Positions 1 to 64,000 of a stretch of 64,000 nucleotides of DNA are shown piece by piece. The notes beneath the pieces were generated by a model, which was given only the letters and a program-made list of their open reading frames with translations, ran no database searches and was not told where the DNA came from. Within the stretch, counting starts at the first letter, position 1. Every line of letters begins with the position of its first letter. The DNA is taken from the NCBI RefSeq assembly GCF_002163835.1, contig NZ_CP019331.1:1240001-1304000 (forward strand), in the 5' to 3' direction. The position numbers and the translations under genes are program-made. Source of the stretch: Polaribacter sp. SA4-10. Its GTDB lineage: Bacteria; Bacteroidota; Bacteroidia; Flavobacteriales; Flavobacteriaceae.

Positions 1-221
1 AATTTGTTATAAGCCCTGTAACTATAAATTTTAGAATTTTTTATGTTGAATATTTTTTCAACTTCGCTTTGAACATCTATTTTAGAAGTGATATCTTCTG
101 TTGTTAAAATACCAATAGTATGTATTTTTTTTTCAGAAATAACGGTATTTTCTGTTAGTTTTGATAGTGATTTATCAAACTTTCTTTTAAGTATATATTG
201 TTTAAACTTACTAACCTTCAT
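1..221 (-). CDS. Partial conserved flavobacterial protein, N-terminal 73 residues
   Basis: An open frame begins with ATG at 221 on the minus strand and runs without a stop off the left edge, giving 73 residues. It starts MKVSKFKQYILKRKF and is lysine-rich, with no signal peptide. The segment KKIHTIGILTTEDI looks like a first beta strand. The size, basic start and position resemble small flavobacterial proteins of the DUF6913 type, but that assignment is from memory of the family and weak. It is divergent in sequence from, but codirectional with, the gene at 258. The C-terminal part is outside the window, so no function can be given. Confidence 0.6.
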   Translation of the reverse strand, partial: MKVSKFKQYILKRKFDKSLSKLTENTVISEKKIHTIGILTTEDITSKIDVQSEVEKIFNIKNSKIYSYRAYNK

Positions 222-257
222 GAACTATTGTATCTTCTAATTGTGTAAAAATAGCAA

Positions 258-1346
258 TTATTTACTTGATATTTCTAACAAAATAAATTGATTTAATTGT
301 TTACCAAATCTCTGAAAATTATCATCGGAAACTAAAACTAATGATTGATTGCCATTTGCTAATTTTGGACCAAAAGTAATTCCTTCAATATTATCTACAA
401 TTCCTTCTGTTAATTGCTCTTTTACATTTTCAAAACTAAATAGTAAACGCTTTTTTAACGGAATAAACGCTGTTTCTTTTAATGATGCTACTTCTAAAAC
501 ATTCGTTGTTTTAGCATCTATAAAAGCATCAAATATTCTAACAATATTACCATGAACACCATAATTACTTTGATATGCTCTTTCAATAATAAAAAAATGA
601 TTTTCCTTGTACTCTAAAATAGCTGTAAGACCGTTTATGTTAATCTTACCTTTTGCTGGTCTTGTAATATTTTCTAATTGATATGCAAATTGTTTCGTGG
701 CTTTTTTACTTTTGTTATCAAAATACGTAATTCTAACTGGAGACGATGTTTTTTCAAACGTTGGTTCTACCCCATCAATAATTAAAGGAGACTCCATTGC
801 AACCCAAAAACCTTTATTATCTGTACTTCTAGACGATCCTTCAAAAACACCATTATGCTTTAATTTTGCTACTGTATTTGGAATAAATTTATCTGGAATT
901 GTATATTTACGAACAAAATTACCCAATGAATCTGTTGTAAAAACGGATGGACTTTTACCATTATTTATAGAGCCTTCACTAACAAAATTAACCTCTTGAG
1001 TTTCTCTATCAATAAAAATTGACTCTAAATCCAAAGCATTTTGATTATAAAAAGCGGTTGTAGTATCGTTTAAAAAAACAACATTCTTAAAATCTACAGA
1101 TTTAATTTTATTTTGTTGAATATCTATTTTTGCTTTAATAAACCTTGGTACTCTATCGTCATCAACTACAAAATAATAAAATCCGTTTGAATAATCTACA
1201 CCAGAAAGTCCTCCTATAATTGTATTTTTAAACGAGATTGAATCTGCTAAAACATACTCATCTAAAAAAGATAAATTAGTTTGAGTATTTTTTTTACAAG
1301 AAAATAAAACACTAACAAAAAAGAAGTAAAAAAAAAGGTTTTTCAT
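258..1346 (-). CDS. Esterase-like activity of phytase family lipoprotein
   Basis: A 362-residue protein with a lipoprotein signal: a hydrophobic N terminus followed by a lipobox ending FSC at residues 15-17. The rest looks like a beta-propeller: GGLSGVDYSNGFYYFVVDDDR near residues 45-66, DLESIFIDRET near 106, and a late NIEGITFGPKLANGNQSLVLVSDDN segment. These match the 'esterase-like activity of phytase' family, secreted or surface phosphoesterase-like proteins whose substrates are mostly unknown. In Gram-negative Bacteroidota such a lipoprotein is probably attached to the outer membrane. It appears monocistronic. Family assignment is good; the activity itself is inferred. Confidence 0.8.
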   Translation of the reverse strand: MKNLFFYFFFVSVLFSCKKNTQTNLSFLDEYVLADSISFKNTIIGGLSGVDYSNGFYYFVVDDDRVPRFIKAKIDIQQNKIKSVDFKNVVFLNDTTTAFYNQNALDLESIFIDRETQEVNFVSEGSINNGKSPSVFTTDSLGNFVRKYTIPDKFIPNTVAKLKHNGVFEGSSRSTDNKGFWVAMESPLIIDGVEPTFEKTSSPVRITYFDNKSKKATKQFAYQLENITRPAKGKININGLTAILEYKENHFFIIERAYQSNYGVHGNIVRIFDAFIDAKTTNVLEVASLKETAFIPLKKRLLFSFENVKEQLTEGIVDNIEGITFGPKLANGNQSLVLVSDDNFQRFGKQLNQFILLEISSK

Positions 1347-1466
1347 TAATAACTGTTTTTTGCTAAATTATTAATTTTATGAATCAATACTTGCTAAAAC
1401 GTATTTGTATTCATTAAAATTGTATAATCTGCAAAAAAAAACGCTAAAAAGAGTAAAACTAAAAAA

Positions 1467-2126
1467 TTATTGATGCGCATTTTTAACAACCATTGCCTTA
1501 CAAATTAAATATTGTGCAACAATATAAGTTATCATAATACTAATAGCATACATTTCTTTAGGTTCATAAAATCGATTTATTGCAATTAAACTATCTGAAA
1601 TTATAAAAATTATTGCTCCTAAAAACAACCACAAATTTTCTGAAGTTCTTTCTTGCATATAGTTTAGTAAAGCAACTGCACCAAATGTGCAAATTGTAAT
1701 TCCGTATACAATTACAGGAAGTAACATTTCTCTTAAATTATCTTTTATTAAAAAGAGTAAACCCACTAAAATCATTACAAAAGGAATAGAAGAAAATACT
1801 ATTTTCTGAAAACTAATTTTCTTTAAAAAGCCTGCTGTTATTTTAATATATAAAATATGTGCAATTAAAAAGGAAGCTAATCCGTAGATGAAAAATTCTT
1901 CTTTAAAAAGTAAAAAAACATCACCCCAAAAAGAAAAAAATAATGCAGAAACAACCCAAAAACTAGATTTTTTAGATGAAACTAAATAAACAATTACTAA
2001 CGAAACCATTAAGAATGGTTTTGTAAAAAACGCAATTGTTTCATTAAATAAAATACCTGAAATATGTAAAATAACAATTACTAAAAATACGAGTGAAGCA
2101 CTTATTATTTTGTTTTGTTTGTTCAT
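1467..2126 (-). CDS. YhhN-family lysoplasmalogenase-like membrane protein
   Basis: A 219-residue, very hydrophobic protein with about seven or eight predicted membrane helices. The segment FFSFWGDVFLLFKEEFFIYG (about residues 63-82) matches the conserved core of the YhhN/TMEM86 family, and a late acidic motif (SDSLIAINRF, about 177-186) is the second family signature. The family hydrolyses the vinyl-ether bond of lysoplasmalogens, yielding an aldehyde and a glycerophospho-head group; in bacteria the substrate is usually unproven. Its start lies 3 bases after the stop of the 1216-residue gene upstream, so the two are probably cotranscribed, possibly with the ABC ATPase gene further up. Confidence 0.8.
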   Translation of the reverse strand: MNKQNKIISASLVFLVIVILHISGILFNETIAFFTKPFLMVSLVIVYLVSSKKSSFWVVSALFFSFWGDVFLLFKEEFFIYGLASFLIAHILYIKITAGFLKKISFQKIVFSSIPFVMILVGLLFLIKDNLREMLLPVIVYGITICTFGAVALLNYMQERTSENLWLFLGAIIFIISDSLIAINRFYEPKEMYAISIMITYIVAQYLICKAMVVKNAHQ

Positions 2127-2128
2127 AA

Positions 2129-5100
2129 TTATAGTTTTCTTCTATTGTCGTCAGATTTTGTGTCAATCAATTTATTATAAGGATCTACACCAACTTCAAC
2201 AGGTTTCTTATCTACAATAATCGTAATTTTATTATTGATTTTAGTGATTTTATGTTTCTTCAAATAGATTTCTACTTCTTTCTTTTTTCCATCGATTTCT
2301 TCTTCAGTAAAAATACCAATATCTATATAATCTGCTAAAGAAACAGACAAAAGAGGTTTTTTCATTTCAACTGTTTTATAAGACAAAGTGTCTCCTACTT
2401 TTTCTCCATAATACTTCTTCCCTTTTTCATCATTTCTGTATTTAGAAACTTCAAACTCTATATCTACTTGATATTTTCCATTTTCTAATTGGGTAGATGC
2501 TACATTAACAATGCTATTTTTATATAAAGTAATTGTTTCAAACATATCCTTTATAACATATTGTAAAGAATCTGGAGTTGCTGCCTTAATAAAGTCTACC
2601 ATTTCTATTGATGTCGTATAAGGTGCTTCTTGAAACTTCACTTTCTCTACATACTTTTTAAGTGCATTATTTAAGTTTTCTTCACCAATATAATCGCTTA
2701 AAGCATAAAAAACTAATGATCCTTTTTGATAGTGAATGTACCCTTGACCATCATTAAGCATTAAACTATTTTCTCTTTTTCTCTCCATAGTTCTTTGTGA
2801 TAAATAACCATCTAACGATTTTTTTAAGAACTTACGCATTTTAGCTTTTCCATGTTGATGCTCTAACACCTTTAAAGCAACATATTCAGAGACACTTTCA
2901 GACAACATTGTTGCTCCTAAAACATCTGCACCAATTACTTGATGCGCCCACCATTGATGCGCAACTTCATGTACCGTAATTGCAAAAGGATAATCTACGC
3001 CTCCTTCATCTGTATCATCTACATCTGCAATAAAACCTGCATCTCCTGCAAAAGGAATTGTATTTGGAAATGATTGTGCAAAACCGCCACCAGTAAACTC
3101 AACAATTCTTAATTGTTTATGTTGATAAGGACTAAAGTTTTTAGAATTGTAATCTAAAGACGCTTTCATCCCTTTCATCATTCTATCTAAATTAAATTCG
3201 TGTCCTTTATGATAATAGATTTCTAGATTCACATCATTCCACTTGTCTTTTTTTACTTCATATTTGGCTGAATTAAACGCATAGAAATTTAAAATTTTAC
3301 TATCCATTTTATAATGAAAATACTTTCTTCCGTCTTTTACCCATTCTTTTTGTAAATATCCCGGAGCAATTGCAATTTGATCTTCTGACGTAGAAACGGT
3401 TGCTTCAAAATTGATCCAATCTGAATCTTTAGAAATATAGGTATTATTTAAAGCCGAAGAATCTGAAGGATGAGGACGTAAATCATTTTTTGGTAAATCG
3501 TATTTTTTTCTCGTTTTATCATCACTTAATTCTCCTTGTGTTGAATATCCTAAAGAGGGAAATAACTGAAAATTATTTAAGAATGTTCCGTTTTCTATTA
3601 CCGGAGAATTTTTACGCAACCAAGTTTTAGATTTGTTGTTTACAGTAAAGTTTAACGTTAAACTATCGCCAGGTTTTAAAGCTTCTTTTAAGTGATAAAT
3701 ATCAAAATTCTGAATAGAATCTTCTAAAACTAAAGTAGCCTCTTTATTAAACACAAATGTACTTGGATAGCTATTATGGTTTAAAAACAAACTATCTATA
3801 GCTTCTTTTGTTTTATTTACCATAACATAGGTTCCTGAAGCATCAAAATTTAGTTCTTTTGGAAAAATATTTACGGCTGTTTTTACAGATACAATTCTTG
3901 GTTGTGCATACGCTTCATATTTTTTATACGCTTTCTCCCACTTAACTCTTAGTTTCTCTCCTTCTTTTACTGATATACTATTATTATCAATATTATTTTC
4001 TTTGTAAATTGAAAATCCTAAACCTAAAAAAGAAACCAATAAAACAGTAAAACCTATCGTTGTATATCCTTTAAATCTACCACTAGCTATAGACATACGC
4101 TCTTTAAATGAATTCGGAATTCCACGAACCCAAAATAAGCCTGCAGTAACTAACAAAACCAATCCTCCTAAAAGCCAGTAAAGTTTATAAATAAGATATC
4201 CAGAAACAGAAGAACCGTAACCATTCATGTCATTATAACTAAATCTTGGTCCTTGATTGTATTTAAAAATTGATTGCTCTATTCCTAAAAAAGATAAAAA
4301 TGGAATTCCTATTGCAATTACCAACAAGACAAATAAACCTAAATATGGATTTCCAATTAATGTTTGTATAAACAACGCCAACAAAGCCCAAATAACAAAA
4401 TGAATAAAATTTAAAACATATAATTCATATAAATAATGACCAATTTCAAAATTATAATATCCGTTGTAAATCTGAATTAACATTCCTCCAACCAATATCA
4501 CAAATAATAAAACCACTTGCATTTTAAGTAAAGCAATAAATTTTGAAAGTAATAACGTCCAATTAGGAAGTGGAGTTGCATCTACCAAATGATTAATTCT
4601 TGCAATTTTTGCTCTATGCACCAACATTCCTGCATATAAAAAAGTACAAATATTAATAAAAAGCGAAAAGAAATTTCCTGGAATTAACAACATTTGCCAA
4701 GTCATTGGATATGTTTTTGTACCAAAAACTTCACCCAAAGCAGTTGCTGAAATCAAGATAAAAATTAACCCAACTAAAACAATACTGATAAAAGGCCAAC
4801 TTTTAAAAATATATTTAAAATCGATATTAGATAACTTCCACGTCGTTTTTAAATTCTGAATAAAAGAGAAATCATAATTTACTTTAGGCAAGTTAATTCT
4901 TGTAATTCCTCCAAAATTAGATTTAGTTGTACGTTCCGGTTTTTGCTTTCTAAAAGAAAAAGTAACTGCATTTTGGCTGAAAGTAAAAAATTTAAACACC
5001 AAGCCAAAAACTAAACCTGCAATACCTAACCACAATAATCTGTTATAAATAATGACTCCTTTAATAGGTAACATTTGTTCGTTTTGTTCAGAAACAGTCC

Positions 5101-5779
5101 AATAACGTGTGTAATAATTTGCAGCTTCCGCTCCAAAAGGATCAATTAATGCAGAAATAAATCTATTGTCTGTGTCTGCCATTAAATTACCCATAATTCC
5201 TTGAATCAACATTAATAAAACAACCGTAATAAAACCAGCTGCAATATTTCTTGTAAAAGTAACTACACCAAAAACAATGGCTCCAAATAATAAAATATTA
5301 GGAATTATATAAACCAAATACGATTGTAAATATGCCAATCCATTAAAGTTTCCTACAATTTCTGCATTGGTTCCTGGTAATCTAAAACCAATAAACATTC
5401 CCAACCCAATAACGGTTGCAATAATTACAACAACTAAAATTGAACTTAAAAATTTAGCAAACAGATAATTTGCTTTTGTAAAAGGGTAGGAATACAAAAT
5501 AGTATGCATTTCACTTTGATAATCTCTATAAACTGAAACGCCAATAATAGAAGGAAAAAGGAAGAAAATAAAAGTGGTTAACCCGTTAAATAATCCACTA
5601 ATTCCAATTGGTGAATTAACGATGTTTGATGAACCTGTTGTTGCTGTTAAGCTATCAAAAATTCCTGCAGAAGTTGCTGCTAAAAAAAGCGATAACAGTA
5701 AAAAAATGGATAGGTAAATATAAAATGCTGGTTTATTAAACCAATATTTTAATTCTTGTTTGAATATTGTTAAAAACAT
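2129..5779 (-). CDS. ABC-2 type permease fused to M1-family aminopeptidase domain
   Basis: A 1216-residue fusion. The first 580 or so residues contain two ABC-2-like sets of six membrane helices (starting near residues 20 and 330). The C-terminal half is a soluble domain with the zinc signature HEVAHQWWAHQ (His937, Glu938, His941) and a downstream SES glutamate about 20 residues on, as in M1 aminopeptidases. The membrane half probably forms the channel for the ATPase encoded next upstream. The peptidase would lie on the periplasmic side; its substrate is unknown. This architecture recurs in Bacteroidota and is usually annotated ABC transporter permease/M1 aminopeptidase. The key metal residues are intact. 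Confidence 0.88.
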   Translation of the reverse strand: MFLTIFKQELKYWFNKPAFYIYLSIFLLLSLFLAATSAGIFDSLTATTGSSNIVNSPIGISGLFNGLTTFIFFLFPSIIGVSVYRDYQSEMHTILYSYPFTKANYLFAKFLSSILVVVIIATVIGLGMFIGFRLPGTNAEIVGNFNGLAYLQSYLVYIIPNILLFGAIVFGVVTFTRNIAAGFITVVLLMLIQGIMGNLMADTDNRFISALIDPFGAEAANYYTRYWTVSEQNEQMLPIKGVIIYNRLLWLGIAGLVFGLVFKFFTFSQNAVTFSFRKQKPERTTKSNFGGITRINLPKVNYDFSFIQNLKTTWKLSNIDFKYIFKSWPFISIVLVGLIFILISATALGEVFGTKTYPMTWQMLLIPGNFFSLFINICTFLYAGMLVHRAKIARINHLVDATPLPNWTLLLSKFIALLKMQVVLLFVILVGGMLIQIYNGYYNFEIGHYLYELYVLNFIHFVIWALLALFIQTLIGNPYLGLFVLLVIAIGIPFLSFLGIEQSIFKYNQGPRFSYNDMNGYGSSVSGYLIYKLYWLLGGLVLLVTAGLFWVRGIPNSFKERMSIASGRFKGYTTIGFTVLLVSFLGLGFSIYKENNIDNNSISVKEGEKLRVKWEKAYKKYEAYAQPRIVSVKTAVNIFPKELNFDASGTYVMVNKTKEAIDSLFLNHNSYPSTFVFNKEATLVLEDSIQNFDIYHLKEALKPGDSLTLNFTVNNKSKTWLRKNSPVIENGTFLNNFQLFPSLGYSTQGELSDDKTRKKYDLPKNDLRPHPSDSSALNNTYISKDSDWINFEATVSTSEDQIAIAPGYLQKEWVKDGRKYFHYKMDSKILNFYAFNSAKYEVKKDKWNDVNLEIYYHKGHEFNLDRMMKGMKASLDYNSKNFSPYQHKQLRIVEFTGGGFAQSFPNTIPFAGDAGFIADVDDTDEGGVDYPFAITVHEVAHQWWAHQVIGADVLGATMLSESVSEYVALKVLEHQHGKAKMRKFLKKSLDGYLSQRTMERKRENSLMLNDGQGYIHYQKGSLVFYALSDYIGEENLNNALKKYVEKVKFQEAPYTTSIEMVDFIKAATPDSLQYVIKDMFETITLYKNSIVNVASTQLENGKYQVDIEFEVSKYRNDEKGKKYYGEKVGDTLSYKTVEMKKPLLSVSLADYIDIGIFTEEEIDGKKKEVEIYLKKHKITKINNKITIIVDKKPVEVGVDPYNKLIDTKSDDNRRKL

Positions 5780-5788
5780 AAAATAATA

Positions 5789-5816
5789 AGTTTTGAGTGA
5801 TGAGTTTTGAGTGATG
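5789..5816. repeat. Two tandem copies of a 14-bp direct repeat
   Basis: AGTTTTGAGTGATG occurs twice in direct succession, followed by a truncated third start, between the ABC ATPase and permease genes. Similar low-complexity repeats are common between flavobacterial genes. No function is evident. Confidence 0.7.
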
Positions 5817-5884
5817 AGTTTTTTTTAAAGTGCTACATTAAAATTTATTTCTAATTTTAACTTAAAACTTATAATTCACAACTC

Positions 5885-6775
5885 TTAACTTGTTAAAACA
5901 GGTTCATCTTGTTTTAAAGCGATAAAATACACATCGTCTAATTGTGGTTTTGCAGCTACAAAATCATCAGCTGGTTTCTCAGCAGCATAGACACGAACAT
6001 TTAAAGTATTGTCTTGGTTATAGTTTGATGAAAGTAAATTATAGGTGGCTTCTACCAATTCTAATTCATCTCTTTGAATAACTTTCGTCCAAATTGTTCC
6101 TTCAATTTCTTTGGTAGCTTCAATTGGTGTGGTATGTTTTAAAATTCTACCACCATTTAAAATTGCCATTTCATTACACAATTCTTTTACATCTTCTACA
6201 ATATGTGTAGAAAATATAACAGTACAATTTGTACCAACTTCACGTAAAACATTTAAAAAACGATGACGCTCTGCTGGATCTAAACCTGCCGTTGGTTCAT
6301 CTACAATTATCAATTTTGGATTGTTTAAAAGTAACTGTGCAATTCCAAAACGCTGTTTCATTCCGCCAGAATAACCTGCTACATGTTTTTTTCTTACATC
6401 GTATAAATTAGTAATTTCTAAAACCTCTTTTACAATTGCTTTTCTTTCAGATTTATTGCTAATTCCTTTTAAAGTTGCAAAATAATCTAACAAATCTTCA
6501 GCAGACATTTCTGGATATACACCAAAAGATTGAGGTAAATACCCTAATACTTTTCTTAAAGACATATTGTCTTCTAAAACATCAATATCCCCAAAAGTAA
6601 TCGTACCAGAATCAGGACTTTGCAATGTTGCTATAGTTCTCATCAAAGATGATTTTCCTGCGCCATTTGGCCCCAACAAACCAAACATTCCTGTTCCGAT
6701 TTCTATACTTAAATCATCAATAGCTTTTACACCATTTTTATATGTTTTTGTTAGATTCTCTATTACTAGTTTCAT
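5885..6775 (-). CDS. ABC transporter ATP-binding protein
   Basis: A 296-residue nucleotide-binding subunit of the ABC-2/drug and export type. Visible motifs are Walker A GPNGAGKS (about residues 36-43), a Q loop in LGYLPQSFG, the signature SGGMKQR (about 140), Walker B LIIVDEPTAGLDP (about 155-167) and the switch histidine in IFSTHI. About 80 residues follow the core and probably dock on the permease. It lies 105 bp upstream of the permease-peptidase fusion in the same direction and is almost certainly its energising partner. The transported substrate cannot be told from sequence. Confidence 0.9.
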   Translation of the reverse strand: MKLVIENLTKTYKNGVKAIDDLSIEIGTGMFGLLGPNGAGKSSLMRTIATLQSPDSGTITFGDIDVLEDNMSLRKVLGYLPQSFGVYPEMSAEDLLDYFATLKGISNKSERKAIVKEVLEITNLYDVRKKHVAGYSGGMKQRFGIAQLLLNNPKLIIVDEPTAGLDPAERHRFLNVLREVGTNCTVIFSTHIVEDVKELCNEMAILNGGRILKHTTPIEATKEIEGTIWTKVIQRDELELVEATYNLLSSNYNQDNTLNVRVYAAEKPADDFVAAKPQLDDVYFIALKQDEPVLTS

Positions 6776-6907
6776 TTTGTTGGTTTTATTGTGATTTTAC
6801 TTTTAGAATAAGTATGCAATTAACAACTTTTGTTACAAGATTTTGCAATTAATTTAAGTACAAATTAAAAAAATCCTTTTATTTTTACACAAAACTGAAA
6901 AGATATT

Positions 6908-7996
6908 ATGGCGAAAAAATCAATTTTAAATAAAGAATCACTTACTTTTTTAGAAAAGTATTTAAATAATGCTGCTCCAACTGGTTATGAATGGGAAGGT
7001 CAGAAAATTTGGATGGAGTATTTAAAACCTTATGTAGATGAATTTATTACAGATACATATGGTTCTGCCGTTGGTATTATAAATCCTGATGCAAAATACA
7101 AAGTTGTAATTGAAGGTCATGCAGATGAAATTTCTTGGTATGTAAACTATATTTCAGATAACGGATTAATTTATGTAATCAGAAATGGAGGTTCAGATCA
7201 TCAAATTGCTCCAAGTAAGATTGTAAATATCCATACTAAAAACGGAATTGTAAAAGGTGTTTTTGGTTGGCCAGCAATTCATACAAGAGATAAAGCAAAT
7301 GAAGAAGCACCAAAACCAGACAATATATTTATTGATACAGGTTGTGCTACAAAAAAAGAGGTAGAAGATTTAGGCGTTCATGTGGGTTGTGTAATTACCT
7401 ATCCAGATGAGTTTCATATTTTAAATGGAGATAAATTTGTTTGTAGAGCTTTAGACAACAGAATGGGTGGTTTTATGATTGCTGAAGTTGCTCGTTTGTT
7501 AAAAGAAAACAAAAAAGAATTACCATTTGGCTTATATATTACCAATTCTGTACAAGAAGAAATTGGGTTGCGTGGAGCAGAAATGATTACACAAACCATA
7601 AAACCAAACGTGGCAATTGTAACGGATGTAACACACGATACAACAACACCAATGATTGAGGCTAAAAAAGCGGGTCATTTAGAAATGGGTAAAGGTCCTG
7701 TTATTGCTTATGCGCCAGCTGTACAACAAAAATTACGTGATTTAATTACAGAAACTGCCGAAGAAAAGAAAATTCCTTTTCAACGTTCTGCACTTTCAAG
7801 AGCAACAGGAACAGATACAGATGCTTTTGCTTACAGTAATGGTGGCGTTGCTTCTGCATTAATTTCTTTACCATTACGTTACATGCACACAACTGTAGAA
7901 ATGGTACATAGAGATGATGTAGAAAATGTGATTAAAATGATTTATGAAACTTTATTAAAAATTAAAGACGGAGAAACTTTCTCTTATTTTGATTAA
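6908..7996 (+). CDS. M42 family metallopeptidase
   Basis: A 362-residue cytosolic zinc aminopeptidase of the M42 family (glutamyl aminopeptidase/FrvX/TET-like, formerly misnamed endoglucanase M). Metal ligands are recognisable: the His-Asp pair of EGHADEISW (about residues 70-78), the bridging Asp in ALDNRMGG (about 181-188), the catalytic Glu pair in VQEEIGLRGA, the Asp in TDVTHDT and a C-terminal His in RYMHTTVEMVH. These enzymes assemble into large tetrahedral complexes that trim peptides. It is divergently transcribed from the ABC ATPase, with the promoter probably between 6776 and 6907. Confidence 0.92.
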   Translation: MAKKSILNKESLTFLEKYLNNAAPTGYEWEGQKIWMEYLKPYVDEFITDTYGSAVGIINPDAKYKVVIEGHADEISWYVNYISDNGLIYVIRNGGSDHQIAPSKIVNIHTKNGIVKGVFGWPAIHTRDKANEEAPKPDNIFIDTGCATKKEVEDLGVHVGCVITYPDEFHILNGDKFVCRALDNRMGGFMIAEVARLLKENKKELPFGLYITNSVQEEIGLRGAEMITQTIKPNVAIVTDVTHDTTTPMIEAKKAGHLEMGKGPVIAYAPAVQQKLRDLITETAEEKKIPFQRSALSRATGTDTDAFAYSNGGVASALISLPLRYMHTTVEMVHRDDVENVIKMIYETLLKIKDGETFSYFD

Positions 7997-8002
7997 ATAA
8001 TA

Positions 8003-8072
8003 AACGTCATTACGAAAAAGAAAAACGAAGTAACCTTATTACAGATTACTTCACTTTGTTCGTAATGACGTT
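8003..8072. repeat. REP-like extragenic palindrome
   Basis: The arms AACGTCATTACGAA (8003-8016) and TTCGTAATGACGTT (8059-8072) are a perfect 14-bp inverted repeat. Inside them GAAGTAA (8027-8033) pairs with TTACTTC (8046-8052), so a nested cruciform or RNA hairpin can form. The outer sequence resembles the GTCATTGCGA-type element at 34126, suggesting a dispersed family. It fills the 87-bp gap between the M42 peptidase and NUDIX genes and could also act as a terminator. Confidence 0.8.
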
Positions 8073-8083
8073 TTCCTTTTATT

Positions 8084-8632
8084 ATGGATGAACTTATAGA
8101 CATATTAACTCCAGAAGGAAAACCTACAGGAGAAATTGCTTTAAAATCTGAAGCGCATAAAAAAGGGTTATTTCATGCAACTGTTCATATTTGGCTATTT
8201 ACTTCTGATCAAAAAATAGTATTGCAAAAAAGAGCTTTATCTAAAAAAGTCTTTCCTGGTTTATGGGATATTTCTGTTGCAGGACATATTGCAGCAGGAG
8301 AAAACGTACTCAACTCTGCAATAAGAGAGGTTAAGGAGGAGATAGGTTTACAATTACAAAAAGAAGATTTAATTAAAATAGGAACAAGAATCCATCAAGT
8401 TTCTCATGCAAATGGAATTCAAGACAATGAACATCATCATGTTTTTATTGCCGAGTTAAAAACTTCAATTGAAGGTTTAATCATTCAAGAGGAAGAAGTT
8501 GCTGCTATTAAATTATTTGATTTAGATATTCTTAAAAACACAAAAAAACATAAAAACGTTTTACTTTCGAGGTTTCATGATTATTATGTTTCAGTTTACA
8601 ATCAAATTTATCAAAAAGTAAAAGAAAAATAG
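8084..8632 (+). CDS. NUDIX hydrolase, isopentenyl-diphosphate isomerase-like
   Basis: A 182-residue protein with a complete NUDIX box, GX5EX7REUXEEXGU, read from GHIAAGENVLNSAIREVKEE with IGL following (about residues 67-89). The N terminus (MDELIDILTPEGKPTG) and the HATVHIWLF segment are typical of the subgroup related to isopentenyl-diphosphate isomerase and the YfcD hydrolases. It should hydrolyse a nucleoside diphosphate linked to another moiety, using Mg2+ bound by the box glutamates. The true substrate is not predictable. It stands ahead of the carboxylase operon in the same direction, 64 bp away. Confidence 0.85.
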   Translation: MDELIDILTPEGKPTGEIALKSEAHKKGLFHATVHIWLFTSDQKIVLQKRALSKKVFPGLWDISVAGHIAAGENVLNSAIREVKEEIGLQLQKEDLIKIGTRIHQVSHANGIQDNEHHHVFIAELKTSIEGLIIQEEEVAAIKLFDLDILKNTKKHKNVLLSRFHDYYVSVYNQIYQKVKEK

Positions 8633-8696
8633 AAAAGACTTAATTTAACTTTTCTATCAGACAGATTAATTATATTTACAATAAATCATTTCTTCC

Positions 8697-9182
8697 ATGA
8701 ATAATCAATTTAACGTAAAAGTCAATAAATCTTTAGAATTTGATATTACAACGGATGATGTTATTAATGCTGATATTGTTCAGACATCAAGTTCAAAATT
8801 TCATATCCTACAAAACAATACTCCATTTAACGCAGAAATTATAAATGCTGATTTTCTTCAAAAAAAATATTCTATTAAAATAAATAACAACACCTATGAT
8901 GTAGCTATTTCTAATACTTTGGATTTGTTAATAAAAGACATGGGGTTTACGATTGGAACTTCAAAATTAGTCAATTCAATAAAATCGCCAATGCCTGGAT
9001 TAATTTTAGCTGTTAATGTTGCTATTGGAGATGAAGTTAAAGAAGATGATTCTTTATTAATACTAGAGGCTATGAAAATGGAAAACAGTATTCTTTCTCC
9101 TAGAGATGGAATAGTTAAAGCTATTTCGGTTACAAAAGGAGAAGCAGTAGATAAAGCTCAATTATTAATTGAATTTGAATAA
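8697..9182 (+). CDS. Biotin carboxyl carrier subunit of acyl-CoA carboxylase
   Basis: A 161-residue protein with a C-terminal biotinyl domain (about residues 92-161). The biotin-acceptor motif is EAMKMEN, with the modified lysine near residue 127, preceded by SPMPGLI. The N-terminal 90 residues form a small beta-rich linker domain like the one at the end of PccA-type alpha subunits. Here the carrier is a separate polypeptide. It carries the carboxyl group between the biotin carboxylase and carboxyltransferase encoded immediately downstream. The stop ends at 9182 and the next likely start is at 9184, so the genes are tightly coupled. Confidence 0.92.
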   Translation: MNNQFNVKVNKSLEFDITTDDVINADIVQTSSSKFHILQNNTPFNAEIINADFLQKKYSIKINNNTYDVAISNTLDLLIKDMGFTIGTSKLVNSIKSPMPGLILAVNVAIGDEVKEDDSLLILEAMKMENSILSPRDGIVKAISVTKGEAVDKAQLLIEFE

Positions 9183-9183
9183 A

Positions 9184-10623
9184 ATGAAAAAGTTATTAGT
9201 TGCAAATAGAGGAGAAATTGCAATTCGTGTAATGCGAACTGCAAAAAAAATGGGCATTAAAACAGTTGCTGTTTATTCTACTGCTGATAGAAATGCACCA
9301 CATGTAAAATACGCAGATGAAGCTGTTTTAATTGGGGAAGCTCCTTCAAATAAATCTTATTTATTAGGAGATAAAATAATAGAAGTTGCAAAAAAATTAA
9401 ATGTAGATGCTATTCATCCTGGTTATGGGTTTCTTAGTGAAAATGCTGAATTTGCAGAAAAAATAGCACAAAACAACATCACGTTTATTGGACCAAAATC
9501 GAAAGCCATAAAAATTATGGGAAGTAAGCTCGCAGCAAAAGAAGCTGTTAAAGCATATCATATTCCTATGGTTCCGGGAACCGATGAAGCGATTACAAAT
9601 ATTGCTGAAGCAAAATCTATTGCTTCAAAAATTGGGTTTCCTATTCTTATTAAAGCCTCTGCTGGAGGTGGAGGAAAAGGAATGCGTATTGTAGAAAAAG
9701 AAGCCGATTTTGAATCGCAAATGGAAAGAGCAATCAGTGAAGCAATAAATGCTTTTGGTGATGGTGCTGTTTTTATAGAAAAATATGTAGCCTCTCCACG
9801 CCATATCGAAATTCAAGTTATGGCAGATGCGCATGGTAATGTTATTCATCTTTTCGAAAGAGAATGCAGTATTCAACGTCGTCATCAAAAAGTAGTTGAA
9901 GAAGCACCTTCAGGTGTTTTAACGCCAGAATTGCGTAATAAAATGGGGGAAGCTGCTATCAAAGTAGCTAAAGCGTGTGATTACCTTGGCGCTGGAACTG
10001 TTGAGTTTCTTTTAGACGAAAATCATAATTTCTATTTTCTAGAAATGAATACCAGATTGCAGGTAGAACATCCTGTTACAGAATTGATTTCGGGTACAGA
10101 TTTAGTAGAACTCCAAATTCGTGTTGCTCGTGGTGAAGTACTTCCTATAAAACAAGAGGACTTAAAAATAAACGGTCACGCCTTAGAATTACGTGTGTAT
10201 GCAGAAGATCCTTTAAACGACTTTTTACCAAGTGTAGGACGTTTAGACGTTTATAAATTACCTGTTGGCAAAAATATTCGTGTTGATAATGGTTTTGAAG
10301 AAGGTATGGATATTCCAATTTATTACGACCCGATGCTTTCAAAATTAATTACCTATGGAAAAACAAGAAATGAAGCTATTGAATTAATGCTAAAAGCCAT
10401 TAACGATTATAAAATTGAAGGAATAAAAACGACTTTGCCTTTTGGAAGCTTTGTTTTTGAACATGAAGCTTTTCGCTCTGGAAACTTCAATACTCATTTT
10501 GTAAAACAATACTATTCTCCTGAAGCCTTAAAAGAAAAGCAGGAAGAAGAAGCAAAAATGGCAGCGTTAATAGCTGTGAAACAATATATTGAAGATCAAA
10601 AACTATTACGTTTACCAAACTAG
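9184..10623 (+). CDS. accC: Biotin carboxylase subunit of acyl-CoA carboxylase
   Basis: A 479-residue ATP-grasp enzyme that carboxylates biotin with bicarbonate and ATP. It opens with the hallmark KLLVANRGEIAIRV. Other family motifs are the HPGYGFLSEN segment, the glycine-rich ATP loop KASAGGGGKGMRIVE (about residues 157-171), FLEMNTRLQVEHPVTE (about 285-300) and DPMLSKLI. An in-frame ATG at 9169 overlaps the carrier gene and would add five residues; I chose 9184 because family members begin MKKLLVANRGE. It lacks its own biotin domain, as expected with the separate carrier upstream. The operon continues 6 bases downstream into the carboxyltransferase. Confidence 0.93.
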   Translation: MKKLLVANRGEIAIRVMRTAKKMGIKTVAVYSTADRNAPHVKYADEAVLIGEAPSNKSYLLGDKIIEVAKKLNVDAIHPGYGFLSENAEFAEKIAQNNITFIGPKSKAIKIMGSKLAAKEAVKAYHIPMVPGTDEAITNIAEAKSIASKIGFPILIKASAGGGGKGMRIVEKEADFESQMERAISEAINAFGDGAVFIEKYVASPRHIEIQVMADAHGNVIHLFERECSIQRRHQKVVEEAPSGVLTPELRNKMGEAAIKVAKACDYLGAGTVEFLLDENHNFYFLEMNTRLQVEHPVTELISGTDLVELQIRVARGEVLPIKQEDLKINGHALELRVYAEDPLNDFLPSVGRLDVYKLPVGKNIRVDNGFEEGMDIPIYYDPMLSKLITYGKTRNEAIELMLKAINDYKIEGIKTTLPFGSFVFEHEAFRSGNFNTHFVKQYYSPEALKEKQEEEAKMAALIAVKQYIEDQKLLRLPN

Positions 10624-10629
10624 ACTACA

Positions 10630-12171
10630 ATGGATTCTAAAATAAAAGATTTAAACGAAAAATTAGCCCAAGCCTATTTAGGTGGTGGACAAAATAGAAT
10701 TGATAAACAACACGAAAAAAAGAAATTAACAGCTAGAGAACGTGTCAATTATCTTTTAGACGAAGGTTCTTTTGAAGAAATTGGCGCTTTGGTAACACAT
10801 AGAACTAAAGATTTCGGAATGGAAAATCAGCAGTTTTATGGTGATGGTGTTGTTACAGGTTATGGAAACATAAACGGAAGATTGGTGTATGTATTTGCTC
10901 AAGATTTTACTGTTTTTGGTGGTTCTTTATCGGAAACCCACGCTGAAAAAATCTGTAAAATTATGGATTTGGCAGTAAAAGTAGGCGCTCCAATAATTGG
11001 ATTAAACGATTCTGGTGGCGCTCGTATTCAAGAAGGGGTTAGGTCTCTTGGAGGTTATGCAGACATTTTTTATAGAAATGTGCAGGCTTCAGGAGTGATT
11101 CCGCAAATTTCTGCTATTATGGGACCTTGTGCAGGTGGCGCTGTTTATTCTCCAGCAATGACAGATTTCACTTTAATGGTGGAAGACACAAGTTATATGT
11201 TTGTAACCGGACCTAATGTTGTTAAAACAGTAACTAATGAAACAGTAACCTCTGAAGAACTTGGTGGTGCAAGTACACATTCTACAAAATCTGGTGTTAC
11301 TCATAAAACTTCTACCAACGACATTGAATGTTTAGAAGATATAAAAAAATTACTTAGCTATTTACCTCAAAACAACACAGAAACTCCTACTCCAATTCCG
11401 TTTGAATTAAAAGATGAAATTAGAGGTAGTTTATCAACTATAATTCCAGATAATGCCAATAAACCTTATGATATGCATAGTGTTATAAGTGGTATTATTG
11501 ATGAAGACTCTTTTTATGAAATCCATAAAAATTATGCAGAAAATATAATTGTAGGTTTCGCTAGACTTGGTGGAAGAAGTATTGGTATTGTTGCCAATCA
11601 ACCACAATTTTTAGCAGGAGTTTTAGATGTAAATAGTTCTAAAAAAGCTGCCAGATTTGTACGATTTTGTGATGCTTTTAATATTCCTTTATTAGTTTTA
11701 GAAGATGTACCAGGTTTCTTACCAGGAACAGATCAAGAGTGGAATGGTATTATTGTTCATGGCGCAAAATTACTATATGCCTTTAGTGAAGCTACTGTAC
11801 CACGTGTTACTGTAATTACTCGTAAAGCTTATGGTGGTGCTTATGATGTTATGAATTCTAAACATATTGGAGCAGACATGAACTTTGCATGGCCTAGTGC
11901 AGAAATTGCAGTTATGGGAGCAAAAGGTGCTGCTGAAATTATTTTTAAAAGTGAAATAAAATCTGCTAAAAACCCTGAAGAAAAATGGAAAGAGAAAGAA
12001 GCAGAATATGCTGAATTATTTGCAAATCCATATAGTGCTTCTCAACGTGGTTTTATTGATGAAATTATCTTACCAAAAGACACTAGAAGAAAATTAATAA
12101 AAGCATTTTCAATGCTCGAAAACAAAGAAGTAAATAGACCAAAACGTAAACACGGAAACATTCCGTTATAA
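10630..12171 (+). CDS. Acyl-CoA carboxylase carboxyltransferase (beta) subunit
   Basis: A 513-residue carboxyltransferase of the PccB/MmdA family, moving carboxylate from biotin to an acyl-CoA, most probably propionyl-CoA or acetyl-CoA. Both crotonase-fold halves are present: the N-terminal half has [14 protein letters not shown] (about residues 121-134) and [14 protein letters not shown]; the C-terminal half has [14 protein letters not shown] and [10 protein letters not shown]. With the carrier and biotin carboxylase upstream it forms a complete three-gene carboxylase. In Bacteroidota this set usually serves propionyl-CoA to methylmalonyl-CoA conversion. The residue selecting the acyl chain was not analysed, so the substrate remains open. 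Confidence 0.92.
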
Positions 12172-12178
12172 AACAAAA

Positions 12179-12206
12179 AAACCAGTGAAAATAAATTCAC
12201 TGGTTT
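12179..12206 (-). terminator. Intrinsic terminator between convergent operons
   Basis: AAACCAGTGAA (12179-12189) pairs perfectly with TTCACTGGTTT (12196-12206) around a 6-nt loop. On the minus strand the stem is followed by a run of T, so it ends the DUF6503 transcript best; it may also slow transcription from the carboxylase operon on the plus strand. Confidence 0.8.
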
Positions 12207-12250
12207 GATTTAATCTGTTAATATTCGACTATCTATTTTAGGAAGACTAT

Positions 12251-13015
12251 TTATTTCAAAGGTTTTTCAAAAAATAAATCTGACAATTTACCTTCACTAA
12301 CTAAAGGTAATGTAAATACTGTTGCAGGTTTAGTAGGTAATGTTGGTGTTCCGTTTTTATCTTTTTTATACCAGGTAATTTCTTTAGGTAAAACGAATCC
12401 ACTTATATTTTCCCAATTATTATATCTAATAATTTTAAAGGCATCACTTGGCGCTTTAGATTTAAAAGTTACTGTATACTTTAACCATTCCATTTGATAG
12501 GTTTTAGGATTATAATAAACAATATAATTATCATCAGGAGAAGTTCCAACATTCGCTTTATAAGAAATTTTATATCCAGGGTAATCAATTCCTTCAAAAG
12601 TTAAATCAGCTACTTTTTCGTAAATAATTCCATTATCCGCTAATACAAATGGCATTGCATAAAAGTAAAAATATAGATTGTAATAAAAAGACGGATTCCC
12701 TTTATAAGAATCTGCTACTTCTTCATCTAACCACACCTCTTTCCCATCGAAACCCAATGAATATTTAGGAGTATTAATTACAATTTTTCTAGAATGTAAA
12801 TCAGTCGTAATAACCTCTTCTCCTTTATTAAAAGACAAAGTACTCATCTTTCTCCACGCATTGATTCCACCATGTTTTTCAAAAACTTTTCCTAATTCAC
12901 TTGGGAAATTTTCTTTTTTATCAATCGAAGTTTCTATTTTATTTGTTTCCTTTTTCGCTTCATCTTTACAAGAAACAGTAATTACAATAATTAATAATAA
13001 AAGTATTTTTTTCAT
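12251..13015 (-). CDS. DUF6503 family lipoprotein
   Basis: A 254-residue protein with a lipoprotein signal (MKKILLLLIIVITVSC, cysteine at 16), then a charged linker and a beta-rich domain. The segments FEKHGGINAWRKMSTLSF, NTPKYSLGFDGKEVWLD and NYIVYYNPKTYQMEWLKYTV are typical of DUF6503, which resembles LolA/LolB-like lipid-binding half-barrels. It is probably a periplasm-facing membrane-anchored protein; its ligand is unknown. It converges on the carboxylase operon. The modules of the protein at 42118 look like distant relatives. Confidence 0.8.
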   Translation of the reverse strand: MKKILLLLIIVITVSCKDEAKKETNKIETSIDKKENFPSELGKVFEKHGGINAWRKMSTLSFNKGEEVITTDLHSRKIVINTPKYSLGFDGKEVWLDEEVADSYKGNPSFYYNLYFYFYAMPFVLADNGIIYEKVADLTFEGIDYPGYKISYKANVGTSPDDNYIVYYNPKTYQMEWLKYTVTFKSKAPSDAFKIIRYNNWENISGFVLPKEITWYKKDKNGTPTLPTKPATVFTLPLVSEGKLSDLFFEKPLK

Positions 13016-13160
13016 TTTTATAGTTTGATTTTACTTTTTGATAAAGTCGATTTTTAAATTTGATAATTACAAAAATACAATGAATAAATTATAAATCAAC
13101 TTATTGCTAAAGTACTCTTGTTTAAACTTTTTTACCGCTGTTGAATTAGAGTTAAGTAAG

Positions 13161-13240
13161 CGCGTTAGGGATTAAACGGTTTGTTTGAGCTCTTTTTGAG
13201 GGACGAAAAAAAGCGAGTAGTGAAAGCCCGCTCGAACGCC
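13161..13240. repeat. Flavobacterial extragenic structured element
   Basis: This 80-bp stretch is richer in GC than its surroundings and begins GCGTTAGGGATT and ends AAAGCCCGCTCGAACGC. GCGTT (13162-13166) can pair with AACGC (13235-13239), and GGG (13168-13170) with CCC (13227-13229), enclosing a central GAGCTCTTTTTGAGG. From memory, sequences of the form 'gttaggga...agcccg' recur after genes in many Flavobacteriaceae. It lies upstream of the DUF6503 gene and downstream of the ABC exporter gene, 22 bp from the latter's stop. Function unknown; an RNA 3' end structure is plausible. Confidence 0.55.
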
Positions 13241-13261
13241 AAAAAAAAGAAATTTTTCTAA

Positions 13262-15028
13262 TTAAATTTTTGCTTGATACGTATATAGATCAAAATATCT
13301 TCCTTCTAATTTTATTAATTCATCATGCGTACCTCTTTCTACAATACTACCAGATTCTATTACTAAAATTTGATTTGCTTGTTTTATAGTACTTAATCTG
13401 TGCGCAATTACAATAGTAGTTCTATCTTTTACTAATTCTGATAAACTTTTCTGAATTAAAGACTCGCTTTCTGTATCTAAACTAGAGGTTGCTTCATCTA
13501 AAATTATAATTTTAGGATCTGCTAAAATTGCTCTTGCAATTGCTAATCTTTGACGTTGTCCGCCTGATAATTTTACACCTCTTTCTCCTATTAAGGTATC
13601 TAAACCATCATCAAATCTGTCTGTAAATTCATTTACATAGGCCGCTTTTACAGCATTCTGTAATTCTTGTTCAGTAGCATTTGGTCTTGGAAATAAAATA
13701 TTTTCCTTAATAGTTCCTTCAAATAAAAATTCATCTTGTAAAACGACACCTAAGTGTTTTCTATAACTAGATAATTTTACTTTGGACATGTCTATATTAT
13801 CAACCGTAATTGTACCTGATTTTGGATTTAAAAATGTTGCTGATAAACCAGCTATTGTAGATTTCCCAGAACCAGAACTCCCAACCAAAGCGGTTACAGA
13901 GCCAGAAGGAACACTAAAACTAATATTATTTAGTACTTCTTTTCCTTCTTCATAAGAAAAGGACACATCATCAAAAATGATTTCTCCTTTTACATCTTCT
14001 AAAATGATTGTTCTTTCTTCATCATCTTCTTCAGCATTCATATTCATTAACTCTTCCGTTCTATCTAAACCCGCCAGTGCTTCTGTTAGTTGACTACCTA
14101 TATTACTCATTTGTACAATTGGTGCAATCATAAAACCAAGTAATAACGTAAAAGAAAGAAAATCTCCAACTGTCAATTCGCCAGTCATAATTTTATAACC
14201 CCCAATTCCCATAATTCCTGTAGAAGCAATTCCTAGTAAAAAAGTTGACGAGCTCGTCATTAAAGCAGTTGCTGTTAAACTCTTTTTTACATTTTGAAAT
14301 AATTTATCTACTCCTTTTTCAAAAACTTCATTTTCTTGATTTTCTGCATTAAATGCTTTTATAACTCTAACGCCAGACAATGTTTCTGTTAATCTTCCTT
14401 TTACTTCTGCATTGATAACACCTCTATTTCTAAAAATAGGACGAATATATTTAAAAGCCTTTAAAGCAACGACTCCAAAAATTGCAACAGGAACTAACAC
14501 AAAAAACGTCATGGAAGGACTAATTTGAATCAATAAAATCATAGAAATTACTGCTGTAATGGTTCCTCCAACTAATTGAACTAAACCCGTTCCTATTAAG
14601 TTTCTAACGCCTTCAACATCACTCATAATTCTAGATACTAAAGCACCCGATTTTGTGTTGTCGAAAAAACTGATAGGCAGTGACAATACCTTTTTTTGAA
14701 CCTGGGCTCTTAATTCTGATATTAGAAATTGTGCTTGTACACTTAAAATTCTTGTCAATAAAAAAGAAGTGATGGATTGTATTAAAATTGCGACACCAAC
14801 AATACCTAACAAATTGTAAAGTTGTTCATAATCTTTATTAGGAATCACCTCATCTAACAACTCCTTACTTTTCCAAGGTAAAACTAAACTAGATAATCTA
14901 CTTAAAACGATCAATATTAAACCTATAAAAACCAACTTTCTCTTTGGCCAAATTATTGTTTTGAAAGCTTTTAAAATAGAAACTTTTGGTTTATTTTTAT
15001 TTCCTTTTTTATCTTTTAGGTGCTGCAT
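13262..15028 (-). CDS. ABC transporter with fused membrane and ATPase domains (MsbA-like)
   Basis: A 588-residue half-transporter: six membrane helices (about residues 30-320), then an ATPase domain with Walker A GSSGSGKST (about 380-388), signature LSGGQRQRLAIARAIL (about 487-502), Walker B IIILDEATSSLD and the switch histidine in IVIAHRLSTI. The architecture is that of MsbA/LmrA-type type IV exporters, which act as homodimers moving lipids or hydrophobic compounds outward. It is located in the inner membrane. Substrate cannot be assigned; lipid A-core flipping is one possibility. It follows the acs gene on the same strand but an intrinsic terminator separates them. Confidence 0.9.
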   Translation of the reverse strand: MQHLKDKKGNKNKPKVSILKAFKTIIWPKRKLVFIGLILIVLSRLSSLVLPWKSKELLDEVIPNKDYEQLYNLLGIVGVAILIQSITSFLLTRILSVQAQFLISELRAQVQKKVLSLPISFFDNTKSGALVSRIMSDVEGVRNLIGTGLVQLVGGTITAVISMILLIQISPSMTFFVLVPVAIFGVVALKAFKYIRPIFRNRGVINAEVKGRLTETLSGVRVIKAFNAENQENEVFEKGVDKLFQNVKKSLTATALMTSSSTFLLGIASTGIMGIGGYKIMTGELTVGDFLSFTLLLGFMIAPIVQMSNIGSQLTEALAGLDRTEELMNMNAEEDDEERTIILEDVKGEIIFDDVSFSYEEGKEVLNNISFSVPSGSVTALVGSSGSGKSTIAGLSATFLNPKSGTITVDNIDMSKVKLSSYRKHLGVVLQDEFLFEGTIKENILFPRPNATEQELQNAVKAAYVNEFTDRFDDGLDTLIGERGVKLSGGQRQRLAIARAILADPKIIILDEATSSLDTESESLIQKSLSELVKDRTTIVIAHRLSTIKQANQILVIESGSIVERGTHDELIKLEGRYFDLYTYQAKI

Positions 15029-15068
15029 CTGTATATTTAATGATGATTATAAAGTAGTATTAGTAGTC

Positions 15069-15102
15069 AAAAAATATGCCATACATCAATGTATGACATA
15101 TT
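15069..15102 (-). terminator. Intrinsic terminator downstream of acs
   Basis: The 14-nt arms 15073-15086 and 15089-15102 pair with a single mismatch around a tiny loop. On the minus strand the stem is followed by a six-T run, directly after the acetyl-CoA synthetase stop. Confidence 0.75.
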
Positions 15103-15130
15103 AACAAAAAGTTTAAAAAACTATTTTTTA

Positions 15131-17038
15131 TCACAGTCTATTATCAATAATACTTTGTACAACTTCAGGATTTAATAATGTACTTGTATCCCCTAAATTA
15201 TCCATTTCATTAGAAGCTATTTTACGTAAAATACGTCTCATAATTTTTCCTGAACGTGTTTTTGGTAATCCTTCTGAAAACTGAATTTTATCTAATTTTG
15301 CAATAGGCCCAATTCTATCAGTGATTAATTGATTGATTTCTTTTCTTAAATTATTCTGATCTCTACCTTCACCTGTATCTTTTAAAGTTACATAACCATA
15401 CAATGCACTTCCCTTAATATCATGAGGAAAACCTACAATAGCAGATTCTGCCACCGCAGGGTGTTCATTAATTGCATCTTCTATTGGCGCAGTTCCTAAA
15501 TTATGACCAGAAACAATTATTACATCATCCACTCTACCTGTAATTCTATAGTAACCAACCTCATCTCTTAAAGCGCCATCACCTGTAAAATAGTTGTTTT
15601 CATAAGCAGAAAAATACGTTTCTTTATACCGTTGATGATTTCCCCAAATGGTTCTTGCAATACCTGGCCAAGGAAATTTAATACACAACCTTCCTTCTAC
15701 TTGATTCCCTTTTAATTCTTGTCCGTTTTCATCCATAAGACAGGGCTGAACGCCTATAAATGGCAGCGTTGCATACGTTGGTTTTGTTGGAGTTACAAAA
15801 GGGATTGGGGTAATCATCATTCCACCAGTTTCTGTTTGCCACCAAGTATCAATAATCGGACTTTTTTTCTTTCCAATATTGTCATTATACCAGTGCCATG
15901 CTTCTTCGTTAATAGGTTCTCCAACAGAACCTAATACTTTTAAAGAAGATAAATCGTATTTATCTACCAACTCGGTTCCGTGTTTTGCTAAAGCTCTAAT
16001 TGCTGTTGGTGCTGTATAAAATTGATTGATTTTGTGTTTTTCTACAATTTCCCAAAAACGTCCAAAATCGGGATAACTTGGTACACCTTCAAACATAACC
16101 GTTGTGGCTCCATTAGCTAATGGCCCATAAACAATGTAAGAATGACCTGTAATCCAACCAATATCTGCTGTACACCAATACACATCATTTTCTTTGTATT
16201 GAAAAGCATTTTTAAACGTATACGCGGTATACACCATGTAACCAGCTGTTGTATGTACCATTCCTTTTGGTTGCCCTGTAGAACCTGATGTGTATAAAAT
16301 AAATAATGGATCTTCTGCGTCCATTATTTCTGCTATATTTTGATCTGAAGCAGCATCCAATAATGGTTGTAACCATTTATCACGTCCTTGTTTCATCGCA
16401 ATTTCAGAATGAATACGTTTTGCAACTAAAACAGTATTTACACCATCACAACTTTCTAAAGCTTCATCTACAATTCCTTTTAAATCTATTGTTTTTGCAC
16501 CTCTATAAGAACCGTCTGAAGTAATAACCATTTTACAATCGCTATCATTAATTCTTGTTGACAATGCTGTAGCAGAAAATCCTGCAAAAACTACAGAATG
16601 TATTGCTCCAATTCTTGCACAAGCCAAAACAGAGATTGCCAACTCAGGAATCATTGGTAAATAAATACACACACGATCTCCTTTCTTAATACCTTGTTCT
16701 TTTAATACATTTGCAAACTTATTTACTCTATGATACAACTGTTTATATGTAATATGTTCTGCTGAATCTTTTGGATCGTTTGGCTCAAATAAAATAGCTG
16801 TTTTTTCTCCTCTTGTAACCAAGTGTCTATCAATACAGTTTTCTGTAATATTTAACTTTGCTCCGTCAAACCATTTTACTTCTGGTTTAGAAAAGTCCCA
16901 ATCTAATACATTGTCCCATTTTTTACGCCAAAGAAAATGCTCTTCTGCTATTTCTTCCCAAAATGCTTCAGGATTACGAATAGATTTTCTATAGACTTGG
17001 TAATATTCTTCTAAATGTTTAATGTGATAGTTACTCAT
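15131..17038 (-). CDS. acs: Acetate--CoA ligase (acetyl-CoA synthetase)
   Basis: A 635-residue enzyme activating acetate to acetyl-CoA through acetyl-AMP. Family marks are the N-terminal ACAS domain (YRKSIRNPEAFWEEIA), the P-loop-like YTSGSTGQPKGMVHT (about residues 250-264), WWQTETGGMM (about 399-408), the hinge region TGRVDDVIIVSGH (about 504-516), and the C-terminal PKTRSGKIMRR whose lysine is normally the acetylation-regulated catalytic residue. Full length for the family. It allows growth on acetate and scavenging of overflow acetate. It is divergent from the TauE gene; the 230-bp intergenic region contains the 12-bp palindrome AAATCTAGATTT (17144-17155), a possible operator. Confidence 0.95.
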   Translation of the reverse strand: MSNYHIKHLEEYYQVYRKSIRNPEAFWEEIAEEHFLWRKKWDNVLDWDFSKPEVKWFDGAKLNITENCIDRHLVTRGEKTAILFEPNDPKDSAEHITYKQLYHRVNKFANVLKEQGIKKGDRVCIYLPMIPELAISVLACARIGAIHSVVFAGFSATALSTRINDSDCKMVITSDGSYRGAKTIDLKGIVDEALESCDGVNTVLVAKRIHSEIAMKQGRDKWLQPLLDAASDQNIAEIMDAEDPLFILYTSGSTGQPKGMVHTTAGYMVYTAYTFKNAFQYKENDVYWCTADIGWITGHSYIVYGPLANGATTVMFEGVPSYPDFGRFWEIVEKHKINQFYTAPTAIRALAKHGTELVDKYDLSSLKVLGSVGEPINEEAWHWYNDNIGKKKSPIIDTWWQTETGGMMITPIPFVTPTKPTYATLPFIGVQPCLMDENGQELKGNQVEGRLCIKFPWPGIARTIWGNHQRYKETYFSAYENNYFTGDGALRDEVGYYRITGRVDDVIIVSGHNLGTAPIEDAINEHPAVAESAIVGFPHDIKGSALYGYVTLKDTGEGRDQNNLRKEINQLITDRIGPIAKLDKIQFSEGLPKTRSGKIMRRILRKIASNEMDNLGDTSTLLNPEVVQSIIDNRL

Positions 17039-17271
17039 AATTCAGTTAGTTGTTTTTAGATTTTCTAAAAATAGAAATTATATTTCTTTTTAGTAGGTTG
17101 AGAAGTTATTTTTAAGTGTTTTTTTTAAGGTCTTCAAGTTATAAAATCTAGATTTCTTTTTATCATTTTCTCTACACACAACATTTAACAATAGATGAAA
17201 TACAAAAATTTAAAATAAATAGAAGTTTAATACTGGTGAGAATAATATATTTGCTTTGAATAATTTTACAG

Positions 17272-18039
17272 ATGATTATAGAAATTATTATAGCAAATTG
17301 GTACATTATCTTACTTTTTTTTATAGTTGCAATATTATATTCTTCTGTAGGATTTGGTGGTGGCTCTAGTTATTTAGCAATATTAGCGCTATCTGGTATT
17401 GTATTTACCCAAATTAGAGCAACCGCTCTTTTGTGCAATATTGTAGTGGTTTCTGGAAATGTATTTTTATTCTATCAACAAAAAAAAATGAACTGGAAAA
17501 AGATACTTCCACTTGTTTTATTCAGTATTCCGATGGCTTATTTAGGCGGATTTCTAAAAATTAGTCAGAATTTTTTCTTTATCCTCTTAGGAATCACTTT
17601 GTTTATTGCAGCAGTAACTATGTGGATTTCTAAACGAATTGTTTCATCCAAAGAAAAAACCACACATTTAAATTTAGCTAAAAATGGAAGTTACGGAGGA
17701 ATAATTGGTTTTATATCTGGGATGGTTGGCATTGGTGGAGGCGTATTTTTAGCACCGCTTTTACATCTTACAAATTGGGATACTCCTAAAAAAATTGCAG
17801 CAACAGCAAGTGTATTTATTTTAGTAAATTCAATTGCAGGATTGCTTGGTCAATATTCTAATCCTGATTTTTTTATCGATTGGAATTTAACGTCAATACT
17901 CTTAATAACTGTTTTTATCGGCGGACAAATTGGTAGCAGAATGAGTACTACTTACTATACGCCTATTCAACTAAAAAAAGCAACAGCTATTTTAATCGCA
18001 TTTGTAAGTATTAGAATTTTATGGAAGTATCTTTTTTGA
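17272..18039 (+). CDS. TauE/SafE family sulfite/organosulfonate exporter-like permease
   Basis: A 255-residue membrane protein with about eight helices and the duplicated glycine motif of the TauE/SafE family: GFGGGSSYLAIL near residues 28-39 and GIGGGVFLAPLL near 152-163. Family members are inner-membrane permeases linked to export of sulfite, sulfonates or other organic anions. No sulfur-metabolism gene lies beside it, so the substrate is open. The TerC gene follows after 27 bp on the same strand and may be cotranscribed. Confidence 0.85.
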   Translation: MIIEIIIANWYIILLFFIVAILYSSVGFGGGSSYLAILALSGIVFTQIRATALLCNIVVVSGNVFLFYQQKKMNWKKILPLVLFSIPMAYLGGFLKISQNFFFILLGITLFIAAVTMWISKRIVSSKEKTTHLNLAKNGSYGGIIGFISGMVGIGGGVFLAPLLHLTNWDTPKKIAATASVFILVNSIAGLLGQYSNPDFFIDWNLTSILLITVFIGGQIGSRMSTTYYTPIQLKKATAILIAFVSIRILWKYLF

Positions 18040-18066
18040 TATATTTGAACATCAAAAAAACAAAAA

Positions 18067-18867
18067 ATGGTAGGAGTTATTTTTACGTTACTTATGTTAA
18101 TCTTATTACAAGCCGTATTAGGATTTGACAACCTTTTATATATTTCATTAGAATCTAAAAAAGCCCCAGAAGCTGATCAAAAAAAAGTTAGAAAAACAGG
18201 GATATTAATCGCAATTGTATTAAGAATTGTTTTGTTATTTGTACTTGTTTCTATCATCGATTTTTTTCAAGACCCTTTTTCTTTTTTAACAGGAGGAATA
18301 ACAGATGTTGTCCATTTTGCATTTAACGGACACAGCATTATTGTTTTACTTGGTGGCGGATTTATCATTTATACTGCCATAAGAGAAATTTGGCACATGA
18401 TTGGTGATCCAGATTTATCTACAGGTATAGCAAACAATGGTAAAAAAATAAAATCTTCTAACGCAGTTATTACAAGTATTGTCTTAATGAACTTGGTTTT
18501 TTCTTTTGATTCTATTCTTGCTGCAATTGGTCTTACAAGTGAAATAGAAAACGCTACAACGGCATTTATTGTGATGGCTATTGCTATTGTAATAAGTGGT
18601 TTATTAATGTTAGTTTTAGCTGATAGAATTTCAACTTTCTTAGCAAAAAATAGAATGTATGAAGTACTCGGTTTATTTATTCTTTTTATTGTTGGAATAA
18701 TGTTAGTTACAGAAGGTGGCCATTTAGCTCATATAAATCTTTTTGGAAACGAAATTGTACCTATGAGCAAAACAACGTTCTACTTTGTATTGGGAATTTT
18801 AGTAATTGTAGATGTTGTTCAAGGAAAATATAAAAAGAAATTAATAGCAGAACAGCGTAAACACTAA
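18067..18867 (+). CDS. TerC family integral membrane protein
   Basis: A 266-residue protein with about seven or eight membrane helices. The motifs LGFDNLLYISL (about residues 18-28) and MNLVFSFDSILAAIGL (about 142-157) carry the paired membrane aspartates that define TerC. Bacterial TerC proteins are associated with tellurite resistance and, more generally, with metal (Mn2+) loading of exported enzymes. Here no ter genes are nearby, so a metal-handling housekeeping role is more likely than tellurite resistance. It ends at a bidirectional terminator. Confidence 0.88.
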   Translation: MVGVIFTLLMLILLQAVLGFDNLLYISLESKKAPEADQKKVRKTGILIAIVLRIVLLFVLVSIIDFFQDPFSFLTGGITDVVHFAFNGHSIIVLLGGGFIIYTAIREIWHMIGDPDLSTGIANNGKKIKSSNAVITSIVLMNLVFSFDSILAAIGLTSEIENATTAFIVMAIAIVISGLLMLVLADRISTFLAKNRMYEVLGLFILFIVGIMLVTEGGHLAHINLFGNEIVPMSKTTFYFVLGILVIVDVVQGKYKKKLIAEQRKH

Positions 18868-18888
18868 GTTGGTACCATAAAAATTACG

Positions 18889-18918
18889 AAAGTCGTTGTA
18901 TTAAATTACTGCGACTTT
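18889..18918. terminator. Bidirectional intrinsic terminator
   Basis: AAAGTCG (18889-18895) pairs with CGACTTT (18912-18918) and is followed by a T run on the plus strand. It lies between the convergent TerC gene and the small gene at 18922. Confidence 0.75.
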
Positions 18919-18921
18919 TTT

Positions 18922-19293
18922 TTATTCTATTTCTGCAATACTATCTTTAATTCTTTGAGAAATAATTTGTAGAATTCTTCTGTTAATTTCTGATGAATTA
19001 TCTGTATAAAAAACAAATTCATCCATAGAAAAATGACCAACAATAAAACCTAGCGTAAAATTCTTATAGTTGTTATCTGTTTTAAAGAAAGAGGAAATTT
19101 TACTTCTCTTCTTCTTATCTGATAAAACAGAAAAATCTACTTTTCTTTTTTGAAGATGATTTTTTAAGTGGACAATTAACAATGCATGTTGCATTTTTAT
19201 AACAGGACGAATCACTTCGTTTTGAAATTTTTCATTTTCTGATGTTCCTTCGTTTACTAAATCTGCTAAAATGGGTCTTTCTTTATTATTCAT
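18922..19293 (-). CDS. Conserved small cytosolic protein of unknown function
   Basis: A 123-residue protein without signal peptide or membrane segment. It begins with a conserved-looking ERPILADLVNEGTSENEKFQNEVIRPVIKMQHALLI stretch that I associate with small flavobacterial proteins sometimes labelled 'glyoxalase' in databases, although no VOC metal-site pattern is visible. Secondary structure looks mainly helical. Its start overlaps the end of the upstream gene by 8 bp, so the pair is translationally coupled and probably works together. No function is proposed. Confidence 0.75.
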   Translation of the reverse strand: MNNKERPILADLVNEGTSENEKFQNEVIRPVIKMQHALLIVHLKNHLQKRKVDFSVLSDKKKRSKISSFFKTDNNYKNFTLGFIVGHFSMDEFVFYTDNSSEINRRILQIISQRIKDSIAEIE

Positions 19294-19765
19294 CTAATAA
19301 TTCGTTTAACTCTAATAGGTAATCGTATTGCAAGTCTTCATGAAAAGTTGCAATTGCTTTTTTAATTAAAAGTACTTGTCTGTCTAAAGTTGCCAATAAT
19401 CTTGGACTGTTATTGATAGAGGGCTTAAAATTCTTTAGTTTTAAACAAAAGTAAAGTAATAGTTCCACTTCTGTTTCTTTCTTTTTAGAATATCTAATAT
19501 ACTTTTTTGTGAGCGTTAAAATCTTACGAACACTTTTTCTAATATAAAAATAACTTTTAGTATTTATCTGCTCAAAAAGTGCATCAACCTGTTCTTTTAC
19601 ACTTTCTATATACCCTTCTTCGTTATGAGAGTCAAATAGCAAATACGTTAATAGCTCTTTATTTTCTTTTTTAAATTTTGATAACTGTAAACACAAATCA
19701 ATTAATTCTGATGTAGATTGATGTGCCAATTCATCCTTCAGTTTTTTTAGTGTTACCGCTTTCAT
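19286..19765 (-). CDS. Conserved helical protein of unknown function
   Basis: A 159-residue, lysine- and leucine-rich protein predicted to be almost entirely helical, without signal peptide. The start MKAVTLKKLKDELAHQSTSEL could be a short DNA- or protein-binding helical motif, and the middle (YFYIRKSVRKILTLTKKYIRY) is strongly basic. It is the first gene of a two-gene unit with the 123-residue protein, overlapping by 8 bp. It looks like a lineage-specific flavobacterial protein. I do not recognise a functional domain. Confidence 0.72.
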   Translation of the reverse strand: MKAVTLKKLKDELAHQSTSELIDLCLQLSKFKKENKELLTYLLFDSHNEEGYIESVKEQVDALFEQINTKSYFYIRKSVRKILTLTKKYIRYSKKKETEVELLLYFCLKLKNFKPSINNSPRLLATLDRQVLLIKKAIATFHEDLQYDYLLELNELLDE

Positions 19766-19798
19766 TTTTAAATTTTGTTACAAGGTATAAGAAAAAAT

Positions 19799-19833
19799 AA
19801 AACCTCACAGATTTATTAATTTGTGAGGTTTTT
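19799..19833. terminator. Intrinsic terminator downstream of fabV
   Basis: AAAACCTCACA (19799-19809) pairs with TGTGAGGTTTT (19822-19832), a perfect 11-bp stem. It lies just upstream of the start at 19765 and just after the fabV stop at 19852 on the minus strand; both flanks have A/T runs. Confidence 0.75.
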
Positions 19834-19851
19834 AATTCGTTTTAACAACTC

Positions 19852-21039
19852 TTATTTTTCACTTGGTATAGCTACCATTTCATTAACATCTGCATCATAG
19901 TTTATCCCATCAACTTTAAATCCGAATAAATTAAAAAAGTCTTTACTATATCCTTCTAAATCTCCAATTTCAGATAAATTTTCTGATGAAGCTGTTTTCC
20001 AAAGTTCTGCAACTTCAGCTTGTACATCTTCTCTCATTTCCCAATCGTCAATTCTAATTCTTCCTTTTTCATCTAAAGCTAAATCACCTCCAAACAAACG
20101 CTCACTATACAAACGCTGAATTTGTTCTATACAACCTTCATGAATTCCTTTCGCTTTCATTATTTTATACAATAAAGAAATATATAAAGGAATTACAGGA
20201 ATTGCAGAACTTGCTTGTGTTACTAAAGCTTTATTAACAGAAACATAAGCTTTTCCACCAATCGATTTTAAATCGTCTGTAATTGTAAAAGCAGTTGCTT
20301 CTAAATGATCTTTTGCTGCGCCAATTGTTCCTTTTCTATAAACTGCTTCTGTAAGTGAAGGTCCAATATAAGAATAGGCAACTGTTGTAGCATTTTCTGA
20401 TAATAAGTTTTCAGATTTTAATGCGTCCATCCACATTTTCCAATCTTCACCACCCATAACAGCAACTGTGTTTGCAATATCTTCTCCTTCTGCAGGATTG
20501 ATAGAAATTTCTGACACATTTCCTGTATGAAAATCTACTGTTTTATTTGAAAAAACACCTCCAATTGGTTTTAAAACCGATTTGTAACGAACTCCAGTAT
20601 CTGGATGCGTTCTTACAGGTGAAGCCAAACTGTAAATTACTAAATCTATTTGACCTAAATCTTCTTTTATTAAATCTAAAGTCTTTCTTTTAATTTCGTT
20701 TGAAAATGCATCTCCATTTATACTTTTTGCATACAAACCTGCTTTATGAGCATGTTTTTCAAAAGCTGCAGTATTATAATATCCTGCAGATCCTGTTTTT
20801 CCTGGCGCAGAAGGTTTGTCAAAATAGACACCTATAGTTGCTGCATCAGATCCAAAAGCACTAGAAATTCTAGATGCTAATCCAAACCCTGTTGATGACC
20901 CAATTACTAGTACTTTTTTTGCACCCTTAATTGCTCCTTTCGATGTTACGTATTCTATTTGCTTTTTTACATTTTCATCACAACCTGTTGGATGTGCAGT
21001 TAAACAAATAAAGCCTCTTGTTCTTGGTTCTATAATCAT
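19852..21039 (-). CDS. fabV: Enoyl-[acyl-carrier-protein] reductase FabV
   Basis: A 395-residue NADH-dependent trans-2-enoyl reductase for the last step of fatty acid elongation. It begins with the characteristic IEPRTRGFICLTAHP (residues 3-17), has a Rossmann loop VLVIGSSTGFGLASRI (about 43-58) and the long YX8K active-site spacing (YRKGTIGAAK, near 235-244) that separates FabV from FabI. Length is normal. FabV enzymes are insensitive to triclosan. It lies 10 bp downstream of purC on the same strand, and an intrinsic terminator follows. Confidence 0.95.
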   Translation of the reverse strand: MIIEPRTRGFICLTAHPTGCDENVKKQIEYVTSKGAIKGAKKVLVIGSSTGFGLASRISSAFGSDAATIGVYFDKPSAPGKTGSAGYYNTAAFEKHAHKAGLYAKSINGDAFSNEIKRKTLDLIKEDLGQIDLVIYSLASPVRTHPDTGVRYKSVLKPIGGVFSNKTVDFHTGNVSEISINPAEGEDIANTVAVMGGEDWKMWMDALKSENLLSENATTVAYSYIGPSLTEAVYRKGTIGAAKDHLEATAFTITDDLKSIGGKAYVSVNKALVTQASSAIPVIPLYISLLYKIMKAKGIHEGCIEQIQRLYSERLFGGDLALDEKGRIRIDDWEMREDVQAEVAELWKTASSENLSEIGDLEGYSKDFFNLFGFKVDGINYDADVNEMVAIPSEK

Positions 21040-21049
21040 TGTAGTTAGT

Positions 21050-21997
21050 TTAGTTTGCTAAAAAAGAATTTACATTCTTCTCAATTCTATTCATTACATT
21101 TTCTGTGGAAGCTTTTACAAAAGCTTCTCCAGTAATTTGTTCATATAATTCTATGTATCTGTTAGAAATTTCGATGACTTTTTCATCAGACATTTCTGGA
21201 ATTTGTTGTCCGTCTTTTCCTTGAAAACCGTTTTCAATTAACCACTGACGTACAAATTCTTTTGACAATTGTTTTTGAATTTCTCCATTTTCTTGTCTTT
21301 CTTTATAACCATCAGCATAAAAATAACGAGAAGAATCTGGTGTATGAATTTCATCAATTAAAACAATTTTCCCTTCTTTTGTTTTTCCGAATTCATATTT
21401 AGTATCTACTAAAATCAATCCTCTTTTTGCTGCTATTTCTGTTCCTCTTTGAAAAAGTTTTCTTGTGAAATCTTCTAAAACTAAATAATCTTCTTCAGAA
21501 ACAATCCCTTTTGACAAAATCTCTTCTCTAGAGATATCTTCATCATGTTCCCCATTATCTGCTTTTGTTGATGGTGTAATTAATGGGTTCGGAAATTGAT
21601 CGTTTTCTTTTAATCCTTCCGCCATTTCTACTCCACACAGCACTCTTTCACCTAATTTATACTCTCTTGCTGCATGACCAGATAAATAGCCACGAATTAC
21701 CATTTCTACTTTAAAAGGTTCACATAAATGTCCAACTGCAACATTTTCATCTGGAGTTGCAATTAACCAATTAGGAACAATATCTACTGTATCATTCATC
21801 ATTTTGGTTGCAATCTGATTTAAAATTTGTCCTTTAAACGGAATTTGACGCGGTAAAATAACATCGAAAGCAGATAACCTATCTGTAGCAATCATTACTA
21901 AAAGTTCATCATTAATATTATAAACTTCCCTTACTTTACCTTTATAAACAGACTTTAAGTTTTGAAACTGAAAATTTGTCTCGTTAATTGTATTCAT
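21050..21997 (-). CDS. purC: Phosphoribosylaminoimidazolesuccinocarboxamide synthase
   Basis: A 315-residue SAICAR synthetase, which joins CAIR and aspartate using ATP in purine synthesis. Recognisable are [28 protein letters not shown] (residues 18-45), [20 protein letters not shown] and the substrate loop [28 protein letters not shown] (about 198-225). The C-terminal extension is typical of the Bacteroidota/yeast-like form rather than the shorter E. coli type. It is followed by fabV after 10 bp and preceded by the phoH-like gene, so the three genes may be one transcript. Confidence 0.95.
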
Positions 21998-22059
21998 TTT
22001 TATGGTGTTGTTAGTTGCTGCAAAAATAGACTAAAGACTATCTAATAACAACTAAAAAT

Positions 22060-23010
22060 TTATTCTGTTTCTATACTCTTATAAGCCGTAATAATACGCT
22101 TCACTAATCGATGCCTAATTACATCACTCTCATCAAAATATACCTGTGCAATTCCATCAATATCTTTTAAAGCCAACAAAGATTCTTTTAAACCAGAAAC
22201 TTGTCTTCTTGGCAAATCTATTTGACCAGGATCTCCATTAATAATAAACTTTGCGTTTTTACCCATTCTGGTTAAAAACATCTTCATTTGATTATGAGTT
22301 GTATTTTGTGCTTCATCTAAAATTACAAAAGCATTGTCTAATGTTCTACCACGCATAAATGCCAAAGGAGCTATTTGTATAATGCCTTTTTCCATATGAG
22401 ATTCTAATTTTTCATGTGGAATCATATCACGCAACGCATCATATAAAGGTTGCATATAAGGATCTAATTTCTCTTTTAAATCTCCAGGAAGAAATCCTAA
22501 ATTTTCTCCAGATTCAACTGCCGGTCTTGTTAAAATAATTTTTCTAACCTCTTTTTCTTTTAATGCTTTTACAGCCAAAGCAACTGCTGTATATGTTTTT
22601 CCTGTCCCTGCAGGCCCCACAGCAAATAACATATCATTTTTACCCATCAACGCAACCATTTTACGTTGGTTTTCTGTTTGAGGACTTATCAATTTTCCGT
22701 TTACGCCATGTAACAAAAGGTCTTTAGTACTTCTAGAAGTTGTTTTTTCTTCTTTTCCGCTTGAAGTTAAAATGCGTTCAATACTATTGTCATCTAGCTT
22801 ATTGTATTTATTAAAATACTTTATTAGGCGTTCAAAACGTATTTCAAATTCGTTTAAAATTTCTGGTTCTCCATAGATTTTGAGTTGAGACCCACGAGCA
22901 ACAATTTTAATCTTGGGAAAGTACTTTTTTAGTTGCTCAACAGTACTATTATGTTCCCCAAAAAAATCTTTAGGACTAATTTCTGTAAGTTCTATAATGC
23001 GTTCGTTCAA
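22060..23010 (-). CDS. PhoH-family ATPase (PhoH-like/YbeZ type)
   Basis: A 316-residue cytosolic protein. A short N-terminal KH-like nucleic-acid domain (about residues 15-75) precedes the PhoH ATPase with Walker A GPAGTGKTYTA (about 127-137), the ILTRPAVESGENLGFLPGD segment and Walker B FVILDEAQNTT (about 226-236). YbeZ-type PhoH proteins are linked to RNA processing and ribosome maturation, often with the RNase YbeY. The usual ybeY neighbour is not present here. The start agrees with related proteins. It precedes purC on the same strand by 62 bp. Confidence 0.9.
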   Translation of the reverse strand: MNERIIELTEISPKDFFGEHNSTVEQLKKYFPKIKIVARGSQLKIYGEPEILNEFEIRFERLIKYFNKYNKLDDNSIERILTSSGKEEKTTSRSTKDLLLHGVNGKLISPQTENQRKMVALMGKNDMLFAVGPAGTGKTYTAVALAVKALKEKEVRKIILTRPAVESGENLGFLPGDLKEKLDPYMQPLYDALRDMIPHEKLESHMEKGIIQIAPLAFMRGRTLDNAFVILDEAQNTTHNQMKMFLTRMGKNAKFIINGDPGQIDLPRRQVSGLKESLLALKDIDGIAQVYFDESDVIRHRLVKRIITAYKSIETE

Positions 23011-23138
23011 ATGTTTATTTTTAGTTGATTAATAACAATTATATTTCAATTAAAAATAGCGAATAAATTTTCTAAAATGATTAGATTTGCGTAAAATAGT
23101 TAACAACTTTTACACATTTAATTAACAGCCAATATTTA

Positions 23139-23999
23139 ATGTCTTTAATCACTTTAACAACAGATTTCGGAACAAAAGACCACTTTGTTGGCGCTGTAAA
23201 AGGAGCTATTTACTCAGAACTATCTGATGCTAAAATTGTAGATATTACTCATGAAATATCACCATTTAACATTACAGAAACCGCTTATATTTTAAAAAAC
23301 TCTTACAAAAGCTTTCCTGACGGAACAATACATATTGTTGGTGTAGACTCTGAATTAAGTAATGACAACAAGCATATTGCCTTAGAGCTAGACAATCATT
23401 TCTTTGTATGTCCAGATAATGGATTAATCTCAATGATTGCTTCAGAAATTCATCCTACAAAAATTGTTGAAATTAATATTCATGACAGAATCGAAAGCAG
23501 TTTCCCTGTTTTAGATGTTTTTGTACAAGTAGCATGTTTTATTGCTCGTGGTGGAAATTTAACAGTTATTGGTAAAGAAATTCACTCTTTTAAAAAGATG
23601 ACTGAAATTCAGCCAAAAGTGAATCAAATGCAAAACCAAATTATTGGAGGTGTTATTTATATAGATAATTATGGAAACGTAATTAGCAACATTAGCAAAA
23701 AAATGTTTAACGATATTGGTAAAGGAAGAAGCTTTAAAGCAACGGCAAGACGTTACTCTTTTACTAAAATATTTTCAAAATATAATGAGATTACAGGTGA
23801 AAGTGCTCATGATAATAGCCAATTTGATGGCAGTAAACTTGCCATTTTTAATTCTGCAGGGTATTTAGAAATTGCTATTTATAGAAGTAATTTAAAAACT
23901 GTAGGTGGCGCATCTACTTTATTAGGTTTAGGCTATAGAGACTCAATTGTAATTGAGTTTTTCAATGATTCTAAACCAACTTATACTATTTTAAACTAA
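23139..23999 (+). CDS. SAM hydroxide adenosyltransferase (DUF62 family)
   Basis: A 286-residue protein of the family that contains SAM-dependent fluorinase and chlorinase. It starts ITLTTDFGTKDHFVGAVKGA (residues 4-23) and includes DITHEISPFNITETAY and a C-terminal domain with YIDNYGNVISNI. Ordinary bacterial members use water rather than halide and hydrolyse S-adenosylmethionine to adenosine and methionine; this is the default expectation. It heads a plus-strand group with the monooxygenase-fold and acetyltransferase genes, separated by 4 bp and overlapping by 1 bp respectively. Confidence 0.88.
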   Translation: MSLITLTTDFGTKDHFVGAVKGAIYSELSDAKIVDITHEISPFNITETAYILKNSYKSFPDGTIHIVGVDSELSNDNKHIALELDNHFFVCPDNGLISMIASEIHPTKIVEINIHDRIESSFPVLDVFVQVACFIARGGNLTVIGKEIHSFKKMTEIQPKVNQMQNQIIGGVIYIDNYGNVISNISKKMFNDIGKGRSFKATARRYSFTKIFSKYNEITGESAHDNSQFDGSKLAIFNSAGYLEIAIYRSNLKTVGGASTLLGLGYRDSIVIEFFNDSKPTYTILN

Positions 24000-24003
24000 A
24001 AAA

Positions 24004-24300
24004 ATGTTTGTAAGAATTGTAAAAATGAGTTTTCACTTAAAAGATATTGATGCTTTTTTATCAATGTTTAATGAAAAAAAAGAACAAATAAGAAATAGTG
24101 ATGGTTGTAACTTGTTAGAATTATACCAAGACAAAGCAAACCCTGAAATATTTTTCACCTATTCTTATTGGGAAAATGAACAAGATTTAGAAAATTATAG
24201 AAATTCTGATCTTTTTAAAACCGTTTGGGCAAAAACCAAACAATATTTTAACGATAAACCTCTAGCTTGGAGTCTTGATAAAAAAGCAAGTTTAAAATAA
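24004..24300 (+). CDS. Antibiotic biosynthesis monooxygenase (ABM) fold protein
   Basis: A 98-residue protein with the dimeric alpha-beta ferredoxin-like ABM pattern: a first strand FVRIVKMSF, a helix, GCNLLELYQDKANPEIFFTYSYWENEQDLENYRNSDLFKTVW in the middle and a short C-terminal strand. ABM proteins include YgiN-like quinol monooxygenases and many of unknown function. It sits between the SAM hydrolase and acetyltransferase genes; its last base is shared with the next ATG, indicating translational coupling. Confidence 0.83.
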   Translation: MFVRIVKMSFHLKDIDAFLSMFNEKKEQIRNSDGCNLLELYQDKANPEIFFTYSYWENEQDLENYRNSDLFKTVWAKTKQYFNDKPLAWSLDKKASLK

Positions 24301-24833
24301 TGAATTTCAATTTCAGTCCTTTTCCTGTTTTAGAAACAGAAAGATTAACATTAAGAGAATTAAACTTAGAGGATACAAAAACCATCTTTGGCTTAAGAAC
24401 TAATAAAGAAGTTAACAAGTATATTAAACGAGATACTCCTAAAAATCTAGCTGAAACGAGAGCTTTTATAGATATGATTTCTAATTTAGTGTCTAATAAC
24501 GAAGGTGTTTTTTGGGTATTAGAGTCTAAACAAAGTAATGACCTAATAGGTACAATTGGTTTAAGAAACTTTGACGTTGAAGATAATTATGCAGAAGTTG
24601 GTTATGAATTAAACCCTGATTATCAACAAGAAGGTTTTATGACTGAAGCTTTAAAAGAAGTTATAAATTTTGGATTTAATAATTTAGAATTAAAAACGAT
24701 AGAAGGTTTTACTCACAAAAATAATAGTGCTTCTACTGCGTTGTTAGAGAAACAAAATTTTGTTTTTCAACCAGAAAGAAAAGATGAAAATTTTGAAGAT
24801 AATCGTATTTATAGGTTAGAAAACAAAATCTAG
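24300..24833 (+). CDS. GNAT family N-acetyltransferase (RimJ/RimL-like)
   Basis: A 177-residue GNAT enzyme. The opening PFPVLETERLTLRELNLEDTK is typical of the RimJ/RimL-like subgroup. The acetyl-CoA-binding region is in VGYELNPDYQQEGFMTEALKEVINFGF, and HKNNSASTALLEKQNFVFQPERK closes the fold. Such enzymes acetylate protein N termini, small amines or antibiotics; the acceptor here is unknown. It overlaps the stop of the previous gene by one base and is followed by gldF after 47 bp. Confidence 0.87.
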   Translation: MNFNFSPFPVLETERLTLRELNLEDTKTIFGLRTNKEVNKYIKRDTPKNLAETRAFIDMISNLVSNNEGVFWVLESKQSNDLIGTIGLRNFDVEDNYAEVGYELNPDYQQEGFMTEALKEVINFGFNNLELKTIEGFTHKNNSASTALLEKQNFVFQPERKDENFEDNRIYRLENKI

Positions 24834-24880
24834 AACGAATAGCATTCTTAATTCATATTAAACGCTTAAACAATTACACA

Positions 24881-25600
24881 TTGATTGCTATTTTAAAAAA
24901 AGAATTTAACTCATATTTTGCAAGCCCAATAGCCTATTTGGTTATTGGGGTTTTCTTGTTAATTAATGGTTTATTTCTTTGGTTTTTTAAAGATGATTTT
25001 AATATTTTAAACGCTGGTTTTGCTGATATAAATCCGTTTTTCTTTTTAGCACCTTGGGTATTTCTATTCTTAATTCCTGCAATTACAATGAAAAGTTTTG
25101 CTGATGAATTTAACAGCGGAACCATAGAGCTTTTAAAAACAAAACCACTTTCTGATTGGCAAATTGTAATTGGAAAATTTATAGCCTCACTTCTATTAGT
25201 TCTTATTGCTTTAATTCCTACGCTTACTTATGTTTATACCGTTTATCAATTAGGAAACCCGGTTGGGAACATCGATTTTGGAAGTACAATTGGCTCTTAT
25301 ATCGGTTTGTTATTTTTAGCAGCAACCTATACCTCAATTGGTTTGTTTACTTCTACACTTTCTAAAAATCAAATTGTTGCATTTATTCTGGGTGTTTTTA
25401 TCACTTTTTTCTTGTTTTATGGCTTTGATGCTATTTCAAATTCCTTTGGGAATAATGCCATAGCGATTAAGAAAATTGGAATTAATGAACATTTTAAAAG
25501 TATTTCTAGAGGTGTAATTGACACAAGAGATATTCTCTATTTTGTAAGTGTTAGTTTCTTCTTTTTATTCATCACTAAAACACGTTTAGATAATGAATAA
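24881..25600 (+). CDS. gldF: Gliding motility ABC transporter permease GldF
   Basis: A 239-residue ABC-2 type permease with six membrane helices. The start IAILKKEFNSYFASPIAYLV, followed by PFFFLAPWVFLFLIPAITMKSFADE, is highly characteristic of GldF in flavobacteria. GldF, GldG and the ATPase GldA form an ABC complex needed for gliding in Flavobacterium johnsoniae; gldA is not beside these genes. The initiation codon is TTG at 24881; the family N terminus begins exactly here and no ATG is available nearby. The last 8 bases overlap gldG. Confidence 0.93.
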   Translation: MIAILKKEFNSYFASPIAYLVIGVFLLINGLFLWFFKDDFNILNAGFADINPFFFLAPWVFLFLIPAITMKSFADEFNSGTIELLKTKPLSDWQIVIGKFIASLLLVLIALIPTLTYVYTVYQLGNPVGNIDFGSTIGSYIGLLFLAATYTSIGLFTSTLSKNQIVAFILGVFITFFLFYGFDAISNSFGNNAIAIKKIGINEHFKSISRGVIDTRDILYFVSVSFFFLFITKTRLDNE

Positions 25601-27233
25601 GAAGATAAAAAATATTGTTTTTTTAATTACTGGACTCGTTTTACTAAACATTTTAAATCAGTCTTTTTACAAACGTTTTGATTTAACTAAAGACAAGCGT
25701 TATACCCTCTCTGAAACTACAAAATCTATTATTTCTAAGGTTGATAAAAATCTATTTATCAACATCTATTTAGAAGGCGATTTTCCTTCAGAATTTAAAC
25801 GTTTACAGGTAGAAACTCGCCAATATTTAGAAGAATTAGCCGCAGAAAATACAAACATACACATCCAATTTATCAATCCAAATAATCAGCGAGAAAAGTT
25901 GATTAAAAAAGGAATGATGCCAAGTCAATTAACTGTTGAAGAAGATGGTAAACTATCTGAAGCAATTATATTTCCTTGGGCAGAAATTGACTACAATAAA
26001 AAGACCACAATTATTTCTTTATTACCAACTGCAATTGTGGCTTCACAAGATGAACAGTTACAAAAAGCCATTGAAAATTTAGAGTACAGTTTTAGTAATG
26101 CCATAAATTCCATCAACCAGAAAAAAGAAAAACAAGTTGCTATTTTATCTGGAAATGGAGAATTAGAAGATATTTATTTGTACAGTTTTTTAAGTGAAGT
26201 TTCTAAAAAATACAAATTAGCAAAATTTACGTTAGACTCTGTTGCTACAAATCCGCAGAAAACATTAAAAGATTTAACCTCTTTTGATTTGGTGATTATT
26301 GCAAAACCTACACAAAAATTTTCATCTGAAGAAAAGTTTACCTTAGATCAATTTATTGCAAACGGAGGAAAAACTTTGTGGATGTTAGACAATGTTTTGG
26401 CAGATCAAGACAGTTTATTTAACACCGGAAAAATGTTAGCGTATCCAAGAGATTTAAACTTAACAAACTTGTTATTTTCATACGGAGTTAGAATAAATAC
26501 CAATTTAGTAAAAGATTTATATGCTGCAAAAATTCCTGTAGCAACGGGTAAAGTTGGTAATCAAACTCAGTTTAAAAATTTAGATTGGTTTTATCATCCA
26601 TTGGTAAATGGAAATCCAAATCATGCAATTACAAAAAACAATTCTCCTGTAAGATTACAGTTTACAAATCAGATTGATACCCTTAAAAACACCATAAAAA
26701 AAACACCTTTACTAGTAAGTTCTTTGTTGACGCAAAAAGTGGGAACTCCAACTATTATTGAATTACAATCTATTGCAGATGAACCTATAGAAACTGATTA
26801 TAATAGTGGAAAACAATTGTTTGCTGTTTTGTTAGAAGGAGATTTTAAATCTGCTTATAAAAACCGTGTAAAACCTTTTGAAACCTCCCTTTTTAAAGAA
26901 AATGCTACCAATAATAAAATGATTGTTATTGCCGATGGAGATATTGGTAAAAATCAAATTTTAAAAGAAAAACCTCATGATTTATCTACAGATAAATGGA
27001 CAAATGAGCAATTTGGAAACAAAGATTTTTTATTAAATTCTGTAGCTTATTTATTAGATGATTCTGGCTTAATACACCTTAGAAATAAAACGTTACAAAT
27101 ACGCATGCTAGACAAACAAAAAGCATTTAAAGAAAGAAGTTATTGGCAATTTTTAAATGTTGTTCTACCTTTAATTTTATTGTTTTCTTTTGGAGTTGTT
27201 TTCAATTATTTAAGAAAAAGAAAGTATAGTTAA
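25593..27233 (+). CDS. gldG: Gliding motility ABC transporter accessory protein GldG
   Basis: A 546-residue protein with one N-terminal membrane anchor (about residues 7-25), a large periplasmic domain and a C-terminal helix (about 520-540). The opening QSFYKRFDLTKDKRYTLSE matches GldG and the related 'ABC-type uncharacterised transport system' family. GldG works with the permease GldF, whose gene it overlaps by 8 bp, in the ABC complex that supports gliding. The order gldF-gldG is the usual one. A degenerate extragenic repeat follows the stop. Confidence 0.93.
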   Translation: MNKKIKNIVFLITGLVLLNILNQSFYKRFDLTKDKRYTLSETTKSIISKVDKNLFINIYLEGDFPSEFKRLQVETRQYLEELAAENTNIHIQFINPNNQREKLIKKGMMPSQLTVEEDGKLSEAIIFPWAEIDYNKKTTIISLLPTAIVASQDEQLQKAIENLEYSFSNAINSINQKKEKQVAILSGNGELEDIYLYSFLSEVSKKYKLAKFTLDSVATNPQKTLKDLTSFDLVIIAKPTQKFSSEEKFTLDQFIANGGKTLWMLDNVLADQDSLFNTGKMLAYPRDLNLTNLLFSYGVRINTNLVKDLYAAKIPVATGKVGNQTQFKNLDWFYHPLVNGNPNHAITKNNSPVRLQFTNQIDTLKNTIKKTPLLVSSLLTQKVGTPTIIELQSIADEPIETDYNSGKQLFAVLLEGDFKSAYKNRVKPFETSLFKENATNNKMIVIADGDIGKNQILKEKPHDLSTDKWTNEQFGNKDFLLNSVAYLLDDSGLIHLRNKTLQIRMLDKQKAFKERSYWQFLNVVLPLILLFSFGVVFNYLRKRKYS

Positions 27234-27392
27234 CAGTTGGCAGTTGGCATCCCGAACATTACTTTTTATCAAAATATATTTTGATTGAAAGTAGCTTACG
27301 AAATAAATGAGGAGGAATCTCTTATAATAAAGTAAGCATAAAAGATTTCTAAATCGCCTAAAAAATGCTCATTTCGAAATGACATTAAGTAC
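27234..27392. repeat. Degenerate flavobacterial extragenic repeat
   Basis: Starts just after the gldG stop with AACAGTTGGCAGTTGGCA, a short tandem-like flavobacterial tag. It then has GAGGAATCTC and a late GCTCATTTCGAAATGACA, which recall the two ends of elements of the form TCATTTCGAAATGA...GAGGAATCTC. The internal pairing is poor, so it appears to be a decayed copy. It contains no ORF. Confidence 0.5.
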
Positions 27393-28154
27393 TTAAATCA
27401 CTAATAAATCATCATGAATAAAAGTATAACCTAAAGCTTCTTGTACTTTTTTAGAACTGATAATTTTCCATTCATACACTTCATTCTCTTCAAATTCCGG
27501 AACCTCAAAATCGGCACTTAATTTTGCATTTGTATAAAACTCTCTTCTTGTAGGATGATGATTAGAACATGCATTAAAAGTTTCATTCCAACAATTTTGA
27601 GCTATAATTTCATGAATAATTTCGATACAATCTTCTTTATGAATCATATTTACAAACCCTTTTGGTTGAGGAATTTTTCGTCCATTTTTAAACCAATTAG
27701 AAGGATGTCTTTCATCTCCAAATAAACCAGCAAAACGAATAATTGTAGTTTCAAAAAAAGTGTTTTCTCTAAATAAATTTTCAATTTCTGTAAGCGGAGT
27801 TTCTAAAACGGCATCCTCTTCCGTCATCACTTTATTTATTCTTCCATAGACAGAAGTAGCACTTATAAAAATCACTTTCTGAACAGGAGAATTCTGAATT
27901 TGAGAAATCAGGTTTTTAAAAGCGTCAACATCTTTAGAAGTAATTGCAATTATTAAAATTTCAGAATTTAGAAATTCATCAAACTCCTCAAAATCGGTAA
28001 TATCTACCAAAAAAGGTTCAATATTGTTAACTTCTAAAAGCGCTAACTTTTCTTCTCTAGTAGTAGCGCCTTTTACAGAATAACCTTCATCTAATAAAGA
28101 GATTGCTACTGGTTTTCCTAACCAACCACAACCAAGAACACTAACACTTCTCAT
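27393..28154 (-). CDS. NAD(P)-binding SDR-like oxidoreductase/epimerase
   Basis: A 253-residue Rossmann protein related to the atypical short-chain dehydrogenases of the YeeZ type. It opens RSVSVLGCGWLGKPVAISLLDEGY, with a GxGxxG-like dinucleotide loop, and later has FISATSVYG and TIIRFAGLFG, the counterparts of epimerase motifs. The canonical catalytic YxxxK is not clear, so enzymatic chemistry is uncertain. Its start overlaps the aquaporin gene end by 14 bp on the same strand, so they are cotranscribed. Confidence 0.8.
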   Translation of the reverse strand: MRSVSVLGCGWLGKPVAISLLDEGYSVKGATTREEKLALLEVNNIEPFLVDITDFEEFDEFLNSEILIIAITSKDVDAFKNLISQIQNSPVQKVIFISATSVYGRINKVMTEEDAVLETPLTEIENLFRENTFFETTIIRFAGLFGDERHPSNWFKNGRKIPQPKGFVNMIHKEDCIEIIHEIIAQNCWNETFNACSNHHPTRREFYTNAKLSADFEVPEFEENEVYEWKIISSKKVQEALGYTFIHDDLLVI

Positions 28155-28824
28155 TACAACAATTATCGTCTTTTACTAATTTACAAGAAACCACTGCTAA
28201 CAAAGCACCTAAAATTGGTGCTAAAATATACATCCATAAATGTTGTAAATTACCAGAAACAAGAGCTGGTGCAATAGATCTAGCAGGATTCATAGAAGCA
28301 TTTGTAATAGGGCCCGCAAACATTGCTTCTAATAATACAACTGCACCAATAGCAATTCCTGCAGTAACACCAATTTCTTTACTACCAGTAGAAACATTTA
28401 TAATAACCACCATTAAGAAAAAAGTAAGCAATAACTCTAATACAAAAGCCCGCCAAACATCTACTGTTGGTATTGTTGCTCCTAAAGTTTCACTTTCAGG
28501 AAACAAGAACCATAAAATTAAACTCGCTAAAATTGCGCCTAAAACTTGTGCTAAAATATATTTAGGAACTTCTTTCCATGAAAACTTTTTTGCATAAGCA
28601 AAAGCAATTGAAACTGCAGGATTAAAATGCGCTCCAGAAGTTTCTCCAAAAGCATAAATCATTGCCATAACAATTAATCCCCAAGTAATTGCAATTCCTA
28701 CATGAGTAACTTCTCCTCCTGTAACTTCATTAACTGTCATTGCTCCTGTTCCGCAGAAAATCATTGAAAATGTGCCAATAAACTCTGATATATATTTCTT
28801 CATGTATTCTAAAAATAATGACAA
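28141..28824 (-). CDS. Aquaporin / MIP family channel
   Basis: A 227-residue MIP channel with six helices. The two NPA boxes are intact: HFNPAVSIAFAYA (about residues 66-78) and NASMNPARSIAPAL (about 176-189). The second is followed by Arg, the selectivity-filter position, favouring a water channel over a glycerol facilitator; that distinction is an inference. The unusual cysteine-rich tail CCNEKC could bind metal. The start is MSLFLEYMKKYISEF; a downstream ATG at 28803 would give the more typical MKKYISEFIGTF start and may be the true one. It overlaps the oxidoreductase gene downstream. Confidence 0.9.
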   Translation of the reverse strand: MSLFLEYMKKYISEFIGTFSMIFCGTGAMTVNEVTGGEVTHVGIAITWGLIVMAMIYAFGETSGAHFNPAVSIAFAYAKKFSWKEVPKYILAQVLGAILASLILWFLFPESETLGATIPTVDVWRAFVLELLLTFFLMVVIINVSTGSKEIGVTAGIAIGAVVLLEAMFAGPITNASMNPARSIAPALVSGNLQHLWMYILAPILGALLAVVSCKLVKDDNCCNEKC

Positions 28825-28915
28825 ATATACATTCCTTTATTTTAAGGTTTTGTTAACATTTAGTGTTTTTTGAATTCGTAATTTTGATACAAAATAAATT
28901 AAATTATAACAAATT

Positions 28916-29833
28916 ATGAAAAAATTTTCAACTAAATTTTTTAGTACAATAACAATTTTAACACTCGTTTTCTTTACTAGTTGTCAGAATAAAGAGGCAA
29001 AGGAAGAAATAAAAGAAGAAGTAAAGGCACCTGTAGCACAAATTGCAGCACCACAGCCGAGTCCATTTTCTAAAATGGAGCAAAAAGTAGGTTTAACAGA
29101 TGTTACTGTTGAATATTCTAGGCCAAGTATGAAAGGAAGAGCAATTTTTGGAAATTTAGTTCCTTATGGAAAAACGTGGAGAACCGGAGCCAATGCAAAT
29201 ACAAAAATTACTTTTAGTACAGATGTTACAATTAATGGCAAGAATTTAACTAAAGGTGCTTATGCATTGTATAGTTTGCCAAATAAAGATTCTTGGGAAC
29301 TTATGCTCTATAAAGATACAGACAATTCGGGAAATCCTAAAGAATGGGATGATGCCAAAGTAATGGCTAAAACGTCTGCAGAAGTTTTAAAAATGCCAAT
29401 GAAAGTAGAAACTTTTACAATAACCTTAGACGATTTAACAAACAACTCTGGAGTAATTGGTTTAGTATGGGAAGATGTGTATGTTGGTTTACCTTTTACA
29501 GTTCCAACAGACAAAGCTGTAATGGCTTCTATTGATGAAGTTATGAAAGGAGAACCAAATGCTAGTGCTTATTATGCTGCTGCTGTTTATTTTAAAACTG
29601 CAGATAAAGATGTAAACCAAGCAGTGACTTGGGTTGATAAAGCAATAGAAATGACAAAAGACGATCCTAAATTTTGGATGTTAAGACAACAAGCTTTAAT
29701 TCATGCAAAAGCAGGCAAAAAAGAATCTGCAATTGTTGCTGCAAAAAAATCTTTAGAGTTGGCTAAAAAAGCTGGAAACGATGATTATGTAAAAATGAAT
29801 ACCGATTCTTTAAAAGAATGGGGAGCAATATAA
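28916..29833 (+). CDS. DUF2911 domain lipoprotein with helical repeat C terminus
   Basis: A 305-residue protein: a signal ending FFTSC (cysteine near residue 23), a glutamate/lysine linker, a DUF2911 domain (about 45-190) with VTVEYSRPSMKGRAIFG and GAYALYSLPNKDSWELML, and a C-terminal tetratricopeptide-like segment (about 215-300) with repeated ALIHAKAGKKESAIVAAKKSL helices. DUF2911 proteins are common exported proteins of Bacteroidota with unknown function. It is preceded by its own promoter region, divergent from the aquaporin operon, and followed by an intrinsic terminator. Confidence 0.88.
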   Translation: MKKFSTKFFSTITILTLVFFTSCQNKEAKEEIKEEVKAPVAQIAAPQPSPFSKMEQKVGLTDVTVEYSRPSMKGRAIFGNLVPYGKTWRTGANANTKITFSTDVTINGKNLTKGAYALYSLPNKDSWELMLYKDTDNSGNPKEWDDAKVMAKTSAEVLKMPMKVETFTITLDDLTNNSGVIGLVWEDVYVGLPFTVPTDKAVMASIDEVMKGEPNASAYYAAAVYFKTADKDVNQAVTWVDKAIEMTKDDPKFWMLRQQALIHAKAGKKESAIVAAKKSLELAKKAGNDDYVKMNTDSLKEWGAI

Positions 29834-29860
29834 TTATTGCTATTTTTTAACACCCTTTAA

Positions 29861-29889
29861 AATCTCAAGTGAAAGCTTGAGGTTTTTTT
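29861..29889 (+). terminator. Intrinsic terminator after the DUF2911 gene
   Basis: CTCAAG and CTTGAG arms around TGAAAG, extended by an A/T stem with one wobble pair, are followed by an eight-T run on the plus strand. Confidence 0.8.
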
Positions 29890-30088
29890 TATAATCTATT
29901 TCGTTTATCGTTAAATTATCTTCTAACAACCTCGCTTTTGTGCTTCACTTAATTCAGTATAAAGTGTTTTCTCATTCAGAAATAACTTCAATAATAAATT
30001 TTCTAATTAGAGATCAATCTATTTTAATTTCTTTTCAATAAGAAATCAGACTTCATAATAGTATTAAGTCTACCTTCGGTAAAAAACA

Positions 30089-30685
30089 ATGTCGGTAGAA
30101 CGGAAAGTTCAATTAGTAGAAAACCTTTTTAATCAACTAGAACAAGAAAATATTCAGTTAAAAAAAACATCTGGAATAGGTTGTGTTGCTGGTTGTGGAA
30201 AATGCTGTACTTACTCAAATATAGAAGCTTCTCCTTTAGAATTTTTACCTTGGGCATTTCACTTATTATTAAATGGAGAAGCAGAAAAAACGCTCACTTT
30301 ACTTAATAAAACAGAAAGTGCTACTTGCTTTATTTACAAACCTTTATCAGAAATTAACCAAGGTAGTTGTAGTAATTACAAATATCGAGGTTTAATTTGT
30401 AGGTTGTTTGGGTTTGCTGCCAATACAGATAAATACGGTAATTTGAGATTGGCAACTTGCAAAATTATCAAAGAAGGACAGACTGACAAATACAACTCTA
30501 CAGCTGAGGCAATGAAAAAAGGGTTATATGTACCTGTATTTACAGAATATTACATGCAACTAAATCAAATAGATTTTAAGTTAGGCAACATAATATTACC
30601 CGTAAACAAAGCACTTAAAATGGCTTTAGAAGAAGTTTTACAGTACTATGCTTACAGACCATTACCTGATTTAGAAAAAGTGTAG
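30089..30685 (+). CDS. YkgJ-type cysteine cluster protein
   Basis: A 198-residue protein with the CxxxCxxCC-type zinc or iron cluster motif: CVAGCGKCC at about residues 33-41. Additional cysteines follow in TCFIYKPLSEINQGSCSNYKYRGLICRLFGF and ATCKI. This matches the YkgJ (CxxCxxCC) family, putative Fe-S or zinc proteins of unclear role. It is a cytosolic protein. The 254 bp before it contain no gene that I can see. No partner gene is evident. Confidence 0.85.
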   Translation: MSVERKVQLVENLFNQLEQENIQLKKTSGIGCVAGCGKCCTYSNIEASPLEFLPWAFHLLLNGEAEKTLTLLNKTESATCFIYKPLSEINQGSCSNYKYRGLICRLFGFAANTDKYGNLRLATCKIIKEGQTDKYNSTAEAMKKGLYVPVFTEYYMQLNQIDFKLGNIILPVNKALKMALEEVLQYYAYRPLPDLEKV

Positions 30686-30920
30686 TTAAAATATAAACAA
30701 ATTTATTCTAAAAATTTTGACTATTGCATAACAGCAGTTTCCTCTAGTAATAAAACTTCAATGCTGGCTGATAATAAAATAGGCTTTAAAATAATTCATA
30801 CATTTAAAGATGCTATAGATAAGTAGAACATTCTTTGATGGGATTGGAAATAAAAAAACAAATGAAATTTAATCAGAAAACACTTAAATTTGTAATATAG
30901 AAACTTATAAAACACGAACG

Positions 30921-31133
30921 ATGAAAAAAAATATGGGAAATACAGATAAAATTATCCGATTGATAATTGCTGCAATTATAGGAGTACTTCATTATACGGG
31001 TCTAATTCCTGGAACTTTGGGCCTTGTTTTATTAGTTTTAGCAGCTGTATTTGCTATTACAAGTTTTATTAATTTTTGTCCTCTATATTTACCTTTCGGT
31101 CTTAATACATGTTCAATTAAAGATAAAGAATAG
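30921..31133 (+). CDS. DUF2892 (YgaP-like) small membrane protein
   Basis: A 70-residue protein with MGNTDKIIRLIIAAIIGVLHYTGLIPGTLG, then a second membrane helix ending with SFINFCPLYLPFGLNTCS. This is the standard DUF2892 pattern of two helices, a central glycine turn and a conserved FCPLY. The same domain forms the membrane part of YgaP rhodanese proteins, but no rhodanese is fused or adjacent. The two cysteines of the tail may bind metal or react with sulfur species. Function unknown. Confidence 0.85.
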   Translation: MKKNMGNTDKIIRLIIAAIIGVLHYTGLIPGTLGLVLLVLAAVFAITSFINFCPLYLPFGLNTCSIKDKE

Positions 31134-31263
31134 TCTAAAACAAAAGAGTAGCGTACTTTGTTTATTCAGGAAAACATAGAGAGAAATTAGAAAAAAACAG
31201 GCAGCATTATCAGAAATAGCATCTATATTTTGTTGTATCCCAAAAACTGATTGTTATTGATTT

Positions 31264-32235
31264 TTAATAGTTTAATCCTATAATTTCTCGAACTTTATCT
31301 ACTGTTTTTATCAAGTTTCTAGAAAACTCAAAAGTCATTAAATCGCTTTCTTTTTTGTTTGTTCTTAGAAGGTTATTAAAATGTATTATTTCAAAATTAT
31401 AACCAATCGTTTTAGTTTTAAAATCAATAATTTCATCTTTACCGTTCTCAGAAATAGTTACAGTTGTAGGCATATGAAACATGGTGTTTATTTTTATAAT
31501 TCCTCTTTCACAAGTAAAAGTTGCTTCTGTTGCAGTATCTTCTACTAAAGTACTTTTTAAAACGGCTTCTGTATCCTTGTAACTAAAAATCATATTACAT
31601 GATGAGTCAGCTCCATTATCAAAAAAAGTAGCAGCTGCTTCTATAGTATCTGGTTTTCCTAAAGTAGACAACGCAGCAAAAATGGGGTAAACACCAATAT
31701 CTAATAAACTTCCTCCACCAACTTCTTTCTTAAATAATCTGCTATTCGTATCAAATGCTCTAGAGAAACCAAAATCAGCTTCTAGTTTTAAGAGTTTTCC
31801 AAATTTTTCATTTTTAAGGCATTCTAAAACATACGCATAATGTGGTAAAAAATAGGTCCATAGCGCTTCCATTAACAAGACATTGTTCTCTTTTGCCACC
31901 CCAATCATTTCTTCTACTTCATGCAAATTCATGGCAAAAGGTTTTTCACATAAAACAGCTTTCTTGTTTTTTAAACAAAGTATCGCATGTTCTTTATGAA
32001 AACTGTGTGGCGTTGCAATATAAACAGCATCTACTTCAGCGTCTTTCACTAAATCTTCATAAGAATTATAGGCTTTTTTTGAATTGAATTTCTCTGCAAA
32101 TTCAGCTGCTTTTTCTTGACTTCTTGAAGCAACAGCAACTAGTTCTGCATTTTCAACAGTTGCTAAATCTGTAGCAAATTTATGAGCGATGTTTCCAAGA
32201 CCAATAATTCCCCAACGTATATTTTTATTTTTCAT
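31264..32235 (-). CDS. Gfo/Idh/MocA family oxidoreductase
   Basis: A 323-residue NAD(P)-dependent dehydrogenase. The N-terminal Rossmann fold shows GIIGLGNIAHKFATDL (residues 9-24) and the EKP signature is in AVLCEKPFAMNL (about 92-103). The C-terminal alpha/beta domain contains GGGSLLDIGVYPI, typical of sugar or trans-dihydrodiol dehydrogenase subgroups. It is 3 bases downstream of the sodium symporter gene, so the pair may import and oxidise the same solute, probably a sugar or sugar acid; that link is inferred. Confidence 0.88.
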   Translation of the reverse strand: MKNKNIRWGIIGLGNIAHKFATDLATVENAELVAVASRSQEKAAEFAEKFNSKKAYNSYEDLVKDAEVDAVYIATPHSFHKEHAILCLKNKKAVLCEKPFAMNLHEVEEMIGVAKENNVLLMEALWTYFLPHYAYVLECLKNEKFGKLLKLEADFGFSRAFDTNSRLFKKEVGGGSLLDIGVYPIFAALSTLGKPDTIEAAATFFDNGADSSCNMIFSYKDTEAVLKSTLVEDTATEATFTCERGIIKINTMFHMPTTVTISENGKDEIIDFKTKTIGYNFEIIHFNNLLRTNKKESDLMTFEFSRNLIKTVDKVREIIGLNY

Positions 32236-32238
32236 AAT

Positions 32239-33963
32239 TTACTCAATTCCTATTGTTTCTAGATTATCGCTATTATTCTCTTTAGAAGGAGTAAAAGTTT
32301 GTAATACAATTGCAATTCCCATCACTAAAGCACACCCTAATAAATTTAACCACAAATAAGGCAACCAATCTAATAGAAATACGGTAATAATTAAAGCTTG
32401 TGTTATTAAAGCTGCTATAAAAACAGCATTTCCTTTCACAAATTTAATAAAGAACGCTAACAAGAAAATCCCTAAAACATTTCCGTAGAAAATAGACCCA
32501 ATAATATTTACAAGCTGAATTAAATTATCGAATAAATTGGCTACACAAGCCACTGAAATTGCGATTATCCCCCAAGCTAGCGTAAACCATTTAGACGCTT
32601 TTACATAATGCTCTTCACTCTTATCTTCACTTACATTACGTTTATATAAATCGATGGCAGTTGTACTTGCCAATGCATTTAATTCTGATGCTGTAGAGGA
32701 CATTGCTGCAGATAAAATTACCGCCAATAAAAGTCCGATTAAACCTCTTGGTAAATTGTTTAAAATAAAATGAATAAACACATAATCCTTATCGTTCGAT
32801 TCTATTTTATCTATTGATTTTTCATCAACTTTTTTTATAATTTCTTTCGCTGCTTCTTTTAGTTTTAAATCTCTCTCGTTTAAAGATTGAATTTTATTTT
32901 TTTCTTCAACCTGAAAACCATTAGCAAAAATTGCTTTTTTAGAGTTTTCTATTTCTATATGTTCCTTTTCTAATGCTTGATATTCTGCAACATATTCAGA
33001 ATTTGCAATTGCATCATTTGCAGTGGGATTAAAATTTAAAGGCGAGGCATTAAATTGGTAAAAAACAAAAACCATTACACCAATTAATAGAATAAAAAAC
33101 TGCATTGGCACTTTTAATAATCCATTAAAAATTAAACCTAATTGACTTTCTCTAACCGATTTTCCAGACAAATAACGCTGCACCTGACTTTGATCTGTTC
33201 CAAAATACGATAACATTAAAAAAGTTCCACCAAGAATCCCTGTCCAAACGGTGTATCTATTGCTTAAATCAAAAGAGAAATCTAACACTTCCATTTTGTT
33301 ACTTGCACCCGCAATTTCCAATGCTTTTGTAAAGGTAATATTTTCAGGAAGCTGACTCATAATCATAAAAAACGCGATTAACATTCCAATAAAAATGATA
33401 ATCATTTGTTGTTTCTGAGTAACATTTACGGCTTTTGTTCCTCCAGAAACTGTGTAAATAATTACTAAAAAACCAATAATAATATTCAACGTTAATAAAT
33501 CCCATCCTAACACTGCAGACAAAATAATTGCAGGCGCAAAAATGGTAATTCCTGCTGCTAAACCTCTTTGAATTAGAAATAAAATTGCGGCTAAACTTCT
33601 TGTTTTTAGATCAAATCTTCCTTCTAAAAACTCATAGGCGGTGTAGACTTTTAACTTGTGATAAATGGGTATAAAAACTACACAAATAATCACCATCGCA
33701 ATTGGCAAACCAAAGTAAAACTGTACAAACCCCATTCCGCTATGAAAAGCTTGTCCTGGAGTTGATAAAAATGTAATTGCACTGGCTTGCGTTGCCATTA
33801 CAGACAAGCCAATTGTCCACCATTTTGAGTCACTTCCACCTTTTATATAATCAGTAACATTGTCATTTTTTCTAGTAACGTACGTTCCGTAAGCAACAAT
33901 AAATAGTAGTGTAACAGATAAAATAATCCAATCTACTGCGTGTAATTTACTTTCTATTTCCAT
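32239..33963 (-). CDS. Sodium:solute symporter (SSS family)
   Basis: A 574-residue SSS-family symporter with about thirteen membrane helices. The Na+/sugar-binding region is recognisable in SVMATQASAITFLSTPGQAF (about residues 54-73). A hydrophilic, partly coiled insertion of about 80 residues (about 318-395) separates two helices, a feature of Bacteroidota members. It should import a sugar or organic acid with sodium. Its neighbours are a 35-residue membrane protein immediately upstream and an oxidoreductase downstream, all minus strand with gaps of 3 bases. Confidence 0.9.
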   Translation of the reverse strand: MEIESKLHAVDWIILSVTLLFIVAYGTYVTRKNDNVTDYIKGGSDSKWWTIGLSVMATQASAITFLSTPGQAFHSGMGFVQFYFGLPIAMVIICVVFIPIYHKLKVYTAYEFLEGRFDLKTRSLAAILFLIQRGLAAGITIFAPAIILSAVLGWDLLTLNIIIGFLVIIYTVSGGTKAVNVTQKQQMIIIFIGMLIAFFMIMSQLPENITFTKALEIAGASNKMEVLDFSFDLSNRYTVWTGILGGTFLMLSYFGTDQSQVQRYLSGKSVRESQLGLIFNGLLKVPMQFFILLIGVMVFVFYQFNASPLNFNPTANDAIANSEYVAEYQALEKEHIEIENSKKAIFANGFQVEEKNKIQSLNERDLKLKEAAKEIIKKVDEKSIDKIESNDKDYVFIHFILNNLPRGLIGLLLAVILSAAMSSTASELNALASTTAIDLYKRNVSEDKSEEHYVKASKWFTLAWGIIAISVACVANLFDNLIQLVNIIGSIFYGNVLGIFLLAFFIKFVKGNAVFIAALITQALIITVFLLDWLPYLWLNLLGCALVMGIAIVLQTFTPSKENNSDNLETIGIE

Positions 33964-33966
33964 AGA

Positions 33967-34074
33967 TTAAACTGTAAAGTATTTAGTGATACTATAAAAA
34001 GCCAAAATGTAAATAACATTTGCTACCAAAACAAACGTATATTCTTTTTTCCAAGTGTATTTTTTACTGTCCAT
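33967..34074 (-). CDS. Small single-span membrane protein, probable symporter partner
   Basis: A 35-residue frame begins ATG at 34074 and ends 3 bases before the symporter start. Its product is MDSKKYTWKKEYTFVLVANV followed by IYILAFYSITKYFTV: a basic, aromatic N terminus, then one membrane helix. The positive-inside rule puts the N terminus in the cytoplasm. The tight spacing and clear design argue it is real although very short. Small helices of this kind precede SSS symporters elsewhere, as with YhdT-PanF, though no homology to YhdT is claimed. It is probably an accessory subunit. Confidence 0.65.
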   Translation of the reverse strand: MDSKKYTWKKEYTFVLVANVIYILAFYSITKYFTV

Positions 34075-34125
34075 ATATTTTATTTTGAAGCTATTTCCTG
34101 CTTTCCGCTATCTCTTTTTACTTTT

Positions 34126-34203
34126 GTCATTGCGAAGTTTACTTTTCTGTAAACTTTGGCAATCTCTTTTAGATTAGCAGATTGCTTCGTTCCTCGCAAT
34201 GAC
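34126..34203. repeat. GTCATTGCGA-type extragenic palindrome
   Basis: GTCATTGCGA (34126-34135) pairs with TCGCAATGAC (34194-34203). Inside are two more perfect hairpins: AAGTTTAC with GTAAACTT (34135-34142/34149-34156) and GCAATCT with AGATTGC. It is a full copy of a dispersed flavobacterial element, seen as a shorter relative at 8003. It sits upstream of the symporter operon and downstream of the deacetylase. Confidence 0.8.
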
Positions 34204-34290
34204 GCTTTTTAAAAAAGCAATAAAAAGGTTAAAAATATCACCAGATATTTTAACGGTTTCAATCAGGGCTAAACTTGTTTACTAACTTTA

Positions 34291-34345
34291 TTTGTCAGTT
34301 TGAGCGAAGTCCAGAACTAATTAAACCTTTTACTGTACTCGAGGA
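34291..34345. repeat. Fragment of a GTCAGTTTGAGCG-type extragenic repeat
   Basis: TTGTCAGTTTGAGCGAAGTC near 34291-34310 and GTACTCGAGG near 34336 resemble the two ends of a known kind of flavobacterial intergenic repeat with sequence GTCAGTTCGAGCG. Pairing is incomplete, so this is likely a decayed copy. It lies next to the stop of the PIG-L deacetylase gene. Confidence 0.45.
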
Positions 34346-34350
34346 GATAA

Positions 34351-36867
34351 TTATTTTTTAATTTCTTGTTTTAACTCGACATTACCTTTCCCAACAGACA
34401 ACATATTTGCAAACAACTTATAAGCACCAGAAACTCCTGCAGGCAATTCTCTAAAGAAGCTTAAACCTGTATAAATGTAATTTCCTTTACCGTATTTTGC
34501 AATTAATAAACTTCCGTTTTTTGCAGCTTCACCTTTATCATTCATAGATAAAATTGGCGTGTATTCTTTACTCCAAGAATCAGGAAAATACAAACCACGT
34601 TCTTGTACCCAACCTTTAAAATCTTCATCTGTTATTATATTCGGAAAATTTAATAAAGAGCTATTTTTATCTAAAATTCTTACTTCAGCAAATTCATCTG
34701 TAACCCTATCTCTAGAAAGCTCCAATTTAAATGGTGCAGCAACATCTACTCTTCTATTCGTATTATATTGCACAATCATGTTTCCTCCTTTTTCTACATA
34801 TTCTAACAAGAATTTTTGTTTGAACTTTAACTCTTTCACCACATTGTAAGCTCTAATACCAAGAACAATTGCATCGTATTTATGCAGATTTTTCTCATTA
34901 ATTTCTGAAGGATTTATTTCAACAACGGTATATCCAATCTGACGTAAATTTTCTGGAACAACATCACCAGCTCCTTTTATATACCCAATATAATTTCCAG
35001 CTTTTTCTATATTTAAACGTACAATTTTGGCCTCAGAATTTAATAAAACAGATTGTTTTGGAATGTGATTGTAATTAATCTCTACCAACTCTTTTTTATA
35101 CGTTTTACCATTAGAAGTGGCAACCACTTCTATTTTACCTTCTGATTGCTCTTTTGGTGGCGTTACCAAAAAGGAAATAGTTTGCTTATCTTTTTTCTGC
35201 TCAATATTAAAAACAATTTCTTTGGGTGATACACTCCAATTTTTAGGAACTTTCAAGCTCACTTTTCCGCTTACATAATTAATTCCTGCTCTGACTTCTA
35301 CAGGAATCTCTTTAGGAATACTATCTGAAAAAATAAGTACTTTATTTTTTAGTTTGGTAGTTACTCTTGGTAGAATTTCAAAAGGTTCATAAATCTCCCC
35401 TTTATCTCTTTCTGCATATCTCATAACAACATTCTTGGTAATTGTTATCGGCAAATAATTTATAACAAGGTTAAAATCTATTTTAACTACTCTTGGCGTT
35501 GCTGGTTTTCCAATCAATTCTCGGCTATCTACTGTATACATACCTAAAGAAGGTTCTTTTCTTAACCAATAAGGATCAGTGTATTCATCTGTTTTTAATA
35601 AAATATTTTCTTTAAAGTTCCGTTTTTTATTTTGCGCTAATTCAAAACCTTTATAAATTGTATTTTTATCAAGTGTAGATGTAATTGAAGTCAATATCAT
35701 AGGAACGCTACTTCTATTCACTACTTCAAAATTAACATCAATTTTAGAATTTTGTGTTCCTGAAGAACTAACTGCCGAAACTTCTAAATACAAGCCTAAA
35801 CAAGCTTCAATAATTTCTTTAATTTGTTTTTCTTTAATTTCTCGCCAATGAGTATCTTCTAATTTTTCAATTAAATTATACGCATTCATCAATTTTGGTA
35901 TATGTTTAGAAGGATTTAAAAAATCGAAATTATTCTCAACTTCATATAAAATAGTTCCTATTTCTCCTCCGTTTTTCAAACGATTCCAAGTAGTATTAAT
36001 TCCTGAAAAAACATCTGTTTTATCCTTTAAAGGGTTTCCTTTTAATAATTCTGCATATTCAGTTTGCGCTCCTCTTGTTGTTAATCTTCCAAAACCTTGA
36101 CATAAATGTTGGCTGCTTGCTATTGAAGCTAACTCATTATTAGAAAGTCCTTTTAATGGATAATACACTCCAATATCAAATTTGGTAAAGTTTTTAGCTA
36201 CTTCTTCAAATTTTGCTTTATCGCTATAAAACCAAGAAGATGTATTTTGAAACAAACGTTTTGGTTGCCAAACACTCGTATATTTAAGTTGATTTGCATA
36301 CTTTGTTTTATCGTTTGCAAGATCAAAAGCCTCAACACTTAACATGGCAGAAGCTGTATGATGGCCATGTGTTGTTCCTGGAGTTCTATGATCGAATCTA
36401 TTAATAATTACATCTGGTTTAAAGGTTCTAATTGCCCAAACAACATCACTTAAAACTGCTGTTTTATTCCAAATTTCTAAGGTTTCATCTGGATGTTTAG
36501 AATATCCAAAATCGTTGGCTCTTGTAAAAAATTGTTCTCCACCATCAATTCTTCTTGCTGCCAATAATTCTTGCGTTCTAATAACGCCTAACAATTCTCT
36601 AATTTCTGGACCAATTAAATTCTGACCTCCATCGCCTCTTGTTAATGATAAATAACCCGTTCTTGCTTTTACATTATTTGCTAAATAGGCAATTAAACGC
36701 GTGTTTTCATCGTCTGGATGTGCAGCAATATATAAAGCGGTACCTAAAAAATTTAGTTTTTGAATTTTCTCAAAAATCTGGTTAGAGTTTAGTTTTAGTG
36801 GCTTTTGTGTAAAGGCTGATATGGAAAGTAATAAAAAAGAAAGTACTAATAGTGTGTTTTTCTTCAT
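34351..36867 (-). CDS. Secreted PIG-L family deacetylase
   Basis: An 838-residue protein with a Sec signal peptide (MKKNTLLVLSFLLLSISAFT). The N-terminal PIG-L/LmbE domain has the zinc-binding AAHPDDENTRLIAYL motif (about residues 49-63) and a distal HRTPGTTHGHHTAS histidine cluster (about 160-173). The remaining 500 residues are beta-sandwich-like and end in a domain with a flexible glutamine-amidotransferase-like look. It probably removes N-acetyl groups from an exported glycan or glycoconjugate. An in-frame ATG at 36888 would add seven polar residues before the signal; 36867 is preferred. Long Bacteroidota members have this layout. Confidence 0.88.
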   Translation of the reverse strand: MKKNTLLVLSFLLLSISAFTQKPLKLNSNQIFEKIQKLNFLGTALYIAAHPDDENTRLIAYLANNVKARTGYLSLTRGDGGQNLIGPEIRELLGVIRTQELLAARRIDGGEQFFTRANDFGYSKHPDETLEIWNKTAVLSDVVWAIRTFKPDVIINRFDHRTPGTTHGHHTASAMLSVEAFDLANDKTKYANQLKYTSVWQPKRLFQNTSSWFYSDKAKFEEVAKNFTKFDIGVYYPLKGLSNNELASIASSQHLCQGFGRLTTRGAQTEYAELLKGNPLKDKTDVFSGINTTWNRLKNGGEIGTILYEVENNFDFLNPSKHIPKLMNAYNLIEKLEDTHWREIKEKQIKEIIEACLGLYLEVSAVSSSGTQNSKIDVNFEVVNRSSVPMILTSITSTLDKNTIYKGFELAQNKKRNFKENILLKTDEYTDPYWLRKEPSLGMYTVDSRELIGKPATPRVVKIDFNLVINYLPITITKNVVMRYAERDKGEIYEPFEILPRVTTKLKNKVLIFSDSIPKEIPVEVRAGINYVSGKVSLKVPKNWSVSPKEIVFNIEQKKDKQTISFLVTPPKEQSEGKIEVVATSNGKTYKKELVEINYNHIPKQSVLLNSEAKIVRLNIEKAGNYIGYIKGAGDVVPENLRQIGYTVVEINPSEINEKNLHKYDAIVLGIRAYNVVKELKFKQKFLLEYVEKGGNMIVQYNTNRRVDVAAPFKLELSRDRVTDEFAEVRILDKNSSLLNFPNIITDEDFKGWVQERGLYFPDSWSKEYTPILSMNDKGEAAKNGSLLIAKYGKGNYIYTGLSFFRELPAGVSGAYKLFANMLSVGKGNVELKQEIKK

Positions 36868-37046
36868 GTTTAAAGTTTGATGAATCAAACAAATGTAGCC
36901 TTTTTATGAACTAATAGAATGCTATTAACATAATAATAACGTTTTTTGAAATCATCAACAGAAGTGCTTATAAACTGTTAATAAAATAATTTTTAAAGTC
37001 ACATATTTAGAATATATTTGTAAAACAAATTAAGAAAAGACATTAC

Positions 37047-38165
37047 ATGAAATTTATTGTATCTAGTTCGCAATTATTAAAACAATTACAAGTTTTAGGG
37101 GGCGTAATAAATAGTAACAACACTTTACCAATATTAGATAATTTTTTATTTGAATTATCAGAGAACCAATTAAAAGTTTCTGCATCAGATTTAGAAACTA
37201 CAATGAGTTCTGTAGTAGAAGTAGAAAGTGAAAGTTCTGGTTCTATTGCTGTTTCTGCTCGTTTATTATTAGATACTTTAAAAACGTTTCCTAATCAGCC
37301 ATTAACATTTAAAACTGAAGGTGATAATACCATTGAAATTAGTTCTGATCAAGGGAAGTATGACATGGCTTATTTTGGTGGAGATGAGTTTCCAAAAGCA
37401 ATTACTTTACCATCGCCAAGTAAAACTGTAATTCCTGCAAGTGTGTTAGGAACTGCAATTTCTAAAACAATTTTTGCTGCAGGAAATGATGATTTACGCC
37501 CTGTAATGAGTGGTGTTTTCTTTCAATTTAGTTCACAAAGTTTAACTTTTGTTGCAACTGATGCTCATAAATTAGTAAAATATTCTAGAACAGATGTTAC
37601 TGCAGACCAAACTGCAGAATTTATTATGCCAAAGAAACCTTTAAATTTATTAAAAGGAATTTTAGGTGGTTCTGAAAGCGATGTAACTATTGAATATAAT
37701 GATGCAAATGCAAAATTTACATTTGATAATGTAGTTTTAGTTTGTAGATTAATAGATGGAAAATATCCTAATTACGAAGCGGTAATTCCAAAAGAGAATC
37801 CAAATAAATTAACCGTTGATAGAGCTTCTTTCTTAAATTCTGTAAGAAGAGTTTCTATTTTCTCTAGCAAAACAACACATCAGATTCGTTTAAAAATGGC
37901 GGGTACTGAATTAAATATTTCGGCAGAAGATTTAGATTTTTCAAATAAAGCTGATGAACGTTTAAGTTGTGATTATCAAGGTGATGATATGCAAATTGGT
38001 TTTAACTCTCGTTTTTTAAGCGAAATGTTAAACAACTTAAGCTCTAACGAAGTTTTAATTGAAATGTCTTTACCAAACAGAGCAGGAATTTTAACGCCAA
38101 TTGATGGTACAGATGAAGGAGAACAAGTTACAATGCTTGTAATGCCTGTAATGCTTAACAATTAA
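37047..38165 (+). CDS. dnaN: DNA polymerase III subunit beta (sliding clamp)
   Basis: A 372-residue sliding clamp. It begins MKFIVSSSQLLKQLQVLGGVI and shows all three clamp domains, with the first ending near residue 125, FIMPKKPLNLLKGIL near 193 and the C-terminal MLVMPVMLNN. The closing VMPVML tract is the conserved end of the clamp, part of the hydrophobic partner-binding pocket. The protein forms a dimeric ring that tethers polymerase III to DNA. dnaA and recF are not adjacent. A nested hairpin terminator follows the gene. Confidence 0.96.
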   Translation: MKFIVSSSQLLKQLQVLGGVINSNNTLPILDNFLFELSENQLKVSASDLETTMSSVVEVESESSGSIAVSARLLLDTLKTFPNQPLTFKTEGDNTIEISSDQGKYDMAYFGGDEFPKAITLPSPSKTVIPASVLGTAISKTIFAAGNDDLRPVMSGVFFQFSSQSLTFVATDAHKLVKYSRTDVTADQTAEFIMPKKPLNLLKGILGGSESDVTIEYNDANAKFTFDNVVLVCRLIDGKYPNYEAVIPKENPNKLTVDRASFLNSVRRVSIFSSKTTHQIRLKMAGTELNISAEDLDFSNKADERLSCDYQGDDMQIGFNSRFLSEMLNNLSSNEVLIEMSLPNRAGILTPIDGTDEGEQVTMLVMPVMLNN

Positions 38166-38203
38166 AAAAAGATTATTAGAATCTTAGATTTATAGATATT
38201 TAG

Positions 38204-38252
38204 AAAACCACAATGGTTCTGAAACTAGTTCAGAATAAATTGTGGTTTTTTG
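38204..38252 (+). terminator. Nested hairpin terminator after dnaN
   Basis: AAAACCACAAT (38204-38214) pairs with ATTGTGGTTTT (38239-38249), and inside it TTCTGAA pairs with TTCAGAA, followed by a T run on the plus strand. Confidence 0.85.
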
Positions 38253-38266
38253 TTTACATTTATCAA

Positions 38267-38866
38267 ATGAATTTTCTAGCACATTTATATTTATCAGAAA
38301 ACAATACCAATATTATGATTGGTAATTTTATTGCAGATCATATTAGAGGCAATAATTACAAGCACTTTTCTGAAGAAATTCAGCAAGGAATTTTCTTACA
38401 CAGAGAAATAGATACGTTTACAGATGCACATGAAGTTGTTAGAAAAAGTAAAAGACGTTTACACAAACGTTACAGACATTATGATGGCGTAATTATCGAC
38501 ATTTTTTACGATTATTTTTTAGCAAAAAATTGGGCAGATTATTCTGAAGTTCCACTAGCTGTTTATACCAAGTCAGTTTACAAATTGTTTGATGAAAAAT
38601 CAGCTGAATTGCCTGTAAAATCTCAACAATTTATAAAATACATGATAGAATATAACATTCTTTATAATTATCAATTTGAAGAAGGAATTGAAAAAGTTTT
38701 AAAGGGAATGAATACGAGGACTAAGGGAAAGTCTCAAATGAATTTAGCTATTGAAGATTTAAAAATTTTAAAGAATGAATTTAATGAAGATTTCACACTG
38801 TTCTTTAAAGATTTACAAGAATTTACACATCAAAAACTAAAAGAAATACAAAACCCCATTTTATAA
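38267..38866 (+). CDS. acpH: Acyl carrier protein phosphodiesterase (AcpH-like)
   Basis: A 199-residue HD-like phosphodiesterase that removes the 4'-phosphopantetheine arm from acyl carrier protein. It starts MNFLAHLYLSENNTNIMIGN, the family start, and contains the ligands in FIADHIRGN, QGIFLHREIDTFTDAH and IIDIFYDYFLAKNW. The open frame extends back to 38213, but that part lies inside the dnaN terminator hairpin, so the start at 38267 is preferred. The E. coli enzyme is the reference. It is followed by ggt after 2 bases. Confidence 0.86.
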   Translation: MNFLAHLYLSENNTNIMIGNFIADHIRGNNYKHFSEEIQQGIFLHREIDTFTDAHEVVRKSKRRLHKRYRHYDGVIIDIFYDYFLAKNWADYSEVPLAVYTKSVYKLFDEKSAELPVKSQQFIKYMIEYNILYNYQFEEGIEKVLKGMNTRTKGKSQMNLAIEDLKILKNEFNEDFTLFFKDLQEFTHQKLKEIQNPIL

Positions 38867-38868
38867 TT

Positions 38869-40554
38869 ATGAGAAAAATACTTTTTTTATTATCAATTTC
38901 TATTTTATTAATCAACTGTAAAACAGCTCCTAAAAAAGAAATAGGATTAATCACAAAAAAAGCAATGATTGTTTCAGCAAGAGAATCTGCTTCTAAAATT
39001 GGTGTTCAAATTCTAGAAAAAGGAGGAAATGCATTTGATGCAATGGTTGCCACAGAATTAGCATTAGCAGTTGCGTATCCATTTGCTGGGAATCTTGGTG
39101 GTGGAGGATTTATGGTGTATCGAAAAAATGATGGAGAAATTGGTGCATTAGATTATAGAGAAAAAGCACCTTTAGCAGCAACTAAAAACATGTATTTAGA
39201 TGAAAACGGAAATGTAATTCCCAATAAAAGTATTTTAGGTGGAATGGCTGTTGGAGTTCCAGGTACAATTGCTGGAGTTTTTGCTACTCATAAAAAATTT
39301 GGTACACTTTCTATTGCTGAAATTTTACAACCTGTAATTGAACTTGCTAAAAAAGGGGTACATGTTACAAAAAAACAAGAAAAAAGTATAAAAAATTATC
39401 AACCTTTATTTTTGAAAGCAAACAAAGATGCTATTCTTTTTTCTAAAAATTGGAAAGAAAATGATACTATTAAATATCCTTCTTTAGCAGAGACTTTAAT
39501 TAGAATTCAGAAAAATGGAAGGGATGAATTTTACACGGGTGAAACAGCTAAAATATTAGTGAAATTTATACAAAATAATGGAGGAATTATCACACTAGAA
39601 GATCTAGCAAAATATGAAGCAAAATGGAGAGCTCCAGTTACTTTTTCTTATGATGATTTACGTATTATTTCTATGTCTCCGCCTTCTAGCGGTGGTGTTT
39701 GTTTAGCACAAATTATGAAAGCAATTGAGCCTTTTGACTTGGGTAAATACGGCCATAATTCAGCAAAATCTATTCAAGTTATTACAGAAGCAGAAAGACG
39801 TGCATATGCCGATAGAAGTTTCTTTTTAGGAGACCCCGATTTTGTTAAAATTCCACAAGAGGAACTTATAAGTGAAGCATACAACACTAAAAGAATGAGC
39901 GATTTTAGTTTTAAAAAATCGACTAAATCTTCTGATGTTTCTCATGGAAACATAGAAATTATTGAAAGTGATGAGACGACACATTATTCTATTATAGATC
40001 AATTTGGAAATGCAGTTTCTGTAACTACAACTTTAAATGGCGCTTATGGATCAAAATTATATTGTTCTGATTTAGGTTTTTTTCTAAATAATGAAATGGA
40101 CGATTTTAGCAGTAAACCAGGTGAGCCAAATATGTTTGGATTAATTGGAGCAAAAGCAAATGAGATCAATCCAGAAAAAAGAATGTTAAGCTCGATGACA
40201 CCTACGATTGTTGAAAAAAATAATAAACTTTTTATGGTAGTTGGAACTCCTGGAGGATCCACAATAATTACTTCTGTTTTACAAACTATTTTAAATGTAC
40301 ATGAATATAAAATGGGCATGCAAGAAGCTGTAAATGCTGCAAGATTTCATCACCAATGGTTGCCAGACGTTGTTAAAATGGAACCAAATAGTTTTGATAA
40401 AAATGTTATTTCTAAATTAAATAATTTAGGTTACAATGTTGATCAAACAACCTCTCGAATTATAGGTAAAGTTTCTGCTATTTTAGTACTTCCGAATCAA
40501 ACATTAGAAGGTGGTGCAGATAAAAGAGGCGATGATACTGCTGTAGGGTTTTAG
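38869..40554 (+). CDS. ggt: Gamma-glutamyltransferase
   Basis: A 561-residue Ntn-hydrolase that cleaves gamma-glutamyl bonds, e.g. of glutathione. A lipoprotein-like start ends in LLINC (cysteine near residue 17). The autoprocessing site is Thr370-Thr371-His-Tyr-Ser; Thr370 would become the N terminus of the small subunit. Also seen: AFDAMVATELALAVAYPFAGNLGGGGFMVYR near 55-85 and the substrate loop in MTPTIVEKNNKLFMVVGTPGGSTIIT. It is probably periplasmic or outer-membrane attached. It is coupled to acpH (2-bp gap). Length is normal. Confidence 0.93.
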   Translation: MRKILFLLSISILLINCKTAPKKEIGLITKKAMIVSARESASKIGVQILEKGGNAFDAMVATELALAVAYPFAGNLGGGGFMVYRKNDGEIGALDYREKAPLAATKNMYLDENGNVIPNKSILGGMAVGVPGTIAGVFATHKKFGTLSIAEILQPVIELAKKGVHVTKKQEKSIKNYQPLFLKANKDAILFSKNWKENDTIKYPSLAETLIRIQKNGRDEFYTGETAKILVKFIQNNGGIITLEDLAKYEAKWRAPVTFSYDDLRIISMSPPSSGGVCLAQIMKAIEPFDLGKYGHNSAKSIQVITEAERRAYADRSFFLGDPDFVKIPQEELISEAYNTKRMSDFSFKKSTKSSDVSHGNIEIIESDETTHYSIIDQFGNAVSVTTTLNGAYGSKLYCSDLGFFLNNEMDDFSSKPGEPNMFGLIGAKANEINPEKRMLSSMTPTIVEKNNKLFMVVGTPGGSTIITSVLQTILNVHEYKMGMQEAVNAARFHHQWLPDVVKMEPNSFDKNVISKLNNLGYNVDQTTSRIIGKVSAILVLPNQTLEGGADKRGDDTAVGF

Positions 40555-40600
40555 TTAGCAGTTAGCAAAAATAAAAATTTACAACTTTAAAACATTAAAA

Positions 40601-41023
40601 GTGAATAAAATACAACCATTTCATATTGCAATTCCAGTACAGGATTTAGAAAAATGCAGAACTTTTTACAGAGAGATATTAAACTGTGAAGAAGGACGAA
40701 GTACTGAACATTGGGTAGATTTTAATTTCTTTGGACATCAATTAGTAATTCATCAAAAAGAGGAATTTAATCCAAAGAGAATTTCTAACCCTGTTGATGG
40801 GTATGATGTTCCTGTTCCGCATTTTGGAGTCGTTTTAACTTGGGAAGATTGGCATTCTTTAGCGGATCAATTAAAAGCTAAAGACACAAAATTTGAAATA
40901 GCACCTTGCATTCGTTTTAAAGGAAAAGTTGGTGAACAAGCAACGATGTTTTTTAATGACCCAGAAAATAATGCGTTGGAGTTTAAAGCTTTTAAGGATA
41001 TGAGTCAGTTATTTGCAAAATAA
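40601..41023 (+). CDS. VOC family (glyoxalase/dioxygenase superfamily) protein
   Basis: A 140-residue vicinal-oxygen-chelate protein with two beta-alpha-beta-beta-beta modules: [21 protein letters not shown] (about residues 6-26) and [19 protein letters not shown] (about 74-92). Metal ligands would be His8, the His of FFGHQLVIH or HFGVV, and the Glu of NALEFKAF near the end. The start codon is GTG at 40601. It shares one base with the pseudouridine synthase gene. It is either a dioxygenase-like enzyme or a small-molecule binding protein. Confidence 0.85.
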
Positions 41024-41877
41024 TGCAATTAACAGAAACTCATATTGTTCCGATTTTAGAAAAACCAATTCGTTTTCAAGAATATGCTGTGGGTCTTTTT
41101 AATACAATTCCTACAAAATCTGGTATAAAAAAAGCAATCAAAAAAGAACTTATTTTAATTGATGGAGTTTTAGCTACAACTTCAAAATATATTTCTGGAA
41201 GAGAAAAAATCGAACTCTTTCAATCAGAAAACTCATCAACTTTCGAACGATTAAAACTCGATTTAGAAGTAGTATTTGAAGATGATTATTTAGCTATTAT
41301 TTACAAACCCGCAGGAATATTAGTTAGCGGAAATAAGTTTGTAACCATTGCAAATGGATTAGCACAAAATCTTACAAAAAGCAATCAATCTGATGCTGTT
41401 AAACCACAACCAATTCACAGATTAGACTATCCTACAAGTGGATTATTATTGATTGGAAAAACGAGTTCATCTATAAATAGATTGAGTAAATTATTTGAGA
41501 ATAAAGAAATTAAGAAAACATATTTTGCTATTACAATTGGGGTAATGAATACGAAAGGAATTATAAATTCTCCTGTTGATGAGAAAAATGCACATACAGA
41601 ATACAGCGTTTTAAATTCAGTGATTTCTGAACGTTTTGAGTTTTTAAACTTAGTACAATTGAAACCTAAAACAGGAAGAAAACATCAATTAAGAAAACAT
41701 TTGTTTTCAATTGAAAATCCTATTTTGGGTGATAAAGAGTATTTTTTAGAAAATAAAATATTAAACGGAAAAGGGTTGTTTTTACATGCAGGAATTTTAG
41801 AATTTGTGCATCCATTTACCAAAGAGAATATTTCAATCTCAAAAGAATTGCCAAAGAAATTTACAAAGATTTTTTAG
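41023..41877 (+). CDS. RluA-family pseudouridine synthase
   Basis: A 284-residue RNA pseudouridine synthase. The N-terminal S4-like part (about residues 25-65) contains GIKKAIKKELILIDGVLATTSKYI and the catalytic motif is HRLDYPTSGLLLIGK (about 133-147), with the Asp that attacks the uridine ribose. The KPKTGRKHQLRKHL motif near 219-232 completes the RluA signature. The target rRNA or tRNA site cannot be told. It starts on the last base of the VOC gene's stop region, so it is translationally coupled. Confidence 0.9.
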   Translation: MQLTETHIVPILEKPIRFQEYAVGLFNTIPTKSGIKKAIKKELILIDGVLATTSKYISGREKIELFQSENSSTFERLKLDLEVVFEDDYLAIIYKPAGILVSGNKFVTIANGLAQNLTKSNQSDAVKPQPIHRLDYPTSGLLLIGKTSSSINRLSKLFENKEIKKTYFAITIGVMNTKGIINSPVDEKNAHTEYSVLNSVISERFEFLNLVQLKPKTGRKHQLRKHLFSIENPILGDKEYFLENKILNGKGLFLHAGILEFVHPFTKENISISKELPKKFTKIF

Positions 41878-42117
41878 TCTGCCATTCCTTCGAAAGTTAG
41901 AGATGTTGGTATTGGAGATGAAACAGAAGACTACTAATTAACAGTTTAGTCAGAAACTGTATCCATAAAAAAAGTGGCAGAATACCCAACTGCAGATAAA
42001 GAAAAACCGGAAAACAGGGTCATTCCAAAACACATTTTAGATTATTATAAAGCCAACAAATAGTTTCTTATTTTAAAAAATGATATTTTAGCTTTAGATT
42101 TTTTTAACTCTCAAAAA
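41878..42117 (+). pseudogene. Possible remnant of a decayed coding sequence
   Basis: No intact gene lies here, but two short frames look protein-like. One reads AIPSKVRDVGIGDETEDY then stop at about 41937. The other reads IKKVAEYPTADKEKPENR and VIPKHILDYYKANK before a stop at 42063. The composition is that of coding DNA with no valid start. I cannot name the ancestor; it may equally be chance. Confidence 0.3.
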
Positions 42118-43395
42118 ATGAAGAAGCTTTTTAAATTTATCGGAATTGTTTTATTGCTTTTAATTGTTTCTGCCGGCATCTATTATTTTACTAATAATGA
42201 ACCTTTACCTGAAGGAAAAAAAGGAAAAGAAGCTGATGCTTTAGCTATTAAAATGTTTAATGCTATAAATAATGATGCTTTTGAAAATACCGAAATTTTA
42301 GAATGGAGTTTTAGAGGAGCTCATTTTTACAAATGGTACAAACAAGAAAACATTGTAGACATTTCTTGGGATAACAATAAAGTTATTTTAAATACAAAAG
42401 AAAGAGAAAAATCAGAAGTTTATATTAATGATAAAAAAGTAGCTAATTCAGTTGTTTTCAAAAAAGCGCAAGACAACTTTAATAACGATTCTTTTTGGTT
42501 AATAGCTCCTTTCAAAATTTTTGATTCAGGAACAGAAAGACGCATTGTAAATTATAACGGCAAAGATGCTTTATTAATCACTTATACTTCTGGAGGCTCA
42601 ACTCCTGGAGATTCTTATTTATGGATTTTAGACGACAACTACTTCCCTACTTCTTTTAAAATGTGGACAAGTATTATTCCTATTGGTGGTGTTTCTGCAA
42701 CTTGGTCTGATTGGAAATCTACCAAAACAGGAATAAAATTACCTACAAAACATAAACTCTCTCTGTTTGGAATGGAGTTAGATATGGGAGAAGTAAAAAC
42801 AGAAAACAGTAAAGCAAATATCTTAGCATACAGAATTTTAAAAGCAATAAAACATGAAAAATATAAGAAAACACGTTTTATAGAATGGAGTTTTGGAGGA
42901 AAAAGACATTTTAAATGGGATAAAGAAAAACATATTGTAGCTGTTTCCTGGGATACAATTCATGTAAATTTATATCCTCAAGAAATAGATAAAAGTACCG
43001 TTTTCTTTAATGAAAAATTACAAGAAAAAGCTGATTCAACAATCGTAAAAAAAGCTTGGGATATTTTTAATAATGATTCATTTTGGTTGGTTGCACCACA
43101 TAAATTATTTGATCCTGGCACCATAAGAAACATTGTTTCTATAGATAATAAAGACGCGCTTAAAGTTACCTACACAACTGGCGGAACAACTCCTGGAGAT
43201 TCATATATTTGGGTTTTAGACGAAAATAACATTCCTAAAAGTTATAAAATGAATGTTCCAAGTATGGAAATGAATGAAGTTCCTGCAACTTGGCAAGATT
43301 GGATTACCACAGCATCAGGAACATTATTGCCAACAAACCACACGTTTTCTAACGGCGGAAATTTAAGCATGGGAAAAGTAAAAGGATACAACTAA
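42118..43395 (+). CDS. Membrane-anchored protein with two tandem DUF6503-like modules
   Basis: A 425-residue protein with an uncleaved or signal-like N-terminal helix (about residues 5-25) followed by two homologous modules of about 195 residues (about 40-230 and 232-422). Both share the pattern EWSFxGxxxFKW, then NNDSFWLxAPxKxFDxGTxRxIV, then SGGSTPGDSYLWILD or TGGTTPGDSYIWVLD and a final ATWxDW. The fold resembles the DUF6503 lipoprotein at 12251. It presumably works in the periplasm, perhaps binding a hydrophobic ligand. It shares one base with the AI-2E family gene, so they are cotranscribed. Confidence 0.75.
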   Translation: MKKLFKFIGIVLLLLIVSAGIYYFTNNEPLPEGKKGKEADALAIKMFNAINNDAFENTEILEWSFRGAHFYKWYKQENIVDISWDNNKVILNTKEREKSEVYINDKKVANSVVFKKAQDNFNNDSFWLIAPFKIFDSGTERRIVNYNGKDALLITYTSGGSTPGDSYLWILDDNYFPTSFKMWTSIIPIGGVSATWSDWKSTKTGIKLPTKHKLSLFGMELDMGEVKTENSKANILAYRILKAIKHEKYKKTRFIEWSFGGKRHFKWDKEKHIVAVSWDTIHVNLYPQEIDKSTVFFNEKLQEKADSTIVKKAWDIFNNDSFWLVAPHKLFDPGTIRNIVSIDNKDALKVTYTTGGTTPGDSYIWVLDENNIPKSYKMNVPSMEMNEVPATWQDWITTASGTLLPTNHTFSNGGNLSMGKVKGYN

Positions 43396-44477
43396 TGAGT
43401 TCAAAAATTATAGCAAACGGAATTTTAAGAGCACTAGGAATTATTATTGGAATTTTTCTTCTAGGCTATTTTTTATATACAATCCAATCTGTAATTATTT
43501 ACATAATTATTGCAGGAATTTTATCATTAATTGCAAGACCAATTATTCTTTTATTAAGAAAAAAATTAAAGTTCCCAAATACAATTGCTGTTGTTTTTAC
43601 AATGGTTTTAATGTTGGGGTTCTTAACAGGTTTAATTTTAATGTTTATCCCTTTAATTACAGAACAAGGAAAAAGTTTATCTCTTTTAGAAGTAGATAAA
43701 TTACAAGCAAGTGTTCAAGAAATATTTAATCAAATAAACGCTTACTTTTCATCTAAAGGAATTGATGTATTGAGTGAATTAAAAAATGTAGATTTCATTT
43801 CTCAATTTAAAGAAATCCCTAACTTTTTAAATTCAATTTTAGGAGCAGTTGGGACTTTAAGTGTTGGTTTATTCTCTGTTTTATTTATCTCTTTCTTTTT
43901 TATGAAAGACAATCAATTATTAAAAAATGGAGTAATGACAATAATACCAAATGGAAAAGAAGGACGTTTTTCAAAATCATTAGAAACCATTAATAATTTA
44001 CTATCAAGATATTTTATAGGGTTGTTATTACAAATCACCATTTTGTTTGTTTTATACACTATTATTTTATTAGTTTTTGGCATTGACAATGCTATTGTTA
44101 TTGCTTTTTTGTGTGCTTTATTAAACCTAATTCCATATGTTGGGCCAATGATTGGAGCTGTTATCATGTTTATTTTATCAATGATAAGCAATATTGGTTT
44201 AGACTTTCAGTCTGAAATATTATCAACTTCATTATGGGTTATGTCCTGTTATTTAATTGCTCAATTAATAGATAATTTTGCTAGTCAACCTTTAATTTTT
44301 TCAAAAACCACAAAATCTCATCCATTAGAAATTTTCTTAATTATTATTATTGGAGGTTTGCTTTTTGGAATTGTAGGTATGATTACTGCTGTTCCTTTAT
44401 ACACCGCTCTGAAAGTAATTTTGAAAGAGTTTTTGTCTGATAATAAAATAGTAAAATCTTTAACCAAAGACATTTAA
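43395..44477 (+). CDS. AI-2E family transporter
   Basis: A 360-residue membrane protein of the AI-2E (PF01594) family, with about eight helices, an extracytoplasmic insert near residues 90-140 and the conserved LNLIPYVGPMIGA motif (about 237-249) followed by PLYTALKVILKEF near the end. Members have been linked to export of autoinducer-2, to Na+/H+ antiport and to other tasks; there is no sign of quorum-sensing genes here. It is probably an inner-membrane permease of unknown substrate, coupled to the module protein upstream. Confidence 0.87.
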   Translation: MSSKIIANGILRALGIIIGIFLLGYFLYTIQSVIIYIIIAGILSLIARPIILLLRKKLKFPNTIAVVFTMVLMLGFLTGLILMFIPLITEQGKSLSLLEVDKLQASVQEIFNQINAYFSSKGIDVLSELKNVDFISQFKEIPNFLNSILGAVGTLSVGLFSVLFISFFFMKDNQLLKNGVMTIIPNGKEGRFSKSLETINNLLSRYFIGLLLQITILFVLYTIILLVFGIDNAIVIAFLCALLNLIPYVGPMIGAVIMFILSMISNIGLDFQSEILSTSLWVMSCYLIAQLIDNFASQPLIFSKTTKSHPLEIFLIIIIGGLLFGIVGMITAVPLYTALKVILKEFLSDNKIVKSLTKDI

Positions 44478-44484
44478 TTTTCTT

Positions 44485-45663
44485 TTGAATCCTGCAATAT
44501 TACATCCAAAAGTTCAGCAATTTATTACTGATAATTTAAAATCTGACATCACAAAACTGATTTTAAAAGGAAGTCCTTTTGAGGATGTTTCCGTTCAGGA
44601 ATTAGCAAATCAAATTGTTGCAAAAGAAAAATCTGAGAAGAAATTACCTACTTGGTTTTATATTGATAACATCTATTATCCTGCAAAATTAAGTATTGAG
44701 CAAACCTCATCGGAAATTACAGCAGCATACAAGGCTAATTTAGTTTCTGGAAATAAAATTATTGATATTACAGGAGGTTTTGGAGTTGATTGTTTTTACT
44801 TTTCTAAACAATTTAAAGAAGTTACTCATTGTGAAATTGATACAGAATTATCCACAATTGTAAACCATAATTATCAACAATTAAATGTAAAAAATAGTGT
44901 TACTTTTTCTGGTGATGGAATTGAGTATCTTAAAAACGCTAAAGATAATTTCGATTGTATTTATATAGATCCATCAAGAAGAAATGATCTAAAAGAGAAA
45001 GTTTTTTTACTAAAAGATTGCTTGCCAAATGTACCAGAAAACATTGACTTTTTATTTTCAAAAAGCAACCAAATTCTTATTAAAAATTCCCCTATTCTAG
45101 ATATTACAAGTGCAATAAATGAACTAAAGTTTGTAAAAGAAATTCATATTATTGCTGTAAATAACGAAGTAAAAGAGTTATTATTTTTATTAGAAAAAGG
45201 GTGTGAAAAACCTATCAAAATTAAAACAGTAAATATTGGTAAAATTAATACGGAGTCATTTAGCTTTATTTATAAACAGGAAGAGACTTCAGAATATTCT
45301 GAGCCACTCACCTATTTGTACGAGCCCAATGCTGCCATTTTAAAATCTGGTGGTTTTCATGAAGTATCAAATAAATTAGGCGTTTTTAAAATTCATCAAC
45401 ATTCACATTTATATACATCAACTGAAATCATCAATTTTCCTGGAAGAGTATTTAAAGTCGAAAAAATTATTCCTTATCATAAAAAGAACATCAAAAAATT
45501 ACTAGCCGAAAACAAAGCAAATATTACGACTAGAAACTTCCCGAAAACGGTTGAACAAATTCGAAAAGAAACAAAAATTAAAGACGGTGGAAATACTTTT
45601 ATATTCTGTACAACAAACGTTCTCAATGAATTAATAGTTGTTTTTTGCTCTAAAAAACAATAA
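44485..45663 (+). CDS. Class I SAM-dependent methyltransferase with THUMP-like C terminus
   Basis: A 392-residue protein. The SAM-binding motif KIIDITGGFGVDCFYFSKQF (about residues 92-111), the acidic CEID and the catalytic-type FDCIYIDPSRR motif (about 155-165) indicate a nucleic-acid methyltransferase. The C-terminal third is a THUMP-like RNA-binding extension, as in Bacteroidota proteins of this name. The substrate is probably RNA; the site is unknown. The start is TTG at 44485, after 7 bp from the AI-2E gene. It is the last gene of this plus-strand run. Confidence 0.82.
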   Translation: MNPAILHPKVQQFITDNLKSDITKLILKGSPFEDVSVQELANQIVAKEKSEKKLPTWFYIDNIYYPAKLSIEQTSSEITAAYKANLVSGNKIIDITGGFGVDCFYFSKQFKEVTHCEIDTELSTIVNHNYQQLNVKNSVTFSGDGIEYLKNAKDNFDCIYIDPSRRNDLKEKVFLLKDCLPNVPENIDFLFSKSNQILIKNSPILDITSAINELKFVKEIHIIAVNNEVKELLFLLEKGCEKPIKIKTVNIGKINTESFSFIYKQEETSEYSEPLTYLYEPNAAILKSGGFHEVSNKLGVFKIHQHSHLYTSTEIINFPGRVFKVEKIIPYHKKNIKKLLAENKANITTRNFPKTVEQIRKETKIKDGGNTFIFCTTNVLNELIVVFCSKKQ

Positions 45664-45711
45664 ATTTATACTCATCCTTTTATCAATTAAGAAAATTTAT
45701 ATATTTACGTA

Positions 45712-45723
45712 ACACTTAAGTGT
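45712..45723. promoter_or_regulatory. 12-bp perfect palindrome upstream of fdhD
   Basis: ACACTTAAGTGT is a perfect dyad about 120 bp before the fdhD start. Its half-site differs from the TGAY dyad in the island at 50-63 kb. It could be an operator for the fdhD-fdhF operon, but no second copy supports it. Confidence 0.35.
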
Positions 45724-45751
45724 ATTATTATTAAGGGCATAAAATACTAAG

Positions 45752-45785
45752 AAAAGTCCCAAGTTTATTTTCGAGACTTTTGTTT
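45752..45785 (+). terminator. Hairpin with T run between methyltransferase gene and fdhD
   Basis: AAAAGTC pairs with GACTTTT around a loop, followed by GTTTT. It probably terminates the upstream operon, or acts as a leader structure for fdhD. Confidence 0.5.
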
Positions 45786-45839
45786 TATAACACAAATACA
45801 TTTTTAGTAGATTTGTATTTAAAGCCAACTTTCCGTTTT

Positions 45840-46649
45840 ATGCAAACTCTTTCGTATCAAGCTTTCAAAATTTTAGAGAATCAACACTCAAAAATTAATG
45901 ATTTTTTAGTGATTGAAGCTCCGCTCCAAATAAACATTAACGGAGAAGCGTACACCGTTGTTATGAGAACACCTGATAATGATATTGAATTAGTTAGAGG
46001 TCTACTGTATGCTGAAGATATTTATAAAAATGATGAAAATTTTGATGTTCAAATCATTGAGCAAAAAGAGGATTATTCGTCCATCTTAAATATTACAATT
46101 CCTAAAGATAAATTAGGCAAAGGATATTTAAATAAGAGAACTTTACTCTCTGTTTCTTCATGTGGAATTTGTGGAAAAAAAGAACTAAAAGACATTGAGG
46201 TATCTGGTAATAAACTTTCTAATGAAAATTCATTTTCTTCAGAAATATTGCAAGAAATGTTTCTAAAAATGAATTCTTTTCAAGAAACATTTAAAAACTC
46301 TGGAGGAAGTCATGCAGCTGCAATATTTAATAAAAAAAAACAATTATTAAGCATTAAGGAAGATATTGGAAGGCATAATGCTGTTGATAAAACTATTGGT
46401 GATTTACTTTTAAAGAACACCTTAAAAAAAGCTAATTTTTTATTAGTTAGTGGCAGAGTTTCCTATGAAATAGTTTCCAAAGCTTTTATTGCAAAAATAC
46501 CTATTATTGTAGCAATTTCTGCATGTTCTAGCTTAGCTGTAGATTTTGCAAAAGAGTTTGGTATTTGCTTAATTGGTTTTACAAGAGACAAAAAAATGAC
46601 AATCTACTCAAACCCCTCATATATAAAACATACTTTAAATGAGTACTAA
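45840..46649 (+). CDS. fdhD: Formate dehydrogenase accessory sulfurtransferase FdhD
   Basis: A 269-residue FdhD. It transfers sulfur from IscS to the molybdenum cofactor of FdhF-type enzymes. The conserved sulfur-relay motif is SCGICGKKEL (about residues 103-112), followed by GGSHAAAIF and the nucleotide-pocket motif EDIGRHNAVDK (about 176-186). The frame could start at a TTG at 45780, but that lies in the leader hairpin, so ATG at 45840 is preferred. It overlaps the FdhF gene by 11 bp, in keeping with its role as that enzyme's sulfurtransferase. Confidence 0.92.
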   Translation: MQTLSYQAFKILENQHSKINDFLVIEAPLQININGEAYTVVMRTPDNDIELVRGLLYAEDIYKNDENFDVQIIEQKEDYSSILNITIPKDKLGKGYLNKRTLLSVSSCGICGKKELKDIEVSGNKLSNENSFSSEILQEMFLKMNSFQETFKNSGGSHAAAIFNKKKQLLSIKEDIGRHNAVDKTIGDLLLKNTLKKANFLLVSGRVSYEIVSKAFIAKIPIIVAISACSSLAVDFAKEFGICLIGFTRDKKMTIYSNPSYIKHTLNEY

Positions 46650-48933
46650 AAAACCAACAGCACTACCCCCAGAAAAGCTAACAGGAATTAAACTTATTGA
46701 CGTTCCTTCTTCTTCTGCTGGTATAAAAGCGATTACCTCTGCTTTAACTCATATTAAGAATGAAGTTGGTGTTATAAAAGGAATTCGTTTATTATCTAAA
46801 ATAAATCAAAAAGACGGGTTTGATTGCCCTGGTTGTGCATGGCCAGACCCAGATGAAAAACGTGCTTTTTTAGCTGAATATTGTGAAAACGGAGCAAAAG
46901 CAATTTCCGAAGAAGCAACAAAAAATAGAGTTTCACCATTATTTTTTGCCACACATTCTGTACAAGAACTATCAAAATTATCTGATTACGAAATTGGAAA
47001 AAGTGGAAGAATTACGCATCCAATGTATTTACCAGAAGGTGCAGATAATTATGAAGAGATTTCTTGGCAAAATGCTTTTAATTTGATCGGAAAAGAATTG
47101 AATTCTCTAAATTCTCCAGATGAAGCTATTTTTTACACTTCAGGAAGAACAAGTAACGAAGCTGCTTTTTTATACCAACTTTTTGTAAGACAATTTGGAA
47201 CAAATAATTTACCAGATTGTTCAAACATGTGCCATGAATCTAGTGGTGTTGCATTATCTGAAACTTTAGGTATTGGTAAAGGATCTGTTACTTTAGACGA
47301 TTTTAATCATGCAGATTTAGTAATTGTTATTGGTCAGAACCCTGGTACAAATCATCCAAGAATGTTATCTGCTCTTGAAGGAACAAAGAAAAAAGGGGGT
47401 AAAATAATAACAATAAATCCGCTACCAGAAGTTGGATTAATGAGCTTTAAAGACCCACAAAATCCTTTAAAATGGATTGGTAAAGATGAAGATTTGACAG
47501 ACTTATTTCTTCAAGTAAAAATAAATGGTGACGTAGCTTTACTAAAAATCATATTAAAATTGATGAAAGAAAAAGAAGATGCTGAACCAAACTCAGTATT
47601 TAATCATCAATTTATCAAAGAAAAAACTGCTGGTATAAATGAACTTTTAAAAGATTTAGATGCTTATTCTATTGAGGAATTATTGCCTCAAACAGGTGTA
47701 TCATTAAATGAAATTAAAGACGCTACAAAACTCATTATAAACAATGAAAAAATTATTGTTTGTTGGGCAATGGGATTAACACAGCATAAAAATGCGGTTG
47801 ATAACATTAGAGAAATTGTAAACTTACTTTTATTGAAAGGTAGTATTGGAAAAAAAGGAGCTGGAACTTGTCCTGTTCGTGGACATTCTAATGTTCAAGG
47901 AGATAGAACTATGGGGATTTGGGAAAAACCTAAAGACTCTTTTCTTGATAATCTTGAAAAAGAATTTAGCTTTAAAGCACCAAGAAATCATGGTTTAGAT
48001 GTTGTAGATGCTATTGAAGCAATGCATAAAAAAGAAGCGAAAGTATTTATTGGAATGGGTGGGAATTTTATTTCTGCAACTCCAGATACAGCGTTTACAG
48101 CAGAAGCACTGCAGAACTGTAATTTAACAGTACAGATTTCTACAAAATTAAATAGAAGTCATTTAATTACTGGAAAAAAAGCATTGATTTTACCTTGTTT
48201 AGGCAGATCTGAAAAAGATTTTCAAGCAGCTGGTGAACAATTTGTTTCTGTAGAAAACTCTATGGGAGTTGTACATCAATCTAATGGAAATTTAAACCCA
48301 TCTTCCTTAGAATTATTAAGCGAACCAGCTATCGTTGCTGGCATTGCAAATGCAGTTCTAAAAAACACAACTACAAATTGGTCTAAATTAGTCTCTAACT
48401 ATGATTTGATTCGTACTAAAATTGAAGCTACAATTCCAGGTTTTGAAAATTATAACGAAAGAGTAAGAATTAAAGGTGGATTTTATTTACCAAATAATGC
48501 TCGAGAAAATAATTATACACCAACCAAAACTGGAAAAGCTAATTTCAGTATCAACAGACCTTCCAAAATTGCGCTAGAGCGCAATCAATTTATGATGATG
48601 ACGATTAGAACACATGACCAATACAACACAACAATTTATGGATTGGATGATAGATATAGAGGTGTTTTAAATGAACGTAGAATCATATTCATGAATAAAG
48701 AGGATATGAAAAACCAACAACTACAAAAATTAGATTTAGTAGATTTAACAAGTCATTTTAATACCGAAAAAAGGGTGGCTAAAGGATTTTTAGTTGTTCC
48801 TTATGATATTCCAAGACAATGTACAGCTACTTATTTTCCTGAAGCAAATATATTAGTACCTTTAAAAAGTAAGGCAGATATCAGTAACACTCCTGCTTCT
48901 AAAACGGTTATAATTACCATCAAAAAAAGATAA
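46639..48933 (+). CDS. FdhF/YdeP family molybdopterin oxidoreductase
   Basis: A 764-residue molybdopterin enzyme of the FdhF/YdeP family. The N-terminal cluster region reads FDCPGCAWPDPDEKRAF and a later CENGAK; this matches YdeP rather than classical FdhF. Further motifs include FYTSGRTSNEAAFLYQLF, NMCHESSGVAL (about residues 195-205), GQNPGTNHPRML and the C-terminal molybdopterin-binding domain after RTHDQYNTTIYGLDDR. It needs FdhD, encoded immediately upstream. The substrate is uncertain: formate is possible, but YdeP proteins lack a proven reaction. Electron-transfer partners are not encoded beside it. Confidence 0.88.
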   Translation: MSTKKPTALPPEKLTGIKLIDVPSSSAGIKAITSALTHIKNEVGVIKGIRLLSKINQKDGFDCPGCAWPDPDEKRAFLAEYCENGAKAISEEATKNRVSPLFFATHSVQELSKLSDYEIGKSGRITHPMYLPEGADNYEEISWQNAFNLIGKELNSLNSPDEAIFYTSGRTSNEAAFLYQLFVRQFGTNNLPDCSNMCHESSGVALSETLGIGKGSVTLDDFNHADLVIVIGQNPGTNHPRMLSALEGTKKKGGKIITINPLPEVGLMSFKDPQNPLKWIGKDEDLTDLFLQVKINGDVALLKIILKLMKEKEDAEPNSVFNHQFIKEKTAGINELLKDLDAYSIEELLPQTGVSLNEIKDATKLIINNEKIIVCWAMGLTQHKNAVDNIREIVNLLLLKGSIGKKGAGTCPVRGHSNVQGDRTMGIWEKPKDSFLDNLEKEFSFKAPRNHGLDVVDAIEAMHKKEAKVFIGMGGNFISATPDTAFTAEALQNCNLTVQISTKLNRSHLITGKKALILPCLGRSEKDFQAAGEQFVSVENSMGVVHQSNGNLNPSSLELLSEPAIVAGIANAVLKNTTTNWSKLVSNYDLIRTKIEATIPGFENYNERVRIKGGFYLPNNARENNYTPTKTGKANFSINRPSKIALERNQFMMMTIRTHDQYNTTIYGLDDRYRGVLNERRIIFMNKEDMKNQQLQKLDLVDLTSHFNTEKRVAKGFLVVPYDIPRQCTATYFPEANILVPLKSKADISNTPASKTVIITIKKR

Positions 48934-48943
48934 AAATTACCTT

Positions 48944-50482
48944 ATGAAAAAGTATTTTTTTTTATTTACACTTCTTATTTCTAATCAATATTTATTTTCT
49001 CAATCAGAAAATATTCCTGAAAAGAGTACTCAAAAAGGGTTTGCAAAAATAGATTTTCTTTCAATAGAGATGCCTTTAACCAACATTCCGAATGAGCAAA
49101 ACATGGGGTATACAGGAATTCATTACAATTTAATGCTAAATGATTTCTTTTACACAGGTGTTGGAATTTATGGATCTGTAAGTGGAGATAGAGGTGGTTT
49201 TTTCACCTTAGGAGTAAATGCAGGAATAAAAAAAAATATTTCTGAAAAACTTTATTTAGATACTGGTTTTCACTTTGGTGGCGGTGGTGGAGCTGGTGCA
49301 CCAGATGGTGGTGGAGCATTTATTCTACCTCATTTAAATTTAGGTTATAATTTTGAGCGTTTTTCTTTAAACACAGGTTGGAGTTATGTTAACTTTTTTG
49401 ATGGTGGAACAATTAAAGGTCATCAACTAAATTTTAGTCTTGAAATTCCTTTAGATTTTGAGTATGCAAACTATAAATATCTAGAAAAAGAAATAAGTAT
49501 TACTGATTTAAAGAACTCTACTTGGAATCAAAAACCAAAAAGGAATTCTTTAATGGTTCATTTTAATAATTTAAAAGTATTAAGCGAAGACAAGGCAACA
49601 ACTGGGGAAATTTTGGAAGGAAAAACGATAAAACTGGCTGGGTTTGAATTTACTTCATATATCAATAAAAATTGGTTTACATTCTTAAAATTAGATGGTG
49701 CTTACGATGGTATTAGAGCTGGGTATATGGATGTTTTTCTTGGAGGAGGATATCATGTATCCATGAATAAAAATAGCACTAACATTTTAGCCAAGTTTGG
49801 TATTGGTGCTGGTGGTGGTGGTGGTGTAGACACAAAAGGTGGTTTTTTATTATACCCTGACTTATCTATAGAGCAACAAATATTTAAAGATATTTATGTT
49901 TCAGTAAATAAAGGTTTTTTGTTAACACCTAATAAACACTTTTATACGTCTACTTTTGGACTTGGAATTAAATACTATTTAGAACGAAATGGAGTAAAAA
50001 CAGAAAATAGTTCTTTTAATAAAGGAAAATTTAAAGGTTTAGATGTAATTATTAAACAAGATATGTACTTCAACGCAAAAAGAATGGAAAACCCTACAGA
50101 AGATATGCATCAAATTTCAGTACAAGTAAATTTAGATTTAAATAAAAACTTTTTTGTGTCTGTTCAAACTTCATTTGCAAACTTTGGAAACGCTGGAGCT
50201 TATGCAGAAGGTTTAGTTGGTTTAGGTTTAAAAACCAATTCTTTCTTTAATAACTCAACAACCTTTTTTACACAATTTTTAGGAGGAGCTGCTGGTGGAG
50301 GAAATATAAGCACAGGACAAGGCTTACTACTTAAACCCAGTTTAGGCTTAGATTATCAGCTATCAAATACGTTAAGCCTAAGAACTTCTGGAGGTTATGT
50401 TAAAGCCAAAGGAGGAGAATTAAGTAGTCCTTTTATTAACTTAGGAATAAAATACAATATTTCTCTTTTGAAATTAAAATAA
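48944..50482 (+). CDS. Secreted outer-membrane-like protein with three related modules
   Basis: A 512-residue protein with a signal peptide (MKKYFFLFTLLISNQYLFS). Three modules (about residues 50-175, 225-345 and 360-512) each have amphipathic beta strands around a glycine cluster: FGGGGGAGAPDGGG, GAGGGGGVDTKGG and GGAAGGGNISTGQG. Each cluster is followed by a LxPxLxLxYxL strand. The likely fold is one or more beta barrels, or a repeat in the outer membrane. No known family was recognised. It begins 10 bp after the molybdoenzyme and could be part of that operon. Confidence 0.7.
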   Translation: MKKYFFLFTLLISNQYLFSQSENIPEKSTQKGFAKIDFLSIEMPLTNIPNEQNMGYTGIHYNLMLNDFFYTGVGIYGSVSGDRGGFFTLGVNAGIKKNISEKLYLDTGFHFGGGGGAGAPDGGGAFILPHLNLGYNFERFSLNTGWSYVNFFDGGTIKGHQLNFSLEIPLDFEYANYKYLEKEISITDLKNSTWNQKPKRNSLMVHFNNLKVLSEDKATTGEILEGKTIKLAGFEFTSYINKNWFTFLKLDGAYDGIRAGYMDVFLGGGYHVSMNKNSTNILAKFGIGAGGGGGVDTKGGFLLYPDLSIEQQIFKDIYVSVNKGFLLTPNKHFYTSTFGLGIKYYLERNGVKTENSSFNKGKFKGLDVIIKQDMYFNAKRMENPTEDMHQISVQVNLDLNKNFFVSVQTSFANFGNAGAYAEGLVGLGLKTNSFFNNSTTFFTQFLGGAAGGGNISTGQGLLLKPSLGLDYQLSNTLSLRTSGGYVKAKGGELSSPFINLGIKYNISLLKLK

Positions 50483-50497
50483 TGTTATCTATCTGAA

Positions 50498-50521
50498 GTA
50501 TCAACTATTTCTAGTTGATAC
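50498..50521. other. Perfect 10-bp hairpin between convergent genes
   Basis: GTATCAACTA (50498-50507) pairs with TAGTTGATAC (50512-50521) with a 4-nt loop. It lies between the outer-membrane protein gene and the convergent lipoprotein pseudogene. No strong T run follows, so termination is only probable. Confidence 0.55.
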
Positions 50522-50538
50522 ACTCTCTCAAATAAATT

Positions 50539-51024
50539 TTATTTATCTCTAAATTCCATTAATCCTGGATGAAACTTCTTTAAAAATGCATTTCGTTCAG
50601 CATCCATTCTTTTAATCATTTTTTCCAACTCAGAATGTTGAATTTCCCTGTTTCTAAAGAAATAATCATCCTTAAAAAAATCATTCATAAAAAGGGAATC
50701 TTTTCTAGGGAAAAGGGAAAAACCTTCACTCAATTTAAAGGATTCATTTTCATCAAAATACCCTTTAAAGGAATCCATAATACTGTCTAAGTTTACGCGA
50801 AGAGAATCTCCCTTTATATTTGAATACGACCAAGAATAAATAGAATCATACTTTATTACGTTTCCAAATTCATCGTATTCTTTACGTACATCCCATTTTT
50901 ATTTGGGCTTAACAATTGTTTTATCTTTTTCCTTTTGATTGCTTTCTTGTTGCCGTTGTTCTTTTTTTTGACTGTTACAACCTATAAGAGTCAATACCAA
51001 TAATATATTTATTATTTTTCTCAT
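50539..51024 (-). pseudogene. Lipoprotein gene interrupted by one in-frame stop
   Basis: Read from ATG at 51024, the frame encodes a lipoprotein start MRKIINILLVLTLIGC followed by a glutamine/lysine-rich linker. It then meets one TAA at 50899-50901 and continues in the same frame to 50539. The region after the stop reads KWDVRKEYDEFGNVIKYDS and ends FLKKFHPGLMEFRDK. Whole length would be 161 residues. The TAA could come from CAA by one change. Either a fresh pseudogene, a sequencing error, or translation restarts at 50778 for 79 residues. It is downstream of the lipoprotein at 51072 on the same strand. Confidence 0.75.
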
Positions 51025-51071
51025 TTTAATGAAATTTTAATTCAACAATTACTTAATTGTAATTAAGTTGA

Positions 51072-51464
51072 TCAATTTCTTTTGCTTCTTGTATTGGTTT
51101 CTGAACTTGATCTTCTTTTATTCATATTATTTTCCTGATGATATCGAGAGATATTATTTCCGCTATAGTTTTTTATTCGTACAAATCTGCTTCGTCTTAA
51201 ATTGATAGAACGGTAACGTGAAGGCAACACTTTAACTGTTAACCATGTCCCATTTTTCAAATAAATATAACTCCTAAGTGATAAATCATAATATATCCTA
51301 TGCTCAGGAAAATAAACATACCTAACAGTTTCAATTCTATTAGGATAAAACCAAGTTGGCGGAGGTATTTCTAAGCTAGAAGAAATAACTACAGGTCCAC
51401 AACTTTCTAATAAGAACATAGCTGTAAATAATAGCATTACAAGAAGGAAGTTTCTTTTTTTCAT
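51072..51464 (-). CDS. Small basic lipoprotein of unknown function
   Basis: A 130-residue protein with a signal and a lipobox ending LLESC (cysteine near residue 22). The mature part has PPPTWFYPNRIETVRYVYFPEHRIYYDLSLRSYIYLKNGTWL, rich in aromatic residues, and then a basic tail ending in RSSSETNTRSKRN. Such tyrosine-rich short lipoproteins occur in flavobacterial stress clusters, function unknown. It is driven by a dyad promoter at 51566-51608 that matches those of dodecin and the BON protein. The pseudogene follows after 47 bp. Confidence 0.7.
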   Translation of the reverse strand: MKKRNFLLVMLLFTAMFLLESCGPVVISSSLEIPPPTWFYPNRIETVRYVYFPEHRIYYDLSLRSYIYLKNGTWLTVKVLPSRYRSINLRRSRFVRIKNYSGNNISRYHQENNMNKRRSSSETNTRSKRN

Positions 51465-51565
51465 TTGTTTATGTTTGTTTCATATTTAATAAAAATTGCT
51501 CATTAATATTTAGGTACAGATCTACCTAACGGTTATAACTCATTTTATCATCTCCTATTTACACA

Positions 51566-51608
51566 CAAAGAAACTACAACAAAAAAAAAATCAAAATGAG
51601 CTACGTCA
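51566..51608 (-). promoter_or_regulatory. Crp/Fnr-type dyad promoter of the 51464 lipoprotein gene
   Basis: On the minus strand TGACGTAGCTCA (51597-51608) is followed by exactly 23 bp and TTTCTTTG (51566-51573), seven of eight matching TAnnTTTG. The dyad is embedded in a larger inverted repeat with perfect 11-bp arms (51589-51599 and 51606-51616). The 12-mer has one asymmetric pair, so it is the weakest dyad of the set. Confidence 0.6.
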
Positions 51609-51739
51609 TTTTGATTGTTAACTACTAAAAAAAGGCTTAAAAGACAAAATAATGCATAAAAAATTTTTCGTTTTATTATATATTAATTATCTTTATTACC
51701 CCATGTTAAGGATAATTTTTAAACAATAGAACCCTATCC

Positions 51740-54724
51740 ATGGTAAAAAAGAAAACATCAGTAATAAAAAATATAGAAAAACCAGTTTCAACAAAAATTG
51801 AGACTGTACCGAGCAATAAAAAAAATCCTTTTCTTATTGTAGGATTGGGCGCATCTGCAGGTGGCTTAGAAGCTTTTACAGCATTTTTCTCTTCTGCACC
51901 AAAAAATATGGGTCTCGCATTTGTTATTGTACAACATTTAGACCCAACACATAAAAGTCTTATGGCACATCTTCTAGAAAGCCATACAGATATGCAAGTA
52001 CAAGAAGTTAAGGATTACACTTTAGTGCAACCTAATAATATTTATATAATTCCGCCCAATAAAGATATGGGTATATTTAAAGGCATATTACACCTTATGG
52101 AACCATCTGCTGCCAGAGGGTTTAGGAAACCAATAGATTTTTTCTTTAAGTCTCTTGCTGAAGATCAACAAGAAAAAGCTATTGGAGTTATTTTATCTGG
52201 AACTGGAACAGAAGGTACACTTGGGCTAAAAGACATTAAAGGCCAAGGAGGACTTACTGTTGTTCAAGATCCAATTACAGCTAAATATGATGGCATGCCA
52301 AAAAGTGCAATTTCTGCTGGAGTAGAAGATTTTGTGCTTGAAGTCACTAAAATACCAGATCTACTTGTTAAATACGCTAAAAACAGAACGTTTAAAACAG
52401 CAGGGAGAGCAACAATAGAAGCAACAGTTAATGAGCTGCTTGAAAAAATATTTATCTTACTGCGTAATGAAACTGGCTGTAATTTTGGAGATTACAAAAG
52501 TAGTACTGTCATACGCAGAATAGAGAAGCGAATGGCTTTAAACCAAATAAGTAAATTAGAAAACTATTTAAAATACCTTCAAAAAAATAAAGAAGAAATT
52601 AAAAAATTATTTAATGAATTACTAATTGGTGTTACCCGTTTTTTCAGAAATAAAGAAGCTTACAATACAATTGAAAATACTATTGTTTCACAAATAATTA
52701 GCAAAAAAACAGACGGAGATACTATTCGTATTTGGGTTGCAGGATGCTCTACAGGAGAAGAGGCATATTCCTTAGCCATACTTTTTGATGAAGCTATTAA
52801 CAAACAAACCAAATCCTTAAAGCTACAAATTTTTGCTTCTGATTTAGATGAACGTGCAATAAACATTGCAAGACAAGGTGTTTACCCAGAAACTATTTTT
52901 ACAGATGTAACACCAGAACGTTTGCGACGCTATTTTAAAAATGAAGCTAATACCTATAGAATTAATAAAGAAATTAGAGATAAAGTTATATTTTCTGAGC
53001 ATAACTTAATCAAAGATCCTCCTTTTTCAAAACAAGATTTAGTAAGTTGTAGAAATCTACTTATCTATTTAAATATTGAAGCACAGAAAAAAGTGTTTGC
53101 CATATTTCATTATGCTTTAAACCCAGAAGGAATTTTATTTTTAGGAAGCTCAGAATCTCTTGGTGAATATGCAGATTTATATGAAGTAATAGATAGGAAG
53201 CATAAATTATTCAAACATAAAAAAGTAAATAATAACAAAATACCAGATATTGGCTATTTGTTTAGAGAACCTATAAATATTAAAGTAAACACTGCGGTTA
53301 CTTTACCAAAACGAGAACAATTTGGCAACCTAGCTAAAATTACAGCGCAGTTACTTTTAGACAATTATGCACCTGCTAGTGCAATTATTAATTTAAAAGG
53401 TGAAGCTGTTTATTTTTCTGGAAATACAGGTAAATACTTGCAACCTTCTCCTGGAGAAGCTAGACTTAATATAGTAGACATGGCAAGGGAAGGACTTAAA
53501 ACTGACTTACGTGCCATAATCTCTAAAATTAGAAAAAGCAACACCATAGAAATTAGAAGAAATATTAACGTAAAAACAAATGGTGATCATCAAATAATAG
53601 ATCTGTGTTTAAGACCTTTAAAACTTCTTATTCCTGATGAAGACTATTATATGCTTACTTTTGAAGATCAAGACACACCTTCTATTCTTAGTGAAAATGC
53701 ACAAATAAATAATCCAGCTGAAACTTCAGAATTACAAGCATTAGAGCAAGAATTAATTGCCACAAAAGAATTTTTAAGAGCTACAATAGAGCAGTTAGAG
53801 GTTTCCAATCAAGAGTTAAAATCTTCTAATGAAGAGTTACAATCTAGTAATGAAGAGTTGCAAAGCACTATTGAAGAGCTTGAAACCTCTAAAGAAGAAT
53901 TACAGAGTGTTAACGAAGAAATTGTAACTGTTAATACAGAACTACAAGGTAAAATTGACGAACTAGCACAAGCTTATGATGACATGAACAACTTGCTTGC
54001 CAGTACAGAAATTGGTACTATTTTTCTAGATGCCGATTTAAAAATTAAACGATTTACACCACCAATGTCTAAGATTATAAATCTTATACAAAGTGATGTT
54101 GGAAGACCTGTACAAGACCTCTCATCTAACCTTATTTACGAAGGAATAATAAAAGACGCGAATAAAGTATTGGAAAAACTCACGCCTTTTCAAGCAGCTG
54201 TAAAAAGTAATGATGGTATTTGGTACCAAATGCAGATTATGCCATATCGTACCTCTCTAAATGTTATTGAAGGTGTGGTTATTACTTTTGTTGATATAAC
54301 TAAAGAAAAATTACTTGCTGTAGCACTAAATGAAATTAAAGAGAACTATGAGCATCTCTTAGAGTTAACACAAACAACTGTTTATACTCAAAACAAAAAT
54401 CTTGTTTACACAAGTATGGTACAGAAAGGTGTCGCTTTTCAATCGCAACTATTGGTTGGAAAAACAGATATGGATTTCTTTTCAAAAGAAGATGCAAAAA
54501 AATTAGAAACTATAAAGAATAAAGTCCTTAAAACTGGAAAAACATACAGAAATACCGTTTCGTTATTACTTGGAGGAGCAACTCAATACCAAGACTTAAC
54601 AATAAGACCAATTATTGTAGCTTCAAAAATTACTGGAATTGCTTGTACATCAACAGATATCACAGAGCTGTATCAAGCAGAAAAAAAACTAGAAGACATT
54701 AACAAAAAAATAAATGAATCCTGA
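51740..54724 (+). CDS. CheB-CheR-PAS hybrid signalling protein
   Basis: A 994-residue hybrid. Residues about 30-215 are a CheB methylesterase domain: GLGASAGG with Ser39, VQHLDP with His66, and SGTGTEGTLG with Glu158 where classical CheB has Asp. Residues about 230-490 are a CheR methyltransferase with WVAGCSTGEEAYSLAI and SCRNLLIYLN. A PAS-like part, a long coiled coil (about 665-755, with repeated SSNEELQS) and two further PAS domains follow. Such hybrids work with histidine kinases rather than flagellar chemotaxis. It overlaps the kinase gene by 11 bp, so they act together. Confidence 0.9.
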   Translation: MVKKKTSVIKNIEKPVSTKIETVPSNKKNPFLIVGLGASAGGLEAFTAFFSSAPKNMGLAFVIVQHLDPTHKSLMAHLLESHTDMQVQEVKDYTLVQPNNIYIIPPNKDMGIFKGILHLMEPSAARGFRKPIDFFFKSLAEDQQEKAIGVILSGTGTEGTLGLKDIKGQGGLTVVQDPITAKYDGMPKSAISAGVEDFVLEVTKIPDLLVKYAKNRTFKTAGRATIEATVNELLEKIFILLRNETGCNFGDYKSSTVIRRIEKRMALNQISKLENYLKYLQKNKEEIKKLFNELLIGVTRFFRNKEAYNTIENTIVSQIISKKTDGDTIRIWVAGCSTGEEAYSLAILFDEAINKQTKSLKLQIFASDLDERAINIARQGVYPETIFTDVTPERLRRYFKNEANTYRINKEIRDKVIFSEHNLIKDPPFSKQDLVSCRNLLIYLNIEAQKKVFAIFHYALNPEGILFLGSSESLGEYADLYEVIDRKHKLFKHKKVNNNKIPDIGYLFREPINIKVNTAVTLPKREQFGNLAKITAQLLLDNYAPASAIINLKGEAVYFSGNTGKYLQPSPGEARLNIVDMAREGLKTDLRAIISKIRKSNTIEIRRNINVKTNGDHQIIDLCLRPLKLLIPDEDYYMLTFEDQDTPSILSENAQINNPAETSELQALEQELIATKEFLRATIEQLEVSNQELKSSNEELQSSNEELQSTIEELETSKEELQSVNEEIVTVNTELQGKIDELAQAYDDMNNLLASTEIGTIFLDADLKIKRFTPPMSKIINLIQSDVGRPVQDLSSNLIYEGIIKDANKVLEKLTPFQAAVKSNDGIWYQMQIMPYRTSLNVIEGVVITFVDITKEKLLAVALNEIKENYEHLLELTQTTVYTQNKNLVYTSMVQKGVAFQSQLLVGKTDMDFFSKEDAKKLETIKNKVLKTGKTYRNTVSLLLGGATQYQDLTIRPIIVASKITGIACTSTDITELYQAEKKLEDINKKINES

Positions 54725-56441
54725 AAAATCTATATATAACAAGTTAAGAAAAAGAGCAGAAGCTAGAGTTGCAAGAAATCTAGATTTGCTTAAAGGTTTT
54801 ACTTTGGATAATGCCAAGGCTTTACTACACGAACTTGAAGTGCACCAGATAGAACTGGAAATGCAAAATGAAGAGTTAAGAGAAGCACAAAATCGTCTTG
54901 AAGAAGTGAAAGATCAATATACAGATCTGTTTGATTTTGCTCCTGTAGGGTACTTAGTTTTGGATAAAAAAGGAGTCATTGAAAACATTAATCTTACCGC
55001 CTGTGATCTTTTAGGTGTTGAACGTACATTAATTAAAGGCAAACCGCTTTCTTCTTATATGGAAAATGGGGAATCTCGTACATTGTTCCTAAAGTTACAA
55101 GCTGCTTTCAAAACAGGTAAGCTTGAAGATTTTGAACTTGAAATGAGACATAAAAGCAACGTTTTTTTTAAAGCATCTCTACAAGGTATTATTACGCAAA
55201 ATAAAGAGCAAACAGATTATGTCTGCAGAATTTCCTTTCAAGATATAACTAGTTTAAAAGAAGCGGAAGCATTATTGTTTCAGCATGAAGCCTTACAAAA
55301 AGAAAAAAAAATAATACAGCAATATTTAGATTTAGCGCCTATTCTTTTTCTCATATTAGATTCAGCTAATAATGTACAAATAATTAACCAAAAGGGCCGT
55401 TATTTAATAGGTGAAAAAGTGCAAAATATCATCGGAAAGAATTGGTTTAATAAATTTATAAATGATTTAGATGATAATTCTGTAGTTGAAGATATTATAG
55501 CTAATCATAAAAAAGGAACGATACTAATACCATCTAATTTTGAAAGTAAACTAGAAAGCACTAATAGTGAATCAATTATTATGTCTTGGTCTAATGTTTC
55601 TTTGTTGGATGAAAAAGGAGCGTTTTTAGGAACTTTAATGGCTGGTGAAGATGTTACAGAACGAAAAAAAATAGAAACCCGTAAAGAACTATACACACAA
55701 GATCTTGAAGATATAGTAGAACTAAGAACCAAGAAATTAACGGAAGCTTTACATAATGAGAAAATGGTAAACGAAATGAAATCGGCATTTGTTTCTATGG
55801 CATCTCATGAGTTTAGAACACCATTAACTAGCGTACTATCTTCTGCAATTTTATTAAACAAATACAATACTCTTAAACAATATGATAAACAACCACGCCA
55901 TATTGATAGGATTAAGTCTTCTGTAAAACAACTTACTGATATTTTAGAAGATTTTCTCTCTATGGATAAACTGGAAAGAGGAATTATAAAAACAACTAAG
56001 AATTCTTTTGACTTAAAAATACTTATTAAAGAAATATTAGAGGACCTAAATTGGTCTTTAAAAGAAAAGCAACATATAAACTATAATCACAAAGGTGATG
56101 CTATAGTTCTTTTAGATATAAAAATACTACGAAATATCTTTTTGAACTTAATTACAAATGCTATAAAATACTCAAATACTGATATATTAATTTCTACAAC
56201 TGTTAAAAATGATGTTGTAAATATTGTTTTTATTGATAAAGGAATTGGTATACCAGAAGAAGAGCAAAAACATCTTTTTAGTAAATTCTTTAGAGCAAAA
56301 AATGCTACTAATATTCAAGGAACTGGACTTGGTTTAAGTATTGTTAAGCATTATGTTGATTTACTGGAAGGAGAAATTTCTTTTGAAAGTAAATTAGGAG
56401 AAGGTTCTACTTTTAACATTTCATTACCACAAAAGGCTTAA
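54714..56441 (+). CDS. PAS-domain hybrid sensor histidine kinase
   Basis: A 575-residue cytosolic kinase. A coiled coil (about residues 35-70, LEVHQIELEMQNEELREAQNR) leads into a PAS domain (FDFAPVGYLVLDKKGVIENI) and a second PAS (about 205-320). The HisKA site is His365 in SMASHEFRTPLTS; the ATPase has NLITNAIKYS (N box), DKGIGIPEEEQKHLFSKFF (G1/F) and GTGLGLSIVKHYV (G2). There is no membrane segment and no receiver domain, so phosphate must go to a separate regulator; the receiver-Crp protein at 61037 is a candidate. It is coupled to the CheB-CheR gene. Confidence 0.92.
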   Translation: MNPEKSIYNKLRKRAEARVARNLDLLKGFTLDNAKALLHELEVHQIELEMQNEELREAQNRLEEVKDQYTDLFDFAPVGYLVLDKKGVIENINLTACDLLGVERTLIKGKPLSSYMENGESRTLFLKLQAAFKTGKLEDFELEMRHKSNVFFKASLQGIITQNKEQTDYVCRISFQDITSLKEAEALLFQHEALQKEKKIIQQYLDLAPILFLILDSANNVQIINQKGRYLIGEKVQNIIGKNWFNKFINDLDDNSVVEDIIANHKKGTILIPSNFESKLESTNSESIIMSWSNVSLLDEKGAFLGTLMAGEDVTERKKIETRKELYTQDLEDIVELRTKKLTEALHNEKMVNEMKSAFVSMASHEFRTPLTSVLSSAILLNKYNTLKQYDKQPRHIDRIKSSVKQLTDILEDFLSMDKLERGIIKTTKNSFDLKILIKEILEDLNWSLKEKQHINYNHKGDAIVLLDIKILRNIFLNLITNAIKYSNTDILISTTVKNDVVNIVFIDKGIGIPEEEQKHLFSKFFRAKNATNIQGTGLGLSIVKHYVDLLEGEISFESKLGEGSTFNISLPQKA

Positions 56442-56479
56442 TATTTCATTTAGATTATCTTACTCTAATAGAAAAAACA

Positions 56480-56911
56480 TTATACCTCTTTTACATATTT
56501 AAACACAATTTTCTTAAAATTTAGGAAATCACTTTTAAAAGAATCCATTCTATCTTTAAGTTGACGATGCATTACTCTATAAATTGCATCAAATAATCCT
56601 TTTTCATTTTGTTGCAGCCTATATAATAATTTTTCATGTGCAACAATATCATTCTCTATATACTTAAAGAGGTTGGCATGTAGGTCATCTAAGTAGTCCA
56701 GAATTTTTATAAAATCTTGTTTATGATCATCTTGAGATTTTTTTACCTTAAGTAAATTATCTAAAAGTTGAATCTCATCTTTCCAAAAAGCAATGGTCTC
56801 TAACCATTCTTTACTTTCTAAATGTAAAATATTAAGTCCAACTTCTAATAACATTGCTGCCTTTGAATTTAAAACTTCTGTATTCATGTTTTTAAGTTTG
56901 ATAATTTTCAT
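56480..56911 (-). CDS. Helical cytosolic protein of unknown function
   Basis: A 143-residue, all-helical protein starting MKIIKLKNMNTEVLNSKAAM. It has no signal peptide. Several histidines in helices (ILHLESKEW, DDHKQD, DLHANLF, AHEKLLYR, MHRQLKD) recall hemerythrin-like bundles, but the metal-site spacing cannot be confirmed. The open frame extends to 56941; ATG at 56911 or at 56887 is more likely because the predicted transcript starts near 56959. A dyad promoter at 56964-57006 puts it in the same apparent regulon as the BON protein encoded divergently. Confidence 0.65.
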   Translation of the reverse strand: MKIIKLKNMNTEVLNSKAAMLLEVGLNILHLESKEWLETIAFWKDEIQLLDNLLKVKKSQDDHKQDFIKILDYLDDLHANLFKYIENDIVAHEKLLYRLQQNEKGLFDAIYRVMHRQLKDRMDSFKSDFLNFKKIVFKYVKEV

Positions 56912-56963
56912 TATTAATGAATGTCTTATTCTTCTAATCAAGAAACTAGATCATCAGAAATAC

Positions 56964-57006
56964 AAAGTTTTAACTTTTAAAAACAAAAAAACATGACGGA
57001 AGTCAT
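56964..57006 (-). promoter_or_regulatory. Crp/Fnr-type dyad promoter of the helical protein gene
   Basis: On the minus strand TGACTTCCGTCA (56995-57006) is followed by exactly 23 bp and AAACTTTG (56964-56971), seven of eight matching TAnnTTTG. It reads away from the BON gene. Confidence 0.65.
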
Positions 57007-57061
57007 TAAACCAATCGTTCTAATTGCTAAAAAAAATAAAAAATAAAAAAATCACCACAAC

Positions 57062-57104
57062 TGATGTGAATCATTTCCAGAGACTAAACCCTAAAGTAAA
57101 TTTG
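57062..57104 (+). promoter_or_regulatory. Crp/Fnr-type dyad promoter of the BON gene
   Basis: TGATGTGAATCA (57062-57073), then 23 bp, then TAAATTTG (57097-57104), a full match to the Bacteroidota -7 element. The predicted start near 57109 puts the dyad centre at about -41, the class II activator position. Confidence 0.75.
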
Positions 57105-57142
57105 AAGCAAATAATTATTGTTTAATTAAAATATTATAAATT

Positions 57143-57811
57143 ATGAAAACAGATGTAGAAATTAAAGAAGATGTATTAGATGAATTAGCATGGCAACCTA
57201 GTATTGATGAAACTCAAATTGGAGTTATTGTTGAAAACGGTGTAGTAACCCTTAGTGGTGTAGTTAATAATTACTCTAAAAAACTAGCTGCAGAAAAAGC
57301 AGTAAAAAATGTTGAAGGCGTAAAAGCAGTAGCTGAAGATATTGAAGTTCTTTACGGAATTAGTTACAAAAAAACAGACAAAGAAATTGCAAAAGCTATT
57401 GTAAATGCTTTTGAATGGAACTCTTCTGTTCCTGAAGAAGAAATCTCCATAAAAGTTGAAAATGGTTGGGTTTTTCTATCTGGTGAAGTACAATGGATGT
57501 ATCAAAAAAATGCTGCAAGAAATGCCATTAAAAACTTATTAGGTGTAAAAGGTGTAAGTAATTCTATTAAATTAGAAAATAATATTGAACCCAAAGAAGT
57601 AAAAGATAGAATTAAAAAAGCATTTCATAGAATGGCAACTCTTGATTCAAATGCTATTACTCTTGAAACTCATGGTCATGCTGTTACATTACGTGGTAAA
57701 GTACATTCTATTAAAGAGAAAGAAGATGCAGAAACAGCAGCATATAATGCTCCTGGAGTTTACGACGTTAAGAACGAGCTTAAAATAGAATACAGAACAG
57801 AATATGCTTAA
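57143..57811 (+). CDS. Three-BON-domain protein
   Basis: A 222-residue protein made of three BON domains (about residues 3-70, 78-146 and 150-218). Each has the pattern of a helix, VENGVVTLSGVV- or VENGWVFLSGEV-type strand, a lysine-rich helix and a final valine-rich strand (GVKAVAEDIEV, GVKGVSNSIKL, GVYDVKNELKI). No signal peptide is visible, which is unusual because many BON proteins such as OsmY are periplasmic; this one is probably cytosolic. BON domains are thought to bind phospholipid or membranes and are often stress-induced. It has its own dyad promoter and a strong terminator. Confidence 0.88.
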   Translation: MKTDVEIKEDVLDELAWQPSIDETQIGVIVENGVVTLSGVVNNYSKKLAAEKAVKNVEGVKAVAEDIEVLYGISYKKTDKEIAKAIVNAFEWNSSVPEEEISIKVENGWVFLSGEVQWMYQKNAARNAIKNLLGVKGVSNSIKLENNIEPKEVKDRIKKAFHRMATLDSNAITLETHGHAVTLRGKVHSIKEKEDAETAAYNAPGVYDVKNELKIEYRTEYA

Positions 57812-57844
57812 AACTTATTGTTACTAAGTATTATTTTATTTAGT

Positions 57845-57888
57845 AAATAACCCTGACTTTAGTAATAAAGTCAGGGTTATTTATTTTT
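57845..57888 (+). terminator. Intrinsic terminator of the BON gene
   Basis: A perfect 17-bp stem, 57845-57861 with 57866-57882, has a 4-nt loop and is followed by a T-rich tract on the plus strand. Confidence 0.92.
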
Positions 57889-57905
57889 TTTTAATTCAAA
57901 AAAAA

Positions 57906-57937
57906 AAAAGATAATTCGTTTCTACGAATTATCTTTT
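57906..57937 (-). terminator. Intrinsic terminator of the dodecin gene
   Basis: AAAAGATAATTCGT (57906-57919) pairs perfectly with ACGAATTATCTTTT (57924-57937). On the minus strand it is followed by a long T run (the A run at 57898-57909), so it ends the dodecin transcript. Confidence 0.85.
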
Positions 57938-57999
57938 AATATTAATAAGAAGTATCTTATCTTAAAACTGACCTTAGAAGCTAACTAAAAAAACGTAAC

Positions 58000-58209
58000 T
58001 CAATGAGAATCCATAATACCAAAACATACTTTTGTAGTTACTCTATATTCTGCTATTTTATTATTATTTACAGTCACTTGCATATCTTTAACATATACCG
58101 ACTTTATATTTTTTACCGTTTTTGATGCTTCGTTAATAACATTTTGTACTGCATCTTCAAAACTCACGGTAGAGTTTCCTAAGACTTCAATTACCTTTAA
58201 TACTGACAT
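58000..58209 (-). CDS. Dodecin family flavin-binding protein
   Basis: A 69-residue dodecin, starting SVLKVIEVLGNSTVSFEDAV and continuing EASKTVKNIKSVYVKDMQV, then an EYRVTTKVCF strand. Dodecins are small beta-alpha-beta-beta proteins that assemble into hollow dodecamers and store or buffer flavins such as FMN or riboflavin. Length and layout are normal. It is transcribed towards the BON gene, ends at a perfect hairpin and has a dyad promoter at 58241-58283. It probably belongs to the stress regulon of this island. Confidence 0.93.
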   Translation of the reverse strand: MSVLKVIEVLGNSTVSFEDAVQNVINEASKTVKNIKSVYVKDMQVTVNNNKIAEYRVTTKVCFGIMDSH

Positions 58210-58240
58210 GATATTTAATTTTATATTGTTAATAAAGTAT

Positions 58241-58283
58241 TAAAGTTAACGGTTAATACAATCTTAAGAAATGACCTTGGTCA
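58241..58283 (-). promoter_or_regulatory. Crp/Fnr-type dyad promoter of the dodecin gene
   Basis: On the minus strand TGACCAAGGTCA (58272-58283), then exactly 23 bp, then TAACTTTA (58241-58248), seven of eight matching TAnnTTTG. The predicted start is about 27 bases before the dodecin ATG. Confidence 0.75.
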
Positions 58284-58323
58284 CTACCTCTTCTTTATAC
58301 TATTATAATTCATAGAAAACCAT

Positions 58324-58345
58324 TTAACTGACCTAGGTCAGTTAA
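58324..58345. promoter_or_regulatory. 22-bp perfect palindrome with dyad core
   Basis: A perfect 22-bp palindrome whose core TGACCTAGGTCA (58329-58340) is the same kind of dyad as the ones in the promoters, flanked by TTAAC and GTTAA. No -7 element lies at the 23-bp distance on either strand. It may be a second, upstream site for the dodecin promoter, 57 bp from the first. Confidence 0.6.
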
Positions 58346-58489
58346 ATAATTTATGCTTTTATTGTTTAAAAATAAAATAGATAGATTAGAAGCGAGGTGA
58401 ATAACCTTAATTGTTTTGCCTTCAAACTGGAAGTTTAGCTTCCCGTTTCTAATTTTAATTTTATAATTTATTAAAAAAAATCACGCAAC

Positions 58490-58532
58490 TGATCTAGATC
58501 ATTTTCTAAATTAAAATACGGGTATATCTTAG
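58490..58532 (+). promoter_or_regulatory. Dyad promoter, repeat unit 1
   Basis: TGATCTAGATCA (58490-58501), 23 bp, TATCTTAG (58525-58532). Confidence 0.7.
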
Positions 58533-58537
58533 CTGTA

Positions 58538-58746
58538 TAATTAATAGGAAACGTTCTTTGAAAAACATATAAGTATAGATTTTGATGTAGTAATACCCCA
58601 AAATCTTAAAGGTGTCTGACTTCTTTTTAAACCTTGTTTTTTTTGTGTTGACTTAGTAATAAGTATGTACCTAAAAGCTGTAAGTGGTCCTAAAGTAATA
58701 CAATGCCTTTTAGAAAACCAGAACATTTTGGTGTTCTGGTTTTTAT
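58538..58746 (+). ncRNA. Putative small RNA, copy 1
   Basis: Predicted from the promoter 58490-58532 to the terminator stem AAAACCAGAACA (58714-58725) with TGTTCTGGTTTT (58732-58743). Internal pairing: AGATTTTG with CAAAATCT, and CTAAAAG with CTTTTAG. The T tract before the centre has eight T here and seven in other copies, so no reading frame is kept. No ribosome site or conserved start is seen. Transcription is inferred. Confidence 0.6.
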
Positions 58747-58979
58747 TTAAAAAATAATTAAAATATTGATCTTTTTTTGCTGTAAAGTGAGTAAGATCGT
58801 TATGAAGGGATTGACTTAATTTTTCGTCAAAAATTCATTTGTTTTATATTCTAGCAATAGCGTGTTTAAACACATTGAATTCATGGTTTAAAATAAATTA
58901 ATCTCAACATAGGAAACGGGAGGCTAAGCTTCCCGTTTCTAATTTTAATTTGATAATTTATTAAAAAAAATCACGCAAC

Positions 58980-59022
58980 TGATCTAGATCATTTTCTAAA
59001 TTAAAATACGGCAATATCTTAG
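58980..59022 (+). promoter_or_regulatory. Dyad promoter, repeat unit 2
   Basis: TGATCTAGATCA (58980-58991), 23 bp, TATCTTAG (59015-59022). Confidence 0.7.
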
Positions 59023-59027
59023 CTGTA

Positions 59028-59238
59028 TAATTAGTAGGAAACGTTCTTTGAAAAAGATATAAGTATAGATTTTGATGTAGTAATACCCCAAAATCTTAAA
59101 GGTGTCTGACTTCTTTTTAAACCTTGTTTTTTTTGTATTGACTTAGTAATAAGTGTGTACCTAAAAGCTGTAAGTGGTCCTAAAGTAATAAAATACCTTT
59201 TAGAAAACCAGAACATTTTGGTGTTCTGGTTTTCTTTT
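59028..59238 (+). ncRNA. Putative small RNA, copy 2
   Basis: As copy 1. Terminator stem AAAACCAGAACA (59204-59215) with TGTTCTGGTTTT (59222-59233), followed by CTTTT. The internal T tract has eight T. The hairpin before this unit (58913-58939) has one A-to-G change that keeps a G-U pair. Confidence 0.6.
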
Positions 59239-59467
59239 AAAATAATTAAAGTACTGGTCTCTATTTGCTGTAAAGCGAGTAAGATCGTTGTGAAGGGATT
59301 GACTTAATTTTTAGTCAAAAATTCTTTTGTTTTATATTCTAGAAATAGCGTGTTTAAACACATTGAATTAATGATTTAAAATAAATTAATCTCAACATAG
59401 GAAACGGGAAGCTAAGCTTCCCGTTTCTAATTTTAATTTGATAATTTATTAAAAAAAATCACGCAAC

Positions 59468-59510
59468 TGATCTAGATCATTTTCTAAATTAAAATACGGC
59501 TATATCTTAG
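59468..59510 (+). promoter_or_regulatory. Dyad promoter, repeat unit 3
   Basis: TGATCTAGATCA (59468-59479), 23 bp, TATCTTAG (59503-59510). Confidence 0.7.
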
Positions 59511-59515
59511 CTGTA

Positions 59516-59723
59516 TAATTAATAGGAAACGTTCTTTGAAAAACATATAAGTATAGATTTTGATGTAGTAATACCCCAAAATCTTAAAGGTGTCTGACTT
59601 CTTTTTAAACCTTGTTTTTTTGTGTTGACTTAGTAATAAGTGTGTACCTAAAAGCTGTAAGTGGTCCTAAAGTAATAAAATACCTTTTAGAAAACCAGAA
59701 CATTTTGGTGTTCTGGTTTTCTT
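59516..59723 (+). ncRNA. Putative small RNA, copy 3
   Basis: As copy 1. Terminator stem 59691-59702 with 59709-59720. The internal T tract has seven T. Units 3 and 4 share the CTTAAAAAAAAACAATTAAAG tail sequence variant (59721 onward), so they are the closest pair. Confidence 0.6.
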
Positions 59724-59957
59724 AAAAAAAAACAATTAAAGTACTGGTCTCTATTTGCTGTAAAGCGGGTAAGATCGTTGTGAAGGGATTGACTTAATTT
59801 TTAGTCAAAAATTCTTTTGTTTTATATTCTAGCAATAGCGTGTTTAAACACATTGAATTAATGATTTAAAATAAATTAATCTCAACATAGGAAACGGGAA
59901 GCTAAGCTTCCCGTTTCTAATTTTAATTTGATAATTTATTAAAAAAAATCACGCAAC

Positions 59958-60000
59958 TGATCTAGATCATTTTCTAAATTAAAATACGGCTATATCTTAG
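59958..60000 (+). promoter_or_regulatory. Dyad promoter, repeat unit 4
   Basis: TGATCTAGATCA (59958-59969), 23 bp, TATCTTAG (59993-60000). Confidence 0.7.
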
Positions 60001-60005
60001 CTGTA

Positions 60006-60213
60006 TAATTAATAGGAAACGTTCTTTGAAAAACATATAAGTATAGATTTTGATGTAGTAATACCCCAAAATCTTAAAGGTGTCTGACTTCTTTTTATAC
60101 CTTGTTTTTTTGTATTGACTTAGTAATAAGTGTGTACCTAAAAGCTGTAAGTGGTCCTAAAGTAATACAATGCCTTTTAGAAAACCAGAACATTTTGGTG
60201 TTCTGGTTTTCTT
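60006..60213 (+). ncRNA. Putative small RNA, copy 4
   Basis: As copy 1. Terminator stem 60181-60192 with 60199-60210. The internal T tract has seven T. One A-to-T change in the CTTTTTATACC region is private to this copy. Confidence 0.6.
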
Positions 60214-60448
60214 AAAAAAAAACAATTAAAGTACTGGTCTCTATTTGCTGTAAAGCGGGTAAGATCGTTGTGAAGGGATTGACTTAATTTTTAGTCAAAA
60301 ATTCTTTTGTTTTATATTCTAGCAATAGCGTGTTTAAACACATTGAATTAATGATTTAAAATAAAATTAATCTCAACATAGGAAACGGGAAGCTAAGCTT
60401 CCCGTTTCTAATTTTAATTTGATAATTTATTAAAAAAAATCACGCAAC

Positions 60449-60491
60449 TGATCTAGATCATTTTCTAAATTAAAATACGGCTATATCTTAG
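60449..60491 (+). promoter_or_regulatory. Dyad promoter, repeat unit 5
   Basis: TGATCTAGATCA (60449-60460), 23 bp, TATCTTAG (60484-60491). Confidence 0.7.
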
Positions 60492-60496
60492 CTGTA

Positions 60497-60706
60497 TAAT
60501 TAACAGGAAACGTTCTTTTAAAAATATAAAAGTATAGATTTTGATGTAGTAATACCCCAAAATCTTAAAGGTGTCTGACTTCTTTTTAAACCTTGTTTTT
60601 TTGTGTTGACTTAGTAATAAGTGTGTGCCTAAAAGCTGTAAGTGGTTCTAAAGTAATAAAATGCCTTTTAGAAAACTAGAACACTTTAGTGTTCTGGTTT
60701 TCTTTT
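60497..60706 (+). ncRNA. Putative small RNA, copy 5
   Basis: The most diverged copy. Its terminator reads AAAACTAGAACACTTTAGTG onward (60672-60701); the changes turn a U-G pair into C-G at the top of the stem and a C-G into a U-G lower down, so the hairpin is kept. It is followed by CTTTT. Other differences lie in loops or single strands. Confidence 0.6.
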
Positions 60707-60965
60707 AAAAAATAATTAAAATATTGATCTTTTTTTGCTGTATAGCGAGTAAGATCACTATGAAGGGATTGACTTAATTTTTAGTCAAAAATTCTTTTGT
60801 TTTATATTCTAGCAATAGCGTGTTTAAACACATTGAATTAATGATTTAAAATAAATTAACCTCAACATAGGAAACGGGAAGCTAAGCTTCCCGTTTCTTT
60901 TTTAATAAGGTTTTAATTTCTATAAAATTTAAAAAATAGTTATTCAATTTCACTTTGTAAAAGCG

Positions 60966-61003
60966 ATATTATTATCCGTCTAGGTATAAACGAATAATAA
61001 TAT
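60966..61003. other. AT-rich hairpin after the receiver-Crp gene
   Basis: ATATTATTAT (60966-60975) pairs with ATAATAATAT (60994-61003), with a further CGT-ACG pairing after one mismatch. It is a possible 3' end structure for the gene at 61037 on the minus strand; no long T run follows. Confidence 0.4.
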
Positions 61004-61036
61004 TTCTGAAGTAAAAGTATTCAATATCAAATTAGT

Positions 61037-62110
61037 TTAATCAATAAAATTTGCTAAATACTCTAAACTTTCTTTGTCTTTCAAAATTATTTTTCTACTA
61101 GAATTAATGGTTATTAATCCCTCTTGCTTAAACTGTGTTAACATTCTAATAGCAGTCTCTGTAGCTGTACCAATAATTCCTGCAAAATCTTCTCTAGAAA
61201 TATTTATACCAGCACTTTCTTTATCAATTAAAAGCCCATTATCAAGCAATTTTAATAACGTTTTAGCAGCCCTCTGTCTTACGGGTGCATATGCCATGTT
61301 TTTTAATTTCTCTTGAACATCTATTAAATTATTAGAAATCATATTTATAAATTTACTCGAAACAACCTTGTTCTCATAAAGTAGTTTTATAAAATCTGTC
61401 TTTGGTATTTCACAAATTTCTGCATTCTTCAAAACCACTGCAGAATCAACATAAACACCTTTATCGCTTAATAAGGATAATTGGCCAATAAAATCTCCAG
61501 GACCATAAAGACCTGTTACAAATTCTTTCCCAGAATCTGTTGTTAGAAAAGTTTTTATGGCACCACTTTGAATAAAGTATAAATTATGAGCTGCTGAACC
61601 TTCCATATAAATACTTTCCTTTTTTATATAATTATAAATACTTAAATCTTGAGTTAAACTCTCAAAACTTATGTACTCTGATGCTTCATCTATAAAATCA
61701 TTTAGACCTTTAACATTTTTTGAAAACTCTTTTTTTAAAAAATCATGTTTTTTTAAACGAGATTCTATTGCCTTAAGTAAGTCTTTTTCTTCAAATGGTT
61801 TGGTTAAATAATCATCTGCTCCCAAATTCATACCTTTTCGTATATCTGACTTTTCTGTTTTGGCTGTTAAAAATATAAAGGGAACACTTGCCGTTTTTTT
61901 TGAACTACTTAAAGCCTCTAACACTCCATATCCATCTATATCTGGCATCATAATATCACAAATAATCAAGTCTGGTTTAACTTTGTTTGCTATCTTAATA
62001 CCAACTTTACCATTTTGAGCTGTTGCAACATTATAATTTGCTAATTCGAGTATCTCAGCAATATTCTCCCTAACATCTTCATTATCTTCAATTATTAATA
62101 CTTTTTCCAT
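61037..62110 (-). CDS. Response regulator fused to Crp/Fnr-type transcription factor
   Basis: A 357-residue regulator. Residues 1-120 are a receiver domain: acidic residues 8-12, phospho-acceptor Asp52 in IICDIMMPD, Thr82 and Lys104. Residues about 150-270 are a cyclic-nucleotide-binding-like domain, with SGAIKTFLTTDSGKEFVTGLYGPGDFIGQLSLLS. Residues about 285-355 are a Crp-type helix-turn-helix: ISREDFAGIIGTATETAIRML, where Glu and Arg four apart match the base-contacting pair of Crp and Fnr. Fnr-type N-terminal Fe-S cysteines are absent, so it is controlled by phosphorylation, not directly by oxygen. It has its own dyad promoter, so it may regulate itself. Confidence 0.92.
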   Translation of the reverse strand: MEKVLIIEDNEDVRENIAEILELANYNVATAQNGKVGIKIANKVKPDLIICDIMMPDIDGYGVLEALSSSKKTASVPFIFLTAKTEKSDIRKGMNLGADDYLTKPFEEKDLLKAIESRLKKHDFLKKEFSKNVKGLNDFIDEASEYISFESLTQDLSIYNYIKKESIYMEGSAAHNLYFIQSGAIKTFLTTDSGKEFVTGLYGPGDFIGQLSLLSDKGVYVDSAVVLKNAEICEIPKTDFIKLLYENKVVSSKFINMISNNLIDVQEKLKNMAYAPVRQRAAKTLLKLLDNGLLIDKESAGINISREDFAGIIGTATETAIRMLTQFKQEGLITINSSRKIILKDKESLEYLANFID

Positions 62111-62312
62111 CGTAATTTATATATTAATTTGTAATAAATATATTTCTTAAAATATAATTTTCCATAAACAAATAGACTTTGCATTAGTTTCTATATATAA
62201 TTCTCACCTTAAACTTACTCTTCTAATTTTTGAATATTTTTATTAAAAAAGTTAAAACAAAGGGTATACCAGGTTTTATTTTTCATTTATAACACAAAAT
62301 ACATTAGAGCTT

Positions 62313-62355
62313 TAAAATTACGCTTATGTATTAAAAAACAATATGATAACTATCA
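62313..62355 (-). promoter_or_regulatory. Crp/Fnr-type dyad promoter of the receiver-Crp gene
   Basis: On the minus strand TGATAGTTATCA (62344-62355), 23 bp, then TAATTTTA (62313-62320), seven of eight matching TAnnTTTG. The leader to the ATG at 62110 would be about 200 nt. This suggests autoregulation. Confidence 0.65.
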
Positions 62356-62502
62356 TAATCTATAATAAATATTTTTTAATTGATGATTTTTTTATGTATC
62401 GTATAAGGAATTGGTAGCTGCTATGATGGTTTATAAAAAACTTACGTCAATCTAAATTAAGGTACAGAATTTACTGTGTGCTACCTCATCGCTAATTTAG
62501 TG

Positions 62503-62619
62503 ATGGAACAAAATCATATTTCAGAACAATGCGAATTTGTCAAAACACAAAAACAAGTTGTTCTTAAATTATTAAAAAATAAAAGAGATAAAATCTGGAA
62601 AAATTACCTAGAATTATAG
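62503..62619 (+). CDS. Possible small basic ORF in the 62,111-62,644 gap
   Basis: The 534-bp gap between the regulator and the ATPase contains the dyad promoter at 62313 and little else. A 38-residue frame starts ATG at 62503: MEQNHISEQCEFVKTQKQVV, then lysine-rich to LEL. The in-frame sequence is open back to 62461. No known domain and no promoter or partner evidence; it could be a remnant or chance. Confidence 0.2.
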   Translation: MEQNHISEQCEFVKTQKQVVLKLLKNKRDKIWKNYLEL

Positions 62620-62644
62620 CTTAAAAAATCAAATAATTTCAAAC

Positions 62645-64000
62645 TCAAAGTGTACCACCAAAACGTTTAATAATTTGTACTAAAACTAAAGAACTGACAG
62701 AAAATATTAGGATTGTTAAAAATTGATTGGACGATAAAGGTATCAACGAGAGCGCTTTAGAAATAACAGGTGTAATATATGCCAGGTATGTTAAAAACAC
62801 ACATAAAACAATTGCTACCCAAACCCAAATATTGGTAGTAACTTCATTTTTAAAAAAGGATAAATGACGTGCAGGCATATTAAAAACATTAAGTAGTTGA
62901 GCAGAAATAAGTGTATAAAAACCCATATTATTTATTTGATTTGTAGAGAGCTTTAATACAAAAAAAGAATATACAGTAATACCCAGTACTGCTATACTTA
63001 TACTTATACCATAAATTATTGTTGTTCGCCAATGTTGTTTTGTCATTATTGGTTCTTTAGCGTTTTTTGGCGGTAATTGCATTATATCCTTCTCTCCTTT
63101 TCCTAATCCTAAAGCTAATGCTGGAAAAATATCTGTTATAACATTTAAAAATAGAATTTGTAAGGGTAATAATGGAGATGGTAAGTTTAGAATTGCAGCG
63201 ACACCCACAGAAAGTATTTCTGCAAAATTACTCGACAAAAGATATACTACAAACTGACGAATATTCTGAAAAATAACTCTTCCTTGTTTAATCGCCAATT
63301 CAGTTGCTATAAATTTATCATCTAACAGTATAATGTCTGCTGCTTCTCTTGCAGCATCAGTGCCTCTAATTCCCATAGCAATTCCTACATCTGCTTTCTT
63401 TAATGCTGGAATGTCATTAATACCATCTCCTATCATTCCTACAATATTGTTGTTTTTTTGAAAGAACGTTATAATGGCAATTTTTTGCTCAGGAGTTACT
63501 CTTGCAAAGACAGAAGCATTAAGAAATTGTTCTTTTTCATTTTTAGAAAGTGTTTCAATATTTTGAAAGGCATTCCCCAAAAAAACGTTCTCTTCAAACC
63601 TGTTATCAATTAGTAGTCCTATATCTGTAGCAATTTTCTTTGCAGTCCCAGGATGATCACCAGTTACCATTATTACCTTTATTCCAGCTTTTTTATAACT
63701 TTCAATTATTGGTTTTACATCTTTTCTTGCAGGATCAATAAAACCGATAACACCTATAAACGTAAGATGTTCTAATAAATCTTCCTTTTCTGGTTTTGAT
63801 ATTGTTTTTTTATAAGCAAAAGCTAATGTTCTAAAACCTTTTGAGGCCAAATCATTCACTTTATCACTCCATTCTTCTTTGGTATCAAAAAGTTTAGATT
63901 GCCCATTTTTTAAAATCATATTGCATTTGGTAACAACATTTTCAAAAGCTCCTTTCATATATATACAATAACCATCAATATTAGAATGCGCGGTTATCAT
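62645..64000 (-). CDS. Cation-transporting P-type ATPase, C-terminal part
   Basis: The window holds the last 451 or so residues of a P-type ATPase; the frame is open at 64000 and the first Met there is internal, so the N terminus lies outside. Present are the nucleotide-binding YMKGAFENV motif, GFIDPARKDVKPII, the TGDHPGTA motif, the hinge MIGDGINDIPALKKADVGIAMG and six C-terminal membrane helices with LPLQILFLNVITDIFPALALG. This layout is that of the calcium-type (P2) family of ATPases rather than heavy-metal CPx ATPases. It would export Ca2+ or another cation. It is transcribed towards the receiver-Crp gene and may belong to its regulon. Confidence 0.9.
   Translation of the reverse strand: MITAHSNIDGYCIYMKGAFENVVTKCNMILKNGQSKLFDTKEEWSDKVNDLASKGFRTLAFAYKKTISKPEKEDLLEHLTFIGVIGFIDPARKDVKPIIESYKKAGIKVIMVTGDHPGTAKKIATDIGLLIDNRFEENVFLGNAFQNIETLSKNEKEQFLNASVFARVTPEQKIAIITFFQKNNNIVGMIGDGINDIPALKKADVGIAMGIRGTDAAREAADIILLDDKFIATELAIKQGRVIFQNIRQFVVYLLSSNFAEILSVGVAAILNLPSPLLPLQILFLNVITDIFPALALGLGKGEKDIMQLPPKNAKEPIMTKQHWRTTIIYGISISIAVLGITVYSFFVLKLSTNQINNMGFYTLISAQLLNVFNMPARHLSFFKNEVTTNIWVWVAIVLCVFLTYLAYITPVISKALSLIPLSSNQFLTILIFSVSSLVLVQIIKRFGGTL

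Follow-up and report, generated by a model that had tools for sequence, protein, structure and literature searches.

A tandem array in a flavobacterial genome carries a modular, structured RNA fold unmatched in Rfam 15

The window, a stretch of 64,000 nucleotides, contains a tandem array of five units. The RNA encoded by each unit most likely spans ~408 nt or more and contains two folded modules of ~170 nt that are homologous to each other. On our best reading the five units are tandem copies of a gene for the same long, structured non-coding RNA, a newly recognised, modular and probably protein-binding stress RNA unmatched in Rfam 15, perhaps made with Nus/boxA help. Taken as a whole, we give this reading a probability of roughly 0.65. 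The units and modules, the covariation, the architecture of the head in front of the modules, the distribution and the genomic surroundings on which it draws were observed directly.

Units, modules and fold

Tandem Repeats Finder placed the array at 58424-60906 with a period of 490, 5.1 copies, 95% matches and a score of 4473, and a repeat search gave unit spacings of 490, 488, 490 and 491. The five head-to-tail units of 488-491 nt described in an earlier, sequence-only reading are thus borne out; their mutual identity is 92-99%, and in the rest of the 3.44-Mb genome there was no match to the unit query beyond the array. The finer features described in that reading were recovered as well: the dyad TGATCTAGATCA occurs at five positions, the -7-like element lies 23 nt past it in the sequence of unit 1, the 12-bp stem is present in 5/5 copies, and the internal T tracts are 8, 8, 7, 7 and 7 long. 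The loop of this first hairpin is 4 nt in every copy. Likewise, no conserved reading frame was found when the predicted RNAs of 12 units (5 from the window and 7 from relatives) were compared. The longest ATG frame of these units, 2-38 codons on the plus strand and 18-81 on the minus strand, differed from unit to unit, with no frame kept across copies and species.

The earlier reading passed over the rest of the unit (58745-58945 and its equivalents), which is also conserved and repeats the fold of the first half. A covariance model built from the 3' modules only (R1) recovered 5/5 of the 5' modules at full length with E values of 7e-7 to 9e-6 in 446 kb (Table 1), and both R1 and R2 identify the 12-bp stem as the counterpart of the closing hairpin of module 2. 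From the earlier proposal of a ~210-nt RNA the multi-copy non-coding gene is retained, whereas its end at the 12-bp stem, seen there as the terminator of the unit, is weakened because this stem closes module 1. After the final hairpin, CTTTTTT is present in unit 5 only and units 1-4 have CTAATTTTAATTT; since the T tract is broken there, read-through into the next unit, giving longer multi-unit transcripts, is possible. Some stopping at the inner hairpin is also possible because several two-module units, including those of the window, have a short T run there. In Lutibacter agarilyticus five inner hairpins are devoid of a T tract and the last one carries it, and over all arrays, which are not independent of each other, the T content after the hairpin was 5.7/10 for the last as compared to 3.9/10 for inner hairpins (p 1.5e-8). 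A possible degenerate remnant of a module before the array gave a weak R2 match of 31.5 bits, with E values of 0.0012 in the window and 0.0082 in 434 kb.

Table 1 Features of the array and its surroundings in the window
Feature	Position	Strand	Basis or remark
Unit 1 module 1	58575..58743	+	R1 40.6 bits; R2 80.3 bits
Unit 1 module 2, ends with closing hairpin	58765..58940	+	R1 175 bits (part of the R1 training set); R2 150.7 bits
Unit 2 module 1	59065..59233	+	R1 44.4 bits; R2 83.5
Unit 2 module 2	59253..59428	+	R1 and R2
Unit 3 module 1	59553..59720	+	R1 45.9 bits; R2 86.6
Unit 3 module 2	59743..59918	+	R1 and R2
Unit 4 module 1	60043..60210	+	R1 42.0 bits; R2 81.1
Unit 4 module 2	60233..60409	+	R1 and R2
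Unit 5 module 1	60534..60701	+	R1 40.9 bits; R2 75.7
Unit 5 module 2	60723..60898	+	R1 and R2
Unit 1 predicted transcript, ~408 nt	58538..58945	+	both ends inferred from -7 element and 3' hairpin
Possible degenerate module remnant	58308..58450	+	ends in imperfect closing hairpin 58424-58450
Unit 1 Crp/Fnr-type dyad TGATCTAGATCA	58490..58501		sequence
Unit 2 dyad	58980..58991		motif scan
Unit 3 dyad	59468..59479		motif scan
Unit 4 dyad	59958..59969		motif scan
Unit 5 dyad	60449..60460		motif scan
Unit 1 -7-like element TATCTTAG	58525..58532	+	sequence
Unit 1 boxA-like GTTCTTTGA	58553..58561	+	sequence
Unit 2 boxA-like GTTCTTTGA	59043..59051	+	sequence
Unit 3 boxA-like GTTCTTTGA	59531..59539	+	sequence
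Unit 4 boxA-like GTTCTTTGA	60021..60029	+	sequence
Unit 5 boxA-like GTTCTTTTA, one change	60512..60520	+	sequence
BON-domain gene, three BON stretches, upstream of array	57143..57811	+	Pfam
Dodecin gene	58000..58209	-	Pfam; upstream dyads TGACCTTGGTCA (58272) and TGACCTAGGTCA (58329)
Receiver, cNMP-binding and Crp-type HTH protein gene	61037..62110	-	Pfam; one candidate regulator of the dyads

The module comprises three elements: a short GNRA-looped hairpin, a long and irregular rod whose apex is likewise GNRA, and a closing hairpin of 11-13 bp that is often capped by UUCG. GNRA, which accounts for 4.8% of all 4-mers, was present at the two apices in 68/94 and 77/94 modules, and UUCG at the third in 27/94. 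The covariance analysis that the sequence-only reading had put forward as a check revealed compensatory changes beyond both shuffled and slid controls: in a MAFFT alignment of 10 sequences (A1), 20 of the 45 pairs changed on both sides, as compared to 7.2 ± 2.0 in shuffles (0/500 as high) and 2-7 with slid structures. In a model-fitted set of 72 sequences, 44/45 pairs covaried as compared to 32.4 in shuffles, with 592 cells as compared to 172. Folding z values were -5.5 for the module (unit 1 module 2) and -4.1 for the unit RNA 58538-58947. In the consensus of 81 modules, closing hairpin excluded, zero three-column runs were conserved above 80%, and a structural role of the modules is therefore favoured. 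Opposite-strand matches, which arise from the palindromic closing hairpin (such as the one at 59400-59514 in the window), were removed before modules, loci and loops were counted, as were matches of ~100 nt or less for the locus and head counts and those up to 120 nt for the 81-module consensus. Locus L145, a duplicate of L045, was left out, and the remnant before the array was not part of the 94-module loop count.

Head, surroundings and distribution

The dyad TGAN6TCA was found at a similar place in 31/39 loci as compared to 2.7% of 17345 control positions, the boxA-like GTTCTTTGA in 22/39 (0.27% of control positions), and both together, 50-70 nt apart, in 22/39 (0.017%). The module model includes no part of the head. 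The spacing of 23 nt places the dyad at activator distance from the -7-like element, whose TA and TTAG are invariant in 12/12 aligned heads. Heads similarly spaced in other genera support the Crp/Fnr-type site and promoter per unit that had been claimed earlier. The boxA-like signal sits ~20 nt into the predicted RNA in the units of the window and is likewise early in the RNA at the 22 loci; the leader with this stretch is itself conserved. At the tested place the signal was not found in 17/39 loci and the dyad not in 8/39; in three loci (L023, L056 and L142) the head lies farther upstream because the 5' module was missed, and in others no such motif was found. The signal resembles that of rRNA antitermination: this genome's own rRNA leader carries GTTCATTGA, and GTTCNTT[GA] precedes 16S in 10 of the 17 other genomes that have a 16S match. 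The gamma-proteobacterial boxA consensus is GYTCTTTAANA (PMC5725501).

Genes for universal-stress, BON, Hsp20, dodecin, PEP-synthase and phosphoribosyltransferase proteins neighbour the RNA loci, surroundings that look dormancy-like, in the manner of a stress island. A BON-domain gene lies immediately 5' of the RNA in two same-genus relatives (G029 and G016), and of the 11 distinct TGAYYTAGRTCA sites in the whole genome 9 fall within 20 kb in this region. Relatives of the receiver-Crp protein are encoded near the RNA in 11/29 loci; as four Crp-type proteins exceed the cut-off in the genome, this protein is kept as a candidate regulator.

The spread of the RNA in Flavobacteriaceae is patchy. 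At a loose threshold the module is present in 60/397 genomes and 50/237 genera, with 1-6 modules per array and most module units 170-200 nt long. A search for the unit within the genus, suggested earlier, pointed by DNA similarity to G029 and G016 only, out of 35 other genomes; four additional genus members drawn in the genome samples had no match either. Three genomes of one genus have 1, 3 and 5 genes. In a phylum sample, 4/296 genomes had a match, all four from Flavobacteriaceae. Another R2 sample yielded 11 genomes with a match, 5 of them outside the family. These were rejected: in L157-L160 the match covers the 3' end of a coding stretch and the ordinary terminator behind it, and L156 is a terminator-like hairpin between genes; by eye, none had a boxA-like head in the preceding 320 nt. 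Among the genomes sampled there was thus no convincing module match beyond Flavobacteriaceae. A weak DNA match in G001 (L024) was also rejected, as it falls within an open coding frame and R2 gave no match; a second weak DNA match in that genome lies at L016.

Proposed role and competing explanations

In the mechanism that we propose, a Crp/Fnr-superfamily regulator (the receiver-Crp protein encoded beside the array, a paralogue of it or an FNR-like protein, for which there is a gene at genome position ~1713300) would activate the RNA with the surrounding stress genes, so that both are probably switched on together. NusB/E on boxA would help RNA polymerase to complete the untranslated, hairpin-rich RNA, which would then work in trans in a structural or protein-binding capacity, titrating or scaffolding; the conserved shape makes a protein-binding role probable. 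The RNA dose would be set by the modules per transcript and by the number of genes, five in the present case. More speculatively, we can picture an RNA machine built of modules, specific to this lineage and part of a flavobacterial low-oxygen or dormancy programme, with 1-6 modules per transcript and an amplified gene. In it boxA would recruit the rRNA antitermination complex for bulk synthesis, and the modules would assemble, with each other, with a stress protein or with the ribosome, into a particle for storage, hibernation or sequestration.

Several other explanations were weighed. That the array encodes a multi-copy sRNA, base-pairing with mRNAs under low oxygen or stress with Qrr-like dosage and an FnrS-like trigger, is a doubtful but still serious alternative. 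The Crp/Fnr-type site, the several gene copies, the intergenic place and the strong structure fit this idea, and the conserved boxA-like stretch of the leader could serve as a seed. However, the 81 modules are devoid of a conserved unpaired run, fold and structural loops being what is kept, and base-pairing sRNAs do not typically string several large modules together in a single RNA. It is unlikely that each unit gives a ~210-nt RNA stopping at the 12-bp stem, with the rest of the unit as spacer. In copies 1, 2 and 5, TTTTTATTT or TTTTCTTTT comes after the stem and makes a plausible intrinsic terminator, and inner hairpins with T runs also occur in some two-module units elsewhere, among them L137 and L122, but copies 3 and 4 have only TTTTCTTAAAA there, T tracts are absent from the inner hairpins when arrays are longer, and the supposed spacer is conserved and itself a module closed by a conserved hairpin. 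The broken T tract of units 1-4, the inner T runs and the conserved leader led us to give more weight to these two explanations and less to a modular, protein-binding RNA.

A cis-acting leader or attenuator of the next gene is very improbable: a same-strand gene does follow the RNA in both same-genus relatives (HtrA-like, as judged by reading) and in Lutibacter agarilyticus (Hsp20), but the next gene in the window is convergent, the downstream genes vary among loci and a T-rich hairpin closes many arrays. Least probable of all is selfish or passive repeat DNA (REP/BIME-like) with a functionless RNA. Palindromes do end the tandem units, and identity among units is higher inside one genome (92-99% and 90-98%) than across genomes (76-80%), but this explanation is opposed by the covariation, the fixed heads, the lack of copies elsewhere in the genome and viral contigs without an exact match to one closing-hairpin pattern.

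Significance and comparison with known RNAs

The modular RNA adds a structured family unmatched in Rfam 15, found in ~50 of the 237 genera sampled from a major family of marine and soil bacteria. It would provide a testable case for boxA antitermination outside rRNA and a case of a non-coding RNA that belongs to a stress regulon in Bacteroidota, a phylum about whose regulatory RNAs little has been learned. Because the natural copy number varies (genes as well as modules), dosage is open to direct study.

Like Rfam families, the array RNA is a bacterial structured intergenic non-coding RNA, but it matches none of them. The 4227 models of Rfam 15 gave no family at gathering score in the window and only a tRNA above the gathering threshold in 20 relative loci; the best sub-threshold matches in the array, far below the cut-off, included sau-19 with 29.8 of 80 bits and sraA with 26.2 of 56. 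Kinship with Qrr or csr RNAs finds no matching family in Rfam 15. FnrS is an FNR-activated sRNA and MTS1338 a DosR-dependent mycobacterial one. The array RNA shares with them the low-oxygen-type activator site or the dormancy-type gene setting, but is modular, multi-copy and headed by boxA, sequence kinship being judged via Rfam alone. CsrB and CsrC are protein-titrating RNAs with repeated structural units and short GGA loops. Repeated units, and potentially many protein copies bound per RNA, are common to both, whereas the array RNA has three-hairpin units of mostly 170-200 nt with mostly GNRA or UUCG-like apical loops instead of GGA, which was not the signature of the apical loops in 94 modules. 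To our knowledge, no other bacterial RNA places a variable count of folded domains in tandem after a boxA-like signal.

Among the best matches in open-licence literature we recognised no description of the array RNA, which is weak evidence of absence. Rfp1-89 of Flavobacterium psychrophilum, including Rfp18, are likewise non-coding RNAs of Flavobacteriaceae; the comparison with them was by text, and the main text on these RNAs has no 'crp' and uses 'tandem' only in other senses (PMC9723704). With rRNA leaders and other boxA transcripts the array RNA shares a boxA-like GTTCTTTGA or GTTCTTTAA near the start of an RNA that is not translated (PMC5725501). Finally, it resembles OLE, GOLLD and ROOL in being a long untranslated structured RNA without a settled role, but differs from them in lacking an Rfam match and in being strung together from homologous modules of ~170 nt (PMC12286853).

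Module structure and fold

The sequence-only reading had described five tandem copies, each with a dyad, a -7-like element and a 12-bp stem and with no conserved reading frame, and these points held: the periodicity is clear (table), all five copies carry the three elements, and no conserved frame was found in the units. One unit searched against the whole 3.44-Mb genome matched nothing beyond the array. The further claim that the 12-bp stem is a terminator is weakened. R1, a covariance model of ten unit second halves (alignment A1), also matched, over 446 kb, the first halves of all five window units at full length (40.6-45.9 bits, E 9e-6 to 7e-7). A unit therefore consists of a promoter, a leader and two homologous modules, with the stem as closing hairpin of module 1, and the window array contains ten modules. 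CTTTTTT closes unit 5 alone, the other four units ending in CTAATTTTAATTT, so transcription could read through along the array.

The covariance-model analysis proposed in the same reading gave both-side pair changes above both controls: RNAalifold on A1 (10 sequences, aligned with MAFFT) returned 45 pairs, 20 with both sides changed, against 7.2 ± 2.0 in shuffles, 0 of 500 reaching 20, and 2-7 in slid structures. In 72 model-aligned modules such changes occurred at 44 of 45 pairs (shuffles 32.4) and in 592 cells (172 shuffled, 70-127 slid), in an alignment fitted to the model and hence biased towards the structure. The module folds into a short hairpin, then a long irregular rod, and ends in a closing hairpin. 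The apical loops were GNRA in 68 and 77 of 94 modules, against a background of 4.8% of all 4-mers, and the closing-hairpin loop was UUCG in 27, counts that include near-identical copies. The consensus of 81 non-redundant modules held no run of three columns above 80% conservation outside the closing hairpin. Taken alone, a structured non-coding RNA family is highly probable.

Coordinates of the array, its modules and associated features
Feature	Sequence	Coordinates	Remarks
Tandem array	window	58424-60906	period 490, 5.1 copies; copies 488-491 nt apart
Module	window	58765-58940	folding z -5.5 against shuffles
Longer segment	window	58538-58947	folding z -4.1 against shuffles
Weak model match ahead of array	window	58308-58450	suggests a degenerate module
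Weak R2 match after BON gene	window	57846-57936	29.7 bits, E 0.0026; probably that gene's terminator hairpin
Stress island	window	51740-64000	
994-aa gene	window	51740-54724	
21-bp short tandem repeat	window	53803-53904	within the 994-aa gene; encodes a Glu/Ser-rich segment
Lutibacter array	L042	8201-9300 (-)	six modules
rRNA leader, upstream of 16S (L062)	genome	~3429900-3430500	three promoter-like sequences
Receiver + Crp fusion regulator	genome	2441339-2441545	
Receiver + Crp fusion regulator	genome	1301061-1301276	
FNR-like protein, N-terminal CxxC	genome	1713304	

Array length and the promoter head

Among 51 arrays at 39 loci, one module was found in 15, two in 28, three in 5, four in 2 and six in 1, single-module arrays being over-counted wherever a diverged first module escapes detection. 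In Lutibacter agarilyticus six modules stand behind one promoter; CTAAAAAA follows the five inner hairpins, and T8 occurs only at the last, with three T within the stem. Over all 51 arrays (100 modules, remnant included; related arrays are not independent), T among the 10 letters after a hairpin numbered 5.7 for last against 3.9 for inner hairpins, and T runs were present after some inner hairpins in two-module units. The Lutibacter arrays L042, L045 and L046, of 6, 3 and 3 modules with one promoter, lie upstream of an Hsp20 gene and have a T tract after the final hairpin only.

Since the promoter is absent from both R1 and R2, a model built from 72 modules, the head provides a separate test. 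With a locus scored if any one array passed, which favours multi-array loci, the TGAN6TCA dyad stood 55-110 nt before the first module at 31 of 39 loci, against 2.7% of the 17345 positions used as control, the boxA-like GTTC[AT]TTNA at most 45 nt before it at 22 (0.27% of controls), and both together, 50-70 nt apart, at 22 (0.017%). Three loci, L023, L056 and L142, have their head further upstream because the first module was missed. The common Bacteroidota -7 element is TAnnTTTG; across 12 aligned heads TA and TTAG of this element were invariant.

The genome's own rRNA leader contains three copies of GTTCATTG, which stand at -514, -354 and -109 relative to the 16S gene; those at -514 and -354 lie close behind the -7-like TATATTTG and TATCTTTG. 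Of the three promoter-like sequences in this leader, two have GTTCATTG no more than about 30 nt downstream and the other has GTTCAGAG, as if every rRNA promoter brought its own boxA-like stretch. When 20 genomes were searched and up to 450 nt before 16S inspected, GTTCNTT[GA] was present in 10 of the 17 others with a 16S match and absent in 7, three of which had less than 210 nt of leader on the contig. The gamma-proteobacterial boxA consensus is GYTCTTTAANA (PMC5725501). The boxA-like stretch may work here as an antitermination signal.

Relatives and genomic setting

The search of other genomes suggested earlier returned homologues in the same genus and in other genera. A DNA-similarity comparison of 59 genomes, which covered this genome and 35 more of its genus, showed three units 80-81% identical in G029 and one, 70% identical, in G016; these directly follow the same BON-domain gene, and the window has a dodecin gene between. 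Using that BON protein as the query against named genomes retrieved 37 loci. A unit profile detected full-length homologues of 432-459 nt in Kordia aestuariivivens, an Algibacter MAG, Winogradskyella aurantia and Flagellimonas allohymeniacidonis, and at three Lutibacter loci tandem copies matching the second half only, with a single promoter-like head. At E <= 0.001, R2 matched only L028, L029, L042, L045, L056 and L057 among BON-fetched loci; L046, matched by R1, was absent. R1 at E <= 0.01 matched 60 of 397 Flavobacteriaceae genomes (own included), in 50 of 237 genera, although about four of the 397 could be chance at this threshold; E-values of both models are rough. R2 at E <= 0.001 matched 11 of 296 genomes of an order sample, six within the family (own included); the five outside were judged spurious when read. 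In a phylum sample it matched 4 of 296, all inside the family.

Neighbours within ~6 kb of the RNA were surveyed at 29 loci (9 from the first searches, 20 around top R1 matches; L144 and L145 come from one genome), with one representative per type scanned against Pfam. Dodecin occurred at 13 loci; PAS histidine kinase, receiver-Crp regulator and BON at 11 each (six of the BON loci fetched via BON); PEP-synthase-like PPDK at 10; DUF2267 at 8; cation P-ATPase, phosphoribosyltransferase and universal stress proteins (21 genes) at 7 each; alpha/beta hydrolase at 6; and GH130, Hsp20 and baeRF at 5 each. At L133 and L139 (5.3-6.8 kb) the RNA lies beside DUF302, at L139 also beside OmpA-type genes, instead of BON or Usp, so the neighbourhood has been reshuffled around the RNA. 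The stress island of the window and L151 comprises a large CheB/CheR-like protein (read by eye), PAS kinase, BON, dodecin, receiver-Crp regulator and P-type ATPase and, further along, two divergent Hsp20-like genes; several genes have upstream TGAN6TCA sites.

Regulation and proposed function

Nine of the 11 distinct TGAYYTAGRTCA sites in the genome (19 strand matches, where the reversed pattern used as control gave 5) lie within one 20-kb stretch here: in the five units, at the dodecin promoter and, with genes named by eye, between two divergent Hsp20-like genes, ahead of a PAS kinase-like gene and between divergent genes. Four Crp-type proteins in the genome exceed the Pfam cut-off and one fragment falls below; three of them have a similar recognition-helix stretch and one has an N-terminal CxxC, so that there are several candidate regulators. 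Oxygen might be guessed to be the signal, judging by the types of gene and site involved.

We propose, with a probability of roughly 0.65 for the whole chain, that each unit would be transcribed as an RNA of ~408 nt or longer, activated along with the stress island; that Nus-boxA would protect this long untranslated RNA; and that the RNA would have a structural or protein-binding role, its dosage set through module number and gene number.

Bacterial structured non-coding RNAs are already known as a kind. No Rfam 15 family matched and no description of this RNA was recognised there or in the literature searched, and we know of no precedent for its modular, boxA-headed, tandem form. The neighbour set resembles the mycobacterial DosR regulon. 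In a study of a Myxococcus low-oxygen regulon, oxygen limitation is tied to universal stress proteins and to a P-type ATPase (PMC11841059).
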